Shown here: piece by piece, positions 1 through 64,000 of the stretch | Position numbering within the stretch: the stretch's first letter is position 1 | How the letters are laid out: the number at the start of each line of letters is the position of its first letter | NCBI RefSeq assembly: GCF_030122845.1 | Contig: NZ_CP126084.1 | Span: 1,550,001 to 1,614,000 of the forward strand | Length of the DNA stretch: 64,000 bases | Reading direction: 5' to 3' | Source of the DNA: Paenibacillus woosongensis | GTDB lineage: Bacteria; Bacillota; Bacilli; Paenibacillales; Paenibacillaceae | Notes under the pieces: model-generated | Seen by the model: the letters and a program-made list of their open reading frames with translations, nothing else | What the model was told of the DNA's origin: nothing | Databases searched by the model: none | Made by a program: the position numbers and the translations under genes

Positions 1-1
1 G

Positions 2-187
2 CGGCTGATTACGCGGCTGCTGTTTGTTCTGGCGGTTATTCTATGGCTGCCTCTGCTCGCGGCTGCCGCAGGCTCCGGTTCAAGTCTGCTGATTACCTTA
101 GGCGGACTGGTCGCTGGCGTGCTGCTTGTGCTGCTGCTTCGCGCGAACTGGACCCGGAAATGGAGCAGCCTGGAAGAGGATGAGTAG
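2..187 (+). CDS. C-terminal end of a membrane protein (partial)
   Basis: The open frame enters from the left edge and ends at TAG 185-187. The visible 61 residues hold two hydrophobic stretches (around LLFVLAVILWLPLLAAAAG and LLITLGGLVAGVLLVLLL), then a short basic and acidic cytoplasmic-looking tail ending in EEDE. This fits the last two membrane spans of an integral membrane protein. The family cannot be named from this fragment. A symmetric terminator follows 30 bases downstream, so this is the last gene of its transcript. Confidence 0.7.
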   Translation, partial: RLITRLLFVLAVILWLPLLAAAAGSGSSLLITLGGLVAGVLLVLLLRANWTRKWSSLEEDE

Positions 188-216
188 AAGCATTAAATAG
201 GTTTCGCTTAACGGCA

Positions 217-244
217 AAACGCCCTGCAGCTGCAGGGCGTTTTG
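217..244. terminator. Bidirectional intrinsic terminator
   Basis: A perfect palindrome, AAAACGCCCTGCAG followed by CTGCAGGGCGTTTT, has A and T runs on both flanks. It can terminate the rightward membrane-protein gene and the leftward YjcZ-like gene. Confidence 0.85.
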
Positions 245-267
245 TATTCCATTCAAAGAGTCGTGGA

Positions 268-390
268 TCAAAAAATAAAGGCACGGCTCACAATGACTAA
301 CAAAATAAATAGTACGAGGATCACGCCTGTGCTGGTCCCAAATCCAAACCCGCCACAGCTGCCACAACCGCCTCTTACTCCGTCGCTCAT
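268..390 (-). CDS. YjcZ-family tiny sporulation membrane protein
   Basis: A 40-residue reading frame with a Gly-rich N-terminus (residues ~6-18, including GGCGSCGGFGFG) is followed by one hydrophobic segment (GVILVLFILLVIVSRAFIF) running to the C-terminus. This is the layout of the tiny YjcZ / Tiny_TM_bacill proteins of Bacillus and Paenibacillus, which are often spore-associated and of unknown function. The start chosen is the ATG at 390. An AAAGGGGA ribosome site lies 7 bases upstream, and another in-frame ATG at 396 is too close to it. The two Cys residues in the Gly region are unusual for the family. The gene lies downstream of, and in the same direction as, the aminotransferase, and ends at the palindromic terminator. 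Confidence 0.72.
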   Translation of the reverse strand: MSDGVRGGCGSCGGFGFGTSTGVILVLFILLVIVSRAFIF

Positions 391-495
391 ATACATTCCC
401 CTTTCCACACTGACATGGTGTAAATGTCTACATCGTATTGTATGTCAGGGGGTCTTAGCATGCTTGGGCGATTGCGCAGATTTCAGAACATGATA

Positions 496-1791
496 TTAGC
501 CTTTCAAGTCCAGTACGGCTTTGTAAATAATGTCGAACAGTTCTTCCAGGTTCTCTTCGGCAATGCAGGAGAAGGCGACGCGCAGATCGTGATCGCCAAG
601 GGCGATAGTTCCGACGCCATATTCCTGAAGCAAGCGTTGACGAACCTCCTCTGCCTGAACCCCCTTCAGCTTAAGACACATGAAGTAGCCCGAGTTGAAC
701 GGGTAGTATTCCCACACATCAGCGTACTTTTCGCTGTCGAGCAGCGATTTTACCTTGTTGGCGCGGCCTTTCATAATATGGAACTTCTCTTCCTTCTGCC
801 CATCGAATTCCGGCGACTTCAGCGCATGAAGGATAAATGTTTGCGACGGGTGAGAGCAGCTCGAGACGGTGGCGCGGATAATGCCGAGCGTTTTCTGCTC
901 CAGAGCCGCAAGAACCTCCCTGCTCTCTGCTGCAAAGGTGATGAAGCCAACACGGAATCCCCAGACGTATTCCTCTTTGGTGGCGCCGTCCACTTTTACC
1001 GGTAAAATGCGCGGGTGGAGTCCGGCAAGCTTGCCGAAGAGCGATTCGGACAGGGAGTCCTCAAAAAATAGCCCAAAGTAGGCGTCATCCGTAACGACCA
1101 CGACGTTGATGCCCGCTTCCGCTGCTTCCTGGATGGCGGCGACGATCTGTTCTCCTTCTTTGGCACCCGGCGTGTAGCCGGTCGGATTGTTCGGGAAATT
1201 AAGAACAACAACGGCTTTGCCTTTGTCTTTTTGCGCAAGAAGAGACTCGCGGAGACCCTCGCTGTTGAATTTCATATCGTCCGTGAACAGTGGATAGTTC
1301 ACGATGTCAGCATGACGGCGGATGCCGAAAGTCAGCTCATAGTTCTCCCAATTTTTGTCCGGATAAATCACGGCGTCCCCCTCATCAACGAACAGGTCCG
1401 CAACGATGCTAAGCCCATGCGTCAACGCATTGGTTACTACGGGATTGCCGAAGCTTTTGCCGTCCAGGGAAGGATTCTCGCGGATCATCTTCTCGCGCCA
1501 GACGCTCCTAAGCTCGGGTTTGCCGGCAGGGGGAGCGTAGGGGTACAAATCCTGCGGCTTATAGGCGGACAAGTTGTCCTGAATGACAGCAAGATGCATC
1601 GGGCCGCCGTTCTCCGTGGCAATTCCGATCGTGGCATTGAACTTCTTTGCAAGGCTGGAGGCTTCCGCAGATTGGCTGAGTATTCCTTCCTTCGGAAAAT
1701 AAATCTCCTTGCCCAGCGTGGACAACATATCGTATAAATGGGCGTTACCTGCTTTAAGACTTTCGTTCAACTGCTCCGCAAGTGGATTCAT
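496..1791 (-). CDS. Class I/II PLP-dependent aminotransferase
   Basis: A 431-residue fold-type I aminotransferase. Visible landmarks are the NNPTG motif at residue ~201, the D-A-Y cofactor-binding motif at ~236 and a candidate Schiff-base lysine in VDGATKEE (~262), followed by WGFRVGF with a phosphate-binding arginine. The C-terminal domain ends with a substrate-arginine-like region (LRVAFSCI). It transfers amino groups between an amino acid and a keto acid in the cytoplasm. The substrate cannot be assigned, and aromatic or aspartate-type specificity is possible. The start ATG has a good GGAAGGATG site. Upstream on the same strand lies a PNPOx-fold gene, and beyond it a divergent MocR regulator, so PLP-linked control of the group is plausible. 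Confidence 0.88.
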   Translation of the reverse strand: MNPLAEQLNESLKAGNAHLYDMLSTLGKEIYFPKEGILSQSAEASSLAKKFNATIGIATENGGPMHLAVIQDNLSAYKPQDLYPYAPPAGKPELRSVWREKMIRENPSLDGKSFGNPVVTNALTHGLSIVADLFVDEGDAVIYPDKNWENYELTFGIRRHADIVNYPLFTDDMKFNSEGLRESLLAQKDKGKAVVVLNFPNNPTGYTPGAKEGEQIVAAIQEAAEAGINVVVVTDDAYFGLFFEDSLSESLFGKLAGLHPRILPVKVDGATKEEYVWGFRVGFITFAAESREVLAALEQKTLGIIRATVSSCSHPSQTFILHALKSPEFDGQKEEKFHIMKGRANKVKSLLDSEKYADVWEYYPFNSGYFMCLKLKGVQAEEVRQRLLQEYGVGTIALGDHDLRVAFSCIAEENLEELFDIIYKAVLDLKG

Positions 1792-1817
1792 TGCGTAATC
1801 ATCCTTCCGATCAGTTT

Positions 1818-1881
1818 GATATAATGGTTAGCTTCCGAATTTACTGCCTAACATTATATCACTTTGACTGTATGGAGTCGA
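1818..1881 (-). promoter_or_regulatory. Promoter with inverted repeat ahead of the aminotransferase
   Basis: On the minus strand TCGACT (1881-1876), a 17-base spacer and TATAAT (1858-1853) form a sigma-A-type promoter. The -10 element lies in one arm of an inverted repeat: GATATAATGGTTAG at 1818-1831 and CTAACATTATATC at 1848-1860, 13 pairs with one unpaired base and a 16-base loop. The repeat lies downstream of the presumed start, so it could be an operator or a leader hairpin. Confidence 0.5.
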
Positions 1882-1892
1882 TGGATTTCATC

Positions 1893-2519
1893 TTAGCTCC
1901 CGGCATGATGAGGACAGTATTTATGCATCAGCTCTACGGTCTCCTCGTCTAACTCCCCGCCTCTCTTCTGAAGCCCTTGAAGAACATTGTCGAATTTATG
2001 GTCATTCAGGTTTTGTCCGAACTTGAATTTGGCGCTGATCTCCTCCGGGACGATACGAAACAATGCGACCGCCTTCAATTGCCCGGCATACTGCGGGTCT
2101 TCCGGATCGATAGGCTCGTATCCGCCTTCTGGCTGGAGCTTCTCCATGAACAGCGTGAAGGCATCGGCCTTTTCCCGCAAATCGCTTACGGCTTCGGCAT
2201 GCCCCCGAACCATGACGCTTTTGAAATAGGCAGAGGCTGGACAAGCCAGCTGCGGATCAGTGAAGTAGGATGGAATAATCGCATATTCCTTGGCTACCGT
2301 GAAGCTGACTTGCGGATTTGCCTTTAAATGCTTCATTTTCTCTCCAGCGAGACTGCCGTGGAAATAAAAATAGCCGTCCCCATATACAAAATTCAAAGGT
2401 GTAACCCGGCAAGCGCCGTCGCTGCCCACGGTTCCAAGAAAGCCGAAGCTCATCTCCCGCAGGAATTCGGCAATTTCCTGCTTGTTTTCGCTCATCGAAA
2501 ATTCTTTTCTTCTCATCAT
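1893..2519 (-). CDS. Pyridoxamine 5'-phosphate oxidase-fold flavoprotein
   Basis: A 208-residue protein with the split-barrel PNPOx/FMN-binding fold. The N-terminal strand FGFLGTVGSDGACRVTPLNFVY, then YFHGSLAGEKMKHLKANPQV and the later KSVMVRGHAE region, is the usual pattern of the nitroimidazole-resistance/PNPOx-like subgroup. Members bind FMN or F420-like cofactors, and the exact reaction is unknown. The start at 2519 has GGAGGG eight bases upstream. The C-terminal Cys-Pro-His-His (KYCPHHAGS) may bind metal. It is divergent from a MocR/GntR regulator across a 126-bp control region with an operator-like inverted repeat, so it is a likely regulatory target of that protein. Confidence 0.85.
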   Translation of the reverse strand: MMRRKEFSMSENKQEIAEFLREMSFGFLGTVGSDGACRVTPLNFVYGDGYFYFHGSLAGEKMKHLKANPQVSFTVAKEYAIIPSYFTDPQLACPASAYFKSVMVRGHAEAVSDLREKADAFTLFMEKLQPEGGYEPIDPEDPQYAGQLKAVALFRIVPEEISAKFKFGQNLNDHKFDNVLQGLQKRGGELDEETVELMHKYCPHHAGS

Positions 2520-2577
2520 CCAATTTTCCCTCCATACTTGTGTCTATTAGCAGTTTCAACTTAGTTTAGGGGCTCGA

Positions 2578-2625
2578 TTGACAATAAAAAAGAACCAATT
2601 TACATTAAAATTATTGGTCCACTTT
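2578..2625 (+). promoter_or_regulatory. MocR gene promoter with inverted-repeat operator
   Basis: TTGACA (2578-2583), 17 bases and TACATT (2601-2606) form a sigma-A promoter reading into the MocR gene. Overlapping it are ACCAAT (2594-2599) and ATTGGT (2613-2618), each flanked outward by AAAG (2589-2592) or CTTT (2622-2625). On the minus strand the right half reads AAAGTGGACCAAT, close to the PdxR-type half-site AAAGTGGWCTA known from other Gram-positive bacteria. Autoregulation and control of the divergent PNPOx gene are inferred. Confidence 0.6.
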
Positions 2626-2645
2626 ACGGAGAGAGGTTGTTAGCC

Positions 2646-4106
2646 GTGGATTTTATTTTACCGATGGAGAAGCACAGCAAGCTGTATCGCTATAAATATT
2701 TGGCGCTTTATCATGCGCTGCGCGAGGCCATTCACGAAGGCACCCTTCCCGAGGGGACCCGTCTCCCCTCTACGCGTGAATTAGCCGCGCTTTATGGCGT
2801 ATCCCGAGGCAGTGTCTCCCAGGCCTACGATATGCTGCACGGCGACGGTTATATTCGGTCGGCTGCGGGGAGCGGCACTTATGTGTCCGGTGCGGCTCCC
2901 CGGTTAGCGGAGGGGCCCCGCAGAGGCGCGGCGATCGAACTGTCGGCATGGGGACGGACCCTATCGGGCCCGCTGTCTGGGACGGAGAAGGCGCGCCCCG
3001 ATACGAGCGGCATGATCTCATTTACTGACGCCGGCCCCTCTCTAGATTTATTTCCGCTTGCCGAGTGGAAGAGTGCGATTGCCGCCGCGGTCCGGGAAGA
3101 GCTCGATGCCTCCGCTCTGATGCTCGAGGACGCGGCTGGCGATATCGAGCTGCGCGAGGCGATCGCGGCTCATCTGCGGCGCAGCCGCGGCATTGCGGCA
3201 GATGCGGAGCACATCTGCCTGTTCAATGGCTCCATGCAGGCGCTTGCGCTCCTGACCCAGCTTCTGCTGGGTCAGGGCGAGCCGGCGGTACTGGAGAACC
3301 CGTGTTACACGGGGATCTCCAGAGCCGTCGCCGCCTGCGGAGGCATCGCCGTCCCCGCACCGGTGGACGGCGATGGCATCGTGCCGCGCGATTGGGACGC
3401 GCGGCTGCTGTTTGTGACGCCGGGTCGGCAGTTCCCGACCGGCGCAGTGCTGTCCCCGGCGCGGCGCCGGGAACTGCTCGCGTGGGCGGCGCGGCGGAAC
3501 GCTGTCATCATCGAAGATGATTATGACAGCGAGTTTCGCTTCGCGGGCCGCCCGCTGGAGCCGCTGAAGGCACTCGACCGCGAGGAACGGGTCGTGTACG
3601 TCGGCTCCTTCTCCAAGACGATGTTCGCCGCGCTGCGCATCGGCTACGCTGTGCTGCCGCCCAGCCTCGTCCAGCCGGCAATCCGCGCCAAGGCGCTGTA
3701 CGAGCCGGTATCGCCAGCGAGGCTGGAGCAGCGCGCGCTGGCCCGCTTCATGCGGCGCGGCGAGTATGCCCGCCACCTGCGGAGGATGCGCCGCTACTAT
3801 GGGGAGAAGCATGAATGGTTCCGGGCGCTGATGCAAAAGCACGCCGGGGAGCTGTTTGAGCTACATCCCTCGGATGCAGGCCTGCACATTTACGCGCGCT
3901 GGCGCGGCCTGGCGGAGGATTACGAGCTATTTCGCGAAGCGGCGATCGCGGGCGGCGTGCAATTCCGGGATACTGCCGATTACCAATTGGAAACGGGAGC
4001 TCCTGCGGCCTGCTTCAGCTTCGCTCACCTGGATCAAGAGCAGATGAAGGAAGGAATCCGGCGAATGGCGGATGTGTGGAAAGTTATTTTAAGCAGGCGC
4101 AAGTAA
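2646..4106 (+). CDS. MocR/PdxR-type GntR transcriptional regulator with aminotransferase domain
   Basis: A 486-residue fusion of an N-terminal winged helix-turn-helix of GntR type (residues ~15-80, LPSTRELAALYGVSRGSVSQAY) and a PLP-binding aminotransferase-like domain (VTPGRQFPTG, IIEDDYDSEFR, SFSKTMFAALRIGY with the lysine that would hold PLP). MocR proteins sense PLP or PLP-amino acid adducts and control vitamin B6 or amino acid genes. I chose GTG 2646 because GAGAGG lies nine bases upstream, while the in-frame TTG 2637 abuts that site. The middle of the gene is markedly GC-richer than its neighbours. Divergence from a PNPOx-fold gene supports a B6-related regulon but does not prove it. Confidence 0.88.
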   Translation: MDFILPMEKHSKLYRYKYLALYHALREAIHEGTLPEGTRLPSTRELAALYGVSRGSVSQAYDMLHGDGYIRSAAGSGTYVSGAAPRLAEGPRRGAAIELSAWGRTLSGPLSGTEKARPDTSGMISFTDAGPSLDLFPLAEWKSAIAAAVREELDASALMLEDAAGDIELREAIAAHLRRSRGIAADAEHICLFNGSMQALALLTQLLLGQGEPAVLENPCYTGISRAVAACGGIAVPAPVDGDGIVPRDWDARLLFVTPGRQFPTGAVLSPARRRELLAWAARRNAVIIEDDYDSEFRFAGRPLEPLKALDREERVVYVGSFSKTMFAALRIGYAVLPPSLVQPAIRAKALYEPVSPARLEQRALARFMRRGEYARHLRRMRRYYGEKHEWFRALMQKHAGELFELHPSDAGLHIYARWRGLAEDYELFREAAIAGGVQFRDTADYQLETGAPAACFSFAHLDQEQMKEGIRRMADVWKVILSRRK

Positions 4107-4165
4107 GCGATATAATATAGCTAGAAATGGCCTGTAGGGATATTCTGACTCAGGAGGGAAAGGAC

Positions 4166-4951
4166 ATGCTCCACGTATCACCATCCTCGATTATATTGAA
4201 GCCGGCTTTTGCCAAAATCGTTTGCGAGCCGGGCTGGAAATGGCATAAGCGGGATAAGCCGCTTGCGAATTACGATTTATTCTATGTGTGGAGCGGAGAA
4301 GGTACGGTCACTTTGAATGACCAGCCGATCCCCGTCACCAAAGGAAGCTGCTTTTTATTCCGGCGCGGCGACCACACCTACGCTACGCATAATCCGCAGC
4401 GCCCGCTAGTGTTGACCTATATTCATTTTGACCTGAGCGAGCCCGTTACCGAGGTGCCGAATCCTTACCGCAAGCTTGAGGATACGCTTGATTTTGAATA
4501 CTTGCTGTCGCGTTATGTGCGCCTTTTCCTACTTAAAGCGTACGCCTTCGAGCAAGAGGCCCAGCTGATTCTCAAGCAGCTGCTGATTCATTTGTTGCGC
4601 GAGGAGCGATATGTTCCCGTAGAGAAAAAGGTCAGCAATCAGCTGGCCGAAATCATTCTGGAGGCCGCCAATTACGTTGTGCAGCACCCGGGCCTGCCGC
4701 ATAAAGTAGAAAGCTTGTCAGCACGCGCCGGGCTCTCGCCAAGATATTTTTCCTTGAAATTCAAGGAGCTGATCGGCATGCCGGTTCAGGCCTACATCAT
4801 TAAATCAAGAATCGACCGGGCCCAGCACCTGCTGCTGCATGCAGGGATGAATGTCACCGAGGTGGCTGATGCGCTAGGATATAAAGATATCTTTTTCTTT
4901 AGCCGCCAATTCAAGCAGCATACCGGAAAAAGCCCTTCTGAAATCAGATAA
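4166..4951 (+). CDS. AraC-family transcriptional regulator
   Basis: A 261-residue regulator. The N-terminal cupin-type sensor domain (residues ~20-100, with WKWHKRDKPLANYDLFYVW and GSCFLFRRGDHTYATHN) would bind a small ligand, typically a sugar. The C-terminal ~100 residues carry the paired AraC helix-turn-helix motifs (LSARAGLSPRYFSLKFKEL and VTEVADALGYKDIFFFSRQF), ending in TGKSPSEIR. The start ATG has AGGAGGGAAAGG just upstream. The earlier in-frame ATG at 4127 lacks a ribosome site. The target is unknown, and the next intact metabolic gene downstream is not obviously linked. Confidence 0.88.
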   Translation: MLHVSPSSIILKPAFAKIVCEPGWKWHKRDKPLANYDLFYVWSGEGTVTLNDQPIPVTKGSCFLFRRGDHTYATHNPQRPLVLTYIHFDLSEPVTEVPNPYRKLEDTLDFEYLLSRYVRLFLLKAYAFEQEAQLILKQLLIHLLREERYVPVEKKVSNQLAEIILEAANYVVQHPGLPHKVESLSARAGLSPRYFSLKFKELIGMPVQAYIIKSRIDRAQHLLLHAGMNVTEVADALGYKDIFFFSRQFKQHTGKSPSEIR

Positions 4952-5038
4952 GGGAAAAATTAAAGAGGGAATGTGTTTCAACTGCCTCCGTTTCGGGTAA
5001 ATCATTTTAGCTTTGCGGCTAGAAGGAGGTGATTCTTA

Positions 5039-5155
5039 ATGGGACAAAGACGGCGGATTCGCAGCCGTCAGTGTTTGGTGGCTGGCGGCAACATTTTTCG
5101 AAATCGCATACGTCGAATCCGGGTATCCGGTCATGAAGGATATCATTGGTTCTGA
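5039..5155 (+). CDS. Arg-rich 38-residue small protein, function unknown
   Basis: A short reading frame preceded by a near-perfect ribosome site, AGAAGGAGGTGATT, six to eight bases before ATG 5039, and followed by an intrinsic terminator 33 bases after its stop. The peptide is very basic (QRRRIRSR near the start, FRNRIRRIRV in the middle) and ends GHEGYHWF. I do not recognise the family. The strong translation signal and the terminator argue for a real gene. Basic small proteins of spore formers can be coat or DNA-associated, but nothing here proves that. Confidence 0.55.
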   Translation: MGQRRRIRSRQCLVAGGNIFRNRIRRIRVSGHEGYHWF

Positions 5156-5187
5156 TTATTATAGCTGAATATAACATTGATCATAGA

Positions 5188-5222
5188 AGCAGCGGCTTGC
5201 GGAAGCCGGCTGCTTTTTTATA
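5188..5222 (+). terminator. Intrinsic terminator
   Basis: GCAGCGGCTT, a short loop and AAGCCGGCTGC form a stem with one bulge, followed by TTTTTTA. It closes the 38-residue gene. Confidence 0.75.
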
Positions 5223-5421
5223 TTTGGCAAGCGGACGTGTCAAGTTCTCGGTAGAAATAAACTTAATATCGTAGAAATAGTATTATATTTTGTTGGCGCG
5301 CTGAATCCTCGTCCTAATTTAATCCTACTACAATAAAGGCGTAGACGATCATCGGGGTAACATGGCACGGATCGTTTTATGTTCAATGCAACTACATAAA
5401 GTACAGGGAGGAAGGAAAGCA

Positions 5422-6452
5422 ATGAGGACAATGCCAAGGATTCAAAAGTCGTTCATCATTTTCTTGATTGTGCTGTTGGCGCTGCCAGGCGTGCTCAGCT
5501 CGGATGCAAAGACGGCTGAAGCAGCGGGGGCAAGCACGGCATCTGTGGAAGTTTCGATTGACAATCCAGGGTTCGAAAGCGGCGACCTTACGGGCTGGAC
5601 AGTAACCGGTGCCACTTACGCGGCTTTGGTAAAAAACAGTTCCGGTGATGCCCATATCGGAAACCATGCTTTTAATTACTGGTATGACGCTCACGGGTAT
5701 GAGCTCCGTTTGTCGCAAACGATCGGCGGGCTGAAGGACGGAACCTATGAACTGAGGGCGTGGGCTTCGGGAGAAAATGGAGCCGCGGATTTGCGTCTGT
5801 TCGCCGAAACCAAAGACGCTGGCGGCAACCCCTCTGTCCAAAGTACGGCTATCGTCAATTCCGGCTGGAACAATTGGACTCAGTACATCGTTCAGAATAT
5901 CGAGGTTGCCGGAGGGGAAATAACCTTCGGTTTTGATGTTGCCGCTCCGGCTGACTATTGGGGATATTTTGACAATATCAAACTGGTAAAGGTGGTGCAG
6001 GGCCAGCCGTTTGACCCGAATGAATTCATTACAGGCGTGGATATTTCTACGCTGCAGGCGTTAGAGGATATCGGGGTCAAATATTATGAAGGCGGAGTAG
6101 AGAAGGATCTGCTGGAGATTTTGAAAAATCATGGTGTCAACTACGGCGAACCGTACCAATGCCGGTGACTAGACAGGAGATGGCCGTAATGCTGACGAAG
6201 GCCTATGCGCTCCGGGGAGGAGTCATGGGCACGCCGGAAGCTGCGGAAAGCTTTGCAGATGCAGTTCAAATCGCCGATTGGGCACAAGCTTCCGTAAATG
6301 CGGCTCATGCTCTAGGACTGATTCAAGGCAGAGGCCAAGGAGAGTTTGCTCCGGCAGCCTCTTATTCCTTCGGATCATCTTGGGGAAGCCGCATCCTAGC
6401 CCCAGGTCTGGGATTAACTCCGGTCTTCAGCCTGTGGAGCCAAATAAATTAA
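5422..6452 (+). pseudogene. Collapsed GH53 endo-galactanase with SLH domain
   Basis: The intact part begins at ATG 5422 (GGGAGGAAGG upstream) with a signal peptide (hydrophobic FIIFLIVLLALPGVLS). A carbohydrate-binding module follows (NPGFESGDLTGWTVTG to YWGYFDNIKLVKV, CBM61-like), then the opening of a GH53 arabinogalactan endo-1,4-galactosidase (GVDISTLQALEDIGVKYY ... LKNHGVNY). Where VRLRVWNDP should follow, the reading changes near 6140 to an S-layer homology domain in another frame (MPVTRQEMAVMLTKAY, SFADAVQIADWAQ), which itself breaks after GEFAPAAS. The whole catalytic barrel is missing. This is an internal deletion with frame loss in a formerly surface-anchored secreted enzyme. Confidence 0.8.
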
Positions 6453-6565
6453 TGGTTACAATTAAGAGAGTACCTATGAGGGAATTTCTTCACTTACATA
6501 ACGGGTATACACAATGTAACTTAAGCAAAGTGCAGAAGGAGAACAATAGGAGGCAGGAGCGGATT

Positions 6566-7461
6566 ATGAGTCGTATCAGAAATAAACACAGAAGCCGGCT
6601 GAATTCCATTACGATGACGGCGGCGGCAGTAACGCTGGCCATGCTGGCTGGTTGCGGTATTCAAGATAAATCCGATGAAGTGATTGTCCAGGCCGCAAGT
6701 TCGTTGGAGCAATCGGTCATCCATGCTGCGGATAAGTGGGGGCAAAGGAGCAAGGAGGCAGGCTTGTTCCGGGAAATCTCTACGTACCAGCAGGTGGGCA
6801 AGGCGACAAGGCTTAGTCTCGACCATACGGTCGGCAATATGAAAGTCAGCGCTTATGACGGGGAGGAAATCCGCGTTCATGCCGTGGTATGGTTTGGGAA
6901 ATCGACTCACCAGGAGAGCAGGCAGCGCATATTGAAGCAAGCGGAGGTATCCGTGATTGAGAAGGGCGGCAATTGAGGATCGTGACGCATCCGAAGGATG
7001 ATCCTGACTCGAGTCTATGGAAATGGGCGGAAAAGAAATATGGGTTCTCTGATTTCATGATCGATTACGAGATAGAGGTGCCGGCAGCTTTAGAGAGCTA
7101 TGATATCCGGCTTGATGTTGGCAATGTTGAGCTCCATGACCTGAAAGGAAGCTACAGCATCCGCAGTGAAGTCGGGCAGGTTAAATTGGATAATGTCCGC
7201 ATTTCGGGACAGTCTTCCGTAGCAACGTCTACGGGCAGCGTTGACGTGCGCATAGCCGAATTGAGCGGCCAAGGCCAGCTTCATGTCCAGACGGAGATCG
7301 GAAATATCCATGCAGCCCTGGACAATGCTGTGCAATGCACGCTTGTGATTAAGAACGACATGGGGAAAATTACCGGAGCTGCAGAAGGAACGAGCCAGAT
7401 CAATGGCGGTGGTGGACAAATCCTGCTGCAAACACAAGTTGGCTCAATTACGGTGGAGTAA
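6566..7461 (+). pseudogene. DUF4097-type lipoprotein split by a frameshift
   Basis: ATG 6566 (AGGAGGCAGGAG upstream) opens a lipoprotein with lipobox LAGC, Cys30. The frame stops at TGA 6974-6976, but the adjacent frame continues the same protein from about 6973 (RIVTHPKDDPDSS) to TAA 7461. That part has the repeated beta-strand pattern of DUF4097-like adhesin domains (LDVGNVELHDLKG, SEVGQVKLDNV, TEIGNIHAAL, TQVGSITVE). One base lost near 6970-6975 would explain the break. Overlapping TTG/TGA at the junction could permit recoupled translation, so loss of function is not certain, and a sequencing error is also possible. A convergent terminator follows. Confidence 0.75.
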
Positions 7462-7483
7462 TTTTAGCCCTAAGATAGCTAAA

Positions 7484-7511
7484 CAGGCCATCCTCTATAG
7501 AGGATGGCCTG
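7484..7511. terminator. Hairpin between convergent genes
   Basis: CAGGCCATCCTC, TATA and GAGGATGGCCTG form a perfect 12-pair stem between the lipoprotein remnant and psd. The flanking T-runs are weak, so it may act as a bidirectional terminator or an RNA-stabilising hairpin. Confidence 0.65.
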
Positions 7512-7553
7512 CTCGAAAAATGTATAAAATTTCAGTCCAGCTGGTTCGTCAAA

Positions 7554-8369
7554 TCAAGAATGGGCTGTCATGGAACGCTTGCCAGCGGTGTGAAATCTCC
7601 CTAAAGGCTCTCCCATTTTGACCTTAGAGCCTGGGGCAAGCTCAGGAAGGGGCTCAAATGTATCGTTCTCGACCAGCAGGACGACGGTTGAGCCGAATTC
7701 GAAATAAGCCATATCGTCTCCCCGGTTCCAGTGCTTCGCTTCGGCATCCGTATATTTAATGCTGCTTACGTTCATGGCCCCGACTTTGACTACGGCAACT
7801 TCTCCGAGGTCGTGGGAGATATATGTGATTAGCCGTTCATTGCGGCTGAGTACCTTCCGCATATTTCTCATTCCAAAATCATTGACGGGATAGACCTTTC
7901 CTTTTATATGCTCGCTCTCCAGCTTGCTTCCCGTTATTGGGGCATGAATGCGGTGATAGTCGGTCGGACTAAGGTATAGCACGAAGAAAAAGCCATGATT
8001 ATAGCTATGCGCGCGCGGGGAGTAATTAAGCAGTTCTTCCAAAGAGTAGTCCTGGCCCTTGACGTTAAGAATTGTTCCTGTTTGAATTTCTCCCATTGCA
8101 GTAATTAATGCATCGACGGGGCTGATCATCCCTTCCGGAAGGGAATGAATCGGGCGCATGTCCGGCTTGAGCCTGCGCGTGAAAAATTCGTTCAGCGTCC
8201 GGTATTCTTTAATGTCCTTTTCGGCTTCATCTAGCGGAATGCCATAGGATTTAGCGAAAGCAGGAATAAGAATCCGGCTTGCTTCCGAGTGTGAGAACCG
8301 GCCCATCAGCCGGGAGATCCATTTCCGGGAGGTAAGCTCCGTCATCCATTTCATCCATTTTGCGATCAA
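7554..8369 (-). CDS. psd: Phosphatidylserine decarboxylase proenzyme
   Basis: A 271-residue enzyme that decarboxylates phosphatidylserine to phosphatidylethanolamine at the membrane. Landmarks are FFTRRLKPDMRPI, the PVDALITAMG segment, DYHRIHAPITG and the self-cleavage site FGST (residues ~229-232). At FGST the chain splits to create the pyruvoyl group on serine. FGST replaces the enterobacterial LGST, as in other Bacillota. The start is TTG 8369 with GGGGG about eight bases upstream, and no better ATG fits the conserved N-terminus. The gene appears to be transcribed alone, and no phosphatidylserine synthase is adjacent. Confidence 0.92.
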   Translation of the reverse strand: MIAKWMKWMTELTSRKWISRLMGRFSHSEASRILIPAFAKSYGIPLDEAEKDIKEYRTLNEFFTRRLKPDMRPIHSLPEGMISPVDALITAMGEIQTGTILNVKGQDYSLEELLNYSPRAHSYNHGFFFVLYLSPTDYHRIHAPITGSKLESEHIKGKVYPVNDFGMRNMRKVLSRNERLITYISHDLGEVAVVKVGAMNVSSIKYTDAEAKHWNRGDDMAYFEFGSTVVLLVENDTFEPLPELAPGSKVKMGEPLGRFHTAGKRSMTAHS

Positions 8370-8534
8370 ATTGGTTCCCCCTAATTCCTATGCTGAACAA
8401 TGGTGCTGCCGTTTTCCACTTCCGACTATATTGACATATAATACAAATGAAATCAACAACGATGCTGTAATAATTAAATAATGCTTGCTACTGCGGCATC
8501 TCTTGTTGTATGGTTAAATCAATCGCATAGTGAT

Positions 8535-8627
8535 ACGGGAGCTTGAGAGGAATCAGGCTGAGATTGCAGTTTAATCCGCTGCTGACCGTTAATCTGATCT
8601 GGATAATGCCAGCGTAGATAATCCGTT
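8535..8627 (+). ncRNA. TPP riboswitch (thi box) of ykoEDC
   Basis: The conserved thi-box elements appear in order: ACGGGAGC, GGCTGAGA, GCTGACCG, CTGATCTGGATAATGCCAGCG and the closing P1 strand ATCCGT. An intrinsic terminator follows 35 bases downstream, just before the transporter genes. TPP binding is therefore expected to end transcription and shut down thiamine-precursor uptake. Confidence 0.92.
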
Positions 8628-8661
8628 GTTCAAGGTCTCTTCGTGCCTATGAACCTATACA

Positions 8662-8690
8662 GCCGCCTGAGCATATCCAGCGGTTTTTTT
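8662..8690 (+). terminator. Riboswitch expression-platform terminator
   Basis: GCCGCCTG and CAGCGG pair around a short loop, followed by seven T. It lies between the TPP aptamer and ykoE, and it overlaps the region where a longer but unsupported reading frame for YkoE could start. Confidence 0.8.
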
Positions 8691-8744
8691 GTTTTGTTTA
8701 GCCATACTATTTCAAAGAGGCAAGAAGAAGGGGAGATGACGGTA

Positions 8745-9347
8745 ATGCAAAATGCAGTACAAAGAAAAGGCGGTCGGGGGCTGAAGCTGAGCGATTTGCT
8801 CGTAACGATTTTCGTCTCAATCGTCCTGGGAGTAGTTTATTATTTTTGGAGCGCGGTTTATAATCTGTTCTCGTTTTTTCCGCAGGCGGATGAGCTCGTC
8901 TACGGCATGTGGTTCATGGCGTCGACGCTGGTATTTTTATTGATTCGCAAGCCTGGCGTAGCTCTAATCGCTGAAATTGCCGCCGCGCATGTATCGATAT
9001 TGTTCGGCAGCGAGTGGGGCATACAGCTTGTCATGTACAGTGTGCTCCAAGGGCTGGGTGCCGAATTGGTATTCGCGGCATTCCGCTACAAGAACTATTC
9101 GGCATCGGTGGCGGCTTTGGCGGGTGTAGCCGCAGCGGTAGGTTCGCTGATCCCGGACATTTATTACGGATACATCCAGGATTATCCGACCTGGCTGCTG
9201 ATTGCCAAATACGGCATGCGCGCCATCAGTTCTGCCCTGATTTGCGGATATCTGGCCTATGGAATCGTGAAGGCAGTAGAGGCTACGGGAGTAACCAATT
9301 TGCTGCGTCCTGTTGAGGATAAAGATTATGCGGCGCTGGACGATTAA
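8745..9347 (+). CDS. ykoE: YkoE: ECF transporter S component for thiamine/hydroxymethylpyrimidine
   Basis: A 200-residue membrane protein with about five hydrophobic segments (first LLVTIFVSIVLGVVYYFW), matching the YkoE substrate-capture subunit of energy-coupling-factor transporters for thiamine or its pyrimidine moiety. The start chosen is ATG 8745, because AAGGGGAG lies nine bases upstream. Earlier in-frame ATG codons lie inside the riboswitch terminator or abut the ribosome site. It is the first gene of ykoEDC under a TPP riboswitch. It is followed after three bases by the ATPase gene. Confidence 0.9.
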   Translation: MQNAVQRKGGRGLKLSDLLVTIFVSIVLGVVYYFWSAVYNLFSFFPQADELVYGMWFMASTLVFLLIRKPGVALIAEIAAAHVSILFGSEWGIQLVMYSVLQGLGAELVFAAFRYKNYSASVAALAGVAAAVGSLIPDIYYGYIQDYPTWLLIAKYGMRAISSALICGYLAYGIVKAVEATGVTNLLRPVEDKDYAALDD

Positions 9348-9350
9348 GCG

Positions 9351-10961
9351 ATGATGCCTATATTGACATCCGCCGCAGCAAGTGACCAGCAGAACCGGGC
9401 AGCGGCTATAGCAGCGGGCGTAACCGGGCTTCGGCTCAAGTTCCCCGGTGAGGAACGCTTCGTTTTTAAAGATCTTACGCTGCATGTACAGCAGGGGGAG
9501 AAGGTATTGCTGCTGGGCCCGAGCGGGAGCGGGAAATCTACCCTGCTGCAGGTGCTCTCAGGTATTATACCTTCGCTTGTCGAGGTGCCCATGCGCTGCG
9601 AAGAGCGGATACAGCCCCCATCCTGGGGATTCGTGTTTCAAGACCCGGATACCCAATTTTGTATGCCTTATGTGGATGAGGAGCTAGCCTTTGTTCTCGA
9701 AAATCTTGCCGTTCCGCAAAACGAGATGCAGGGACGAATGGGGGAGGTGCTCGAGGCGGTCGGCCTTCATATGCCGGAGCTGCATGTCCAAATCGACACA
9801 TTGTCCCAGGGGATGAAGCAGCGGCTGGCTCTGGCCTCGGTGCTGCTCTCCAATCCCCAGGTGCTCTTTCTAGACGAGCCCTCCGCGCTGCTTGATCCGG
9901 AAGGCCGGGAACAGATTTGGGAGACAGTCAAGAAGATCTCCCCCGATCGAACGCTAATTATTGTCGAGCATCGGATTGAGGAAATTGCCGGTTTTGTCGA
10001 CCGGGTCGTTCTCTTTGGTCCGGAAGGACAGCTGCTCGGACAGGGAACGCCGCAAGAGGTGTTCAGCACGTATCAATCCGAGCTGAAGGAGTTCGGTATT
10101 TGGTATCCCGGCGTATGGGAGCATTATTTCTTATCGCCGGAGGGAGAGGCGCTTCTTGAACCAGTTCCTCAGGATGCGCAGGCATCCTCTGGAACGACCT
10201 TGAAGCTGCTGGAGCTGTCCCGGTTCAAGGGCCTCAGGCACGGCAAACCGGTCATTAAGATCGAGCAGGCTTCCGTTTCCCCAGGCGACTTCATTGCGAT
10301 TACCGGGCCAAACGGAGCGGGAAAGAGCTCGCTGCTGCTGAGCCTGATGGGACTGCTTCGCTCGGAAGGAACTTATTTACTAATTGGAGAGCCTTTGGAT
10401 GACAGGGCGCCCGGCCGGAGCGCAAGGAAGGGCCGCTGGCGCAGGAACAAGCGAGATAAGCATGTAGAGCAGGCTGCATCCCATATCGGCTTTGTGTTCC
10501 AGAATCCAGAATTTCAATTCGTTGCTGAGCAGGTGGCAGAGGAAATCGCTTTTTCCTTGCGGCTGGAAGGATTAACGGAGAAGCTCGTAGCGGAGCGGGT
10601 CGACGATGCTATGTTGACCTTTGGCCTAGAGGGGCTGAATCACCGCCATCCTTATCAGCTCTCCCTTGGGCAAAAGCGGAGATTAAGCGTGGCTGGCGCT
10701 GCGGTGTTGAATAAACCCATTCTGCTGCTGGACGAACCAACCTTCGGCCAGGATGCCGTAAATACCTTTGCGATTCTGCAGGTTTGCGAGAAGCTGCGCC
10801 GACAGGGAACCTCGATTATCATGGTAACGCATGAAGAGAAGATTGCGGATATCATTGCAACCCATCGTTGGGAGGTCCGGGAAGGATCAGTCGTGTCCCA
10901 GCGGAGGACGGAGCGGGGAGAGCGGATAAGGCGCCTTGCACAGGAAGAGGGAAACCGATGA
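9351..10961 (+). CDS. ykoD: YkoD: duplicated ECF/ABC ATPase
   Basis: A 536-residue protein with two fused ABC ATPase domains. Domain 1 has Walker A GPSGSGKST (~residue 56), signature LSQGMKQR and Walker B VLFLDEPS. Domain 2 has Walker A GPNGAGKSS (~320), signature LSLGQKRR and Walker B ILLLDEPT. It powers substrate uptake by YkoE with the transmembrane coupling subunit YkoC. The inter-domain region includes a basic insert after the second Walker A (around 365-375). The ribosome site is weak (GCTGGACG), consistent with translational coupling to ykoE, which ends three bases earlier. The stop overlaps the ykoC start as ATGA. Confidence 0.92.
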   Translation: MMPILTSAAASDQQNRAAAIAAGVTGLRLKFPGEERFVFKDLTLHVQQGEKVLLLGPSGSGKSTLLQVLSGIIPSLVEVPMRCEERIQPPSWGFVFQDPDTQFCMPYVDEELAFVLENLAVPQNEMQGRMGEVLEAVGLHMPELHVQIDTLSQGMKQRLALASVLLSNPQVLFLDEPSALLDPEGREQIWETVKKISPDRTLIIVEHRIEEIAGFVDRVVLFGPEGQLLGQGTPQEVFSTYQSELKEFGIWYPGVWEHYFLSPEGEALLEPVPQDAQASSGTTLKLLELSRFKGLRHGKPVIKIEQASVSPGDFIAITGPNGAGKSSLLLSLMGLLRSEGTYLLIGEPLDDRAPGRSARKGRWRRNKRDKHVEQAASHIGFVFQNPEFQFVAEQVAEEIAFSLRLEGLTEKLVAERVDDAMLTFGLEGLNHRHPYQLSLGQKRRLSVAGAAVLNKPILLLDEPTFGQDAVNTFAILQVCEKLRRQGTSIIMVTHEEKIADIIATHRWEVREGSVVSQRRTERGERIRRLAQEEGNR

Positions 10962-11758
10962 AACAATTTCTAACGCCTAGGCGAACAACCTGGCTGCACC
11001 GTGCTAATCCTGCCGCCAAGCTGGGGATGATCGTGCTGCTGTTTCTATTGACCTTATTTACGCATAGCTTGGATTTTATTGCTTATCAGGCCATAACTGT
11101 CTTTCTCGTTCTATTTCTGATGAGCGGGCATCCTCCATGGAAAATCATGCTGCTGCTTCTCCCTCTGCTGCTCGTATTTGTATCCTCCTCCATTACGATG
11201 ATCCTCTTTGGCAAAGGGGATACGCTTTGGTGGAAATGGGGAATCATCCGCATATCAGAGGAAAGCTTCTATCGGGGAATTCATATCGGCTTCAAATCGG
11301 TTACTTTTGCCGCTGAGGGTTTGCTGTATGTACTAACGACCTCTTCGGTCGCCTTGTTTTATGCCCTGATGCAGAAAGTTAAGCTTGCACCGAAATACGC
11401 CTACAGCTTCATGGCCTCGGTCCGGCTGCTGCCGATGGTATGGGAGGAGTTCCTGATCCGGCGCAGCGCTCTGCAGATTCGCGGGGTACGGCATAGCCGC
11501 GGCGTCCGCGGCTGGATCGAGCAAGCCAAGCTGTATGCTGTGCCGCTGTTATCGCAAAGCATTCGCCGGGCTCACCGCGTAGCGGTAGCTATGGAATCCA
11601 AGTCGTTCCACAATAGCCGGCGCAGAACCTATTATTATACCTCTGAATTTACGTTATACGATCTGGGGCTGCTGCTTTTGCTGGCCTCCGCAGTCGCAGC
11701 GGCTTACAGTCTGGCGAATATACATCCTTTGTTTGGAATTTCGGATGTACGATACTGA
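10958..11758 (+). CDS. ykoC: YkoC: ECF transporter T component
   Basis: A 266-residue membrane coupling subunit with about five spans and the CbiQ/EcfT coupling helix region containing two Ala-Arg-Gly-like motifs (IRGVRHSRGVRG and AMESKSFHN), which contact the ATPases. The start ATG overlaps the YkoD stop and has AGGAAGAGGG upstream. With YkoE and YkoD it forms a dedicated thiamine/HMP importer. A long hairpin terminator follows immediately. Confidence 0.9.
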   Translation: MKQFLTPRRTTWLHRANPAAKLGMIVLLFLLTLFTHSLDFIAYQAITVFLVLFLMSGHPPWKIMLLLLPLLLVFVSSSITMILFGKGDTLWWKWGIIRISEESFYRGIHIGFKSVTFAAEGLLYVLTTSSVALFYALMQKVKLAPKYAYSFMASVRLLPMVWEEFLIRRSALQIRGVRHSRGVRGWIEQAKLYAVPLLSQSIRRAHRVAVAMESKSFHNSRRRTYYYTSEFTLYDLGLLLLLASAVAAAYSLANIHPLFGISDVRY

Positions 11759-11770
11759 ATAGCACGAACC

Positions 11771-11810
11771 ATAGAAGTCCAGATTCGCCTGTGCGAATTT
11801 GGACTTCTAT
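11771..11810. terminator. Bidirectional terminator
   Basis: ATAGAAGTCCAGATTCG and CGAATTTGGACTTCTAT form a stem of about 17 pairs between convergent ykoC and the YheC/YheD gene. Confidence 0.85.
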
Positions 11811-11818
11811 TAGTTATG

Positions 11819-12910
11819 TCAGTCTTGAATTTTATCTCGGTCATATAAATATCTCGCGAAATCCATAGGCCGCTGATACGTATCTTTCCAAATGCCTGTC
11901 AATCCGGCCTTTCTGAAACCGTAACGCTGATCTCTGCCATTGCATTCGATGAAATAGAGCTGCCCTTTCTCAGTCAAGCCAATGTCGATCCCGATGTCTG
12001 CGAGCAGAGGGAGGCGTGAGGATAAATGCTTCGCTATGGTGAGCGATACATATTCTACATGGTAAAGGATATCCGGTACCGTTTTTGGGGGAAGACATTG
12101 CGCCAGCACTTCTACGGGATATGGCTGTCCCCCTTTGCCAAGGTTAGAGAGAAAGCTGTTCATGGGAGCGATCTTGACGAACATCCCAGTGATGCCCCAT
12201 GTGCCGAAGGCGCCGCGCTGAACGGTAACGCGCAGGTCTAGCGGCCTGGCATCGTATTCAGCAAGCGGAATGCGCTGCTGTATGAGATAGGGGGTTTGGA
12301 CGAACCTGCGATGAAGCCATGCCGGAACATTCTCTTTGGCGATTCTGTCCGTGATCCATCCTCTCTTTGTTTTGCCAGGGTACATTAACTTCCAGGTCGC
12401 ATCGTCCCGCCGGATTCTCATAATTCCGTAGCCGACCGAACCGCGTACAGGCTTCAGCACAAGATCATCGTATTTCGCCATCATTCTTCGCAGAGAAGCG
12501 GGAGAAGCTTCTGCGGTTTCCGGAAGATATTCCGATAGACGAGGGTCCTCCTGCAAGATACGGTGGATGACGTTTTTTCCATAACGGTTGTTTACGTTAA
12601 AGATGCAAACCCCTTGCGATATAAGGGAGTTGATTTTACGGTGCGAGCCTGCATCCTTGTAGAGAGCACGGTTATGAATGACCCTCGGCGTAGGGATCGT
12701 CTTTTTGACATAATCGTAGCCATCCTGTACGTACGCAACACTTCTGTTTGATCCGGTATCGATATCCCCTAATCTCAGAAAGCAAGGAATGAATCCGTTT
12801 GCCCGCGCCGCCTCTTCATAATTAGCTATTGATTCCTGGCCGGTTTTACGCTGGGGAATTCCCCGGTACATGCTGGAGTTTAGCAGAATACCGACACGGT
12901 CTTGCCCCAT
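11819..12910 (-). CDS. YheC/YheD-family spore coat-associated ATP-grasp protein
   Basis: A 363-residue protein of the YheC/YheD family, which in Bacillus associates with the endospore coat. It has an N-terminal domain, then an ATP-grasp fold: KPVRGSVGYGIMRI (glycine-rich loop), IQQRIPLAEYDARPLDLRVTVQ, and the metal-binding end LYFIECNGRDQR. ATP-grasp enzymes join a carboxylate to a nucleophile, and the substrate here is unknown. The start ATG follows GGAGG. It is divergent from the first gene of the spore glycan cluster. The upstream minus strand contains CATAAATTA, which matches the sigma-K -10 pattern. Confidence 0.88.
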   Translation of the reverse strand: MGQDRVGILLNSSMYRGIPQRKTGQESIANYEEAARANGFIPCFLRLGDIDTGSNRSVAYVQDGYDYVKKTIPTPRVIHNRALYKDAGSHRKINSLISQGVCIFNVNNRYGKNVIHRILQEDPRLSEYLPETAEASPASLRRMMAKYDDLVLKPVRGSVGYGIMRIRRDDATWKLMYPGKTKRGWITDRIAKENVPAWLHRRFVQTPYLIQQRIPLAEYDARPLDLRVTVQRGAFGTWGITGMFVKIAPMNSFLSNLGKGGQPYPVEVLAQCLPPKTVPDILYHVEYVSLTIAKHLSSRLPLLADIGIDIGLTEKGQLYFIECNGRDQRYGFRKAGLTGIWKDTYQRPMDFARYLYDRDKIQD

Positions 12911-12945
12911 GGATTTTCCTCCTTTTTGTTTACGTCTCTTACGAA

Positions 12946-12954
12946 TAATTTATG
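12946..12954 (-). promoter_or_regulatory. Sigma-K-like -10 element upstream of YheC/YheD gene
   Basis: On the minus strand the bases read CATAAATTA, a full match to the CATANNNTA -10 pattern of mother-cell sigma-K promoters. An AC dinucleotide lies 18 bases upstream, close to the expected spacing. The rest of the 200-base divergent region holds a hairpin (GCCTGTTTT...AAAACAGGC, about 12996-13023). Confidence 0.4.
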
Positions 12955-13112
12955 TGTAATGTCCTAAAAAGCGTGGACGACTGTGCTGTAGCAACAGCCT
13001 GTTTTAGGGCGAAAAACAGGCTGCAGGATGCTTTCTGGGGTTATTAACCTTACCGGAGGAATATGCATATTTTGGAATGTGGGTGTAATTTTGCGGGGAG
13101 GAAGCGGATCGA

Positions 13113-14270
13113 ATGAGCAGACTAAAAGTAGCGGTCATTACGCCAGGAACCTTTATGATTCCATCAGGACATAGCAGCTCCGTCGAACGGGTAATCGAGA
13201 AGGTGGCTTCATTGGCTGCAAGCGAACTGGATATTCGAATATTCGGCTTATCGGACGGTCAGATCCAAAGCCCGGGGAGCCCGGCATCTATCCCTTGCTT
13301 TCGCATGCCTGGCGGCAGGTTATATTTAACTTCGCTGCTGAGCCACTTGAGAAAGTGGCATCCTGACCGGATCGATGTTCATAATCGCCCATTGCTTGCT
13401 TATCAATTGAAGAGCAGGCTGCCGATGGCCAAGGTATTCCTGACCTTTCATTCAACAACTTATTTTTCTGCCTCCTATCAGTCGGCTGCAGGGATGCGCT
13501 GTTTATTGGATAAGGTGGATCGAATCATCGTGAACAGCGAATTTTTGCAGCAGGAGCTTCGTCGGCGTTTTCCAGCGCTTCAGACGCCGGTTTCCGTTAA
13601 TCCACTGGGGGTAAGTCTCGAAGATTTCACGCCGCGATGGACCTCGCCCGGTGAATACTTAAGACAGGCCAGGCTTGCGGATTTGGGGTGGAGGCAACGT
13701 AAAATTATTCTGTTCATCGGCCGCTTGCTGCCTTCCAAGGGAGTTCATCATTTGCTGAAGGCTCTGCCTGCAATTTTGCAGCAAGAGAAGGATGCGATGC
13801 TCGTTATTGTAGGCGGCGCATATTACGGAATCAACCGGGAGAGTCAGTATGTCAGGCGACTGAAAAGAATGGCGGAGTCGCTTGGGGATAGAGTGGCGTT
13901 TCTTCCGTATGCACCTTATCCAAGCGTTGCCGATTGGTATAACTTGGCCGATCTTGTGGTCGTTCCGTCCGGGGAAGAAGAGGCCTTCGGTTTGGTCAAC
14001 GTTGAGGCGATGGCTTCGGCGGTTCCTATCGTGGCCAGCCGGGCTGGAGGCATCCCCGAAGTCGTCATTGATGGAGAATCTGGCATGCTCCTTCCGCCGG
14101 CTTCGATACCCAAGGATCTGGCGAAGGGCATTGTTGCTATGCTTGGCAGCGAAGAGATGCGCAAGAAGATGGGGCGGGCAGGCCGGGAGCTGGCGCGCCG
14201 CAGGTTTCGTTGGCAGCATACTTCGGCCCGTTGGGTCCGCTTGATGAAAGGCCAGAAGGCAAGCAGGTAG
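13113..14270 (+). CDS. GT4-family glycosyltransferase (CotSA-like)
   Basis: A 385-residue GT-B fold enzyme of family 4. The N-terminal acceptor domain begins KVAVITPGTF, and the linker is followed by the donor-site motifs ILFIGRLLPSKGVHHLLKAL and EEEAFGLVNVEAMASAVPIVAS (the E-x7-E nucleotide-sugar motif). It transfers a sugar from a nucleotide donor. The closest named analogue is the spore-coat protein CotSA of B. subtilis, which pairs with YheC/YheD-like genes nearby. The start ATG has GGGGAGG upstream. It is a single-gene unit ending at a strong terminator, at the left border of the glycan cluster. Confidence 0.88.
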   Translation: MSRLKVAVITPGTFMIPSGHSSSVERVIEKVASLAASELDIRIFGLSDGQIQSPGSPASIPCFRMPGGRLYLTSLLSHLRKWHPDRIDVHNRPLLAYQLKSRLPMAKVFLTFHSTTYFSASYQSAAGMRCLLDKVDRIIVNSEFLQQELRRRFPALQTPVSVNPLGVSLEDFTPRWTSPGEYLRQARLADLGWRQRKIILFIGRLLPSKGVHHLLKALPAILQQEKDAMLVIVGGAYYGINRESQYVRRLKRMAESLGDRVAFLPYAPYPSVADWYNLADLVVVPSGEEEAFGLVNVEAMASAVPIVASRAGGIPEVVIDGESGMLLPPASIPKDLAKGIVAMLGSEEMRKKMGRAGRELARRRFRWQHTSARWVRLMKGQKASR

Positions 14271-14280
14271 CAGGCCAAAC

Positions 14281-14336
14281 AAAAGACTATACTCGGACTC
14301 GCGGAATGATCCGCCCGAGTATAGTCTTTTGTCTTT
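14281..14336 (+). terminator. Intrinsic terminator
   Basis: AAAAGACTATACTCGG pairs with CCGAGTATAGTCTTTT (16 pairs) with an additional inner hairpin (GCGGAATGATCCGC), followed by GTCTTTTT. Confidence 0.9.
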
Positions 14337-14465
14337 TTCCGGACGGAAAAGGACTGTACGTTTGCCGTTGCAATGCCCCCCTGCAAACATACACTGTAAA
14401 AGGTAGTACAAAAAGCCCTATTCGTTCTCCGATGCAGAAGCAGCTGGGACAGGGAGGTGAATAAC

Positions 14466-15281
14466 ATGCTTAGGAAACGCAAGCTGGCACGCCGCTCAGC
14501 GCGGCAGATCCCATACTACAAACGGCCCAATTGGCGCGTGACAAATCATCCAAACCCAGCAGTGTCTATCATTGTTCCAGCGATGAACGAGAGAAGTACA
14601 TTAAAGGGCGTTCTCTATGAAGCTCGCAGGGTTCATCCTCGCAGCGAAGTCATCGTCGTGGCTAACGGATCGACGGATGGAACAGAAACCTTGGCCAGGA
14701 GATGCGGCGCCCGCGTCATCGCGGCTGCGGAGCCGCTCGGACATGATGTTGGACGCCGTGTCGGCGCTGAGGCTGCAAGAGGACAAATATTATTATTTAT
14801 TGACGCTGATATGGTTATTCCTGCTAGGGAGCTTCGGCCCTTCATTAAGGCGGTACACGAGGGAGTGGACGTGGCTTTGAACGATTACTCGGGGCTCATG
14901 GCAGGCCGGGAAGTTCATCCCGTCGTGTTGGCTAAATTTTCGCTGAATGCCATGCTGGGCCGATCCGATTTGAAAGGAGCTTCCCTGACGGCGGTTCCTC
15001 ATGCCATGAGTCGCAAGGCGATCGAAGCCATTGGGTATAGCGCGCTGGAGGTGCCGCCGCTGGCCCTGGCAATTGCGGTGCTTCGAGGATGCAAAGTAAA
15101 AGCCGTGCACGCCATTCAAGTCGGCAGAATAAATCCGGTTAAATACAAAAACAGGAGAGCTGATCCGCTAATCAGCCTGATCGCTAGAGATCATTTGGAA
15201 GCCGTGCATCGACTCATTCTAGAACAAGGCCCGCGTGGGGGATATGGGGACCTCGGACGCAGGCGAGACAAGGTGAGGTGA
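14466..15281 (+). CDS. GT2-family glycosyltransferase with basic N-terminal tail
   Basis: A 271-residue GT-A fold enzyme. Residues 1-25 are rich in Arg and Lys (LRKRKLARRSAR). The catalytic core follows with SIIVPAMNER, ANGSTDGTETL and the metal-binding FIDADMVIP. GTG 14457 lies inside the AGGGAGGTGA ribosome site, so ATG 14466 is the start. Its closest relative in the window is the next gene: the two share GHDVxRxxGAxxAxG, NAMLGRSDLKGxSLTAVPHAxSRxA and an RDHLEA-like end, so they are a tandem duplication. The basic tail recurs in other enzymes of this cluster and is probably a localisation signal. The acceptor is unknown. Confidence 0.85.
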   Translation: MLRKRKLARRSARQIPYYKRPNWRVTNHPNPAVSIIVPAMNERSTLKGVLYEARRVHPRSEVIVVANGSTDGTETLARRCGARVIAAAEPLGHDVGRRVGAEAARGQILLFIDADMVIPARELRPFIKAVHEGVDVALNDYSGLMAGREVHPVVLAKFSLNAMLGRSDLKGASLTAVPHAMSRKAIEAIGYSALEVPPLALAIAVLRGCKVKAVHAIQVGRINPVKYKNRRADPLISLIARDHLEAVHRLILEQGPRGGYGDLGRRRDKVR

Positions 15282-15286
15282 GAGGC

Positions 15287-16390
15287 ATGCAGAGAAGAAA
15301 ATACGAAATGTTGATAAGCAGGCGGCGCTCTGCCGATCAATTTCAAGTCCGAAGACGCCCCAGCCATCAGCAGCGGAAAAGAGCTTCAAAACCGCAAATG
15401 AAATCCAGAATGAGATGGGAAGAGCTTGAGGAGAAGGCTTATTGTGCCGGTAATGCCGCGGCTGTATCGCAGATGGAAAACCCGCACTCGTATGAGCATA
15501 TGCAGACTTCCTATAAGGAATGGTATGGGGAAAAATGCAATAAAACACTGCCTTGGCGAAGCGTGCTGGCCATTTCGAATGCTTACCGCCGCGGGTACAA
15601 CAGGATTGCAAAGCAGACGGTACATGGAATTCCGTTGCCGCTGTATGGGAAGGCGTCAGCGGTTGTTTCTGCCTGCAATGAGGGGAGCACGATTGCAGCC
15701 GTTATAGCTGAATTGCTTCGGCTGCCCATTCAGGAAATTATCGTCGTACTGAACGGGTGCAAGGATGGCAGCTTTCGTTCAATCGAAAGCAATGAGCGAG
15801 TAACGGTAGTAAGCTACCCTGAGAGGCTGGGGCATGATGTGGCCCGCGCTATAGGAGCCTCGCTTGCTAGCGGCGATACCGTGTTGTTCGCGGACGGCGA
15901 CATTGTCCTTGCTGCTGAGGACTTTGCTCCATTTCTAGTGGAAGCCGAAAATGGGATTGATGTGGTTCTGAATGACATTTCCCCCTACTTGCCGCCATTC
16001 TCCAAACAGGATGCTGTGACCCACAGCAAGATGTTTCTTAACTATATGCTGGGGCGCCCCGATTTGAAGGCAAATTCCTTGACCGCTGTTCCCCATGCTT
16101 TGTCCCGGCGGGCCCTGGCTTCTCTTGGAACCACAGCGCTAATCGTGCCGCCGAAGGCACAGGCGCTGGCGATCGCGCAGGGATTGAAGATCCGGGCTCC
16201 ACGCCCGGTGGATGTGGTGAGAAACAACCGGCTGCGCAGCGGAAATGTCGGCAACGGAAATGAAGTATCCCGGCTGATCCTTGGCGATCATATCGAAGCG
16301 TTTGAAGCAGTAATGCGCCTGCAGGGGCGCAGACTGAATATGACAAGGCTGCCGCGCAGCGAGCTGGCTAGAAAGAGGAATGGCAGATGA
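15287..16390 (+). CDS. GT2-family glycosyltransferase with long basic N-terminal extension
   Basis: A 367-residue paralogue of the preceding enzyme. About 115 extra N-terminal residues include an Arg/Lys-rich stretch (residues ~2-42) and a degenerate form of the aromatic-x-x-Gly repeat (NAYRRGYNRI, ~106-115). The catalytic part has SAVVSACNEG, VLNGCKDGSF and FADGDIVLA. ATG 15287 is chosen, with AAGGTGAGGTGAG upstream. GTG 15278 overlaps the previous stop and is less likely. It overlaps the next gene by ATGA, so the three genes from 14466 are probably cotranscribed. Donor and acceptor are unknown. Confidence 0.84.
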   Translation: MQRRKYEMLISRRRSADQFQVRRRPSHQQRKRASKPQMKSRMRWEELEEKAYCAGNAAAVSQMENPHSYEHMQTSYKEWYGEKCNKTLPWRSVLAISNAYRRGYNRIAKQTVHGIPLPLYGKASAVVSACNEGSTIAAVIAELLRLPIQEIIVVLNGCKDGSFRSIESNERVTVVSYPERLGHDVARAIGASLASGDTVLFADGDIVLAAEDFAPFLVEAENGIDVVLNDISPYLPPFSKQDAVTHSKMFLNYMLGRPDLKANSLTAVPHALSRRALASLGTTALIVPPKAQALAIAQGLKIRAPRPVDVVRNNRLRSGNVGNGNEVSRLILGDHIEAFEAVMRLQGRRLNMTRLPRSELARKRNGR

Positions 16391-17133
16391 GCGAGGAGAA
16401 GCTGACCAGCATCATTATCCCGACTCATAACGGATTGCCTTTGCTGGCCTCCTGCATCGAATCGATCCGCCGGCATACCGAAGTTCCGTATGAAATTATC
16501 GTCGTCGACAACGGATCTACGGATGGGACGAAGGAATATTGCATTCAAGAAGGTCTTACATTTATAGCGCTGCCTACAAACGAAGGATTTCCGGCCGCAT
16601 GCAATAGAGGGCTAGCCATCGCTTCCGGCGACCAACTGCTGCTTCTGAATAACGATGTCATCGTCACGCCGCAATGGCTGTCCAACATGCTTCTTGCGCT
16701 TTACAGTGCGGAAGACGTAGGAATCGTGGGGCCGGTTACGAACTATGCGAGCGGACGCCAGCAAGTGGATGTTGTATGGGATACACAGGAAGAGTTCATG
16801 CAAATCGCATGCAGGCATAACCGCTCAAATCCGGCCAAGTGGCTCGAAGCCCAGCGTATTGTCGGCCTGTGCTTCTTATTCAAACGAAAGTTGTGGGAAA
16901 TCGTCGGACCGTTCGATGAGCGATTCTCGCCAGGGCATTACGAGGATGATGATTACTGCTACCGTGCCCGTCAGCATGGCTTTCGGCTGATTATCAGCGG
17001 GGATACACTCGTATATCATATTGGAAGCGCCAGCTTTGCGTCAGCAAATCCAGGCGGCTGGAACGACTTGATCGAGAGCAATCGTCAGAAATTTATCGAT
17101 AAGTGGGGGATCGACCCATGGATATACCTTTGA
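16387..17133 (+). CDS. GT2-family glycosyltransferase (rhamnosyltransferase-like)
   Basis: A 248-residue GT-A enzyme: TSIIIPTHNG, VVDNGSTDGTKEY, LLLNNDVIVTPQWL (the DxV/NNDV metal site) and FDERFSPGHYEDDDYCYRARQHG, the ED-rich catalytic region typical of GT2 enzymes that add rhamnose or related sugars. The last residues (WGIDPWIYL) end compactly, with no extra domain. It is translationally coupled to the upstream GT2 by ATGA. Its core is closely similar to the GT2 domain at 18969, so the two probably derive from duplication. Confidence 0.88.
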   Translation: MSEEKLTSIIIPTHNGLPLLASCIESIRRHTEVPYEIIVVDNGSTDGTKEYCIQEGLTFIALPTNEGFPAACNRGLAIASGDQLLLLNNDVIVTPQWLSNMLLALYSAEDVGIVGPVTNYASGRQQVDVVWDTQEEFMQIACRHNRSNPAKWLEAQRIVGLCFLFKRKLWEIVGPFDERFSPGHYEDDDYCYRARQHGFRLIISGDTLVYHIGSASFASANPGGWNDLIESNRQKFIDKWGIDPWIYL

Positions 17134-17160
17134 CAAAAACGGCTTTGGGGAGGGAAGCAG

Positions 17161-17892
17161 ATGAAAGGTGTCATTTTGGCGGGGGGAACGGGAACCCGTC
17201 TTCACCCGTTGACTCGAATCGTAAATAAACATCTTCTTCCGGTCGGGAGCTATCCGATGATTAGCTATGGCATTGAACGGTTCCGGCAAGCAGGGATCAA
17301 GGATATTCTTCTTGTGATCGGCAAGCAATCAGCAGGACTGTATACCAATTATTTGGGTAGCGGGGAGAGCCTGGGGGTAAACCTGACATATCGCATACAG
17401 GAAACCGCTGGCGGCATTGCCGAGGCCCTAAATTTGGCTCATAGTTTTATTGGGCCCGGAGAGAAATTCGTTGTGCTCTTGGCGGATAATTTATTTTTGG
17501 ATGATTTGACGCCTTACGTACAGAGTTTTGTGAAGCAGGGCTACGGAAGTGCGAGAGTGCTGCTTAAACCGGTTGATGATCCCAGGAGGTATGGGGTTCC
17601 GGTGTTTGACCAGTCACGTCCCGAATTAATTTCTTACATTGAAGAGAAGCCGGCGAAACCGAAATCCAACTATTCCGTGACGGGAATCTACATGTATGAT
17701 GATGTGGTCTTTGATCGAATTCATGCAATCAGCCGTTCTGCCCGGGGCGAGCTGGAAATTACCGATGTGAACAATTTATACGCTAGAGATGGGAAGCTGG
17801 AATACGATATTCTCCAATTATGGTGGGGAGATGCAGGAACGTTCGAATCATTGCTGGAGGCTGGGGTGCGAATGAGGGGGGTGCTTCCTTAA
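17161..17892 (+). CDS. Glucose-1-phosphate thymidylyltransferase (RfbA/SpsI-like)
   Basis: A 243-residue nucleotidyltransferase that makes dTDP-glucose or a related nucleotide sugar. Motifs are the N-terminal nucleotide loop ILAGGTGTRLHPLT, the lysine in NKHLLPVGSYPM, LLADNLFLDD and EEKPAKPKSNYSVTGIYMYD, plus the late WWGDAGTFESLLEA. It is shorter than full RmlA (~290), like short RmlA2-type homologues and SpsI of the B. subtilis spore polysaccharide operon. GGGAGGGAAGC precedes the ATG. No rmlB, rmlC or rmlD set is adjacent, so downstream steps may be encoded elsewhere. Confidence 0.88.
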   Translation: MKGVILAGGTGTRLHPLTRIVNKHLLPVGSYPMISYGIERFRQAGIKDILLVIGKQSAGLYTNYLGSGESLGVNLTYRIQETAGGIAEALNLAHSFIGPGEKFVVLLADNLFLDDLTPYVQSFVKQGYGSARVLLKPVDDPRRYGVPVFDQSRPELISYIEEKPAKPKSNYSVTGIYMYDDVVFDRIHAISRSARGELEITDVNNLYARDGKLEYDILQLWWGDAGTFESLLEAGVRMRGVLP

Positions 17893-17928
17893 ACAATCAC
17901 CATAATGAGTGAGAGGAGGAAGCATATT

Positions 17929-18972
17929 TTGGATAGAATGCACAGCAGACGGGCAAGGCGCCGAAGGCGTAATTGGAACAGGGCAAGACGCCGCACAAGG
18001 ACGGGGAAGCGAACGCCGTCACGGAACCGGTCGAGCATAGCAAATGGACGGCTTCCCGTGGAATCCTCTTTTGCGCCTTCGTCCGATCCTCTCGAAGAGG
18101 ATATAGCTATATCAGGGAAGGCCGCAGGCTGCAGCTATGACGAAGGTTACCGGCAAGGTTATTATGAGGGTGGTGAAGCCAAGGTTGAACGTCAGCTCCC
18201 TCCTTACACCTTGCTGCCGGATCTTACTATAGATGACGTAATTGCCTTGGGGATTCAGCAAGTAACAGCGTCGCTCGTTCCAGTCATGTCTCCCACGGCA
18301 GTATGTGCGGCAGTCATTCGTGCTCTGGAACAGCGGCAGCCGTTATCAGTCATACGTCTCGGCGACGGGGAAGTCCTCACCTTGGCACATGATATGATCA
18401 TTTCCGTGGAAGAGGCCAAGCTTTTGGGGCCATTCCTTCCCTACGCGGGAGTAACACTTCCTGATACGGCTGCCCGCCGCTCATTGGCGGAATCCATCCG
18501 CCAAGCGAATATCGTTGGAATTCCCGTCTCTCGTCATCCTTCGTTCCAAGGTTTGTTATTTCCGGCCTTGAATCAGCACGGCATATCCCACCGTATGCTG
18601 AGAATGACTTCCTCTACGGTGAACTATGCCTTGCATGAACAAGGATTGCTATCTCGAATGCTTTCCGGGCGGCAGCTGCTTCTTATCGGAAATAAGGCGG
18701 CCGGATTAGCGGACGTGCTAGGCAGCCACGGTTTGGAAGTTACCGGAATCATCACTCCGGTTAAGGGAGTGCATGACGTGCAGCGGATTATAGAACAAGC
18801 CGCTTCGATTGAATTTGATCTTGCCTTGGTAGCAGCCGGGGTAGCCGCTGTTATGATTTGCACGGCCATCGCTCAAGAATTAGGCAAGGTGTCATTTGAC
18901 ATAGGGCATTTAGCAGATCGGCTGGTGAGCGGGGGGACCTTTTTGCTGCCGGGAGTGGAGGTGAACGGATGA
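17929..18972 (+). CDS. GT-D-fold glycosyltransferase with Arg-rich tail and aromatic-x-x-Gly repeat
   Basis: A 347-residue protein. Residues ~7-35 are extremely basic (RRARRRRRNWNRARRRTRT). An acidic linker leads to a repeat, YDEGYRQGYYEGG at ~70-82. The C-terminal ~230 residues contain SVIRLGDGEVLTLAHD, the G-D-x-E type metal motif of GT-D (DUF1792-like) glycosyltransferases. TTG 17929 is the best start, with GAGGAGGA eight bases upstream. ATG 17905 has no ribosome site. It overlaps the next gene by ATGA. The basic tail and repeat are shared with other enzymes in this locus and suggest docking. The sugar is unknown. Confidence 0.78.
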   Translation: MDRMHSRRARRRRRNWNRARRRTRTGKRTPSRNRSSIANGRLPVESSFAPSSDPLEEDIAISGKAAGCSYDEGYRQGYYEGGEAKVERQLPPYTLLPDLTIDDVIALGIQQVTASLVPVMSPTAVCAAVIRALEQRQPLSVIRLGDGEVLTLAHDMIISVEEAKLLGPFLPYAGVTLPDTAARRSLAESIRQANIVGIPVSRHPSFQGLLFPALNQHGISHRMLRMTSSTVNYALHEQGLLSRMLSGRQLLLIGNKAAGLADVLGSHGLEVTGIITPVKGVHDVQRIIEQAASIEFDLALVAAGVAAVMICTAIAQELGKVSFDIGHLADRLVSGGTFLLPGVEVNG

Positions 18973-20321
18973 GCCGAGGAAGGTATCTGCCTCTGCGCCG
19001 GGCTGTGCAGAAGGAACGGGCAGAGGCGATTAGCCGCTCAAAGCGGAAATCTGCTGTGGAGTATCGGGCCGGATTTCAGGCCGGTTACCGGCTTGGGGTA
19101 GAGGAGGGGCAGCGCACTTTTGCCATTCCTTTTGAAGGCACGAGCATTGTTATTCCTACTTATAATCAAAAAGAACTGCTTCTGCAGTGCATAGACAGTA
19201 TCGAAGCTCATACAGAGCAGCCCTATGAAATTATCGTCGTTGACGATGGCTCTTCAGATGGAACAACTGAGGCGCTGCAGAGGCGAAGGGGCGCGATTCG
19301 CGTCGGCAGCCATCGCAAGAACTTAGGATTTGCTAGCGCTGTAAATACTGGATTGATGATGGCCAAGGGGCAAAAGATCGTGCTGTTAAATAACGATGTT
19401 ATCGTGTCTGAACGCTGGCTTAAGCAAATGCTCGCCGTACTGGAGAGCAATCCGAATGCGGCGATCGGTCCGGTTACGAATTATATCGGCGGCGAGCAGC
19501 AGATAGATACTGATTATGTCAGCCGATCGGAAATGGAATCTTTCGCGGCGAATTACAATGTGGCGGACAGATCCAAATGGCGGGAGACCGATCGGCTTGT
19601 AGGCTTTTGTGTATTGTTTCGACGTGAGCTATTTGAAGAGGTTGGCTATTTCGATGAGGGATTTGAGATTGGCAACTTTGAGGATGATGACTGGATGCTG
19701 CGCCTGCGGCTGCAGGGCAAGCATTTAATTATTGCCGGGGATACATTCGTCCATCATATCGGAAGCGTGACCATGAAGGGGCTCGGCGAAGATCGATATT
19801 TAGTCGTGAATCACAGGAATGAGAGCCTCTTCCATGAAAAATGGGGAAAACCCTTTGAACTTCTTCAACGTTTGAATACCCAAAAGGGCAGGCTCTGCCA
19901 TCGTAAATCCAGTGATTTTTTTCCGACGCATGTCTGGGTGGAAGGGGCTGGGAGGCTATTTTGGCTGGAGCACGGTGTTAAATACCCGTTCATTGATGTG
20001 CCGTCCGGTAACATGCCGAATAAGCCGACTAGGCTATCGGTCATTGATTTGGTACAAATTCCTACGGGAACCCGGTATTCAAGGGGGAAATCCGCTTATC
20101 AGGAAAAAGGATTTGTGCGGGAGGGGGCGGTAGTTCGGTGCGGGAACGGTTATTTATATCAAGTCGATCAAGGCCGCCTGCGAGAAATTGCTTCGGATTA
20201 TGCTTGCGGCCAATGGGGTCTATCTATCGAGCCGGATCCTATTTCACCAGAGGAGTTGAGAAAGTTCGAGGAGGGCGTGCCGATCCTGCCGCCTCCCCGA
20301 TTGAAGTCGGAGGATCTATAA
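18969..20321 (+). CDS. GT2-family glycosyltransferase with docking repeat and extra C-terminal domain
   Basis: A 450-residue three-part protein. The N-terminus is basic and contains YRAGFQAGYRLGVEEG (residues 32-47), the same repeat seen in other cluster genes. Residues ~55-300 are a GT2 core (SIVIPTYNQKE, VVDDGSSDGTTEAL, LLNNDVIVSERWL, NFEDDDWMLRLRLQG). The last ~140 residues form a separate domain (HVWVEGAGRLFWLEHGVKYPF ... VVRCGNGYLYQVDQGRLREI) that looks beta-rich and may recognise an acceptor; I do not recognise it. The start ATG overlaps the upstream stop. Confidence 0.85.
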   Translation: MSRGRYLPLRRAVQKERAEAISRSKRKSAVEYRAGFQAGYRLGVEEGQRTFAIPFEGTSIVIPTYNQKELLLQCIDSIEAHTEQPYEIIVVDDGSSDGTTEALQRRRGAIRVGSHRKNLGFASAVNTGLMMAKGQKIVLLNNDVIVSERWLKQMLAVLESNPNAAIGPVTNYIGGEQQIDTDYVSRSEMESFAANYNVADRSKWRETDRLVGFCVLFRRELFEEVGYFDEGFEIGNFEDDDWMLRLRLQGKHLIIAGDTFVHHIGSVTMKGLGEDRYLVVNHRNESLFHEKWGKPFELLQRLNTQKGRLCHRKSSDFFPTHVWVEGAGRLFWLEHGVKYPFIDVPSGNMPNKPTRLSVIDLVQIPTGTRYSRGKSAYQEKGFVREGAVVRCGNGYLYQVDQGRLREIASDYACGQWGLSIEPDPISPEELRKFEEGVPILPPPRLKSEDL

Positions 20322-20443
20322 ACCCCCATTCATAGCAGTAACGGCGAGGGCCAGCCTCGCATATGCTGGAACAGATGAAGCCGGGACCGATGCACAATCA
20401 AACCTTGTACCCGGCATAATTGAGTAAAGTAGGGGGAATCCCG

Positions 20444-20731
20444 GTGGAACAGAAGATCACAGAACTCATCATTCATATGTCCCACTCGCATGCGCAAATC
20501 GCGCGAATCCTCGATGCGGAGAGGCAGGTTGCCGTGCGAATAGCGCAGATTATTCATGCTATTCCTGATGCTGAACCGGCTTTCGATGGAACCGACGGGT
20601 TGATTGAAAGCGCGGGGCGCATTAACAAGAGCGTTGTCTCCTATTTGAATTCAATTGCCGAGCTGCAGGATGCCATGGCGGAAAATTTGGAGCTCGTGGT
20701 CAAGGAGTTAAAAGATCAGGATGAAGAATAG
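20444..20731 (+). CDS. Small helical protein A of a three-gene paralogous set
   Basis: A 95-residue, probably all-helical protein of unknown function. It starts at GTG 20444, because AGGGGG lies seven bases upstream. Core features are HAQIARILDAERQVA near residues 16-30 and a second amphipathic stretch, LNSIAELQDAMAENLELVVKEL, near the end. The next two genes repeat the same two-part pattern, so they are diverged tandem copies. No enzyme motif, signal peptide or membrane segment is visible. The position between glycosyltransferases suggests an adaptor or coat-assembly role, which is an inference. The 120 bases upstream hold only a weak CATAGCAGT element. Confidence 0.7.
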   Translation: MEQKITELIIHMSHSHAQIARILDAERQVAVRIAQIIHAIPDAEPAFDGTDGLIESAGRINKSVVSYLNSIAELQDAMAENLELVVKELKDQDEE

Positions 20732-20754
20732 GTTGCTAGAGTGGGGATGATATC

Positions 20755-21105
20755 ATGAGCAGAGAACAGTCTTTTATGAATGTGTTGGATGCAGCAGCCA
20801 AGGTTCAATGGAATGTGGCTATGATTTTAGAGGCAAAGGCAGTAGAGGTTGAAAAAGCGCGGAATTGGATTATAAACCATGTGCATGGGGGGAGCTTCGA
20901 AAGCCACGAGAAGATGCTGTCGGAACCGCTCGATATTCATGAACAGCTGGTTGAAGTGATAGACGGGTTAACTAAGCTGCAGAACGGTTTTAACGGTAAT
21001 TTGAAGGCTGTGCTCAAATCCGATGAGGATGAGTCGGGCTCTGCCGATGGCGGATTTGACGGATTATTCAGCGGTTCCTTTGATTTGGAGGACTCGGGTA
21101 AATGA
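20755..21105 (+). CDS. Small helical protein B of a three-gene paralogous set
   Basis: A 116-residue protein of unknown function. Residues ~15-35 (AAKVQWNVAMILEAKAVEVEKA) match the first helix of its neighbours, with the common pattern A-x-I-L-E/D. The second helix is VIDGLTKLQNGFNGNLKAVLKS. The C-terminal ~25 residues are acidic and Gly/Ser-rich (DEDESGSADGGFDGLFSG) and probably disordered. GGGGATG precedes the ATG. The stop region overlaps the next gene by ATGA, so B and C are translationally coupled. Confidence 0.7.
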   Translation: MSREQSFMNVLDAAAKVQWNVAMILEAKAVEVEKARNWIINHVHGGSFESHEKMLSEPLDIHEQLVEVIDGLTKLQNGFNGNLKAVLKSDEDESGSADGGFDGLFSGSFDLEDSGK

Positions 21106-21455
21106 CAGCGGGTATCGGCTCTGTCGAGGCATCTAAGCTGCGGCTGATAGATTCGATTGCTAGGAGCCAAACAGCGATGGCGCGAATTTTGGACAGTCTG
21201 GCGGATGTGACGGATCATTCGGCTGAGACGGCCCGCCGTTTAGCTCATAATATCCAAGTTCTGGCCAGGTATCAGCAAGCCATTGCGCAAACGGTATGCG
21301 GTATTACACTGCATCAAGTAAACTATGGAACTCCTTCAATGCCTTGGATTATGGATTCTTGTTACCCGGCAAACATCGCAGCCCGAGGAGTACGGGAGGA
21401 TTTAATCCATGTTAACGATCAAGACCCGGCGAAAGCGCCGTACGAAACTGGTTAG
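21102..21455 (+). CDS. Small helical protein C of a three-gene paralogous set
   Basis: A 117-residue protein of unknown function. The first ~75 residues carry the shared pattern (SIARSQTAMARILDSLADV, then NIQVLARYQQAIAQTV). The last ~40 residues (MPWIMDSCYPANIAARG...) are unrelated and overlap by 47 bases, in another frame, the start of the next gene. The tail may therefore be under constraint from two readings. It is coupled to protein B by ATGA. Conserved function is unknown. Confidence 0.66.
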   Translation: MTAGIGSVEASKLRLIDSIARSQTAMARILDSLADVTDHSAETARRLAHNIQVLARYQQAIAQTVCGITLHQVNYGTPSMPWIMDSCYPANIAARGVREDLIHVNDQDPAKAPYETG

Positions 21456-21771
21456 AAGAAGAACAGGTATAAGGGGCAAACACAAACGATTAGTTAGACG
21501 CAGACGCAGGCATCTTGTCCGGAAATCGGGCCACAGAATCAGGCGTGGGCGATCGCGGCGAAAAAAAACGGCCGTTCCGCCGGCCCGCGCTGTAACTTCC
21601 CCAGCAGGGATTCCAGTGCAAGAACTACCAGTTGCTTTGCCAGCGCCCTCGGTACATGATCCGGCCTTGTTTCAACAGGCCTATGATGAAGCCTACCAGG
21701 AGGGATTCAATTCGGGATTCTCTAAAGGCTTTGAAGATGGCCATAAATTATCTTATAAGAATAGAGTTTGA
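21409..21771 (+). CDS. Stand-alone basic/docking-repeat protein (possible scaffold)
   Basis: A 120-residue protein made only of accessory modules. Residues 1-53 contain 29 Arg or Lys (for example RRKRR and VRRRRRH). Residues ~54-82 are a Pro/Ala/Val linker. Residues 92-111 are a four-turn repeat (AYDEAYQEGFNSGFSKGFEDG). It has no catalytic domain. The start ATG has GGGAGGA nine bases upstream and lies inside the end of the previous gene. The same two modules occur attached to glycosyltransferases in this cluster, so this protein may be a scaffold or competitor for the same partner. The basic part could bind DNA, acidic polymer or the coat surface. Confidence 0.72.
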   Translation: MLTIKTRRKRRTKLVRRRTGIRGKHKRLVRRRRRHLVRKSGHRIRRGRSRRKKTAVPPARAVTSPAGIPVQELPVALPAPSVHDPALFQQAYDEAYQEGFNSGFSKGFEDGHKLSYKNRV

Positions 21772-21776
21772 CTGTA

Positions 21777-21825
21777 AGCGGGCTATTACTCCGGCACTAC
21801 CGGGAAGGCCCGCTTTCTCGTGGCA
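21777..21825 (+). terminator. Intrinsic terminator
   Basis: AAGCGGGC pairs with GCCCGCTT around an inner CCGG...CCGG hairpin, then TTCT. It ends the transcript carrying the three helical proteins and the basic protein. Confidence 0.7.
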
Positions 21826-21921
21826 TTCGCCAATTTATGAGGGTTCCGGGTAGTCGTCCATGATGCACATGCCCTCCAAGCATATATTTATACAGACCTA
21901 GGAAATTTCAATATAGATAGG

Positions 21922-23019
21922 ATGAATGCCTTGGAAAGCTTAAATAATCCGGATACTAGCAAAGCCTACCAGGATGGGTTTCTTGAGGGCTATAGGTTCG
22001 GCGGGTGCCAGGCTGTTCTGGAGCGAGTCTCTAAGCAAGAATCGCCTAGCAAAAGCAAATGCCGCGTTCTCTATGTTCCTCAAGGCTTCGAGGCGATCGA
22101 TCGCGGGGTAGCGGAGGCGCTAAGCGAGCTGACGGAAGAGTCCGCCGTGGCCGCCCCTGGGTCCGCATTGGCTATGGCGGTCTCCTTCCGCCCTGACTTG
22201 GTCCTCGTAATGAATGGTCTCCATGTATTTCCTCCTGAGCATGAGGAGCAAATCCAGGCCATCCGCGGGCTGGGAATCCGTACGGCGATATGGTTTGTCG
22301 ACGACCCCTATTTTACGGATGATACGGTTAGGATAGCTCTAGCCTATGATGAAGTATTTACGCATGAACTGGAATGCGTCGAGCTCTATCAGAGAATCGG
22401 CTGCCGGAGGGTTCATTATCTTCCGCTTGCGGCGAATCCGCAAATGTTTCGCCCGGTGCGTTCTTCACTGCAATATCATTACGATATCTGCTTTATCGGC
22501 AATGCTTTTTGGAACCGAGCAAAGCTATTTGATCAGATGGCTTCTTACCTGCAAGACAAAAAAGTGTTCATTGCGGGGCAGCATTGGGAGCGCCTGGCTA
22601 ACTACGGCCTGTTGTCCAGGTTTATTAGCAACAAATGGATCGAGCCAGAAGAGACGGTGTCGTACTATAACGGGGCCAAAATCGTTATTAATCTTCATCG
22701 TCCTACGGAGCCCGGATCGGATAACCGGAATGGGCTGAATATTCCCGGGGGCTCAATTAATCCCAGAACCTATGAGATCGGCGGATGCGGAACATTGCAA
22801 ATGACGGATTGCCGGAGCGATTTGACACTGCATTATAAACCAGGGCATGACATTGAGACTTTTGCTGATGCGGCTGAACTTCAAGCTAAAATCGATTATT
22901 ATTTGAGCCACGATCATGAACGTATCCAAATGGCCTGGCGCGCCTTGTGGACGACTCGATCCAAGCATACGTTTCATCGGCGTATTACAAGTTTGCTTGC
23001 TGCATTGCAAATCAAGTAA
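21922..23019 (+). CDS. CgeB-like glycosyltransferase with docking repeat (1)
   Basis: A 365-residue protein of the CgeB family, GT-B-type enzymes linked in B. subtilis to late spore surface maturation. Residues 16-28 carry the repeat YQDGFLEGYRFGG. Family landmarks are RTAIWFVDDPYFTDD, THELECVELYQRIG, DICFIGNAFWNRAKLFD, AKIVINLHRPTEPG and NPRTYEIGGCGTLQMTD, the last forming the nucleotide-sugar site. Only a weak ATAGG precedes the ATG. CATATATTT occurs 33 bases upstream as a possible sigma-K-like element. It is followed by a paralogue. Confidence 0.85.
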   Translation: MNALESLNNPDTSKAYQDGFLEGYRFGGCQAVLERVSKQESPSKSKCRVLYVPQGFEAIDRGVAEALSELTEESAVAAPGSALAMAVSFRPDLVLVMNGLHVFPPEHEEQIQAIRGLGIRTAIWFVDDPYFTDDTVRIALAYDEVFTHELECVELYQRIGCRRVHYLPLAANPQMFRPVRSSLQYHYDICFIGNAFWNRAKLFDQMASYLQDKKVFIAGQHWERLANYGLLSRFISNKWIEPEETVSYYNGAKIVINLHRPTEPGSDNRNGLNIPGGSINPRTYEIGGCGTLQMTDCRSDLTLHYKPGHDIETFADAAELQAKIDYYLSHDHERIQMAWRALWTTRSKHTFHRRITSLLAALQIK

Positions 23020-23056
23020 GCAACTAGCGACGCGATAATCAAGAGGGAGTGACGAT

Positions 23057-24190
23057 ATGTTCGTTCATTCGGATTTACAATCAACGGCTATACGGGAAGG
23101 AGAAGCTCATGATTCAAGCAGGAGGGGAAGGGAGGCTGGGTTAAAGCATGGCTTCGAGGAGGGATATTTACGCGGGCGTGCAAAAACGATCGTGGAGGCA
23201 GCCCCTATTCATTTCCCGAAAAGAGCTTTAAAGGTTCTCTATGTATCCTCAGGCAAGGGCTTCCCTTATGCTCCCATCGATGAGGCTATTATTGCCACTC
23301 TCCAAACGCTGGCAGCAGAAGTGAGCGTGGCGGGGCCCAAGCAGCCGGTGTCGGAACTTGTGTCGAGCTCTTTGCCCGATTTGATGCTTGTACTGGATGG
23401 GATGGAGCTGCCTGTAGAACAAGTAGACGCGGTACGTGCTAAAGGGATTCGAACCGCTATTTGGCTGACGGATGATCCTTATTACACGGATATAACCATA
23501 AGAACTGCGCCTCATTATGATTATGTATTTACCCTGGAGCGCAATTGCCTGGATTTCTACCGTTCTGCAGGGTGCAACAATGTACATTATTTACCTTTTG
23601 CAGCTCATGTAGGCCATTACCGCCCCACGTTAACCCGTTCCCCTGTTCGGCGTGCAATCAGCTTTATCGGCTCGGCCTACTGGAATCGGATTGAATTTTT
23701 GCAGCCGATCATTGGCGGCCTCATGGAAAAGGGCTTAACGATTAATGGAATTTGGTGGGACCGGCTGCCTGAATATGCATCCTATCCAGACCGGATTGAA
23801 ATTGGAAAATGGATGGGGCCTGGCGAAACGGCAGAAGTATATAGCGGCTCAAAAATCGTGCTGAATATGCATCGTTCTCCTTATGATACGACCGTGAATA
23901 ACAATTCGGTCGGCCTTACGGCCGCATCTCCCAACCCCCGGACATTTGAAATCTCCGCCTGTGGAACATTGCAGCTTGCTGATGTGCGGGATGACTTGGC
24001 CAGCTTCTATATTCCAGGCCAGGAAATCGAGACCTTCAGCAATCCAAGCGAGCTGTACGACAAAGTTAATTTTTATTTGGATCATGAGACGGAGCGGCGT
24101 GAGATTGCGCTGCGCGCTTTGGAAAGAACGTATCGCGAGCATACGTATTCCCACCGACTTCATGAAATGCTCAGCCGGATATTTGGTTAG
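23057..24190 (+). CDS. CgeB-like glycosyltransferase with docking repeat (2)
   Basis: A 377-residue paralogue of the upstream gene. It shares RTAIWLTDDPYYTD, SFIGSAYWNRIEFL, SKIVLNMHRSPYD and NPRTFEISACGTLQLAD. The N-terminus contains GREAGLKHGFEEGYLRG (residues ~24-40), another form of the aromatic-x-x-Gly repeat. GAGGGAG lies well placed before the ATG. Tandem duplication with divergence of the acceptor-binding half suggests the two enzymes act on successive or alternative sugar acceptors. The substrate is unknown. Confidence 0.85.
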   Translation: MFVHSDLQSTAIREGEAHDSSRRGREAGLKHGFEEGYLRGRAKTIVEAAPIHFPKRALKVLYVSSGKGFPYAPIDEAIIATLQTLAAEVSVAGPKQPVSELVSSSLPDLMLVLDGMELPVEQVDAVRAKGIRTAIWLTDDPYYTDITIRTAPHYDYVFTLERNCLDFYRSAGCNNVHYLPFAAHVGHYRPTLTRSPVRRAISFIGSAYWNRIEFLQPIIGGLMEKGLTINGIWWDRLPEYASYPDRIEIGKWMGPGETAEVYSGSKIVLNMHRSPYDTTVNNNSVGLTAASPNPRTFEISACGTLQLADVRDDLASFYIPGQEIETFSNPSELYDKVNFYLDHETERREIALRALERTYREHTYSHRLHEMLSRIFG

Positions 24191-24253
24191 ACGGTTTGTC
24201 ATTACCGTACAGGGAGGTGAGGCTCTCCTTGCCCCTGAGAAGGAGAGGCCGTT

Positions 24254-25705
24254 ATGTCAGAATTGAAGAAGCTGTTGTTGTTCTCGCATATTTGCAACAA
24301 GAGGAATATTACAGGAGCGGAGAAGCTGCTGCTCTTTCTGGCCACGAGATTATCGCCTTATTTCCAGTGCGTCATCGTTGTTCCCAAAGAAGGCCTGTTA
24401 ACACGGCTAGCCGACAGATGCGGAATAAGAACGATTGTACAGAATATTCCGCTCCTATACGGAATGTGTTTGCCTCATGAAGGTTTAGCGCAGCAAGCCG
24501 ACGATTTGCTGACGGGAGCAGCGTTTAAAGAAACTTCCCGGCTTCTAGCCGCAGAACGGCCGGATTATGTACTAGTTAATACCAGCACCCACGTGGTCCC
24601 GGCAATGGCAGCCAAATCCATGGGTATACCTGTTATTTGGCATATTACCGAAGTGATTGCCAGCAACGAGTATACGGGAACTTCTATTCGAAATATCGAC
24701 CAGTACAGTGACTGGATTGTATGCATTTCGGAATCTGCAGCCGCTCCTTTAAGCGGTTGCTCTGCCGGGAAACTCAGTATCTTATTTCCTTCTTGGTCTT
24801 GGAGCGATTTTAACCCCCATATGTGGCCGCAGCTGCGCGAGCAGCAGAGACAGCAATGGAAAGTGAATTCTGATGATAGGGTGATTGGTTATATATCGTC
24901 CTATTTGATTCCTGAGAAAGGGCCGGATCATTTTATCGAAGCAGCCCTGATACTGGCAGGGCGATATGAGCAGAGCAAATTTGTGATTATCGGCGCTGAA
25001 GCGAACAACTCGTTCTATCTTAAGCTTCGGCAAAGGATCACCGAGTCCCCTTATGCGGAACGGTTCATATTTATCGATTATGTGTCAGATATCGAATCAG
25101 CATTCAGCGCGATGGATGTGGTTATTGTCCCCAGTATGAAGGAGGAAGGCTTCGGCCTAACGGCAATGGAGGCTATGATCATGGAAAAGCCGGTCATTGC
25201 TTATGCATCCGGAGGCCTGGAAGAAATATTACGATTTACAGGAAACCAGCCGTTTCTCGCTCCTGTCGGAGATTATTCCGAGCTTAGCGCAAGAGTATCC
25301 CGGTTCCTTGATGAGCCGGGTTTAATAGAATCCGTCGGCCGCAGCAACCGAATTCAGATTGAAGCCTGCTTCGGTCCTGAGGCTTATGAAGCTAATCTGC
25401 AGGCCATGTTGAACCACATTGGCGGCGGGACTTCTAGTGCGGTCCCTGTGGCAGATCCGCCTTCGCTCCGCCCCGTACGATCGAGTCCAAAGACTCGGCG
25501 CAGGGCTAAAAAGGCCAGGCTGTTGCCTTCTGCGCGAAAACGGCTGCAGAGCATAAAGAGCCGAAAGCTCGTCATGAACCCGAAGCGTCTAAAACAGGGG
25601 CGTAAGGGGAGCAAGGCTCGAGTGAAACCCGGAGCGCGGAGTATACGCTCCATCCGGCGGGTTAGCCCTATGCGAAGAAGAAGAAAAGATAAGAAGAGAC
25701 TGTGA
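24254..25705 (+). CDS. GT4-family glycosyltransferase with long Arg/Lys-rich C-terminal tail
   Basis: A 483-residue GT-B enzyme. The donor-site motif KEEGFGLTAMEAMIMEKPVIAYASGG identifies family 4, and GYISSYLIPEKGPDHFIEAA precedes it. After the catalytic part (~residue 395) comes a tail of about 80 residues packed with Arg and Lys (KTRRRAKKAR, KRLKQGRKGSKAR, ending RRRRKDKKRL) with no hydrophobic content. The same kind of tail occurs at the N-terminus of other cluster enzymes, so the module is portable. The start ATG has AAGGAGAGG upstream. It is followed closely by the sugar-nucleotide cassette. Confidence 0.86.
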   Translation: MSELKKLLLFSHICNKRNITGAEKLLLFLATRLSPYFQCVIVVPKEGLLTRLADRCGIRTIVQNIPLLYGMCLPHEGLAQQADDLLTGAAFKETSRLLAAERPDYVLVNTSTHVVPAMAAKSMGIPVIWHITEVIASNEYTGTSIRNIDQYSDWIVCISESAAAPLSGCSAGKLSILFPSWSWSDFNPHMWPQLREQQRQQWKVNSDDRVIGYISSYLIPEKGPDHFIEAALILAGRYEQSKFVIIGAEANNSFYLKLRQRITESPYAERFIFIDYVSDIESAFSAMDVVIVPSMKEEGFGLTAMEAMIMEKPVIAYASGGLEEILRFTGNQPFLAPVGDYSELSARVSRFLDEPGLIESVGRSNRIQIEACFGPEAYEANLQAMLNHIGGGTSSAVPVADPPSLRPVRSSPKTRRRAKKARLLPSARKRLQSIKSRKLVMNPKRLKQGRKGSKARVKPGARSIRSIRRVSPMRRRRKDKKRL

Positions 25706-25721
25706 ACAGGGAGATGAGAAA

Positions 25722-26816
25722 GTGAAGATAATGACGATCCTCGGAACGCGTCCGGAAATTATTCGCCTCAGCTTGATTATTCCTCTGCTGGATCGTTATG
25801 CCGATAAGCATATACTCGTGCATACCGGGCAAAACTTCAATACCAGTCTTAGTGATATTTTTTTCCAAGAGCTCGGTCTCAGACAGCCGGATTATATTCT
25901 TAATAACCGCAATACTACGCTAGGTCATCAACTGGCGGCCATGTTCTCGCAGATGGAATCGATATTAAGCGCGGAGCGGCCGGATCGGATCCTGCTTCTT
26001 GGTGACACGAACAGTGCGCTGTGCGCCATATTGGCTGAGCGGATGGGTATTCCCGTCGTCCATATGGAGGCAGGGAACCGCTGCTTTGATCTAGAGGTGC
26101 CTGAAGAGAAGAATCGCAAACTAATAGATACGATATCTACAATTAATATGCCTTATACCCCGCAAAGCAAGCAGCATCTCTTAGCGGAGGGGGTTCCGGG
26201 CAGGCGAATTATTTTGACGGGCAATCCGATTTATGAGGTCATGAAGCATTACGAGCCATTCATTGCCAACAGCGATATACTGGATCGGCTAAAGCTCAAG
26301 CACGGCCAGTATTTTCTAGTTACGACGCACCGTGCGGAGAATGTGGATCATCCCGGCCATTTGCAAGAGATCATGGAAGGATTGAACAAAGTAGCCGAGG
26401 CCTATGGCCAGCGTTTGATCTGCAGCATTCATCCCCGAACGAAGTCCCGGATCGACAGCGATCTGAAAATAAGAATGAATCCGTTAGTCGAGTTCCATGA
26501 GCCCTTCGGCTTTTTCGATTTCGTGAAGTTGGAGAGGCATGCCCGCTGCGCTTTAACGGATAGCGGTACCGTACAGGAAGAGTGCTGCATCATGCAAGTG
26601 CCCACGGTTACGATTCGCAGAACAACAGAAAGACCCGAAACCGTAGATTGCGGCAGCAACGTCGTATCCGGACTCGATTCACAGAGAATCGCGGCTGCAG
26701 TGGAGCTGATGATTGGTCTGGATCGGTCCTGGTCTTGTCCCGAAGGATACTTGGAAGAACGAGTCTCGCAAAAAGTTGTTAAATTCGTGTTGGGGGGGAA
26801 GGTGAATGTTCACTAA
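25722..26816 (+). CDS. Non-hydrolysing UDP-N-acetylglucosamine 2-epimerase family (WecB/CapG-like)
   Basis: A 364-residue epimerase. Landmarks are the N-terminal ILGTRPEIIRLSLII, HTGQNFNTSLSD, LLGDTNSALCA, HMEAGNRCFDLEVPEEKNR and the late LTDSGTVQEECCIMQVPTVTIR. The family inverts C2 of UDP-GlcNAc or of UDP-2-acetamido-2,6-dideoxy-hexoses. With the next two genes (CapE-like dehydratase, RmlD-like reductase) it fits a route to UDP-2-acetamido-2,6-dideoxy-L-hexose, such as L-FucNAc or L-QuiNAc. The start is GTG with GGGAGATGAG upstream, and the gene overlaps the next by 11 bases. A plain ManNAc role is an alternative. Confidence 0.86.
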   Translation: MKIMTILGTRPEIIRLSLIIPLLDRYADKHILVHTGQNFNTSLSDIFFQELGLRQPDYILNNRNTTLGHQLAAMFSQMESILSAERPDRILLLGDTNSALCAILAERMGIPVVHMEAGNRCFDLEVPEEKNRKLIDTISTINMPYTPQSKQHLLAEGVPGRRIILTGNPIYEVMKHYEPFIANSDILDRLKLKHGQYFLVTTHRAENVDHPGHLQEIMEGLNKVAEAYGQRLICSIHPRTKSRIDSDLKIRMNPLVEFHEPFGFFDFVKLERHARCALTDSGTVQEECCIMQVPTVTIRRTTERPETVDCGSNVVSGLDSQRIAAAVELMIGLDRSWSCPEGYLEERVSQKVVKFVLGGKVNVH

Positions 26817-27792
26817 TCAAGTCATTCTCGTGACCGGGGGAACCGGGTCGTGGGGGTATGAGCTGGTTAAGCAGCTATTACTTCAGCAGCCGAAGGAAAT
26901 CATCGTATTTTCACGTAACGAGTCTACCCAGGTTGCTATGAGCCGGGCATTTGAGGATCCGCGACTCACGTTCCGTATCGGCGATATTCGTGATAAAGAA
27001 GCCCTTATGGATGCGTGCAAGAATGTGGATATCGTATATCATTTGGCTGCATTGAAGCATGTTCCCGTCTGTGAAGATCAACCTTATGAGGCTTTGAAGA
27101 CGAATGTTGTCGGCACACAGAATGTCATTGAGACAGCAATGGAGAACAAAGTAAAAAAGGTAATCTATATTTCAACGGATAAGGCGGCGAATCCTTCTAA
27201 TTTCTACGGCATGACCAAGGCGATCGGGGAGAAGCTGATCGTGTATGCCAACTTGCTGCAAAGCGATACGAAGTTCGTCTGTGTGCGCGGTGGAAATGTA
27301 CTTGGCACCAATGGCAGTGTAGTTCATTTATTTAAAAGCCAGATTGCCAATAAAAATCATGTACGCATTACAGATTTGAAAATGACGCGTTTCTTTTTCA
27401 CACTTCCGGACGCCATAAGCTTGCTATTCAAGGCTTCTATCGAAAGTATCGGCGGAGAAATCTTCGTTATGTCTATGCCGACCTGCCGCATTGTTGACTT
27501 AGCAGAGGTGCTGATTGAGGCGTCGGGCAAGGAAAATGTGGAGATTATCGAGTCTGGGATCCGCCCTGGCGAGAAAATACACGAGATTCTGATGAGTGAA
27601 TACGAGAGCATGACTACCATAGTGTACGATCGAGAATACTTGGTTATTCTCCCCAATCTGGATATTCCAGAATTAAAGGAGCGATACAGCCAGTACCCTC
27701 TTGTTCCGTTTGAGAGCTTCAGCTCGGAGCACAATTTAATGGATAAAGACGAAATCCGGAATTTATTGATTCGCGGAGGATTCATATCATGA
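26806..27792 (+). CDS. UDP-HexNAc 4,6-dehydratase (CapE/FnlA-like SDR)
   Basis: A 328-residue extended short-chain dehydrogenase: nucleotide loop TGGTGSWG, LAALKHVPVCEDQPYEALKTNV (family hallmark), YISTDKAANPSNFYGMTK with the Tyr-x3-Lys pair, and CVRGGNVLGTNGSV. CapE/FnlA enzymes convert UDP-GlcNAc to a 4-keto-6-deoxy-L-sugar, sometimes with C5 or C3 inversion. It overlaps wecB-like upstream and the RmlD-like gene downstream (ATGA), so the three are cotranslated. A second copy lies at 34001. Confidence 0.88.
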   Translation: MFTNQVILVTGGTGSWGYELVKQLLLQQPKEIIVFSRNESTQVAMSRAFEDPRLTFRIGDIRDKEALMDACKNVDIVYHLAALKHVPVCEDQPYEALKTNVVGTQNVIETAMENKVKKVIYISTDKAANPSNFYGMTKAIGEKLIVYANLLQSDTKFVCVRGGNVLGTNGSVVHLFKSQIANKNHVRITDLKMTRFFFTLPDAISLLFKASIESIGGEIFVMSMPTCRIVDLAEVLIEASGKENVEIIESGIRPGEKIHEILMSEYESMTTIVYDREYLVILPNLDIPELKERYSQYPLVPFESFSSEHNLMDKDEIRNLLIRGGFIS

Positions 27793-28616
27793 AAATACTC
27801 ATTATCGGCGGTAACGGAATGGCAGGTCATGTATTGGTTCGTTATTTCCAGCGGCAGGGGAAGCATCGCGTATTTTATACGACCCGGGACACGAGCGACC
27901 CCGGGTCGCTCATTCTTGATGTGGATGACATTTCAGCAGTAGAACGGGCCGTTCAGCTCGTCAGGCCGGATGTCATCATTAATGCGGTAGGTGTGCTCAA
28001 CCATTTCGCGGCCCAGAATACAATAGCAGCTTACCATATTAACGGATTTCTCCCGCACCGTCTCCGGCGGGCAGCAGACGCGCTGTCTGCCCGGTTAATC
28101 CACATTAGTACGGACTGCGTATTCCTTGGCAGTAAAGGGAAGTACACGGAAAATGATCTGACTGACGGTACATCCACCTATGCAGTCACGAAGGCGCTAG
28201 GTGAGGTTCGGGATGAGGGGCATCTTACGATTCGGACATCGATTATCGGTCCCGAAATACGCGATCAGGGTATTGGCTTGCTGCAGTGGTTCTTAGGCCA
28301 ACAAGGAACAGTAAACGGGTATCGTCGCGTTCTCTGGAACGGAGTGACAACAATTCAATTAGCGAAAGCCATCGATTCTGTGCTGGACTCCTCCTTATCC
28401 GGGCTCGTGCACCTTGCACATCCAGAAACCTTCAACAAGCATGATATGCTGAAGCTATTTCAGGAGATTTGGAATAAGCAGGATGTGAACATCGTTCCTG
28501 TGGATGAGCCGGTCATTGATCGCACATTGGTATCGACTCGGAAGGATGTTCATTTTGCCCTTCCTTCTTTTCGCGGCATGATTGAGGAAATGGCTGACTG
28601 GATGGGAAGAAAATGA
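27789..28616 (+). CDS. RmlD-like sugar-nucleotide reductase
   Basis: A 275-residue SDR: IIGGNGMAGHVLVRYF, NAVGVLNHFA, LIHISTDCVFLGSKGKYTENDLTDGTSTYAVTKALGE, with Tyr-x3-Lys. This resembles RmlD-type 4-ketoreductases. It is shorter than CapF because there is no C-terminal cupin, which points to a plain C4-ketoreductase as in the L-QuiNAc/L-RhaNAc routes (WbvR-like). Between the CapE-like and another SDR gene, with ATGA overlaps on both sides, it most likely reduces the CapE product. Confidence 0.83.
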   Translation: MKILIIGGNGMAGHVLVRYFQRQGKHRVFYTTRDTSDPGSLILDVDDISAVERAVQLVRPDVIINAVGVLNHFAAQNTIAAYHINGFLPHRLRRAADALSARLIHISTDCVFLGSKGKYTENDLTDGTSTYAVTKALGEVRDEGHLTIRTSIIGPEIRDQGIGLLQWFLGQQGTVNGYRRVLWNGVTTIQLAKAIDSVLDSSLSGLVHLAHPETFNKHDMLKLFQEIWNKQDVNIVPVDEPVIDRTLVSTRKDVHFALPSFRGMIEEMADWMGRK

Positions 28617-29548
28617 ATAAGGGCACCGTACTAGTTACCGGAGCCGCCGGATTTACCGGACAGCATGCCTGCAAAAGACTGGCTGAAAAAGGCTATAGAG
28701 TGGCTGCGATTGTTCGATCCCATTCTTCCCTTAAAAAGCTGCCTCTCATAGATCATGTGGATTATCATGTGTGCGATTTGAAAGGGCAGGCAGATATATG
28801 CGAGCTTGTTCAACGCGTATCTCCCCATTATGTACTTCATCTTGCCGGCAAAAATTCTGTTCCTGAATCCTGGGCAAATCCCATCCTCTATATGGAGAGC
28901 AATATATTGGGGACAATACATTTGTTAAACGCCTTGAGGCAGCGGGAGAGAATTCCCATATTAATTGCTGGCTCGCGCCTGAAATTTGACCTGAGTTTCC
29001 CTGTGGAGCCAACTCATCCTTATGGACTAAGTAAATCGATCCAAGAAGTGATCTCCCTGGCATGGGGGGAACTGTTCCATCAACATGTTATATTGGCAGA
29101 GCCTTGCAATCTTGTCGGTCCCGGCCCATCTACCGGCATTTGCTCCCTGCTGGCGGGATATATTGCCGCTCTGGAACGAGGGGAGCCCAGACCGCGTTTC
29201 CGGCTGTCATCAGCCAGCGCAACAAGGGACTTTCTAGATGTCAGAGATGCGGTAGACGCCTATGAATTGCTTCTCCGCCGGGGAAAAGCGGGCACGGTGT
29301 ATCCGGTATGTTCCGGAGTGGAGAGAAGACTTGGTGACGTGTGTCAGAGTTTCATTAATCTGGCTGAGACGGAATGTCCGCTCGAAGAAGATGTCCTTGA
29401 AGCAGCAGCAGAAGGTATGCCCGAAAGGGCTGCCCTTATACAGCCCGAGCTGCTGAACAGGATGGGGTGGAGTACGGCAATCCCCTGGGGAACCTCGGTA
29501 AGCGATATTTTGGAATATTATCGAAGGGAGGAAGCGGATGATTTATGA
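28613..29548 (+). CDS. NAD(P)-dependent nucleotide-sugar epimerase/reductase (SDR)
   Basis: A 311-residue extended SDR: VTGAAGFTGQHACKRL, HLAGKNSVPESWANPILYMESN, HPYGLSKSIQEV (Tyr-x3-Lys) and EPCNLVGPGPSTGICS. It is most like GDP-6-deoxy-4-keto-mannose reductases and related epimerases (GalE/RMD group). The exact substrate cannot be read from sequence, and it may act on the same UDP-sugar as its neighbours. The usual catalytic Ser/Thr seems to be the Ser in IAGSRLKF. It is coupled by ATGA to the genes on both sides. Confidence 0.8.
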   Translation: MNKGTVLVTGAAGFTGQHACKRLAEKGYRVAAIVRSHSSLKKLPLIDHVDYHVCDLKGQADICELVQRVSPHYVLHLAGKNSVPESWANPILYMESNILGTIHLLNALRQRERIPILIAGSRLKFDLSFPVEPTHPYGLSKSIQEVISLAWGELFHQHVILAEPCNLVGPGPSTGICSLLAGYIAALERGEPRPRFRLSSASATRDFLDVRDAVDAYELLLRRGKAGTVYPVCSGVERRLGDVCQSFINLAETECPLEEDVLEAAAEGMPERAALIQPELLNRMGWSTAIPWGTSVSDILEYYRREEADDL

Positions 29549-30264
29549 GTGCAAAGGTCAGCATTATCATTCCTTTCTATAACTGTCCTTATATAGAGCA
29601 GGCGGTATCAAGCGCTCTGGGTCAGACTTATTCCAATATTGAAATCATTGTGGTGGACGACGGCTCTACTTCCTATGCGGAGCTGCTCGCGCCTTACAGG
29701 CATCGTATTCATTATTTGGGCAAGCAAAACGGGGGCACGGCTACTGCACTAAACCATGGAATACGCCATGCTTCGGGAGACTATATCGCTTGGTTAAGCT
29801 CGGATGACATATTTTATCCCGAGAAGATCAGCATACAGCTTCATGAAATGCTGCGGCACAAAGCGGTCATTTCCCACACGAATTTCAATTATATCGATGA
29901 GAGTGGAACAGTGACCCAATTTGGGGCAGGCGCTTTGCCCATGACCCGCCGAGAACTGCTGGAGACATTGACCCGCGGTAATCCTATCAACGGCTGTACC
30001 GTGATGATCAAGCGCAGCTTGCTTAAGCGGGTAGGACTCTTCGATGAGAGACTCCCTTACACCCATGATTATGATTTATGGTGCCGAATTTTGTTGGCGG
30101 GATACTCATTTCACTATGTGAACCAGCCCTTAATTGCTTATCGCCGCCATCCCGGGATGGGAACGATCCGTCATGAATCTTCCATCGTACAAGAAATTGC
30201 TTCCGTACGCTCCAGATACAGAAAGCCTTTCCATCGCCTGATACACCGCCATCGGGATGTATGA
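29545..30264 (+). CDS. GT2-family glycosyltransferase
   Basis: A 239-residue GT-A enzyme: VSIIIPFYNCPYIEQAV, VVDDGSTSYAEL, NGGTATALNHGIRHASGDYIAWLSSDDIFYPEKI (the SDD metal motif) and YTHDYDLWCRILLAG. It is short, without accessory domains or the basic tail. Being last in the five-gene coupled cassette (25722-30264), it is the best candidate for the enzyme that transfers the 6-deoxy-HexNAc made by those genes. The start ATG overlaps the upstream TGA. Confidence 0.86.
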   Translation: MSAKVSIIIPFYNCPYIEQAVSSALGQTYSNIEIIVVDDGSTSYAELLAPYRHRIHYLGKQNGGTATALNHGIRHASGDYIAWLSSDDIFYPEKISIQLHEMLRHKAVISHTNFNYIDESGTVTQFGAGALPMTRRELLETLTRGNPINGCTVMIKRSLLKRVGLFDERLPYTHDYDLWCRILLAGYSFHYVNQPLIAYRRHPGMGTIRHESSIVQEIASVRSRYRKPFHRLIHRHRDV

Positions 30265-30360
30265 GATAGATCGGGCTGCAATACTCATAGTTTATCGTTT
30301 AAAGGCTCGATTTAAGCATATGCCTTATGTTAACTGTCCAAGCGACGTCGAACGAACGAG

Positions 30361-30369
30361 CATATAGTA
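30361..30369 (+). promoter_or_regulatory. Sigma-K-like -10 element
   Basis: CATATAGTA matches CATANNNTA exactly. It lies 34 bases before the start of the next small gene. The nearest AC dinucleotide upstream is 14 bases away, slightly short of the typical spacing, so the call is tentative. Confidence 0.45.
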
Positions 30370-30403
30370 TTGTAACTTTTAAATTTTCAGGAGGTGACTC
30401 GTT

Positions 30404-30811
30404 TTGGGAACTTTCTTGGATGCAAGAACATCCGTTAATTCAAATCGGCCGGGGTTTCCTGGAACTCCGCTGTCCTCATCGCCGGAGCTATTTGGCATCA
30501 TAGGGCTGCAAACACAAAACGTCCCTAATCCGATCGTTATCCTGCATGGTTCCATAGGAATTCTCGGGGACATCGGTGATGTAGTAACGATTGAAATTGT
30601 ACGCGGGGCGACGTACGCTCCCCAGAATGTCATCTATAGAATTGAAAATGTGGTCAGCGAATCTACAGATACCCAACTGACGAACTTTGTGGCTGCTGAT
30701 ATTAATGCGCCGGCTGCACCGGAAACCATATATAGCAGCTACGTTTCCGGCATCTCGACATCGGTTCGAAACGGCCCCGAATCATTCGTCGGCATGGCGT
30801 CAACCCCTTAA
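30404..30811 (+). CDS. Putative spore-surface structural protein (glycan acceptor candidate)
   Basis: A 135-residue protein starting at TTG 30404, with a strong AGGAGGTGACTCG upstream. The N-terminus is Pro/Ser/Asn-rich (SVNSNRPGFPGTPLSSSPE). The rest alternates short hydrophobic strands (IVILHGSIGILG, VVTIEIVRG, NVIYRIENVV, TIYSSYVSGIST), suggesting a beta-sandwich like the jelly-roll exosporium proteins of Bacillus. It has no Cys, no signal peptide and no membrane segment. It stands alone between a promoter-like element and a terminator, amid glycosyltransferases. It could be a coat or crust protein that receives the glycan. I do not recognise the exact family. Confidence 0.6.
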   Translation: MGTFLDARTSVNSNRPGFPGTPLSSSPELFGIIGLQTQNVPNPIVILHGSIGILGDIGDVVTIEIVRGATYAPQNVIYRIENVVSESTDTQLTNFVAADINAPAAPETIYSSYVSGISTSVRNGPESFVGMASTP

Positions 30812-30824
30812 TACTGTTCTTGTA

Positions 30825-30868
30825 CGAAAGCTTGTCAGTTAAATCAGGCAGGCTTTCGAGCTTTTTCT
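30825..30868 (+). terminator. Intrinsic terminator
   Basis: CGAAAGCTTG pairs with CAGGCTTTCG around a loop, followed by AGCTTTTTCTT. It ends the small structural-protein gene. Confidence 0.7.
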
Positions 30869-30907
30869 TGAAAAATCTTGAATGCCGCCTCGGAAAGGAT
30901 GAGGCTA

Positions 30908-31840
30908 ATGGAGCGGCTTAAAATATTATTTATTACGAAAGATTTCAGCCAGTATTTAGAGAGGAATTTTCATTATTTGCAGTTGGAGCTGGCGAAGCAT
31001 GCTGATCTGGCGCTTTGCCACGAGGGAGGCAGGCTGGACGAGATTCTGCAACGGATACCGTTTACCCCTGATTTTATCCTGTTGAACGATATGTTTCATT
31101 CGACGCATTGTCCTCCGGTAGAAGGGGTATTCGATCTGCAAATCCCTTGGGGAATGATTATGCACGACCTCCATGGACATGTTGACAAGCGAAGGGAGTT
31201 TCTGGCTAACAGGCCGGAGAATATCTTTACAATTTACCGCAGCGCTTTCCGCAAAAGATATCCCGAATATGAGGGGAAATTACACTGGCTGCCCCATTTT
31301 GCCGAACCTACCGTATTTCAAAACTATAATCAGCCCAAGGATATTGATATTTTGCTCATGGGAGCCATCAACCGGCGAATATATCCGCTGCGTCATTTAA
31401 TGAAGAATACGTATATGAGAAGGCCGGGCTTTGTCTTTCATAAGCACCCGGGGTATGTCAATTTCGAATCCGATCAACAAGTGCTGGTCGCTCAAAAGTT
31501 TGCCATAGAAGCCAACCGGGCAAAAATCTTTCTGACATGCGATTCTATTTATAAATACTCTTTGCGCAAATACTTCGAAGTGCTGGCCAGTTATACGCTA
31601 TTAATGGCTCCGCCGAACGAGGATTTGAGAGACTTGGGATTTAGGCCGGGAGAACATTTCGTTGCGATTTCAGAGCGTGATTATGAAGAGAAGGTAGAGT
31701 TCTATTTAAGGCCGGAGAATGATGCCCTGCGTGAGCAAATAACGAGACAAGGTTACGAATTTATTCATGAGAAGCATACGACGGCAGTCCGTGCGCAAAA
31801 ACTTCTTGCAATTATTCAGAATATAGTGAAAAACAGATGA
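30908..31840 (+). CDS. CgeB-like glycosyltransferase (3), no docking tail
   Basis: A protein of 310 residues from ATG 30908 (GGAAAGG nine bases upstream; the in-frame ATG 30899 abuts that site). Features are LKILFITKDFSQYLERNF, IPWGMIMHDLHGH, LHWLPHFAEPTVFQNYNQPKDIDILLMGA and LRKYFEVLASYTLLMAPPNEDL, which match the donor half of CgeB-type GT-B glycosyltransferases. Unlike the two CgeB-like enzymes upstream it lacks the aromatic-x-x-Gly repeat. It directly follows the putative surface protein and may act on it. Confidence 0.78.
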   Translation: MERLKILFITKDFSQYLERNFHYLQLELAKHADLALCHEGGRLDEILQRIPFTPDFILLNDMFHSTHCPPVEGVFDLQIPWGMIMHDLHGHVDKRREFLANRPENIFTIYRSAFRKRYPEYEGKLHWLPHFAEPTVFQNYNQPKDIDILLMGAINRRIYPLRHLMKNTYMRRPGFVFHKHPGYVNFESDQQVLVAQKFAIEANRAKIFLTCDSIYKYSLRKYFEVLASYTLLMAPPNEDLRDLGFRPGEHFVAISERDYEEKVEFYLRPENDALREQITRQGYEFIHEKHTTAVRAQKLLAIIQNIVKNR

Positions 31841-31893
31841 AAATTTAGTCTCGTAACTAAAGCCAGAAGTCCAAGCTAATGCAATTCTTCCTT

Positions 31894-31902
31894 CATATAT
31901 TA
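31894..31902 (+). promoter_or_regulatory. Sigma-K-like -10 element
   Basis: CATATATTA is a full match to CATANNNTA, 32 bases before the dehydrogenase start. No clear AC is present at the -35 distance. Confidence 0.4.
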
Positions 31903-31933
31903 CTCTAGCAGTATTAGAGAAGGAGGGCTGAAA

Positions 31934-33229
31934 TTGAGTCGAACCATTGCCATTATCGGGCTTGGCTATGTTGGATTGCCTTTGGCTGCAGCGTTCCTCG
32001 AAAAGCAGTATAGCGTTATCGGGATAGATCTGGATCAGGATAAGATTCGGAGTTTGAAAAGAGGCCAAAGTTATATCGCCGATGTTGCGGACGAGGTCAT
32101 CGAAAATGCTGTTCAGCAGGGCAGATTATCCGTATCTAATGATTTTAGCAATATTAAATCTGCCGAATGCATTATTATTTGCGTGCCTACCCCCTTAACC
32201 AAGGAGCATGTGCCGGATCTTTCCTTTCTTACCGATGCCGCTAAGAGTCTGAAAGATCATTTGCAGCCCGGCCAGCTTGTTACCTTAGAGAGCTCGACCT
32301 ATCCTGGAACAACCAGGGAAGTGTTATTGCCCCTGTTGGAGCAAAGCGGACTTACGACGGGCAAGAATCTCTTTATCGGCTTTTCCCCGGAAAGGGTGGA
32401 TCCTGGCAACGAAGAGTTTCCGCTAACAGGCATCCCTAAAATCGTTAGCGGTGTAACGGAAAATTGCGCCAACCGGACGGAACAGCTCTATCAGACTGTT
32501 TTTAGCAAGGTAATTAAAGTGTCCTCCACAGACACGGCTGAAATGACGAAGCTGCTTGAAAATACCTTTCGCTTTGTGAACATCTCTTTCATCAATGAGT
32601 TCGCTGTCTTGTGCGATAAGTTGAACATCAATGTATGGGAAGTCGTGGAGGCAGCCTCTTCCAAGCCGTTCGGATATACAGCATTCTATCCAGGGCCAGG
32701 TATCGGGGGACACTGTATTCCTGTAGATCCGCATTATTTGCAGTGGAAAACGCAGCAAATCGGAGGGAGCAGCTCATTTATAGAGCTATCTTCCCGCATC
32801 AACGAAAGCATGCCGGCCTACGTCCTGTCCAAAGTAAAGGAAGCGATAGGCCATGACGAATTGAAGGGGCGCAGAATATTAGTGCTGGGGGTAACCTTCA
32901 AGAAGAATGTAGCGGATGTTCGGGGCTCCAGTTCAATAGAGCTGATTCGACTGCTTGTCCGGGAAGGAGCCAAGGTACTGTATTACGACCCTTATATTAA
33001 GGAGCTGGATATAGAGGGAGTTGCGCTTCAATCAACACAGGCGAGCGAATCGGAGTTTCGTCTTGCAGACTGCGTCATTATTGCGACTGACCACCGGGAG
33101 CTGCCGCTTCTGGAGGTATTGGAGTATTCGCGGCTTGTCTTCGATACACGCAATGCTACGGCAGGTCTGGCCGGTAAAGCCAAAGTTATAGTGCTTGGCG
33201 GAGGGCGGATAGATAGGGCGCAAGAGTAG
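31934..33229 (+). CDS. UDP-N-acetyl-hexosamine/UDP-glucose 6-dehydrogenase
   Basis: A 431-residue nucleotide-sugar dehydrogenase that oxidises C6 of a UDP-sugar to a uronate in two NAD-dependent steps. Landmarks are the Rossmann loop IIGLGYVGLPLA, ICVPTPLT, ESSTYPGTT, GFSPERVDPGN, LLENTFRFVNISFINEFA, GPGIGGHCIPVDPHYL with the catalytic Cys, and the third-domain VLGVTFKKNVADVRGSSSI. The pattern is closest to UDP-GlcNAc/UDP-ManNAc dehydrogenases (WbpA/TviB-like), which supports an amino-uronic acid in the glycan. It starts at TTG with AGAAGGAGGG upstream. Confidence 0.9.
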   Translation: MSRTIAIIGLGYVGLPLAAAFLEKQYSVIGIDLDQDKIRSLKRGQSYIADVADEVIENAVQQGRLSVSNDFSNIKSAECIIICVPTPLTKEHVPDLSFLTDAAKSLKDHLQPGQLVTLESSTYPGTTREVLLPLLEQSGLTTGKNLFIGFSPERVDPGNEEFPLTGIPKIVSGVTENCANRTEQLYQTVFSKVIKVSSTDTAEMTKLLENTFRFVNISFINEFAVLCDKLNINVWEVVEAASSKPFGYTAFYPGPGIGGHCIPVDPHYLQWKTQQIGGSSSFIELSSRINESMPAYVLSKVKEAIGHDELKGRRILVLGVTFKKNVADVRGSSSIELIRLLVREGAKVLYYDPYIKELDIEGVALQSTQASESEFRLADCVIIATDHRELPLLEVLEYSRLVFDTRNATAGLAGKAKVIVLGGGRIDRAQE

Positions 33230-33266
33230 ACTATAACTTATGAATTAATGAATAGGAGGAATTGGT

Positions 33267-33956
33267 TTGATTAGGCGGCTGGTTATCGATATTCGGTTCA
33301 ATAACATGGGCATGTGCAAAGATCGATTGACCCGGCCCTGGGTAGAGCATCGGATCAAGCTGTTTCGGGATTTGACGATGAATAGCCTAATGCACCAAAC
33401 GAATCAGGATTTTCTCACGATGCTGAAATATGACCCACGGTCGCATGACGTGATATATGAAGTGCTTCGCGATCTTCAAATTGATTTGCCGGATAATATT
33501 CGCTTCGTTCCTGTTGGAGAGATTGATCAGGCGGTCTCTGAATACATTCAAGGAGCGGATGAATTATATATTGCTAGAACAGACTCGGATGATCTGCTCC
33601 ATCGGACTTATTTTCAAAGATTGCATGAATATCAGCATCAGCCCGAGACCTGGGCATTGCTTAATCAGCATGGTTACTACTGGGATCGGGATCATAACGT
33701 AATGGCTCCGAAATTTTATGCATCCCCGCAATTTTATGTACTGATCTACAACGTCCAAAATTATCTGAAGGGGGAGCGATATACAGTCAGAGATCATGGC
33801 CATGTCATCAAATTCCCGCATGAGAAGCTTGCTGGGCGGAATTGGGTCAACGTCGTGCATTCTACGAATACTTCTCCTAAGAGGGTACCGGATGAGCAGC
33901 GGATGAAGGATGGGGAGATTAAGGCCGTATTGAAGGATTACAAGTCCGGTTTGTAA
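33267..33956 (+). CDS. Putative rhamnosyltransferase-type glycosyltransferase (PF11316-like)
   Basis: A 229-residue protein with VIDIRFNNMG, WVEHRIKLFRDLTMNSLMHQTNQDFLTMLKYD and LYIARTDSDDLLHRTYFQRL. These resemble the putative rhamnosyl-transferase family, in which TDSDD would bind metal and nucleotide. It starts at TTG 33267, with AGGAGG eight bases upstream and no better ATG. It sits between the UDP-sugar dehydrogenase and a second CapE-like gene, in the same direction. The enzyme activity is inferred from family resemblance only. Confidence 0.72.
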   Translation: MIRRLVIDIRFNNMGMCKDRLTRPWVEHRIKLFRDLTMNSLMHQTNQDFLTMLKYDPRSHDVIYEVLRDLQIDLPDNIRFVPVGEIDQAVSEYIQGADELYIARTDSDDLLHRTYFQRLHEYQHQPETWALLNQHGYYWDRDHNVMAPKFYASPQFYVLIYNVQNYLKGERYTVRDHGHVIKFPHEKLAGRNWVNVVHSTNTSPKRVPDEQRMKDGEIKAVLKDYKSGL

Positions 33957-34000
33957 AAGAAGGTAAGCTCTGGCGGGTCGAAAGAAAGGAAGGTGCTTTA

Positions 34001-34990
34001 ATGTTTAAGGATAAAATTATTCTTGTAACCGGGGGCACCGGATCGTGGGGAAGGACGTTGACTCGAACACTTCTCCGAGAGAATCCGGCAGAGATCCGGA
34101 TTTTCTCCCGTAATGAATATGCTCAAGTCCAAATGCAGCGGGAGTTCGGAAATGACCCCCGGCTCAAATTCGTTATCGGTGATGTTCGTGATTATGACGC
34201 CGTTGAGTCTGGGTGCAAAGGGACAGATTATGTATTTCACTTGGCAGCATTGAAGCACGTTCCAGTATGCGAACATCAGCCAGCAGAGGCTTTGAAGACG
34301 AATGTTATGGGTACGGAGAATATTATCCGGGCCAGCATTGCCCAGAAGGTAGCCAAGGTTATTGACGTATCCACCGATAAAGCGGTAGATCCGATCAATA
34401 CGTACGGTATGACAAAGGCGATTGGCGAGAAGCTGATGATTCATGCCAACCTTTTAAGCGAGCACACCCGGTTTACTTGCATTCGCGGCGGCAACGTATT
34501 GGGGACAAATGGCAGTGTCGTACCGCTGTTCATTCAGCAATTGCAATCGGGCAGAGATCTTACATTAACCCATAGCCTGATGACCCGATTTTTTCTGACA
34601 TTGAATGAGGCGATTGAATTGCTGCTCAAGGCTGCCAGAACGGCCATCGGCGGCGAAATGTTTGTCATGAAGATGAAAGCCTGCCGTATTACTGACATTG
34701 CAGATGCGCTAGCCGAGCATTATTTAGGCCATACCGTTCCCTTGCGGGAAATCGGGATGAGGCCCGGGGAAAAGCTGCATGAAGTACTGGTCTCCCGTTA
34801 TGAATCGCCGTACACATACAAATATAACGAGCAATACTTCGTAATCCTTCCGTCCAATCCTTCTGCCCCACTGTTCAAACAATACAATCATCTTCCACGG
34901 GTAGGTTTTGATGAGTATCATTCGAATGACAGTCTCATTACCAACCAGGAAATCGTCGACCTTCTCCGGGAAGGGGGCTTTCTGTCCTGA
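34001..34990 (+). CDS. Second UDP-HexNAc 4,6-dehydratase (CapE/FnlA-like)
   Basis: A 329-residue paralogue of the dehydratase at 26806: TGGTGSWGRTLTRTLL, LAALKHVPVCEHQPAEALKTNVMGT, DVSTDKAVDPINTYGMTKAIGE and CIRGGNVLGTNGSVVP. The two are alike throughout, including the C-terminal REGGF(L/I)S. They may make different stereoisomers (5-inverting versus retaining) or serve two separate glycans. GGAAGGTG precedes the ATG. The stop overlaps a CTG codon that looks like the start of the next gene. Confidence 0.88.
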   Translation: MFKDKIILVTGGTGSWGRTLTRTLLRENPAEIRIFSRNEYAQVQMQREFGNDPRLKFVIGDVRDYDAVESGCKGTDYVFHLAALKHVPVCEHQPAEALKTNVMGTENIIRASIAQKVAKVIDVSTDKAVDPINTYGMTKAIGEKLMIHANLLSEHTRFTCIRGGNVLGTNGSVVPLFIQQLQSGRDLTLTHSLMTRFFLTLNEAIELLLKAARTAIGGEMFVMKMKACRITDIADALAEHYLGHTVPLREIGMRPGEKLHEVLVSRYESPYTYKYNEQYFVILPSNPSAPLFKQYNHLPRVGFDEYHSNDSLITNQEIVDLLREGGFLS

Positions 34991-36069
34991 TTTCGATAAG
35001 CTTATGCATGATCGTCAAAGATGAAGAAAAATTTCTGCCCGAATGCTTGGATTCAGTATGCGGCATTGTTGATGAAATTATTATTGTGGACACCGGCTCA
35101 CGAGACAGAACCAAAGAGATTGCTCAAAAGTATACTTCAAAAATTTATGATTTTTCTTGGTGCGATGATTTCTCTGCTGCAAGAAATTACTCGTTCGAGC
35201 AGGCAACCCAGGAGTATATTATGTGGCTGGATGCGGACGACATTTTATTGCCAGAAGATCAAGAGAAATTGAAGAAGCTTAAGGAGAGTTTGTCCCCAAA
35301 AAGAGAAGTCGTAATGATGGATTACTGTTTGTCCTTTGATTCTGCGGGAATTCCTCTCGTCTTATCCCGCAGGCATCGCCTTGTCCGAAGGGACAAAAAG
35401 TTGAAATGGGTCGGAATAGTCCATGAATATATCGACGTTGCAGGAGCGGAGGTCTGTTTTGCCAATGTCGCCGTAGCCCACCGCAGGCAGGGCTCGCATG
35501 CAGAACGCAATTTACGGATTATTGAACAATGGATTGCTTCCGGCGGCCGGCTGGAAGGGCGGCTTTTGTTGCACTACGGCAGCGAGCTGGCAGATATAAG
35601 CCGATTGGAAGAAGCAGCGGTTCAATTGAATCGTTTCCTGCTGCAGCCTGGAAATGCCCTGAGCGACTGTGTACTCGCATGCATCAAATTGGCGGACTGC
35701 TGCGAAAAACTGGGGTTGAAGGAGAAAAAGCTGGAAACACTCCTTCGTTCCTTTCAATACGATACGCCGCAGAGCGAAGTTTGCTGTGCGATCGGTGGAT
35801 GCTTTGAAGAACGAGGACAATGGGAAACAGCGATTTACTGGTATCGTCAGGCTCTCCAAACTGCAGAGGAATTAGTACTTGGGTTTATGGAGAATCGCAG
35901 CTTTCGCACCTGGCTTCCCCACTGCAGGCTTTGTATTTGTTATGCAAAACTAGGGAACCTGGAGAAGGCCGATTGGCATAATGAACAAGCGCTCCGGTAT
36001 TTGCCGCAGGATCCGCAGCTCCTAGCCAACCGATCTAAATTCAATAATCTACTTCGGCCTGAAGCTTAG
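34987..36069 (+). CDS. GT2-family glycosyltransferase with TPR-like repeats, probable CTG start
   Basis: A protein of about 360 residues. The usual N-terminus of this group, (M)ISISLCMIVKDEE, is present only if translation begins at CTG 34987, which overlaps the previous stop as CTGA and lies about ten bases after AAGGGGG. The first ATG, 35008, would cut off the first beta strand. The GT-A core shows EIIIVDTGSRDRTKEIA, the AARNYSFEQA segment and WLDADDILLPED. The C-terminal ~170 residues form TPR-like helix pairs (WETAIYWYRQALQTAEE, LEKADWHNEQALRYLP), likely for protein binding. It is the last gene of the rightward glycan block. Confidence 0.85.
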   Translation: MISISLCMIVKDEEKFLPECLDSVCGIVDEIIIVDTGSRDRTKEIAQKYTSKIYDFSWCDDFSAARNYSFEQATQEYIMWLDADDILLPEDQEKLKKLKESLSPKREVVMMDYCLSFDSAGIPLVLSRRHRLVRRDKKLKWVGIVHEYIDVAGAEVCFANVAVAHRRQGSHAERNLRIIEQWIASGGRLEGRLLLHYGSELADISRLEEAAVQLNRFLLQPGNALSDCVLACIKLADCCEKLGLKEKKLETLLRSFQYDTPQSEVCCAIGGCFEERGQWETAIYWYRQALQTAEELVLGFMENRSFRTWLPHCRLCICYAKLGNLEKADWHNEQALRYLPQDPQLLANRSKFNNLLRPEA

Positions 36070-36079
36070 GCAATAACAG

Positions 36080-36114
36080 AAAAGCGAAGCGGGATCAGCC
36101 CTGCTTCGCTTTTA
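36080..36114. terminator. Bidirectional terminator
   Basis: AAAAGCGAAGC(G) pairs with (CT)GCTTCGCTTTT between convergent glycosyltransferase genes. The minus-strand gene ends inside the hairpin. Confidence 0.85.
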
Positions 36115-37171
36115 AATTTAGCAGCATGTTTCGAAAGTCTGCGGCATACTGCTGCGGTGACATGAAGTTCAATACATATTCGGCTCCCCGGTTCCGGATA
36201 TGCTCGCGAAGATGTAAATTTTCCATGAGCTCTAGTGCCTGCTGCAACGCGTCATCTTCATTGTCACGGTCAAAAAATTTGCCGGTTTCGTTATGCCGAA
36301 TAAAAAAACGCACTCCTTCCGAATCCGTGCTGAGCACGGGACAACGGCACGCGATCGCTTCTGCAACCGCATAGCCGAATCCTTCAAGTACGGAGGTGGA
36401 GAGGAGAAAGCCGCCAGAGTCCCCCACCTGAGATAAATAACCCGGCATTGCGGAATGTGGAGCATTCTTATGAACTTTTATATGGTCGTGTAAGCCATAA
36501 GAGTGCACCTTCTGCCAAAATAATTGAAGTGTTTCCTTTGGGCTGAGCATATCGTCTAAAAATACCCAGAACTCTAAGTTGTGTTTAAGCTTAGACAGAG
36601 ATTTGGCGATTTCCAGGAATAAGCCCCAGTTTTTATTCATTTCGAGACGTCCAATCCATGCAATAACAGGCTTTAAAGGAACATTTCCAGGCTGGTAGCA
36701 GAATTTAACGGTATCAAGCGGGTTAGGAAAAGTAAATTTTGAAAGGGAAGGGCAAAACTCGTCAATTAATTGAAGAAGATGCGGTGTGGGGGGCATAAGC
36801 ACTCCTTGGCAGTTAGCCTGGAGAATGGATGCCCCTTCGTTTAGCGTATTTTTGGCTGCTGTCATTGTTCCGAACCCTTGTGCTTCGAACAATATGGGGC
36901 CGGTATAATTAAGGTTGCGGATTCTTTGCGGCATAAGGTAATCAGAAGTGGCAATAATGGCATCGTATTGAAACATCTGAAGCAGTTTAAATAATTCAGG
37001 GTCTGTTGGGGAGATAAAAGTTGGGATGTCCGAAATGTTCTGCAGACCAGAACCTGTGCTTGTGTATAGAAGATGTCCCTTGATAGCCACTTCACGCAGC
37101 GCTTCGCATCGTAGGCGATTTAACGTTTCCACGCCTCCGCTGGGAACATAAAACGTAAACAGAACCTTCAT
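36095..37171 (-). CDS. GT4-family glycosyltransferase
   Basis: A 358-residue GT-B enzyme: VLFTFYVPSGGVETLNRLR at the start, PVIAWIGRLEMNKNWGLFLEIA, and the donor motif SVLEGFGYAVAEAIACRCPVLST (E-x7-E). No basic tail or docking repeat is present. It is the only glycosyltransferase of the cluster on the minus strand, with a GAGGTGAC ribosome site. Its base composition is a little AT-richer than the neighbours, so it may be a later acquisition. The sugar is unknown. Confidence 0.84.
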   Translation of the reverse strand: MKVLFTFYVPSGGVETLNRLRCEALREVAIKGHLLYTSTGSGLQNISDIPTFISPTDPELFKLLQMFQYDAIIATSDYLMPQRIRNLNYTGPILFEAQGFGTMTAAKNTLNEGASILQANCQGVLMPPTPHLLQLIDEFCPSLSKFTFPNPLDTVKFCYQPGNVPLKPVIAWIGRLEMNKNWGLFLEIAKSLSKLKHNLEFWVFLDDMLSPKETLQLFWQKVHSYGLHDHIKVHKNAPHSAMPGYLSQVGDSGGFLLSTSVLEGFGYAVAEAIACRCPVLSTDSEGVRFFIRHNETGKFFDRDNEDDALQQALELMENLHLREHIRNRGAEYVLNFMSPQQYAADFRNMLLNLKAKQG

Positions 37172-37316
37172 GATGGGTCACCTCGAAAAATGTATATCAT
37201 ATAGTACGCGCCGAAAAAATAAGGGTGAGGGTATGTTTACCTGTATGCAGCGACTTTCCCCGGAGCATCCTAACGGATGTTCATTATCCATCACTTTAAA
37301 AACGGGGGATGACTAA

Positions 37317-38570
37317 ATGCGAATAGCCAAAGTTGTTAGCTTGTCTTTGTCGGCAACGCTTATTGCCGGAATGGTCGGATTAACGGGCTGCGGGACTAGA
37401 ACCGATAATACGAACATGCGATCTCAAAGCGTCCGCAACAACGGAAATTACGACGTGAATTCCCTGAGAACAGGCGATCGGAATTTCACGCGGAGTCTTG
37501 GCAACGGTCAAAGCGAGCGTATCAACTCGTTGAAGTACAGCCCAGCTTTGAGCAACAAAGTAGCGCAGATGCGTGAGGTTCAATCGGCCCATGTTGTGGT
37601 TACCGATCGTGATGCTTATGTTGCGGTAACCCTTCATGGACAAGGCCATCAAGGTACCGGTACAAGAGCCAGTGGAGTTAATCAAGGCACTACAAGATAT
37701 GGAAATCAAGGCATGGGCAATTATGGCATGAGAAGTACAGGTACGGGTACAACAGGTCTTGGAAGAACTCCAGGTACTTTCCCTAACGGAACGGCTGGAT
37801 TTGGTACGGGAACTGGTTACGGTTATGGAACGAGAACGGGGACTGGCCTTGGAAACGGTACAATAGGATACGGCCCAGGTACTGGCATGGGATTAGGTTC
37901 GACGGGTTATGGCACAGGTACGGGAACTGGGACAGGTGTTGGAGCAGGGACTGGAACCGGGTACGGAACAGGATATGGTACGGGATACGGGACTGCTGGT
38001 ACTGGAAGGAACTATGATGGGCTTGGCGGAGGACTAATGGGCCGTTCTGGTGTAGCTGGAAGTTTGTTTGATACGACTACCCGCGGGAACAGAGGGGTAA
38101 ACGGAATGAATGGCGGCACTGATGGGATGATTGGAATGAAGAGTACGCGCAACAGAAATACGGTGGATGGCGTTGGAACTACTCGCGGTCTTGGCACGGG
38201 AACTGGGACGGTGGTTGATAACGTGCCACAAAGCGTTAAGGACCATATTTCCAGCGTTGTCAAGAAAACGGCTCCCCATATTCGCAATGTGCACGTATCC
38301 GGTAATCCGGAGTTCATGACCCACGTTAGCAACTACGCGACACAGCATCGCACCGGTGGTACTTTGCAGGGGCATGTAAGAGATTTCGAGCATATGGTTA
38401 ATCGAATCTTTCCAGGACGTGCTGGTACGATGACAGGTCCGAGCGGATACAGAAATACGGGTACCGGAACAACTGGCACTGGAACGACGGGTACAGGCAC
38501 GGGCATGTCCGGTACTACCGGCACAGGAACCGGCAGCGGTACAGGCTTCTCGGGTGGAGTAACCCGATAA
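37317..38570 (+). CDS. YhcN/YlaJ-type sporulation lipoprotein with Gly-Thr repeat insert
   Basis: A 417-residue lipoprotein with a lipobox ending LTGC (Cys25). Residues ~75-110 hold the first half of the YhcN/YlaJ fold (VAQMREVQSAHVVVTDRDAYVAVTL), and residues ~300-365 hold the second half (VKDHISSVVKKTAPHIRNVHVSGNPEF). Between them lies a low-complexity region of about 190 residues rich in G, T and Y (GTGTG, YGTG units), and a second Gly-Thr tail ends the protein. The family is found on the spore membrane or cortex and is linked to germination. The insertion is unusual for the family and is encoded by imperfect GGTACxGGxAC-type DNA repeats. Confidence 0.84.
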   Translation: MRIAKVVSLSLSATLIAGMVGLTGCGTRTDNTNMRSQSVRNNGNYDVNSLRTGDRNFTRSLGNGQSERINSLKYSPALSNKVAQMREVQSAHVVVTDRDAYVAVTLHGQGHQGTGTRASGVNQGTTRYGNQGMGNYGMRSTGTGTTGLGRTPGTFPNGTAGFGTGTGYGYGTRTGTGLGNGTIGYGPGTGMGLGSTGYGTGTGTGTGVGAGTGTGYGTGYGTGYGTAGTGRNYDGLGGGLMGRSGVAGSLFDTTTRGNRGVNGMNGGTDGMIGMKSTRNRNTVDGVGTTRGLGTGTGTVVDNVPQSVKDHISSVVKKTAPHIRNVHVSGNPEFMTHVSNYATQHRTGGTLQGHVRDFEHMVNRIFPGRAGTMTGPSGYRNTGTGTTGTGTTGTGTGMSGTTGTGTGSGTGFSGGVTR

Positions 38571-38592
38571 GAAGCATCTAGTGCTGTGACAA

Positions 38593-38645
38593 AAAAGCAG
38601 CAGCTCAAAGGATGAATACCATTCAAATCCTTGGCTGCTGCTTTT
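38593..38645. terminator. Bidirectional terminator
   Basis: AAAAGCAGCAGC ... AAGGAT and ATCCTT ... GCTGCTGCTTTT form a long stem between the lipoprotein gene and convergent nagA. Confidence 0.85.
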
Positions 38646-38660
38646 GATTGTTTTTTATGA

Positions 38661-39845
38661 TTATACTTCAAATTTCCGCCCTTTGACCCATGTATCCTGC
38701 AAATTCAAATTTGCGTCGACCAGCAGTAAATCAGCTTGTTTCCCCGTCTCGATCGAACCGGTAAAATGGTCGATTCGGATCAGTTTGGCGGGGTTTAAAC
38801 TGGCCGCTTCCGAGGCTTTTTCGATCGAAAGGCCGACTTCCCGGACCAGATGGCGGAAGCCGCGAATCATAGTCAAGGTGCTGCCCGCAAGCGTATTATC
38901 ACTGTCTTTAAGGGTACATACATTGTCCTTAACGACAACAGGAAGGTCACCAAGCATGTATTCGCCGTCCCCAAGCCCTGCCGCAGACATGGCATCGGTG
39001 ATCAAAATCAAATTGTTGTCGTTCTTCACCTGAGCCAGAAGACGGATGGCTGCATGGTGCACGTGAATGCCGTCGGCGATAATTTCCGCACTGATCCCGG
39101 GAGTGCTCAGGACCGCACCGGCCGTACCCGGTTTCCGGTGATGAAGCGGAGTCATCGCATTGAAGGTATGGACGGCATGATGCAGCCCCACCTGAACGGC
39201 CGCCATAATCTCTTCGTAAGTGGCATCAGTATGGCCCGCCGCTGCGACGATGCCCTCTTTGCGAAGGTATCGGGTCAGCTCCAGTGCTCCTTCTCTTTCG
39301 GGGGCAAAGGTTACCTGTTTGATTAGGCCAGGGTATTTATTGTTCCACGCCTCCACCCAGGAACGGTTTGGGGGCACGATATGCGAAGGATTCTGGGCGC
39401 CGGGCCATTTTGGGCTGATAAAGGGGCCTTCTAAATGAACGCCTGCCAATTGAGCGTAAGGCATGTCTTTTGACATATACTCGTTTACTTTCTCAAGCAC
39501 TTCATCTATCACGGCTTGCGGCATCGTCATCGTCGTAGCAAGCATAGATGTCGTGCCTTGGCTGCAGTGCAGCTTCGTAATCGCGTCGAAGGCTTCCTGG
39601 CTGGGAATGGAGAAATCCTCCAGCATGCCTCCGTGAACATGAATATCGATAAAACCTGGCAACACGTAGCTTCCTTCAGCATCAACCGTGGATGCCGAAG
39701 CCGGAGAATCCGAAGGCATTCCTGATGTTGAGCCCACGTATGCAATTAAGCCTTCCTCTACGACCACCGCGCCGTCATGTATGATTCCTTTTGGAGTAAC
39801 GACTTCGGCGTGAGTGATTTGAAAACTCCGGTTCGCGGCAGTCAT
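38661..39845 (-). CDS. nagA: N-acetylglucosamine-6-phosphate deacetylase
   Basis: A 394-residue amidohydrolase that removes acetate from GlcNAc-6-phosphate in the cytoplasm. Metal-site and substrate motifs are GFIDIHVHGG, HLEGPFISPKWPGAQN, AAGHTDATYEEI, HTFNAMTPLHHRKPG and LITDAMSAAG. ATG 39845 is used, two bases after the nagB stop and with GGGAGG upstream. A longer frame overlapping nagB is possible but would add an unrelated basic stretch. It forms an operon with nagB and the RpiR-type regulator. Confidence 0.93.
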   Translation of the reverse strand: MTAANRSFQITHAEVVTPKGIIHDGAVVVEEGLIAYVGSTSGMPSDSPASASTVDAEGSYVLPGFIDIHVHGGMLEDFSIPSQEAFDAITKLHCSQGTTSMLATTMTMPQAVIDEVLEKVNEYMSKDMPYAQLAGVHLEGPFISPKWPGAQNPSHIVPPNRSWVEAWNNKYPGLIKQVTFAPEREGALELTRYLRKEGIVAAAGHTDATYEEIMAAVQVGLHHAVHTFNAMTPLHHRKPGTAGAVLSTPGISAEIIADGIHVHHAAIRLLAQVKNDNNLILITDAMSAAGLGDGEYMLGDLPVVVKDNVCTLKDSDNTLAGSTLTMIRGFRHLVREVGLSIEKASEAASLNPAKLIRIDHFTGSIETGKQADLLLVDANLNLQDTWVKGRKFEV

Positions 39846-39847
39846 AG

Positions 39848-40576
39848 TTATAGCAGCCTCCCGGCATCTTGGTCGACGATGACAACGACATTTGGATGAA
39901 GCTGCAGGAGGGAGGCAGGGCATTGCGTTGTTACAGGGCCTTTAAGTGCTTTAGCCACGATTTCAGCCTTATCTGCTCCTTTAGCCATCAGCAGGATTTG
40001 CTTCGCCTTAAGAATGGAGCCGATACCCATCGTAATGGCATGAGTTGGCACTTCGTCGATGGAGTTGAAGTAACGCGCATTAGCTTTGCGGGTAACCTCG
40101 TCCAACTCGACAACATGTGTCGCAGCCTTCAATTCGTCTGCGGGCTCGTTGAAGCCGATATGACCGTTGTGGCCAAGGCCAAGAAGCTGCAAATCGATTT
40201 GTCCTGCTTGCTCTAGAAGCTGTGTATACTCCTCTGCGGCTTTATGCCCATCACCGGATACGCCTGATGGCACATGCGTATTGTTCAAATCGATGTCTAC
40301 ATGATTGAACAATTTCTCGTTCATGAATCTGCGGTAGCTTTCTGAGTGATCCTCCGCAAGGCCGATATACTCATCCAGGTTGTAGCTGCGGACTTCCTTG
40401 AAGCTGACCAGCCCTTGCTTGTGAAGCTCAATCAGATGCTGGTATACTCCGACAGGAGTCCCGCCAGTAGCCAGTCCTAACGCAGCACGTGGGTTCGTTT
40501 GCAGCAGGCTTGCAATAATTCCTGCTCCGGTCTCATTGAATTGCTGTTCATTGTTTACTTTAATGATATTAAACAT
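39848..40576 (-). CDS. nagB: Glucosamine-6-phosphate deaminase
   Basis: A 242-residue enzyme converting glucosamine-6-phosphate to fructose-6-phosphate and ammonia. The motifs are GLATGGTPVGVYQHL, YNLDEYIGL, LGLGHNGHIGFNEP and TMGIGSILKAKQI. The length matches the short, non-allosteric NagB of Bacillota. It is sandwiched between the regulator gene (one base apart) and nagA (two bases), so the three genes act as one GlcNAc-utilisation operon that can recycle cell-wall or spore-glycan amino sugars. Confidence 0.94.
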   Translation of the reverse strand: MFNIIKVNNEQQFNETGAGIIASLLQTNPRAALGLATGGTPVGVYQHLIELHKQGLVSFKEVRSYNLDEYIGLAEDHSESYRRFMNEKLFNHVDIDLNNTHVPSGVSGDGHKAAEEYTQLLEQAGQIDLQLLGLGHNGHIGFNEPADELKAATHVVELDEVTRKANARYFNSIDEVPTHAITMGIGSILKAKQILLMAKGADKAEIVAKALKGPVTTQCPASLLQLHPNVVVIVDQDAGRLL

Positions 40577-40577
40577 A

Positions 40578-41417
40578 TTATTCGCCTCCTGTACTTTTGC
40601 GATAAATTTGAACGTTCTGGTATGAATTTTTCAGTTTGGGCGTATATTCCGTAAACTCCAGACTTACCATTCCCGTAAATAGAATATCAATGACATGCAG
40701 TTGGGCAATTCTTGAGGCCATGTCTCCCCGGCGCATTCCTTCCTCCAGCGAAGAAGAGAACAGCGATATGTCAGCCAGGGATGCCAGGGTGCTGCTCCCG
40801 TATTGGGTTAACGAGAGGGTGATCGCACCGCTGTCTTTGGCACAGCGCAGCGCATCTATCGTCTCCGGCGTTTCTCCAGAATAGGAGATTGCCAATGCCG
40901 CATCGCCCTCGCTTAAGCTGGATGCCGAAGTGATTTGCATGTGGGAATCCGCAAACGCAGTACAATTTTTGCCGATCCGAATAAGCTTCTGGTAGAAATC
41001 CTGCGCAATGACGGAGGACGTAGCCACCCCGTAAAGATCGATTCGTTTAGCGCGGCAAAGTACCTCTACCGCTTTCTGGAGCTGGCTGATATTCAATAGA
41101 CGCGTCGTGTCCGTAATCGAAGCAAGATGATTCGCCTCCATGGCCTGGACGATCCTGTGCAGATCATTGCCCGCAATAATGTCCTGGTAGTGGCTTTCTG
41201 AAGGCTTGTGAGCGAGTTCAAAAGCCAGCTTCATTTTGAAATCGGGAAACCCTTTGAAATGAAACGACTTGCAAAATCTTGTCACTGTGGATGGACTGAT
41301 TCCGCACTCCTCAGCGAGATCAGTAATTCCCATATGGATGACGGAACTAGGGGCGTTAAGAATGTGTTCTGCCAGTCGTCTTTCTTGGGGCGGCAAGCTG
41401 TTCAGTTGTGTAGACAA
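40578..41417 (-). CDS. RpiR/MurR-family regulator of the nag operon
   Basis: A protein of about 280 residues with an N-terminal RpiR helix-turn-helix (ITDLAEECGISPSTVTRFCKSF) and a C-terminal SIS sugar-phosphate-binding domain (AKRIDLYGVATSSVIAQDF, ALAISYSGETPETIDAL). It probably senses GlcNAc-6-P or GlcN-6-P and controls nagBA. TTG 41417 is given as the conservative start, but it has no ribosome site. AGAAGGTGA lies six bases before an in-frame ATT at 41441, and reading from there adds LTPILHAL, which fits the family N-terminus, so an ATT start is plausible. The 270-base region between this and the MarR gene holds AT-rich promoter-like sequence with no clear operator. Confidence 0.86.
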   Translation of the reverse strand: MSTQLNSLPPQERRLAEHILNAPSSVIHMGITDLAEECGISPSTVTRFCKSFHFKGFPDFKMKLAFELAHKPSESHYQDIIAGNDLHRIVQAMEANHLASITDTTRLLNISQLQKAVEVLCRAKRIDLYGVATSSVIAQDFYQKLIRIGKNCTAFADSHMQITSASSLSEGDAALAISYSGETPETIDALRCAKDSGAITLSLTQYGSSTLASLADISLFSSSLEEGMRRGDMASRIAQLHVIDILFTGMVSLEFTEYTPKLKNSYQNVQIYRKSTGGE

Positions 41418-41690
41418 CGCATGCAGAATAGGAGTAAGAATGTAAGTTCACCTTCTTTCCTGTAGCAGATACACAATAGATAAGAAAATAATTTTCGTGA
41501 AATTAGCAAGTAACGTGAAAACTATTTTAGTACATAATAAAATATTCCACTTTATAATGCAAGGTGTTTTATTACACCCAAGTGACACTTTTGAAACGAA
41601 TTCCTTGTATTTTTAAGAAACGCATAATACACTAATATTTGCTCAAGCTTACCGGTTTTATCCGTATTATTTCCGATGAGGAGGAATAGC

Positions 41691-42155
41691 GTGGATCCGA
41701 ATCTCGATCACTATATAGACCGGCTCCAATCGAAGTTTTCGGTGGTCGTCAAGAAGCTGCAAAACGAAATCATGCAGCACCGCGATCTGCCGTTAACGGG
41801 GCCGCAGTTCCATATGCTGTCGCTCATAGCGAAGGAGCGAAGCTGCAATGTCACTTATTTGGCGGAGGCACTGGTCGTGAAGCCGAGCGCGATCACGGTT
41901 ATGCTTGACCGCCTCGTTCAGAACGGCTACGTCGAGCGCAGGCATGATGAGCAGGATCGCCGTGCCGTGCTGTTATCCGTTACGGAGCATGGCAAGGAAG
42001 TGTATGAGAAGGCGCGGAAGAAATCCAGGGAAGTGCTGGCTAATTATTTCGCTTGCCTGGATGAGAATGAGAAAGAAGTGCTGGAACGCGTTATAAATAA
42101 GTTTGATGAGGTGGGGCGTTTACGCCTTAAAGAGAGAGAAGCTGGTGAAGCATAG
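41691..42155 (+). CDS. MarR-family transcriptional regulator
   Basis: A 154-residue winged-helix regulator. The DNA-binding part is NVTYLAEALVVKPSAITVMLDRLVQNGYVERRHDEQDRRAVLLSVTEHG, with the typical beta-wing DxRxxxL/V. The N- and C-terminal helices would dimerise. GTG 41691 is chosen because AGGAGG lies eight bases upstream. The in-frame ATG 41676 overlaps that site. It appears monocistronic, and its target is unknown. Confidence 0.9.
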   Translation: MDPNLDHYIDRLQSKFSVVVKKLQNEIMQHRDLPLTGPQFHMLSLIAKERSCNVTYLAEALVVKPSAITVMLDRLVQNGYVERRHDEQDRRAVLLSVTEHGKEVYEKARKKSREVLANYFACLDENEKEVLERVINKFDEVGRLRLKEREAGEA

Positions 42156-42304
42156 GGGAATCGGAAAGATCCAGGTGACTGGATGGCTGTTCCCAGCCCG
42201 GCTCGTTGCTTGTACATTTGTGTGGGTTTGCCCGCATTTGCCGATGCCATCGGGAAAAATTTCGAATTTAAGTTTGGAGTTCTTGTATGCGGTCAGAGCG
42301 ACTA

Positions 42305-42328
42305 AGCACCTTTGAGGGTGCTTTTTTT
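42305..42328 (+). terminator. Intrinsic terminator
   Basis: AGCACC, TTTGA, GGGTGCT and a run of seven T, about 150 bases after the MarR gene. Confidence 0.85.
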
Positions 42329-42386
42329 GGGTTTAGCTGAAAGTGTGGAGGAGCGGGTTCCACTAAGTTGGAGAGGCTGCCATAAT

Positions 42387-42585
42387 GCAGCGCCAACGGA
42401 CCGTAGTTCCGCTATACAGGCAAAAAGTTGCTAAACGCAGTGCTAAGGGACCGTAGTTCCGCTATTTACCTAAAATAGGTATACGACATGCGTATTTTTG
42501 ATAAATAAGAGCTTCTGTGTCCGTAAGCTCGTCAAAATCAGCAAAAAAGTAGGAATAAGTGCTTTGATGTCCGTTAGCTTCCCGG
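42387..42585. repeat. Intergenic repeats with 50-bp period
   Basis: Two 29-base copies beginning GCAGYGCYAA and containing GGACCGTAGTTCCGCTAT occur at 42387-42415 and 42437-42465, with three differences, exactly 50 bases apart. A second, related pair (AATAAGNGCTT...TGTCCGTNAGCT) occurs at 42504 and 42554, again 50 bases apart. They lie in the 870-base gene-free stretch between the MarR gene and glpK. The rest of that stretch shows no supported gene. They look like members of a dispersed intergenic repeat family. Confidence 0.75.
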
Positions 42586-43001
42586 TCGCTTGGTGCTATT
42601 TTGCGCATACTTTTGAAGGTAATGGAAACTTGTTAGTCAGGCTGCCTTAGGCTGCATTTGTCATTTAAGGTAATTCGAGTGCTTGGAGTTGCTGCTGGTC
42701 TGATCATACTTAGAGCAACTGATGTTACTTAGTCCCCTTGAAATTACATTGTTGAGCTTAGGTAATTCAGGTTTTGGCGTGCTAGCTGATGCTTAGTGCG
42801 GGTTATCCTTGGACAAACCATCACGTCAGAACTTTGCTGGCTCGGGGGTGTTTTTTCATTTGTAACGCAATCCGCTAACGAGGTAGAATAAGGTTAATAT
42901 TTCCGAATTTTAAATCTTTAATGTTTTGGAATTCTGTAATTTTAAACGATGCTGGAACTTGAAAGGGAGAGCATGTTGGGCTCAGGTAATAGCAAAATTG
43001 A

Positions 43002-44519
<1,518 letters not shown>

Positions 44520-44521
44520 GG

Positions 44522-44549
44522 AATGGGCTGCCAAAAGCAGCCCATTTTT
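44522..44549 (+). terminator. Intrinsic terminator of glpK
   Basis: AATGGGCTGC, CAAAA, GCAGCCCATT and TTT form a compact GC-rich hairpin with a T-run. Confidence 0.9.
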
Positions 44550-44561
44550 GCTTTGTATCGC

Positions 44562-44589
44562 ACGCTTACTCGCTGTATTTCATAATATG
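44562..44589 (+). promoter_or_regulatory. Sigma-K-like promoter of gerE
   Basis: AC (44562-44563), 17 bases and CATAATATG (44581-44589) match the sigma-K pattern AC-N16/17-CATANNNTA with one mismatch. gerE of B. subtilis is transcribed by sigma-K, which supports the call. Confidence 0.5.
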
Positions 44590-44651
44590 TTTTGACTGTA
44601 TCCCTTAACCTTGTTACACCACAAAACCCGAGCAAGGAGGGGTGACGCATT

Positions 44652-44876
44652 TTGAAAAGCAGCGATCGTAACAGCAAATTTCTGTTGACTCATCGTGAGC
44701 GGGAAGTTTTTGAACTCCTCGTGCAGGATAAAACGACGCGCGACATTGCGGGGCAACTATTCATTAGCGAGAAGACCGTACGAAATCATATTTCTAATGT
44801 CATGCAGAAATTGAACGTAAAAGGTCGTGCGCAGGCGGTTGTCGAGCTGATTAAGCTTGGGGAGCTGAAAATCTGA
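44652..44876 (+). CDS. gerE: Spore-coat transcription factor GerE
   Basis: A 74-residue LuxR/FixJ-type helix-turn-helix protein, identical in length to B. subtilis GerE and very similar throughout: LTHREREVFELLVQDKTTRDIA, FISEKTVRNHISNVMQKLNVKGRAQAVVELIKLGEL. GerE acts in the mother cell at the last stage of sporulation, switching coat gene expression after sigma-K. The start is TTG 44652 with AAGGAGGGGTGA upstream. Its presence means the spore-surface genes of this window could be its targets. Confidence 0.95.
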   Translation: MKSSDRNSKFLLTHREREVFELLVQDKTTRDIAGQLFISEKTVRNHISNVMQKLNVKGRAQAVVELIKLGELKI

Positions 44877-45035
44877 CGGTTTGGGCAAAACACGTCAAAA
44901 ATCGTAAGCCTTCTAATTCCTTGTCCGGAGAGGAAAGGAACTAGGAGGTTTTTTGTTGCTTGAGGCTGAAATAGGAATTGTATTTTAGGGTTGATAATTC
45001 CTTATTTTCCATATATTATATATTGGTGAATTGAA

Positions 45036-45128
45036 TAAACGGGAGCTTGGGCCAACCAGGCTGAGAGGATAGCTAATGCGCTGTCGACCGTAATACCTGA
45101 TCTGGGTAATGCCAGCGGAGGAAACGTT
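45036..45128 (+). ncRNA. TPP riboswitch (thi box) of thiC
   Basis: The elements AAACGGGAGC, GGCTGAGAGG, GACCGTAATACCTGATCTGGGTAATGCCAGCGGAGG and the closing AACGTT are all present. A terminator follows 18 bases later, then thiC, so TPP should stop transcription before the gene. The remaining bases from gerE to here hold AT-rich promoter-like sequence. Confidence 0.95.
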
Positions 45129-45146
45129 CGAGCCTTTGTGTATACA

Positions 45147-45175
45147 GAGACCGCTTCTTTCGTTGCGGTCTTTTT
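45147..45175 (+). terminator. Riboswitch expression-platform terminator of thiC
   Basis: AGACCGC, TTCTTTCGTT, GCGGTCT and TTTT between the TPP aptamer and thiC. Confidence 0.88.
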
Positions 45176-45222
45176 GTGTTGCACTTGGCAGCAGCAGCTC
45201 CGCTTGAACCCATTCATTCTAA

Positions 45223-47016
<1,794 letters not shown>

Positions 47017-47059
47017 AAATGTTTCCTGATTTATCAAGCTTAGGTATGTAGGATGTCGT

Positions 47060-47240
47060 GCACTAAATGGAATTCATGTATCTAATTGCACTCTAAGTGA
47101 ATGGTTTAGAGGATTAAATGGATTTTACGCACCTAAAGCCAAGAATTCAGCCATGGTTGACAATTCCCTTACTTCTAACGACATGAAATCCATTTAAATC
47201 CTTCTTTCCTTCCTTACTGCAGAAATGAACTGCTATAAAT
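47060..47240. repeat. Degenerate AT-rich intergenic repeats
   Basis: CTAAATGGAATTCATGTATCTAA and TTAAATGGATTTTACGCACCTAA (starting about 47063 and 47114) are alike and 51 bases apart. Inverted relatives (GAAATCCATTTAAATCC, TAAATCCATTTATAAT) lie at about 47186 and 47236. No gene is visible in this 260-base stretch. The period resembles that of the repeats near 42.4 kb. Confidence 0.5.
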
Positions 47241-47282
47241 CCATTTATAATAAATTGAACTAGAAAGTTCAACTTATTATAG

Positions 47283-47334
47283 CCATAAAACCATCCAGCC
47301 CCCTCCATATGGAGGGGGCTGGATGGTTTTATGG
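47283..47334. terminator. Perfect 26-pair bidirectional terminator
   Basis: CCATAAAACCATCCAGCCCC and the following CTCCAT are the exact reverse complement of the next 26 bases, giving an uninterrupted stem between convergent thiC and the M20 peptidase gene. Confidence 0.92.
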
Positions 47335-47343
47335 TCACCTGTG

Positions 47344-48699
47344 CTAGAGCGATTTCAGATAGTCTACAATCGTTTGCAGCCCTTTATCGAAATTCTCCAG
47401 ATTGAAGTGCTCGTTGGGAGCATGGAGATTCTCGTCGGGAAGCCCAAAGCCCATCATGACGGCCGGGGCATTCAGGACGCGCGATAATGTTTCGACAATC
47501 GGGATGGAACCGCCGTCGTGCGTAAACAGGGCGCGGGTGCCGTATACGCGTTCGTATGCGTCCGCGGCTTTCTGCAGCATCGGATTCGCTGGATTGATAG
47601 TGAACGCCCGGGCTTTCTCGACTTGGACGATGTTCAACTTGGCGCCAGGCTGTACGTGCTGCTTGAGGTGCGCCTCGATTTTATCCAGAATATCCTGAGG
47701 ATCCTGATTGCCGACTAAGCGGCACGTAATTTTGGCGTGAGCTTCCTTTGGAATGACGGTTTTGGAGCCTTCGCCCTGGAATCCGCCGTATACCCCATTC
47801 AATTCCAGCGTTGGACGGGCACCGGTCCGTTCCACGAAGCTATAGCCTTCCTCGCCATAGAGCGTGTCCAGGCCCAGGTCGGCTTTTAATTTGTCCTCGT
47901 TGAATTGCTGCTTGGCGAATTCCTCGCGCATGGCAGGGGTCAGCTCCGGTACTCCTTGATAGAAGCCCTCCACGGCTACTTTTCCCTTGTCGTCATGGAG
48001 CGTGGCCAGCAAGGAAACGATGGCATGCAGCGCATTCGGCACGCCGCCTCCGAAGGTTCCCGAGTGCAGATCCGTATTTGCGGTGTGCACCGTAACTTCC
48101 AGGGAGCAAAGGCCGCGAAGCCCAATGCAGATCGCTGGTTTGCCCGGCTCCAGCAGAGCCGTATCGGAGATGAGTACGACATCGGCCGCTAGCTTTTCCT
48201 TATGCTCATCCAAGTACGGCGGAAGGTTAGGGCTGGCGATTTCCTCCTCGCCTTCAATGCAAAACTTAATGTTGACCGGAAGCTGCTTCTCTTCCTTTAA
48301 TATAGCCTCCACGGCTTTGATATGCAGAAACAGCTGGCCTTTATCATCCGTTGCTCCGCGGGCATACAGCTTGCCGTCCCGGATCGTTGGCTCGAACGGA
48401 GGGGTCTCCCATAAGTGGAGCGGATCTACCGGTTGAACGTCATAGTGCCCGTAAACGAGCACGGTTGGTTTCCCTGGAGCATGCAGATGGTCTGCGTAAA
48501 TAATCGGGTGTCCCTTGGTTGGGATGATTTCCACATTCTCCAGTCCTGCGCTCGATAGTGAGCTGGAAATCCACTCTGCTGCCCTGGCTATATCCGGCTT
48601 ATGCTCGGATAGGGCGGAAATGCTTGGTATCGTTAGCAATTGCTTAAGTTCGTCTAAATGCTGTTCCCTGTGTTGTTGAAAATAGGATTCATAGCTCAT
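47344..48699 (-). CDS. M20-family metallo-dipeptidase
   Basis: A 451-residue zinc peptidase. The metal-site motifs are VYGHYDVQPVDP (His and Asp), ARGATDDKGQLFLHI (Asp), CIEGEEEIASPNL (catalytic Glu pair) and a late MMGFGLPDENLHAPNEHF (His). The dimerisation lid contains LHSGTFGGGVPNA. It hydrolyses dipeptides in the cytoplasm and is closest to the CNDP/M20 dipeptidases. The start ATG has GGAGGATATGATC upstream. It stands alone. Confidence 0.9.
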   Translation of the reverse strand: MSYESYFQQHREQHLDELKQLLTIPSISALSEHKPDIARAAEWISSSLSSAGLENVEIIPTKGHPIIYADHLHAPGKPTVLVYGHYDVQPVDPLHLWETPPFEPTIRDGKLYARGATDDKGQLFLHIKAVEAILKEEKQLPVNIKFCIEGEEEIASPNLPPYLDEHKEKLAADVVLISDTALLEPGKPAICIGLRGLCSLEVTVHTANTDLHSGTFGGGVPNALHAIVSLLATLHDDKGKVAVEGFYQGVPELTPAMREEFAKQQFNEDKLKADLGLDTLYGEEGYSFVERTGARPTLELNGVYGGFQGEGSKTVIPKEAHAKITCRLVGNQDPQDILDKIEAHLKQHVQPGAKLNIVQVEKARAFTINPANPMLQKAADAYERVYGTRALFTHDGGSIPIVETLSRVLNAPAVMMGFGLPDENLHAPNEHFNLENFDKGLQTIVDYLKSL

Positions 48700-48959
48700 C
48701 GTTGATCATATCCTCCCGGACTTTTTTGTGACTCCTTTAGTTTACTACGTTTTGCCCGCTAACACGAATACAAAGAGACAGGTACAGTTATTCTAACCGT
48801 GCGGATCATTTGTCATGTGAATTTGACAGATTTTATTAATAATCTCGTTAATTTTATTTTTCTTTAATGTACAATATCACTAATTCTGGTACTCTCTTTA
48901 AAGAGAGCTCAATTCTGAGAGCTTGGGTTGTTAGTAGATTGAAGGGAGTTATTGCGTAA

Positions 48960-50216
48960 ATGGATGATAAAGATAAGAAGGAACTGGAATCAGTAGAGGG
49001 GGCAGAACAAGAGCAAGGAAGCGATTCCGCTGAACCGGGAACAGCTGAAGAGGCAGTAACGGGATCGGATACAGGGGCTGGAACCGAAGAAGGCGTAAAT
49101 GCAGATGACAGCAAGGAGGCTGAAGCTGCTGCTGAAGGTAGTACGGAAGCAGAAGCTGAGGTGGACTTCACGGAACCGGAAGCTGTTCAAGCGATCGAGG
49201 CGATTGAGCCAACACAGGCTGCCGCCAAGCCGGATTATTTTTTTGACGGACAAGCCAATACAGGGGCAGGATTTACGCCACCCCCATCTTCCAGTTCGTC
49301 CAAAGCGTGGCCGATCATCTCTCTGATTCTAGCCGCTGGGCTGGTGATTGCATTGGTATTTCCACTGCTGAATAACAAGAAGGATGTTGTGGCTACGGTT
49401 AACGGTACTAAAATTACGCAGGATGAACTGTATAATGAACTTGTGAAGGCTGGCGGCGGAGAGCAAGCCAAGCAAGCGCTGAATGCTATGGTTATGAAGA
49501 CTCTGATCACGCAGGAGGCCAAGAAAAAGAATATCGTAGTGACGGAAGAAGATATCAACGCGGAAATCGATAACTATATAAAATCCTTCGGCAGCCTTGA
49601 AATGCTGGAGCAAATGCTTCAGCAGTATGGCATGACGATGGACGATTTGAAGCAGGACTCCGAAATGAATGTCATGATTACCAAGCTGCTTGAGGATAAA
49701 ACGAACGTGACAGAAGACGAAGTAAAGCAAACCTTCGAAACGTATAAAGAGTCCTTCAGCACTCCTGAGCAGGTTCGGGCTTCTATTATATTGGTAGAGA
49801 CCGAAGATGAGGCTAACGAGGTCATTCAGCAGTTGAAGGACGGCAAGGATTTTGCCGAGCTTGCTAAGGACAAGTCGCTGGATACCTTCACCAAGGATTC
49901 GGGCGGGGATACAGGATTCTTTGAACGGGGGCAAGTGGAGCCTGCCGTCGAGGAGGCCGCATTTAAGCTGCAGCAGGATGAAATCAGCGGCGCCGTTAAG
50001 ACTGACGAGGGATACAAAGTCATTAAATTGACCGACCGCAAGGAAGCCAAAGAGGGTACGTTTGAAGAAAATAAAGAAGAGATTCGCAAGGGCTTGGTAG
50101 CGCAGCAAGTTCAGGAACTGTTCGGGGATTGGTATAATGAACTAGAGAGCCAAGCGAAGATCACTAATAAACTGACGGATGCGGATACAGCGAACAGCGA
50201 TAATTCCGCAAGCTAA
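48960..50216 (+). CDS. Membrane-anchored parvulin-type peptidyl-prolyl isomerase (PrsA/SurA-like)
   Basis: A 418-residue protein. Residues 1-115 are acidic and Ala/Glu-rich, with no hydrophobic content, ending in PPPSSSSS. One membrane span follows (AWPIISLILAAGLVIALVFPLL, ~117-138). Outside are a SurA_N-like domain (VNGTKITQDELYNELV) and a parvulin domain (VRASIILVETEDEANEV, DTGFFERGQVEPAVEEAAF). Classic PrsA is a lipoprotein without a cytoplasmic part, so the acidic tail is unusual. Its likely task is folding exported proteins at the outer face of the membrane. Start ATG 48960 follows GAAGGGAG. Upstream, CTCTCTTTAAAGAGAG (48893-48908) is a perfect palindrome. Confidence 0.86.
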   Translation: MDDKDKKELESVEGAEQEQGSDSAEPGTAEEAVTGSDTGAGTEEGVNADDSKEAEAAAEGSTEAEAEVDFTEPEAVQAIEAIEPTQAAAKPDYFFDGQANTGAGFTPPPSSSSSKAWPIISLILAAGLVIALVFPLLNNKKDVVATVNGTKITQDELYNELVKAGGGEQAKQALNAMVMKTLITQEAKKKNIVVTEEDINAEIDNYIKSFGSLEMLEQMLQQYGMTMDDLKQDSEMNVMITKLLEDKTNVTEDEVKQTFETYKESFSTPEQVRASIILVETEDEANEVIQQLKDGKDFAELAKDKSLDTFTKDSGGDTGFFERGQVEPAVEEAAFKLQQDEISGAVKTDEGYKVIKLTDRKEAKEGTFEENKEEIRKGLVAQQVQELFGDWYNELESQAKITNKLTDADTANSDNSAS

Positions 50217-50409
50217 TTTTTGAGTAAAGAAGAATTAGACTCAAGGATAGCCGGCGTCTCCTAAACAGGGATGCTGGCTATTGCTGCATTTTCGGCCTGA
50301 TGGCGAGGAGCCTTGCTGCAGATGTCAATTTCGATTGCAAGTTGCGGGTTTTATGTATAACCTTATGAATAGATGGTTTTTCTGTATAGATAGGAGAGGA
50401 GTAGTTCTG

Positions 50410-51153
50410 ATGGCGGAGTGGTATGAACGCAGCTTTGGTGAAGATTATTTACTTGTCTATAAACATCGCGACGTGCAAGGAGCGAAACGCGAAGTACATA
50501 CGATGATTTCTTGGCTGGATTTGCCTGCAGGGGCAAAGGTGCTCGATCTTTGCTGCGGCATGGGACGACACTCCATGGCGTTGGTTGAAGCGGGTTACGA
50601 GGTTACGGGAGTAGATTTATCGGACGTGCTGCTGCGGGAGGCGCGGAAAAATGATCCTAATGGCCGCGTTACCTGGCTAAAGGGCGATATGCGCCAATTG
50701 CCGCTTGAGAGCGGTTTTGACGCGGTTGTCAACCTTTTCTCTTCCTTTGGCTACTTTGAGGAGGATACGGAGCATATTAAGGTATTAAAGGAAATTCGCA
50801 GAGTATTGAAGCCGGGCGGACAATTTATTATTGATTTCCTAAATCCGGCATATACGGTGGAGCATCTGGTGCCTCGCTCCGAGCGGGTGGATGAAGGACA
50901 GCACATTACAGAAGAGCGCAGCATCCAGAACGGATATGTGAAGAAACATATAACGATCCGGAATATGGACTCGGGGACGACGGATGAACCGAGACAGTAT
51001 TTGGAACGGATCAAACTGTATAATCGGGCGGATTTTACCGAAATGTTGAATAACAGCGGCCTGCAATTGGAGCATGTTTATGGGGGCTACGGCGATATTC
51101 CCTATGAGCCGGAAACGTCCCCCCGCATGATCTTGGTCGGTAGATCCTTATGA
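50410..51153 (+). CDS. Class I SAM-dependent methyltransferase
   Basis: A 247-residue methyltransferase. Motif I is VLDLCCGMGRHSMALVEAG, then GVDLSDVLL (motif post I), LPLESGFDAVVNLFSSFGYF (motif II) and RVLKPGGQFIIDFL (motif III). Start ATG 50410 (MAEWYERSFGEDY) has GGAGAGGAG eight to ten bases upstream. A longer frame from 50281 lacks such a site. The substrate is unknown. The stop overlaps the MBL-fold gene by ATGA, so the two are coexpressed. Confidence 0.87.
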   Translation: MAEWYERSFGEDYLLVYKHRDVQGAKREVHTMISWLDLPAGAKVLDLCCGMGRHSMALVEAGYEVTGVDLSDVLLREARKNDPNGRVTWLKGDMRQLPLESGFDAVVNLFSSFGYFEEDTEHIKVLKEIRRVLKPGGQFIIDFLNPAYTVEHLVPRSERVDEGQHITEERSIQNGYVKKHITIRNMDSGTTDEPRQYLERIKLYNRADFTEMLNNSGLQLEHVYGGYGDIPYEPETSPRMILVGRSL

Positions 51154-52160
51154 CGGCCGGGCGATTTCAGGAGTGGGCCGAAGCTGGTGTGATTCAAATT
51201 CCGATTTCCATGGCTCCGCCGCTGCGACAGGTGAACAGTTATCTGCTTCGCGGTCCAGAGGGAGTCACTATTATAGATCCAGGGCCGCGAACGGATGCGA
51301 CGGAGCAGGAATGGAAAGAAGTCTTGAGGGAGCTTGGGCTTCAGCCAGCCGATATTGCAGCGATTGTCCTCACCCATCATCACCCCGATCATTTCGGACT
51401 GGCCGGGTATTTGCAGCAATTGACCCATGCTCCGGTGTACATGTCCGCACGGTCGTATGAAGAGGCCGAGCGAATGTGGGGAGCGAAAAGTACGGTCAAT
51501 GAGGCGCTGCCCGCCCTGTTTCGGCAGCATGGCATGCCTGAAGAGTGGTTGAGCCAGCTGCCGTCGCATTTGCACAGCTTTATGGCTCAAGTGACGCCTT
51601 TCCCCGAAGTTACTTTTGTAACGGAAGGCAGCCCAATCGCCATGGGAGGGAGAAACTGGGAGCCTATCGTTACCGGCGGTCATGCTCCCGGTCATATGTC
51701 GTATTATAATCAGAGCAGCAAAATCATGATCTGCGGCGATGCCGTACTGCCGCAAATATCTCCCAACATCAGCTTAGTGCCCGGCAGCGAGCCGGATCCG
51801 CTGCAGTCCTTTATGGATAGCTTGAAGCGGCTGGGTGCTTACGAAGTCAGTATGGCTTTTCCAGGACACCGCAGTCCGTTTGATTATTTCAATGAGCGGA
51901 TTCGTTTGTTAATCCAGCATCATGAGCAGCGGTTGGAGCGAATGGAACAGCTGCTGCTGGAGAAGCCAATGACAGGCTTCGAGGTGTGCAGCGCCGTATT
52001 TGGAACCAAGCTGGGCATCCATCAAATGCGGTTTGCGATGTCGGAGACTCTGGCTCATTTGATTGAGCTTGTCCGCCAAGGCCGTACGGCCTTGGAAGAG
52101 ACGGGCGGAAACGGGGAGCTTCAATTCAGGGCATTGCAGGAATCTTATAGAGCTCGTTAG
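51150..52160 (+). CDS. MBL-fold metallo-hydrolase
   Basis: A 336-residue metallo-beta-lactamase-fold hydrolase with the metal motif LTHHHPDHFG (residues ~74-83), further ligands in TGGHAPGHMS and CGDAVLPQIS, and FPGHRSP near residue 235. The C-terminal ~80 residues form a helical, winged-helix-like extension seen in MBL hydrolases of the LACTB2/RNase Z-like group. It probably hydrolyses an ester or thioester, and the substrate is unknown. It is translationally coupled to the methyltransferase and ends at a bidirectional terminator. Confidence 0.88.
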   Translation: MTAGRFQEWAEAGVIQIPISMAPPLRQVNSYLLRGPEGVTIIDPGPRTDATEQEWKEVLRELGLQPADIAAIVLTHHHPDHFGLAGYLQQLTHAPVYMSARSYEEAERMWGAKSTVNEALPALFRQHGMPEEWLSQLPSHLHSFMAQVTPFPEVTFVTEGSPIAMGGRNWEPIVTGGHAPGHMSYYNQSSKIMICGDAVLPQISPNISLVPGSEPDPLQSFMDSLKRLGAYEVSMAFPGHRSPFDYFNERIRLLIQHHEQRLERMEQLLLEKPMTGFEVCSAVFGTKLGIHQMRFAMSETLAHLIELVRQGRTALEETGGNGELQFRALQESYRAR

Positions 52161-52180
52161 AGGCATATGATTACTAAAAT

Positions 52181-52218
52181 AAGAACAAGCCGCGCATTCA
52201 CGCAGCTTGTTCTTTATT
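52181..52218. terminator. Bidirectional terminator
   Basis: AAGAACAAGC(C)GCG pairs with CGC(A)GCTTGTTCTT, then TATTTT, between convergent genes. Confidence 0.85.
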
Positions 52219-52235
52219 TTCTGGGCAAGTAAGAT

Positions 52236-52802
52236 TTAGCGGTCCGAATCGATCGTTTCCTCGCCCAGTTCCTTCTCGCGCTCCGCCTGTTTTCGGTGGG
52301 CGATCCGGCTGCTCGCTGAAGCGGCAATGGCTCCAACGATATCGTCAAGAAACGTGTTGCAGGGGCCTAGGCTTTTATCGTTCAGCCGCTCCAAGACGCC
52401 GGGTTTAAGCTTGTCCACATAGCCATAGTTCGTAAAACCGATGCTTCCGTAAACGTTAACGATGGAGAATGCTAAAATTTCATCGACGCCGTACAAACCT
52501 TCGTCATTGGCGATCATATCCTGCAGCTCTGGAATCAGAAGCCCTTGCTCTGCCAAAATATCCAGTTGAATGCCTGTCAGCACGGCATTTTGGACCTCTC
52601 TCTTGCTGAGAACCTGCTCCACGTTGTGGATGCACTCCTCCATAGTCAGGTTTGGGTAATACTTCTGCTGCAGCAGCATAACCAGCTCGGCAATTTCGTC
52701 GAGTGTCACCCCGCGTTTATGCAGCCACTCCATGGTGGCATCAGCTACCTTTTTACTGTTCAAAGTATAAGGCACCTTCGCTTTTGGTTGGTTCATCCCC
52801 AT
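52236..52802 (-). CDS. Phosphatidylglycerophosphatase A-like protein (YutG-like)
   Basis: A 188-residue protein with the PgpA/YutG-type core YGVDEILAFSIVNVYGSIGFTNYGYVDK and NTFLDDIVGAIAAS, in which the acidic FLDDI would bind metal. The N-terminal helices (LDEIAELVMLLQQKYYPNLTMEECIHNVEQVL) are typical of the Bacillota members. PgpA removes phosphate from phosphatidylglycerophosphate. Activity of the YutG branch is less certain, because obvious membrane spans are lacking. The gene is divergent from a GerM-like gene. Confidence 0.8.
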   Translation of the reverse strand: MGMNQPKAKVPYTLNSKKVADATMEWLHKRGVTLDEIAELVMLLQQKYYPNLTMEECIHNVEQVLSKREVQNAVLTGIQLDILAEQGLLIPELQDMIANDEGLYGVDEILAFSIVNVYGSIGFTNYGYVDKLKPGVLERLNDKSLGPCNTFLDDIVGAIAASASSRIAHRKQAEREKELGEETIDSDR

Positions 52803-52961
52803 TCACCTCTACCCCTCTTATACGATGTTCATGTGCTTGAATCGTCTGACTCGGCTAAGATGCAGTGTGTCCACTTCCGGGAAAAATTAGTTATTTTTCA
52901 AGAAGGGGCTCGTATATATAGTAATACAAACCTTAGAAAAATGTTAGGGAGGACCCTGGTC

Positions 52962-54023
52962 ATGAATTGGAACCGCTCATTACGCAATACTGCCGTAGCG
53001 GGAATGCTCGCGCTTCCGTTATTGCTGACAGCCTGTAATCCTTTTGCCGCAAAATCGTCGGGTCAAATCGATCCTCCGCCTGCAGATGTTGAATACGAGA
53101 TGCTGAGGAATCTTGAAGCGCAAGATCAGACAAGCCTGAGTACGGACGGTTTAATGTCCACCGTCTATCTGGAGAACGAGCACGGTTTGCTTGCTCCGGT
53201 AGCCCTGCGGCTGCCTGATGAAGACAGCAGCACGCAGTTGACAAGGGCACTGGAGAGCTTGGTGAAGGACGGTCCTTACGCCAAGCATATTCCGGTAGGA
53301 TTTACTGGTGTGCTGCCGGAAGGTACGGAAGTCGAGGCCGTTACGCTGCAGAAGGATCAGCAGCTGGCAATCGTTGAATTCACGGAGCCATTCACAAATT
53401 ACGATGCCCGTGATGAGCGCAAGATTATGGAGGCTCTTGCCTGGACGTTAACGGAGAATCCGGACGTTCAGCAGGTTCAGCTCTGGGTTGACGGAGCCAA
53501 ACTGAATGAAATGCCTGTGGATGGCACGCCTCTGGATCGTCCATTGACGCGTGCTTTAGGCATCAACTTGGAAATCAGCAGCGGCACAAGCCTTTCGCTG
53601 AGCAGTCCGGTCACTGTGTATTTCTCGGCTGCGACACCGGAGGGAGTGCAGTATTTTGTACCGGTTACCCGTTTTGTCTCAAGCACCACCGACCGGGTTC
53701 AATCGGCGCTGCATGAGCTGATTAAAGGCCCGACCCAGGGCGAAGGACTGGAGCGGGTCGTAACCGATAATACTAGCGTCGACAGTATTGACGTATCTCA
53801 GGATGGGATCATTACCGTAGCAATCAGTGACGATATGTTTGAGCCCGGGGAGAGAGTTCCCGCCCAAATGCTGCAGTCGCTTGTTCTTACCGTAACGGAG
53901 AATACACAGGAAGAACAGGTGCGGATCTGGCTGAATGGCGAAAAAGATGTCATTGGGATTGATAACCAGAAATACAGCGAGCCGGTTTCCAGGCCGGAAA
54001 CCATTAACGAAATCCCTCTGTGA
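52962..54023 (+). CDS. gerM: GerM-domain sporulation/germination lipoprotein
   Basis: A 353-residue lipoprotein with lipobox LLTAC (Cys25). It has two GerM domains: one at ~65-180 (LMSTVYLENEHGLLAPVALRL ... EALAWTLTENPDVQQVQLWVDG) and one at ~210-325 (SSPVTVYFSAATPEGVQYFVPVTR ... LVLTVTENTQEEQVRIWLNG). In B. subtilis GerM acts in the engulfing forespore and supports cortex formation and germination. Start ATG 52962 has AGGGAGG nine bases before it. A longer frame reaches back into the divergent gene but is not supported. Confidence 0.88.
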   Translation: MNWNRSLRNTAVAGMLALPLLLTACNPFAAKSSGQIDPPPADVEYEMLRNLEAQDQTSLSTDGLMSTVYLENEHGLLAPVALRLPDEDSSTQLTRALESLVKDGPYAKHIPVGFTGVLPEGTEVEAVTLQKDQQLAIVEFTEPFTNYDARDERKIMEALAWTLTENPDVQQVQLWVDGAKLNEMPVDGTPLDRPLTRALGINLEISSGTSLSLSSPVTVYFSAATPEGVQYFVPVTRFVSSTTDRVQSALHELIKGPTQGEGLERVVTDNTSVDSIDVSQDGIITVAISDDMFEPGERVPAQMLQSLVLTVTENTQEEQVRIWLNGEKDVIGIDNQKYSEPVSRPETINEIPL

Positions 54024-54233
54024 TGCTGTAATGACGATGCTTCGATGGCTTATTGGGCTTGCTGCGGCAAGTCCAATTCTGTTATACAGGCATTTAGGCT
54101 TATGGAGCACCCGTTCTGCGAAGGGGGAATACAGATATATCGCGAGGAAGGAATGGAATGGTGATTTTATGCTTACACTTTGGTAGAATAGGGAAAGCGT
54201 AAAGACAGCATGAAACGTAGGAGGCGGGTTACG

Positions 54234-54992
54234 ATGAGAATAAACGGGCGTGAAGCAAACGAGCGGCGGCCATTGAACTTAACAGTAAATATTAACAAGT
54301 ATGCAGAAGGATCCGTATACATCGAGGTTGGAGACACGAAGGTAATATGCACGGCTACCGTCGAAGAGAAGGTGCCGATGTTCATGAAAGGCCAGGGCAA
54401 AGGTTGGGTAACTGCAGAATACGCTATGCTTCCCCGGGCAACCCACTCCCGTAACCAGCGCGAATCGGCACGCGGCAAGCAAAGCGGTCGGACGATGGAA
54501 ATCCAGCGTTTGATCGGCAGGGCTCTGCGTTCCGTCGTTGATTTGCAAGCCCTTGGCGAGCGGTCGATCACCATTGACTGCGATGTGCTGCAAGCCGATG
54601 GAGGAACACGTACCACGTCGATTACTGGTGCATTCGTTGCTCTGGCACTGGCAGTGAACAAGATCGTGCAGAAGCACGCTTTGCCTGTATTCCCCATCAC
54701 CGATTATCTGGCTTCCGTCAGCGTCGGTATCGTCGGCCAGGAGACGCTGCTGGATCTTAACTACGACGAGGACTCCAAGGCCAAGGTGGATATGAATGTA
54801 GTTATGACGGGGCAAGGCCAGTTCGTCGAAGTGCAGGGGACCGGCGAAGAGAATCCATTTTCCCGGGAAGAACTGAATAAAATGCTCGAGCTTGCAGAGA
54901 AAGGCATTCGCGAAATGATTCAAATTCAGCGTGAAGCGCTCGGACCTATCGCCATGAAGATTGGCAGCAAGCAATCGGGGGCGGATGTATGA
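54234..54992 (+). CDS. rph: Ribonuclease PH
   Basis: A 252-residue phosphorolytic 3' exonuclease that trims tRNA precursors. The motifs are [53 protein letters not shown] (phosphate-binding Arg) and [24 protein letters not shown] precedes ATG 54234. The ATGA overlap with the XTP pyrophosphatase gene is the usual rph-rdgB pairing of Bacillota. A 51-residue frame at about 54031-54186 upstream has no ribosome site and is not called. Confidence 0.96.
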
Positions 54993-55624
54993 ACAATAGC
55001 CAGGAATCAGTTATTATTGTAGCCACCCGGAATCAGGGAAAAGTGAGGGAATTTGCCCATGCGCTTGCCTTTTTGGGCAAGCCCGTGAAGAGCATGTACG
55101 ACTATTCCGAGGTTCCGGAAGTGGTCGAGGACGGCAAGACGTTTGCGGAGAACGCACGCAAGAAGGCAAAGGAAGTGGGCGATTTCCTTGGCCAGACTGT
55201 GCTGGCCGATGATTCGGGGTTATGCGTGGACAAGCTGGAAGGCGCGCCTGGCGTTTATTCGGCTCGCTATGCTGGGGAAGGGGCTTCGGATGAGGACAAC
55301 AATGCCAAGCTTCTGAGCGAATTGGAGCACATGCGGCTAGGGGAAGATACGGAGCAGCCGCTGCTTAGCACAGCCCGGTTCGTGTGTCATCTTGCCCTGT
55401 ATAATCCGGCGACGGGGGAGTTTACAGAGGCTTCTGGAACGGTGGAGGGCTGGATTACATCAGAGCCGGCCGGAGAAGGCGGATTCGGATATGACCCGCT
55501 GTTTTATCTGCCGGAGTACGAGAAGACCCTTGCCGAGCTAACCGTCTCGGAGAAGCAGGCGATCAGCCATCGCGGTGCGGCATTGCGCCAGCTGGCCCAG
55601 CAAATGGAGGACATAAATAAATAA
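54989..55624 (+). CDS. XTP/dITP pyrophosphatase (RdgB/HAM1)
   Basis: A 211-residue house-cleaning enzyme that hydrolyses ITP, dITP and XTP to monophosphates. The motifs are [18 protein letters not shown] at the start, [61 protein letters not shown] and [11 protein letters not shown]. It is coupled to rph by a four-base overlap. A terminator with a long loop follows. Confidence 0.95.
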
Positions 55625-55681
55625 GAAGCCCCGGCAGTGCGGAGACTTCTGAGAAATTGATTACGTCATGAAGTTGCTATA

Positions 55682-55756
55682 CCCCCTTTAAGTGACCGTA
55701 TACGAGCCTGTTCATTTCCTTAAGGACGGGCTGAATGCTAACTTAAAGGGGTTTTT
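55682..55756 (+). terminator. Intrinsic terminator of rph-rdgB
   Basis: CCCCCTTTAAGT and ACTTAAAGGGG, separated by about 48 bases that contain a smaller hairpin, end in TTTTT. The rest of the 370 bases up to the next gene holds only a short hydrophobic frame (about 55771-55956) without a ribosome site, so I call no gene there. Confidence 0.7.
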
Positions 55757-55996
55757 AGCATGACACGGTTGTGGCCGGTATGCTACTGAAGCTGGTTGTT
55801 TTCATTGTTATTTTTACGGCGGCTATAATAAAAAAACCAACAGTCGTTAAGCAGGCGAATTTGACGCCGGTCTTTTTTATGAAAGGCGCGCATCATCTGG
55901 TTGCTGAGCCAATTGGGCAATACAATCTCCTCCCGACTTTTCCCTATGTACGTTAGCATATGGGGAGAAGCCGTGAAGTGTGCAGGTCCATGAACT

Positions 55997-56347
55997 CTAT
56001 TGGCCCTCTTCCTCGTACCATTGCTCTAGCTGGGCCTGCAGCGCGCGAATTTCCGTAAGCAAAGAGATCAAGGGATAATTCTCTTCTTGTATTGCGGAGA
56101 ATGCAGCTTCAAGCTCATTGATGTAGGCTAAGCCGCTTGTAATTTGCAGCGATTCCTGCAGCAGATCAAGCTGGTCGCATTCGGCAATCGCTTGCGGCAG
56201 AGATGGAACCTGGGCCGCGGTTAGCTTATCGATTTCTTTGTTCAGGCGCAAATTGAGGGCGCTTAGCTGGTAAGCGTAATCCGCAGGCATTTCCACAAAA
56301 CGCAAATCGCTACCCTGCTGCAAAATGACATATCTCATTAAGGACAT
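55997..56347 (-). CDS. Conserved-looking small protein, function unknown
   Basis: A 116-residue acidic protein. After a short N-terminal strand (YVILQQGSDLRFVEMP) the sequence is helical and Leu/Gln/Glu-rich (LSALNLRLNKEIDKLTAAQ, EIRALQAQLEQWYEEEGQ), consistent with a short coiled coil. AAAAGGAGACTG precedes the ATG. I do not recognise a family. It is divergent from a SprT-like gene and convergent with rdgB. Confidence 0.65.
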   Translation of the reverse strand: MSLMRYVILQQGSDLRFVEMPADYAYQLSALNLRLNKEIDKLTAAQVPSLPQAIAECDQLDLLQESLQITSGLAYINELEAAFSAIQEENYPLISLLTEIRALQAQLEQWYEEEGQ

Positions 56348-56475
56348 TTTTTACAGTCTCCTTTTCAATTATTGCTACTTGACAGTGTAGCTTAACAGGA
56401 AGTTAGAATTCAAGTACAAACCGTGTTTGATCAAGGCCAGGAATGTGAATGGCGGCAAGTAAGGGGGTTATTTTC

Positions 56476-56949
56476 ATGACGGATGAACAACTACAGGCCT
56501 GGGTCGAGGAGATTTCGCTTCGCAGCTTTGGGTTGCCTTTTCGCCATGAAGCCAGGTTTAACCGGAGGCTCAGATCGACAGGCGGCAGATATTTCATGAA
56601 GTCCCACCATATCGAGATTAATCCGGCCCAGCTGGATGCTTACGGGGTAGAGGAAGTGGAGAAAATCATTAAGCATGAGCTATGCCATTATCATTTGCAT
56701 ATTATGGGCGGAGGCTACAGACACCGGGACCCGGAATTCAAAGCGTTATTAAGTCGGGTAGGGGGAAGCAGATACTGTCAATCGCTGCCTGGAGAGCAGG
56801 GCAGAAGAACATTGCCTTACCGGTATATGCTCAAGTGCACAAGCTGCGGTATGGAATATTTGCGCAAACGCCGCGTTGATCCTCGGCGATACCGCTGCGG
56901 TAAATGCTCGGGAAGCCTTCAGCTGTCGAGTTATGGGCAGCAGAATTGA
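56476..56949 (+). CDS. SprT-like zinc protein
   Basis: A 157-residue protein with the metalloprotease-like motif HELCHYH (H-x2-x-H pattern of SprT/Spartan domains) at ~residue 69 and a C-terminal zinc ribbon (CTSCGMEYLRKRRVDPRRYRCGKC). Bacterial SprT proteins are thought to act on DNA-bound or stress-linked substrates, and activity is rarely shown. ATG 56476 follows AAGGGGG. An earlier in-frame ATG at 56449 has no site. The C-terminal C-x2-C pairs are intact. Confidence 0.87.
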   Translation: MTDEQLQAWVEEISLRSFGLPFRHEARFNRRLRSTGGRYFMKSHHIEINPAQLDAYGVEEVEKIIKHELCHYHLHIMGGGYRHRDPEFKALLSRVGGSRYCQSLPGEQGRRTLPYRYMLKCTSCGMEYLRKRRVDPRRYRCGKCSGSLQLSSYGQQN

Positions 56950-57018
56950 AGTAAATTGAAATAAGCAGCCGAGCTGAAATGTGATATACTACAAAAAAAG
57001 ATAGGGAAGTGATCCATT

Positions 57019-57264
57019 ATGGCTAAGTCCAAAGCCAAACGAATGCGCGACAAATTAACGCGTGAAGGCAGACGCAACCCGGAACTGGGGAGAAGTCCCT
57101 TTGCCGCAGCAGATTTAAGAACGAGAAGAACCAAAACCAAGCAAGAGCTGTTAAATCAGAGTAAGCATAAACAGAAGAACCTGATCTCTTATTATGGAGA
57201 GGATGGTTCTTTTTTGTTGGCAAGAAGCAGCTCGGCTTGTCATATATATGAAGTGGGAGCGTAA
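57019..57264 (+). CDS. Small basic protein, function unknown
   Basis: An 81-residue basic protein. KSKAKRMRDKLTREGRRNPELGRSPFA, then ADLRTRRTKTKQELL, look like a conserved Paenibacillus small-protein pattern (from general memory, not a search). The end (SYYGEDGSFLLARSSSACHIYEVGA) is neutral. ATAGGGAAGTGA precedes the ATG. No catalytic motif is visible. Nucleic-acid binding is possible from charge alone. Confidence 0.68.
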   Translation: MAKSKAKRMRDKLTREGRRNPELGRSPFAAADLRTRRTKTKQELLNQSKHKQKNLISYYGEDGSFLLARSSSACHIYEVGA

Positions 57265-57327
57265 GGATCCAAATGGGAGAGGAGCAGCCGGCCTCGAAGA
57301 GCAATATGCGGACGGAGGCGAAGCAAA

Positions 57328-57408
57328 ATGAGTGCAGAGATGCTGATTCAACTGCTAGTACTTATCGTCATGCTCATCGAACTGGCGCGGCACCGAAAGG
57401 ATTCCTGA
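57328..57408 (+). CDS. Candidate 26-residue single-span peptide
   Basis: ATG 57328 is preceded by GGAGGCGAAGC. The peptide is SAEMLIQLLVLIVMLIELARH then RKDS, one hydrophobic helix with a charged tail. This layout is seen in small membrane peptides and type I toxins, but no antisense RNA or partner is evident. It could equally be chance. The region then runs to the tRNA genes with a promoter-like TTGACT...TAAATT at about 57475-57500. Confidence 0.35.
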   Translation: MSAEMLIQLLVLIVMLIELARHRKDS

Positions 57409-57535
57409 AGTTCCGTGAAGGTCTGGCCGCCGGTGCCAGGCCTTTCCAGCCCTATCTTATGGCATGTCCATATTCTTGACTTTGCTTCAAAATCATGATA
57501 AATTATACCGTAAATCTATAGTAAACAATTAGCGT

Positions 57536-57608
57536 TCCCCGATAGCTCAGTCGGTAGAGCACTCGACTGTTAATCGAGTTGTCACAGGTTCGAGTCCTGT
57601 TCGGGGAG
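57536..57608 (+). tRNA. tRNA-Asn (GTT)
   Basis: Acceptor TCCCCGA pairs with TCGGGGA. The anticodon arm CTCGA-CTGTTAA-TCGAG gives GTT. The T arm is CAGGTTCGAGTCCTG. CCA is encoded at 57609-57611. Confidence 0.97.
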
Positions 57609-57618
57609 CCATGTCTTT

Positions 57619-57707
57619 GGAGAGATACCCAAGTGGCTATAAGGGGACCCTCTGCTAAGGGGTTAGACTGCGTAAGCGGTGCGAGGGTTCGAATCCCTCT
57701 CTCTCCG
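57619..57707 (+). tRNA. tRNA-Ser (GCT)
   Basis: Acceptor GGAGAGA pairs with TCTCTCC. The anticodon loop is CTGCTAA (GCT). A long variable arm (GACTGCGTAAGCGGT) is present as expected for Ser. The T arm is GAGGGTTCGAATCCCTC, and CCA is encoded. Its 3' end is duplicated 100 bases downstream. Confidence 0.96.
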
Positions 57708-57845
57708 CCACTATAGATTGAGAACCCTCGATGGTTCGTCGGAGCATAGACTACGATAGCATAAACTTCGCAGTCTCGAATGAAATGAGAGTATCCCTCT
57801 CTCTCCGCCACTATAGATGAGAACCCTCGCAGGTTCATCGGAGCA
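57693..57845. repeat. Tandem duplication of the tRNA-Ser 3' end and trailing hairpin
   Basis: 57693-57746 (54 bases: end of the T arm, acceptor strand, CCA and a following hairpin) recurs at 57793-57845 with one base lost and a few changes. The second copy has no 5' half, so it is not a tRNA. The 46 bases between hold a small hairpin (GACTACG...CGCAGTC). It could be a remnant of att-type recombination or a simple slippage duplication. Confidence 0.75.
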
Positions 57846-57852
57846 AAAAGCC

Positions 57853-57875
57853 AAAGTCCTGATGGACTTTTTTTT
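57853..57875 (+). terminator. Intrinsic terminator after tRNA-Ser
   Basis: AAAGTCC, TGAT, GGACTTT and a run of T. Confidence 0.88.
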
Positions 57876-57972
57876 ATTTCTTTTGTAAAAAAGGGGTTGC
57901 CAACGCTCGTGAACTTTGCTATACTCATTTTTGTTGTCGCTCTAAAAAAGACTTCACCTTAATTATAAATAT

Positions 57973-58044
57973 GGCCCGTTGGTCAAGGGGTTAAGACACC
58001 TCCCTTTCACGGAGGTAACAGGGGTTCGAATCCCCTACGGGTCA
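57973..58044 (+). tRNA. tRNA-Glu (TTC)
   Basis: Acceptor GGCCCGT pairs with ACGGGTC (one G-T pair). Anticodon arm CCTCC-CTTTCAC-GGAGG gives TTC. T arm AGGGGTTCGAATCCCCT, with CCA encoded. Confidence 0.96.
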
Positions 58045-58063
58045 CCACTTTCATATATATACT

Positions 58064-58106
58064 TCAGTAGGGTGAGAAGCCCTTGGGGGTTCGTCGGAGC
58101 ATTGAA
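58064..58106 (+). other. Conserved post-tRNA hairpin (third copy)
   Basis: GAGAAGCCCTTGGGGGTTCGTCGGAGCA (58074-58101 region) resembles GAGAACCCTCGATGGTTCGTCGGAGCA at 57720-57746 and its copy at 57819-57845. Here the outer stem is ACTTCA/TGAAGT; at the first copy it is CTAT/ATAG. The unpaired TCGTCGGAGC or TCATCGGAGC stays constant. Function unknown. Confidence 0.5.
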
Positions 58107-58124
58107 GTATTTATAACTTAATAT

Positions 58125-58207
58125 GCGGTCGTGGTGGAATGGCAGACACGCTATCTTGAGGGGGTAGTGGGTGTATACCCGTGGAGGTTCGAGTCCTCTC
58201 GACCGCA
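58125..58207 (+). tRNA. tRNA-Leu (GAG), copy 1
   Basis: Acceptor GCGGTCG pairs with CGACCGC. The anticodon loop TTGAGGG gives GAG. A long variable arm (GTGGGTGTATACCCGT) and T arm GAGGTTCGAGTCCTC are present. CCA is not encoded. Confidence 0.95.
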
Positions 58208-58222
58208 TTGATAACAAAGGGA

Positions 58223-58249
58223 AGAACCTTGCGTAAGCAGGGTTCTTTT
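58223..58249 (+). terminator. Intrinsic terminator after tRNA-Leu
   Basis: AGAACC, TTGCGTAAGCA, GGTTCT and TTT. Confidence 0.78.
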
Positions 58250-58316
58250 GAACTTTTTATTACATCGCAATATATAGCAAAAGCTGCTTAAGGAATCTAC
58301 ATACGGTAAAAAGAAA

Positions 58317-58343
58317 AGCATCCTCGCCATTGGCGAGGATGCT
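58317..58343 (-). terminator. Intrinsic terminator of the HAD gene
   Basis: AGCATCCTCGCC, ATT, GGCGAGGATGCT is a perfect 12-pair hairpin. The minus strand continues with TTTTCTTTTT, so it serves the leftward HAD gene. Confidence 0.88.
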
Positions 58344-58356
58344 CTATAATGGAAGC

Positions 58357-59214
58357 TTAAAGATCTAGAAGCGTATTTAAGGCATAGGCGACTCCGTGTT
58401 CGTTGTTACTGCGGGTAGTCAAAGTGCTTAGCCGCTTGACTTCCTCGACGGCATTACCCATCGCTACCTTTGTTCCAGCAATCTGAAACATGGAAATATC
58501 ATTATAACTGTCACCGATAACGATCGTATCAGCCATGTCGATATCGTAATAGGAAGCCAGAAATTGAAGGGCGCTTCCTTTGTCTGTTTCGGTCGATATG
58601 ATTTCTAGCGTATGCTTGGCAGCGGCCGTTGTATGGACGAAAGGCTGATCGCGGAAATGATCGCGAATTCGATCCAGCTTCGCATCATCATAAGTAAAAA
58701 TTAACAGTTTATAAATGGGGCTTCCGGCTTGTACCACCTCACGAAGATCATCAATATGCCGGAAGCCGAATTGTTGAAACTGGGTTTGCACACCAGCCTG
58801 CAGCGTATCTGCGTCGATGTCGGGATTGGCGCTGACAAGGACATCGATTTCGGCCTGGAGCTTGCCTTCTCCGCCACATGGTGAATAAATGTCATCCGGG
58901 CAAAATATTTCGAAATATACGTCCTGCTCCAGTAAGTAATTTATGGATTCAGCAGCAATGGCGTGGGGAATCGGAGTCTCGTTCAGAAGACGTCCACGCT
59001 CATCGTGGACAGCAGCTCCATTGGATGAAATGATCGGAATGGATAGATCCTCGCCAATTATTCCTTTCACATCAAAGCGGGCTCTGCCTGTGCATATCGT
59101 TACTTTATGATCCTCGCCGGACAAAATATTGCGAATGGCCGCGAGGCCCTCTGTGCTAGGTTTGCTCTCGGCGGTGAGCAAGGTTCCGTCCAAATCGATA
59201 GCAATTAATTTCAT
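58357..59214 (-). CDS. Cof-type HAD-family phosphatase
   Basis: A 285-residue HAD hydrolase with IAIDLDGTLLTAE (motif I, nucleophile Asp9), ISSNGAAVHDE (motif II region), an inserted C2 cap at ~85-195, the Lys in TDKGSALQFL (motif III) and IVIGDSYNDISMF (motif IV). Such enzymes dephosphorylate sugar phosphates or other small metabolites. The substrate is unknown. It is a single gene with its own terminator. Confidence 0.92.
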   Translation of the reverse strand: MKLIAIDLDGTLLTAESKPSTEGLAAIRNILSGEDHKVTICTGRARFDVKGIIGEDLSIPIISSNGAAVHDERGRLLNETPIPHAIAAESINYLLEQDVYFEIFCPDDIYSPCGGEGKLQAEIDVLVSANPDIDADTLQAGVQTQFQQFGFRHIDDLREVVQAGSPIYKLLIFTYDDAKLDRIRDHFRDQPFVHTTAAAKHTLEIISTETDKGSALQFLASYYDIDMADTIVIGDSYNDISMFQIAGTKVAMGNAVEEVKRLSTLTTRSNNEHGVAYALNTLLDL

Positions 59215-59408
59215 GCATATAGCCTCCCTATAGCTTGTTCTGCGGTTGCTTGCTAAGAGTATAAAGTATGAAAATGATTTCAGGTCAATACAAGGAAACT
59301 ATGTTACTATAAATCATAGGTAACCAGGGCGGAAAACCCAGCATTCTATTGGAGTACCGCTTGATTTTATATAAAGATAAAAGAACAACTTAGGAGCAGG
59401 ATGGGTAA

Positions 59409-59726
59409 ATGGAATCTCAACTTTGGATTATTTTTCTCATTGGAGCAGGTACTTATTTGTTTCGCGCAGGTTCGCTTGTGCTTGGAAGCAGGGTACAATG
59501 GTCGGAACGGACTAAGGAATGGCTTTCTTACGTGTCCCCCGCAGTTCTGGGTGCCTTGCTAGGGCCTTTATTATTGCTGGACGAGGGGCAATGGGTTCCC
59601 ATTAAGGGTAATATTATGCTGTTAGCGGCCATACCAACGATAGCAGTAGCCTGGTGGACGCGGCGGTTGCTCTTGACTGTAACGGCAGGCATCGCCTGTT
59701 TTGCTGTATTATATTATTTCATGTGA
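59409..59726 (+). CDS. azlD: AzlD-family branched-chain amino acid exporter subunit
   Basis: A 105-residue membrane protein with about four spans: IIFLIGAGTYLFRAGSLVLG, WLSYVSPAVLGALLGPLLLL, IMLLAAIPTIAVAWW and LLLTVTAGIACFAVLYYF. It pairs with AzlC to export branched-chain amino acids. The usual order is azlC then azlD, so here it is reversed. GGAGCAGGATGGGTAA precedes the ATG. AzlC follows 14 bases later. Confidence 0.88.
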   Translation: MESQLWIIFLIGAGTYLFRAGSLVLGSRVQWSERTKEWLSYVSPAVLGALLGPLLLLDEGQWVPIKGNIMLLAAIPTIAVAWWTRRLLLTVTAGIACFAVLYYFM

Positions 59727-59740
59727 CAGGAGATATAAGC

Positions 59741-60451
59741 ATGAGTCGAAGAGATAGAGTAGCTTTGGCGTTAAAGGATGTGCTGCCAATCATGCTGGCA
59801 TATTTTCCTTTATCGATCACGTTTGGTGTCTTGGCAGCTGCGAGCGGGGTGCCCTGGCATACGTCGATCTTTAGCTCGATATGGATTTATTCCGGGGGAG
59901 CCCAGTTTATGCTTATTAGCATGCTGGATACGGCGACGGCTCCTACTACAATCATTGCCACCATCCTGCTTGTGAATATGCGGCATATTCTGTATGGTGC
60001 CACAATGGGGCCGAATTTGGCGCACTGGCGGGAACCATTGAAATGGCTGGCGGCGGTAGGATTAACGGACGAGAGTTTTGTCGTAACTTACAACCGCGCT
60101 GCTGCCGGCGAAAAACTGGCGCCTTCCTATTATTTGACCTTTGCGCTGGCGGCATACGGATCATGGATTGCAGGTACGGTTGTCGGTGCGGGAATCGGCG
60201 AGATTGTTCCCTCAGAGGCCGCCGCTGTGCTTAGCTTTGCGCTTCCAGCGCTGTTCCTGGCACTATTGTTTGCTGGCGAGCGCACCCTTCCGCATCTGCT
60301 GGCAGCCTGCACGGGAGCGGCATTAGCTACGCTGGCAGGGCTCATGAATTTAGGCGGAATCGGCCTTATCTCTGGGGGGCTTATCGGGGCTACGGCTGGA
60401 CAGCTGCTGTACAGGCAAAGGAGCAGAATCAGCAAACAAGCCAAAAGCTAA
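59741..60451 (+). CDS. azlC: AzlC-family branched-chain amino acid exporter
   Basis: A 236-residue membrane protein with several spans, starting PIMLAYFPLSITFGVLAAASG. The family motifs are IYSGGAQFMLISML, LLVNMRHILYGAT and GLTDESFVVTYNR. It is the main subunit of the AzlCD exporter. ATG 59741 has GGAGATATAAGC upstream; a longer frame from 59654 is not supported. It is translated right after azlD, so the two form one operon. Confidence 0.9.
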   Translation: MSRRDRVALALKDVLPIMLAYFPLSITFGVLAAASGVPWHTSIFSSIWIYSGGAQFMLISMLDTATAPTTIIATILLVNMRHILYGATMGPNLAHWREPLKWLAAVGLTDESFVVTYNRAAAGEKLAPSYYLTFALAAYGSWIAGTVVGAGIGEIVPSEAAAVLSFALPALFLALLFAGERTLPHLLAACTGAALATLAGLMNLGGIGLISGGLIGATAGQLLYRQRSRISKQAKS

Positions 60452-60473
60452 TATCCGGATACTAGCGTTAGCC

Positions 60474-61109
60474 CTAGTCCTCATTTACGGGTAAATCAAG
60501 GATTGAAGAATATTTGGGATACAAGACTCGGATGCAATCCGGGCATATATCATGAGTAAATTCCGCATGGGTATTCCTGATCAGGAAGTTCTCGATTTCG
60601 TCCCAGTGGTTATCTTCATCCTTGATTCGCTTGCATACCGCACAGATCGGAAGCAGACCGCGCAGCGTGCGGATTTGCGAGATAATTTCTACAAGCTGCA
60701 GTTCATATTTCTTATAACGCGTCATATCTATGCAGCTCAGGACAACGCCGCCAATACAGTTCTCTTCCATAAGCGGAATAGCCTCCAATTGGAACCATAT
60801 CGTTTCTTGCGACAACGACAAATGAATGTGGAATTCCTTGCTATAGAAAGAACAGTCCCCTTGGAGGATGTTATTCAACTGAGAAAGGAACATCGGGGCA
60901 TTAGGGCACACATCCCGATTGTCCGGATTCTTTAGAAACTCGATAAGATTTAATCCGGGTCGATCCCATAAAGGAGATAGGCCCAACTGTGCGGCTTTCT
61001 TTGCCCAGGTTGGGTTCACCTGCTGGATGGTACCTTGGGAATCGGTTATGGCCAGGCTTTGGTTCAGGGACTGGGCAGCCGAAATCCATAAAGACGGACT
61101 ATGGGTCAT
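60474..61109 (-). CDS. PAS-domain protein with Cys-rich C-terminal module
   Basis: A protein of about 211 residues. Residues ~15-130 form a PAS sensor domain (LNQSLAITDSQGTIQQVNPTWAKKA ... GGVVLSCIDMTRYKKYE). The C-terminus is a four-Cys module, LLPICAVCKRIKDEDNHWDEIENFL then HDICPDCIRVLYP, found at the ends of PAS or response-regulator proteins and possibly metal-binding. No kinase or output domain is present, so it may be a soluble sensor partner. ATG 61109 is favoured because ATAGGAG lies at proper distance. GTG 61118 overlaps it. Confidence 0.82.
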   Translation of the reverse strand: MTHSPSLWISAAQSLNQSLAITDSQGTIQQVNPTWAKKAAQLGLSPLWDRPGLNLIEFLKNPDNRDVCPNAPMFLSQLNNILQGDCSFYSKEFHIHLSLSQETIWFQLEAIPLMEENCIGGVVLSCIDMTRYKKYELQLVEIISQIRTLRGLLPICAVCKRIKDEDNHWDEIENFLIRNTHAEFTHDICPDCIRVLYPKYSSILDLPVNED

Positions 61110-61205
61110 CGCGAACACTCCTATCTGAAATTACTAAAGGATAGATGCTGTCCTGGCTATTGTCACCGTGTGCGGGATCAAGAAGTGAAGGACCTCGATG
61201 GTCTA

Positions 61206-61304
61206 TGATATAATGGCCTGGAAGGATTGCCCAAGACATAAAGAGGTTTAATCAGATTATATACGCAAATACGTAATTTTACAACCAAATGACGTAAATG
61301 CGTA
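61206..61304 (+). promoter_or_regulatory. Promoter and symmetric operator of the Xre regulator
   Basis: TGATATAAT (61206-61214) is an extended -10 element. Downstream lie TACGCAAATACGTA (61262-61275) and GACGTAAATGCGTA (61291-61304). The second reads in reverse as TACGCATTTACGTC, so they form an inverted pair of semi-palindromes carrying four [TG][AG]CGTAA-like half-sites. This suggests autorepression by the adjacent helix-turn-helix protein. Confidence 0.6.
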
Positions 61305-61333
61305 ATATTTTTTTGCGAAGGAGGGCCGAAGAG

Positions 61334-61696
61334 TTGTCTATTTATGAAAGGATCGAATCGCTCATCAAAAGCAAAGCTATGACCAAGAAGGAATTCTGCA
61401 AGGAACTTGGCATCAGCACCGGAAACTTGGGCGACTGGAAGCGCGGCAAATCTTCGCCCGGCACGAATAAGCTCATCGATATTGCCGCGTATTTCGATGT
61501 GAGTCTGGATTGGCTGATGACCGGCCGGGAACGCGAAGCAGTACAGGTGCATGAGGAAAGAGAAGCCTATGCTGCGGACGAGCCGGACTGGATCCGCCTT
61601 AGCAGCCGTTTAACAGAGCGTGAGAAGGCTTTTATTCAGGAGTATCTGGAGTTTACCGAATACCGCAGAAAGTTAAAGAGGATGGGCGGAAAATAA
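61334..61696 (+). CDS. Xre-family helix-turn-helix regulator
   Basis: A 120-residue protein with an N-terminal HTH_3-type domain: IYERIESLIKSKAMTKKEFCKELGISTGNLGDWKRGKSSPGTNKLIDIAAYFDVSLDWLMTG. A C-terminal charged helix follows (LTEREKAFIQEYLEFTEYRRKLKRMGGK), perhaps for dimerisation. TTG 61334 is the start, because GAAGGAGGG lies eight bases upstream. An earlier frame from 61298 runs into that site. The palindromic sites just upstream are its probable operator. Targets beyond itself are unknown. Confidence 0.87.
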   Translation: MSIYERIESLIKSKAMTKKEFCKELGISTGNLGDWKRGKSSPGTNKLIDIAAYFDVSLDWLMTGREREAVQVHEEREAYAADEPDWIRLSSRLTEREKAFIQEYLEFTEYRRKLKRMGGK

Positions 61697-61758
61697 TAAC
61701 ACTTTACTTTTAGTTCCCGCGGCGATATAATATGAAATGTTCGCTTCAAACATAACCT

Positions 61759-61841
61759 GCGGTCGTGGTGGAATGGCAGACACGCTATCTTGAGGGGGTA
61801 GTGGGTGTATACCCGTGGAGGTTCGAGTCCTCTCGACCGCA
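61759..61841 (+). tRNA. tRNA-Leu (GAG), copy 2
   Basis: The 83 bases are identical to copy 1 at 58125-58207. CCA is not encoded. It follows the Xre gene and has its own terminator. Confidence 0.95.
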
Positions 61842-61854
61842 TATGGCAAATGAA

Positions 61855-61904
61855 GAAAGCCGTTTTTTTAGTAGATTATATCTACTGAAGAAACGGCTTT
61901 TTTG
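61855..61904 (+). terminator. Intrinsic terminator after tRNA-Leu copy 2
   Basis: AAAGCCGTTT and AAACGGCTTT enclose AGTAGA and TCTACT, then TTTTG. Confidence 0.85.
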
Positions 61905-62037
61905 CTGTGAATTGGATCTGGACCGTCACTCGAAGCCGACTGGCAGGTTTAACATTCGGAGAACAATCATTTGACATTCTCCTAAAGATTGGGATTTACA
62001 CTCGTAATAGTTCTGATCATTGTTGGGAGGAGATCTA

Positions 62038-63756
62038 GTGAATAAACTACTGAAAGGCTTGGCAATCGGCGGGTTGGTATTATCCGTTGTTTCCGCCGGA
62101 TCATTGGCAACAGCGAAGGAGAATACCTCGGGGGCGGCAGTCTCGAAAGGGCAGTCCAAAAATTTGATCGTCCTGATCGGGGACGGCATGGGGCCGGCGC
62201 AAGTATCGGCGGCTCGTTATTTTCAACAATACGAGAATAATGTAAAAAGCCTGAATTTAGATCCGTATTATGTCGGACAAGCGACGACTTATGCGGATCG
62301 CGGGGAAGACGGCGGGCAAATCGTCTCCGGAATTGTGACGGATTCGGCCTCTGCGGGCACGGCATTTGCCACGGGGCATAAAACGTATAACGCAGGTATC
62401 AGCGTCTCCAACGAAGACGTCTCCAGACCGTTTGCCTCTGTACTTGAAGCCGCTGAGCTGAATGGCAAATCGACAGGTCTCGTTACGACTGCGCGTATCA
62501 CCCATGCCACTCCGGCCGTATACGCTTCGCATGTGCGCAACCGTGACAACGAGAACGCAATCGCATCGCAGTATCTGGATAGCGGGATCGATGTGCTGTT
62601 TGGCGGGGGCGAATCATTTTTCCTGACAAAAGAAGAAAGAGGCAAACGCAGCGATAAAAATCTTCTTCCTGAATTCGAGGCCAAAGGCTATAAAGTCGTA
62701 AAAACAGGACAAGGCCTAAGCAAGCTGTCTGCCAAGGATTCCAAAGTGCTGGGATTGTTCGGAAGCTCCCACGTTGCTTACGTGCCGGATCGTACGGCTG
62801 AAGTTCCAAGCCTGGCTGAGATGACCTCGAAGGCGCTCGAAATTTTGTCCGCCAACGAGAATGGGTTCGCCATTATGATCGAGGGAGGACGCATCGACCA
62901 TGCCGGCCATGCGAACGATCTGCCAACGATGGTTCAAGAAGTGATAGATTTTGACGAGGCCTTTAAGGTGGCGATTGAATTCGCCAAGAAGGACGGAAAT
63001 ACGTCGGTCGTCGTTACCGCGGATCATGAAACGGGCGGCCTGTCCTTATCCCGGGACAACATTTACGAACTTAATGTAGATCTATGGAATCAACAGAAGA
63101 ATTCCTCCGAGAGCTTGGTAACGGTTTTGAATGAGGCAAAAACGATCGCAGACGTGAAAAAAATCGTTGCGAACAATACTTGGATTACTGATCTGACTGA
63201 TGAAGAGGCGCAATACATCCTCGATGGCGACGGCTCCTCTTATAAACGTGAAGGCGGGTATAACGCCGTCATCTCCAAGCGTCTGCTTGTCGGCTGGTCC
63301 GGTCACGGGCATTCCGCTGTGGATGTAGGTGTGTGGGCTTACGGGCCGATCGCCGAGAAAGTAAAGGGTCAAATCGACAATACGCGGATCGCTACAGCTA
63401 GTGCTGAGGAGCTGGGCGTTGACTTGCAAGAAGCGACGGCTAACCTGCAAGCGAAGCATCTGTATCCAAAATTCAAAATTAACCGCAGCAATGAGGTGCT
63501 CTATCCGGCCAAAGCGTTAACGGAAGCGCTTGGAGGCAAGTACCAGATTGCAAACGGCATAGCTACGGTCAGCGGCAAGGGCGGGACGGTCACTGTGGAT
63601 TTGAACGCGAAGAAGGCTAAATTGAACGGAAAAGACTCCTCGATTTCCGTAGATATTGATAATGATGTGCTGTACCTTCCGTTAACGGCATTTAGTCAAG
63701 TATCGGGACAACCCTTGAAGTGGGACGCTCTGTCCGAACGGATCGTACTGAAATAA
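62038..63756 (+). CDS. Secreted alkaline phosphatase with C-terminal stalk domain
   Basis: A 572-residue enzyme starting at GTG 62038 (GGGAGGAG six bases upstream; TTG 62020 precedes that site). A signal peptide is present (LLKGLAIGGLVLSVVSAGSLATA). Metal and catalytic motifs are VLIGDGMGPAQVSAARYF, VTDSASAGTAFATGHKTYN (nucleophile Ser), EGGRIDHAGHANDL, TADHETGGLSL and GWSGHGHSAVDV. The last ~90 residues (ILYPAKALTEALGGKY-like, then VDLNAKKAKLNGK, YLPLTAFSQVSG) form a copper-amine-oxidase-N/stalk domain common in Paenibacillus exoproteins. It releases phosphate from organic esters outside the cell. Confidence 0.9.
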   Translation: MNKLLKGLAIGGLVLSVVSAGSLATAKENTSGAAVSKGQSKNLIVLIGDGMGPAQVSAARYFQQYENNVKSLNLDPYYVGQATTYADRGEDGGQIVSGIVTDSASAGTAFATGHKTYNAGISVSNEDVSRPFASVLEAAELNGKSTGLVTTARITHATPAVYASHVRNRDNENAIASQYLDSGIDVLFGGGESFFLTKEERGKRSDKNLLPEFEAKGYKVVKTGQGLSKLSAKDSKVLGLFGSSHVAYVPDRTAEVPSLAEMTSKALEILSANENGFAIMIEGGRIDHAGHANDLPTMVQEVIDFDEAFKVAIEFAKKDGNTSVVVTADHETGGLSLSRDNIYELNVDLWNQQKNSSESLVTVLNEAKTIADVKKIVANNTWITDLTDEEAQYILDGDGSSYKREGGYNAVISKRLLVGWSGHGHSAVDVGVWAYGPIAEKVKGQIDNTRIATASAEELGVDLQEATANLQAKHLYPKFKINRSNEVLYPAKALTEALGGKYQIANGIATVSGKGGTVTVDLNAKKAKLNGKDSSISVDIDNDVLYLPLTAFSQVSGQPLKWDALSERIVLK

Positions 63757-63787
63757 CGATAAAACATACAAATGGGGATGCCCAGCT

Positions 63788-63826
63788 GGGAAACAGGGGA
63801 ATGTGCTTCTCCTGTTTTCCTGTATT
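63788..63826 (+). terminator. Probable intrinsic terminator
   Basis: GGGAAACAGG and CCTGTTTTCC pair around a loop, followed by TGTATTTT, after the alkaline phosphatase gene. Confidence 0.7.
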
Positions 63827-63846
63827 TTCATATAGGAGGAAAGAAT

Positions 63847-64000
63847 ATGCTGCATATTCAAGGGGTGAAGAAAGGGTTCCATGTAGGCGGAAGCCGTATT
63901 CCGATCCTTGACATTCCGCAGTGGGCCGTCGGGCGCGGGGAGAAAATAGCGATCATCGGACCAAGCGGCTCGGGAAAAAGCACCTTGCTTCATATTATTA
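63847..64000 (+). CDS. ABC transporter ATP-binding protein (partial)
   Basis: The frame starts at ATG 63847 with TAGGAGGAAAGA upstream and runs off the right edge. The 51 visible residues show an ABC ATPase N-terminus and Walker A GPSGSGKST at ~residue 40. It is most like the LolD/MacB class of small ATPases. The partner permease lies outside the window. Confidence 0.85.
   Translation, partial: MLHIQGVKKGFHVGGSRIPILDIPQWAVGRGEKIAIIGPSGSGKSTLLHII

Follow-up and report, generated by a model that had tools for sequence, protein, structure and literature searches.

A putative helical docking tag on glycosyltransferases of a probable spore-coat sugar gene cluster in Paenibacillales

Introduction

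Why should glycosyltransferases of different fold, encoded in one gene cluster, carry the same short repeat ahead of their catalytic cores? The question arises in a stretch of 64,000 nucleotides of the Paenibacillus woosongensis genome (the window), within what is probably a spore-coat sugar gene cluster. We know of little that explains how a spore-surface glycan is assembled without a membrane carrier or how the several glycosyltransferases involved are ordered. A helix of 13-20 residues, present on four enzymes and a presumed adaptor, would provide a direct and mutable handle on glycan assembly in hundreds of genomes, and might perhaps serve as a compact orthogonal tag to bring enzymes together.

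Table 1. Features of the window discussed in the text (positions are those of the window)
Feature	Position	Strand	Remarks
YheC/D-like ATP-grasp gene, divergent neighbour of the cluster	11819..12910	-	PF14398, E 1.6e-61
CATAnnnT box 5' of the YheC/D-like gene	12947-12954		kept in 34/34 loci
GT2 with a single AYRRGYNRI unit	15278..16390	+	no tag by ladder test
GT-D fold glycosyltransferase, Arg-rich N-tail	17905..18972	+	PF22882, Pfam E 9.8e-77; NF040628, NCBIfam E 2e-74
GT-D tag YDEGYRQGYYEGG	18136..18174	+	residues 78-90 of the longest ORF; conserved in orthologues
GT2 glycosyltransferase	18969..20321	+	Pfam PF00535, E 7.7e-33
GT2 tag YRAGFQAGYRLGVEEG	19062..19109	+	residues 32-47; kept in orthologues
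CATAnnnT -10 box (sigmaK/sigmaE type) 5' of small protein 1	20360..20367	+	97/99 loci
Small helical protein 1, untagged, syntenic	20444..20731	+	helical hairpin model; start placed at the ATG used in orthologues
Small helical protein 2, untagged, syntenic	20755..21105	+	acidic Gly-rich C-tail
Small helical protein 3, untagged, syntenic	21102..21455	+	
Stand-alone protein, proposed adaptor	21409..21771	+	Lys/Arg-rich tail, Pro-rich linker, C-terminal repeat helix
Stand-alone protein repeat YDEAYQEGFNSGFSKGFEDG	21682..21741	+	5 units
CATAnnnT -10 box (sigmaK/sigmaE type) 5' of CgeB-like 1	21881..21888	+	conserved
CgeB-like protein 1 (CgeB1), GT-B fold	21922..23019	+	DUF3880 + Glyco_trans_1_2
CgeB-like 1 tag YQDGFLEGYRFGG	21967..22005	+	residues 16-28; predicted continuous helix 10-35
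CgeB-like protein 2 (CgeB2), same family as CgeB-like 1	23057..24190	+	DUF3880 + Glyco_trans_1_2
CgeB-like 2 tag GREAGLKHGFEEGYLRG	23126..23176	+	pattern match; conserved in orthologues

The repeat and its carriers

Glycine at every fourth residue, with Tyr or Phe after each Gly, recurs in a GT-D glycosyltransferase, a GT2 glycosyltransferase, a stand-alone protein of 120 amino acids and two CgeB-like proteins (Table 1), as a sequence-only reading of the window had proposed. All five segments were located in the ORFs named there, with three to five GX3 units per protein. The reading had placed the repeats of GT2, CgeB1 and CgeB2 (the last as LKHGFEEGYLRG, residues 29-40) correctly, but the GT-D tag occupies residues 78-90 rather than about 70-82, and the segment AYQEGFNSGFSKGFEDG of the stand-alone protein residues 95-111. 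In CgeB2 the ladder begins before residue 29 (G24, G28, G32, G36, G40), Leu replaces the first aromatic residue, and the two-unit form of the pattern is present. The carriers had also been taken to represent five different folds; because both CgeB-like proteins belong to one family, they comprise three enzyme folds (GT-D; GT2, a GT-A family; GT-B) and one domain-free protein. The GT-D domain PF22882 scored above its cut-off (257.5 bits vs 27), as did both Pfam domains that define the CgeB-like class, the GT-B fold being read from the model of CgeB1.

Within the window, searched in all six frames, the pattern Ar-x-x-G-Ar-x-x-G-x-x-x-G is confined to these proteins. A profile built from the five segments retrieved exactly the same five from the 5.3-Mb genome at E<0.01; after these came a frame of 26 codons (0.03), FliH (0.2), an unrelated frame (~790-995 codons; 0.4) and one of 73 codons (0.8). 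A degenerate DNA pattern applied to the genome added the same ~790-995-codon frame, a low-complexity run of GY and matches in non-coding DNA. In 80 Paenibacillales loci with 6,597 ORFs every match of at least 12 bits fell in the five families, and the tag was absent from all other ORFs; by this profile, the repeat is uncommon elsewhere in these genomes. Wide occurrence in unrelated, non-sporulation proteins would, by the sequence-only reading, have been fatal to its docking idea. Chance or low complexity as the source of the repeat is ruled out by the genome profile and by shuffled sequences. A transmembrane GxxxG helix was likewise rejected, because the tags, with a mean hydropathy of -0.81, are polar. 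The x1 position of the tag is Y in 65% and F in 26%. A sequence search revealed no solved structure with the same repeat (best E 6.2), and a literature search on Paenibacillus CgeB, spore glycan and GxxxG in glycosyltransferases no description of such a tag among the papers searched.

A weaker form of the repeat had been assigned to the GT2 at 15287, which would have made this enzyme a sixth carrier. It consists of a single unit, and the ladder was found in 2/68 orthologues against 2.6 expected from shuffled sequences, which excludes it. The element [YF]xxGY itself is conserved in orthologues of this GT2.

Conservation of the tag

In Paenibacillales orthologues the glycine ladder precedes the catalytic core in 87/87 CgeB1, 89/89 CgeB2, 62/63 GT2 and 47/53 GT-D proteins, compared with 5-8 orthologues per family expected by chance from shuffled sequences, and hardly any orthologue of the five carriers lacks the repeat as a whole. 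Absence from orthologues was the other outcome that the sequence-only reading had named as fatal, so its docking idea withstood both of its own tests. The mean column conservation of the CgeB1 tag (0.73) is close to that of the catalytic core (0.70), whereas the flanks reach 0.32 and 0.42; G19, G23, R25, G27 and C29 are invariant in 43 sequences, and in the AlphaFold model the tag is part of the continuous helix of residues 10-35.

The tag might alternatively be an inherited or compositional feature with no role in pairing, for example an N-terminal helix that the catalytic core requires for folding and that spread by duplication. The tags of CgeB1 and CgeB2 probably stem from one gene duplication, and parts of the CgeB1 and GT-D tags look alike (GGCQAV, GGEAKV). 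Against this explanation, which we consider very improbable, the tag is common to three folds and one domain-free protein, and the same cluster includes glycosyltransferases that lack it. Moreover, CgeB homologues dispense with the tag in one Paenibacillales family and in the homologues outside the order, other than the B. subtilis member, whose N-termini were read.

Comparison with known systems

Aromatic-rich GxxxG repeats of this type are known from the dimeric FliH, in which GYxxGFxxG is over-represented; the soluble AxxxG(xxxG)n helix of FliH/YscL, with Tyr favoured after Gly, is thought to pair helices (PMC2674601). FliH is one self-dimerising protein, whereas the tags described here are found on several carriers, glycosyltransferases and a basic protein, of one cluster, which would be a second bacterial setting for the aromatic GX3 helix. 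Each of the seven stand-alone proteins scanned is matched by NCBIfam FliH models, the window protein through its repeat region only; the FliH C-terminal domain PF02108 matches none of the five carriers, although it does match the genome's own FliH.

In the Yae1-Lto1 complex GX3 repeats on two proteins mediate formation of a heterodimer that serves as a client-recruiting adaptor, and mutation of Lto1 GX3 glycines decreased binding to Yae1 (PMC4523923). The deca-GX3 family (PF09811) has about ten units, against three to five in the window proteins, and the window stand-alone protein scores 20.4 bits with PF09811, under the cut-off of 27.5; the seven stand-alone proteins all give weak matches to Pfam Yae1_N (best E 4.1e-6). 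Unlike Yae1-Lto1, the system described here is bacterial, has no Fe-S protein, and its clients themselves bear the repeat. Because the proteins fall outside the family definitions of both FliH and Yae1, it is the repeat itself that carries the analogy.

The crust glycan genes cgeAB, cgeCDE, sps and yfn of B. subtilis play a role in crust morphology and surface properties of the spore (PMC7439481). The two systems share CgeB-family proteins, of which a B. subtilis member was detected, and sugar-nucleotide enzymes; they may differ in the tag, which the examined CgeB homologues outside Paenibacillales lack.

The stand-alone protein as proposed adaptor

The stand-alone protein is present in 80/80 loci, these having been selected by its presence. 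With kinship ignored, 228 genomes contain both the stand-alone protein and CgeB1, 15 and 8 only one of the two, and 47 neither. Among the 15 genomes with CgeB only, four have an untagged CgeB and, up to E 10, nothing that matches the stand-alone protein; the other 11 have a tagged CgeB, and in ten of these a neighbouring gene encodes a divergent, basic, repeat-bearing protein. The stand-alone protein was likewise not found in the genomes of untagged CgeB homologues, either outside the order or in the one Paenibacillales family, and the surroundings of the outgroup CgeBs examined showed no such repeat protein. Its gene lies before CgeB1 in one family and after CgeB2 in another, with adjacency usually kept.

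This co-occurrence, together with the conservation of the tags, suggests that the tags bind the adaptor or other tags. The reading we favour, with modest confidence, is that a helix-pairing tag docks the four glycosyltransferases onto the basic stand-alone protein. The glycines at every fourth residue and the Tyr/Phe stripe of an otherwise polar segment would form an alpha-helical pairing tag, in which the glycine ladder permits two such helices to pack closely. GT-D, GT2, CgeB1 and CgeB2 each present one copy of the tag before the catalytic core, and the long repeat helix of the stand-alone protein would pair with them. Its basic tail, with a median K+R fraction of 0.46 ahead of the helix, may anchor the enzyme group on an acidic surface, probably that of the spore coat under construction, inside the mother cell.

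Several observations count against docking. In some genomes the stand-alone gene is 7-36 kb from CgeB1, or the tagged GT2 is far from the other tagged genes (e.g. in L229), and in the stretches examined GT-D and GT2 are tagged in some parts of the order only. One genome, G140, keeps both CgeB tags and has no recognisable stand-alone protein, which speaks against an adaptor and for pairing without a hub: the enzymes would form homodimers or tag-tag pairs (for example CgeB1 with CgeB2, GT-D with GT2), and the stand-alone protein would be a separate coat protein with the same type of helix. FliH, which dimerises with itself (PMC2674601), provides a precedent, and the two CgeB paralogues, both of them tagged, almost always lie side by side. 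This is a serious though rather unlikely alternative, since the stand-alone protein tracks tagged CgeB across the order and must act through its helix, because only the repeat helix and the basic tail are conserved.

The five helices could instead be a localisation signal, recognised by one other component rather than by each other, for example a coat morphogen or the trio of small helical proteins (20444, 20755 and 21102). In most loci the small trio keeps its synteny with the tagged genes, small protein 1 is modelled as a long helical hairpin, and the basic tails of the stand-alone, GT-D and untagged GT4 proteins suggest a shared site. We judge such a signal distinctly unlikely: in family f6 most of the 20-kb stretches that surround the tagged CgeB pair and the stand-alone protein lack the trio, and GX3 repeats are known chiefly for pairing with one another. 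Only synteny connects the tag with the trio, and the stand-alone protein appears to be the better candidate for the scaffold. Homology among the three small proteins was unsupported (hhalign probabilities 1-13%).

The shared docking tag for one scaffold that the sequence-only reading had envisaged is partly supported, by its restriction, its conservation and its co-occurrence with the stand-alone protein, without the GT2 at 15287. Only tentatively, at somewhat short of an even chance, do we extend docking to the order as a whole, as a system dedicated to making spore-surface glycan, with a single helix code shared by glycosyltransferases of three folds and a small basic adaptor gathering them on the forespore surface. 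If true, this would define a scaffolded glycosyltransferase complex whose parts are recognisable from sequence.

Sporulation-type promoter boxes

CATAnnnT is the -10 consensus of the mother-cell sporulation factors sigmaK/sigmaE, and the YheC/D-like ATP-grasp family is associated with the spore coat. Three units have conserved upstream -10 boxes of the sporulation type far above chance, as judged from the sequence of the boxes alone. Upstream of small protein 1 the extended form mAC-N14..18-CATAnnnT is expected by chance in 1.4 loci vs 97/99 observed. Upstream of CgeB1, CATAnnnTW occurs anywhere within 250 bp in 87/91 loci vs 9.8 expected, and the box lies within 20-140 bp in 85/91. The stand-alone gene and CgeB1 share one reading frame, separated by a stop.

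Occurrence of the repeat in the window and the genome

The five repeat segments of the sequence-only reading were all found where it had placed them, with the GT-D segment offset by up to eight residues. The repeat unit is GX3, and in most cases an aromatic residue follows the glycine. The carriers had been described as differing in fold. Unrelated folds are indeed present (a GT-D fold enzyme, a GT2 and two CgeB-like proteins), but CgeB1 and CgeB2 form one family (DUF3880 + Glyco_trans_1_2) and the stand-alone protein, whose repeat weakly matches the Yae1_N and FliH models, was otherwise domain-free in a Pfam/NCBIfam search, which leaves three enzyme folds and one domain-free protein. In a six-frame search of the 64-kb window, Ar-x-x-G-Ar-x-x-G-x-x-x-G was confined to the carriers; in CgeB2, Leu replaces the first aromatic. 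A 19-column profile built from the five segments and searched against the whole 5.29-Mb genome matched exactly the five carriers at E<0.01; the next matches were a 26-codon frame at E 0.03, FliH at 0.2, an unrelated frame about 790-995 codons long at 0.4 and a 73-codon frame at 0.8. A DNA pattern search of the genome agreed, its extra matches being a GY simple repeat and non-coding sites.

Features of the window (tagged, carrying the repeat)
Feature	Position	Strand	Observation
GT-D enzyme	17905-18972	+	tagged
GT2	18969-20321	+	tagged
Stand-alone protein	21409-21771	+	tagged
CgeB1	21922-23019	+	tagged
CgeB2	23057-24190	+	tagged
GT2, supposed weaker carrier	15278-16390		single conserved [YF]xxGY unit; failed the ladder test
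Other cluster glycosyltransferases	13113, 14457, 16387, 24254, 29545		checked, untagged
Glyco_trans_1_2 protein	30878		checked, untagged
Small proteins 1-3	20444-20731, 20755-21105, 21102-21455	+	well conserved, probably helical; syntenic in most loci examined
Strongly Lys/Arg-rich, disordered-looking tails	17905-18130 (GT-D), 21409-21600 (stand-alone), 25460-25700 (untagged GT4, C-terminus)		also in most orthologues
YhcN/YlaJ sporulation lipoprotein (PF09580)	37317-38570		13 kb downstream of the cluster; long Gly-Thr-Tyr repeat insert
GTCCAYG box	21855-21880, 12955-12980		~20 bp before CATAnnnT
CTGTACGTTTGCCGTT	~14340-14400		roughly 40-110 bp 5' of the first GT2 (14457), then CATAnnnT
GC-rich hairpin-like stretch	21774-21815		between stand-alone gene and CgeB1

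Conservation and co-occurrence

Profile matches occurred in 40/40 genomes of the genus, one to five per genome and nearly all inside one syntenic stretch. In 20 such stretches the gene order is, with some gaps, GT4, GT2, GT2, GT2, nucleotidyltransferase, tagged GT-D, tagged GT2, three small proteins, the tagged stand-alone protein, tagged CgeB1, tagged CgeB2 and GT4. The position of the stand-alone gene varies: some families have it 3' of CgeB2, not 5' of CgeB1. In some genomes a tagged gene is separate from the cluster. Across the 84,980 species genomes scanned, 202 stand-alone relatives were confirmed, of which 80 (Paenibacillus, Fontibacillus, one Paenibacillaceae MAG) were kept. At these loci, chosen via the stand-alone protein, matches of at least 12 bits occurred in 80/80 stand-alone proteins, in about half of each of the other four families and nowhere else among 6,597 ORFs, in line with the claim that the repeat is not common in unrelated proteins. 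Nearly all orthologues below 12 bits still possess the glycine ladder. Its retention by the tagged enzymes was borne out among distinct N-segments from all loci: 87/87 for CgeB1 (7.5 expected by shuffling), 89/89 for CgeB2 (8.1), 62/63 for GT2 (7.5) and 47/53 for GT-D (4.5). In more distant families GT-D and GT2 showed weaker tags or none. Across 43 CgeB1 sequences G19, G23, R25, G27 and C29 are invariant and the flanks on both sides freely variable.

Among 298 Paenibacillales genomes, counted raw and phylogenetically non-independent, 243 had CgeB1 homologues and 236 the stand-alone helix; 228 had both, 15 had CgeB alone, eight had the stand-alone helix alone and 47 had neither. Matches in the eight stand-alone-only genomes are weak (E 6e-6 to 0.04). 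Four of the 15 CgeB-only genomes, from one family, have an untagged CgeB, and a search relaxed to E 10 gave no match to the stand-alone protein in them. In the other 11 CgeB is tagged, and in ten a divergent Lys/Arg-rich protein with the repeat at its end adjoins it; in G140, the sole exception among these 11, no stand-alone protein was recognised. Outside the order, nearly all CgeB profile matches begin beyond the tag position, and the CgeB loci read there lack both tag and stand-alone protein. This joint presence and absence of tag and stand-alone protein amounts to a natural experiment and speaks in favour of a functional link.

A ladder flagged at two of the loci outside the order (L272, L273) was discounted, as the residues precede the likely start codon. 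At L255 and L256, divergent stand-alone proteins beside tagged CgeB genes have terminal repeats such as AYSKGFKKGYEEGFQIGYEEGHRK. One CgeB copy of genome G237 (~3480796-3481841) is apparently in two pieces.

Nature of the helix and proposed mechanism

The AlphaFold model of CgeB1 (pLDDT 89) predicts the tag within a single helix, residues 10-35, ahead of the GT-B core, consistent with its description as helix-like and outside the catalytic core. A membrane helix was ruled out by the polar character of the tags (mean hydropathy -0.81): Y/F occupies 91% of x1 positions, and polar residues predominate at the remaining ones. Matches beyond Paenibacillales, few in 398 genomes of the phylum, were on reading FliH-like proteins, small repeat proteins of Clostridia type and a single protein resembling copper amine oxidase. 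Four loci (L215, L219, L221, L224) of apparently Clostridia-type genomes encode ~100-137-aa, stand-alone-helix-like proteins with many aromatic GX3 repeats.

In FliH repeats Tyr is favoured after Gly, and GYxxGFxxG occurs at twice the expected frequency (PMC2674601); the tags likewise have an aromatic after Gly. Yeast Yae1/Lto1 heterodimerizes via GX3 repeats and acts as an adaptor, and binding is lost in glycine mutants (PMC4523923); here too the repeats are borne by more than one protein. On these data a soluble GX3 helix-pairing adaptor is the closest working analogy. Membership of either family is not claimed, since in a Pfam scan of the carriers the FliH domain was missing and the Yae1 cut-off was not reached.

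We propose that helix pairing would join the GT-D, GT2, CgeB1 and CgeB2 tags to the stand-alone protein's repeat, and that this protein would serve as a hub whose basic tail (median K+R 0.46, D+E 0.01) would keep the enzymes at an acidic forespore layer. The tails of GT-D, stand-alone protein and untagged GT4 are possibly a shared siting device on such a layer. Rival explanations are an inherited structural helix, pairing solely among the enzyme tags, or docking on another component, e.g. the small proteins, for which no Pfam family at cut-off was found and profile comparison did not support mutual homology.

Putative promoters and sporulation context

CATAnnnT is the -10 type of sigmaE/sigmaK promoters. 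It occurs 5' of small protein 1, together with an upstream mAC, in 97/99 loci (1.4 expected), 5' of CgeB1 in 87/91 (9.8 expected) and, in 34/34, 5' of the YheC/D-like ATP-grasp gene that borders the cluster. The GTCCAYG box recurs from locus to locus in both putative promoters, that of CgeB1 and that of the ATP-grasp gene, and may be bound by a regulator. The block before the first GT2 is >70% conserved at most positions, orthologous sites included. Neither a flippase nor a polymerase was noticed in the cluster, which is followed by genes resembling a UDP-sugar epimerase/dehydratase pathway. In B. subtilis, crust morphology involves cge genes (PMC7439481). The hairpin-like stretch before CgeB1 appears terminator-like by eye.
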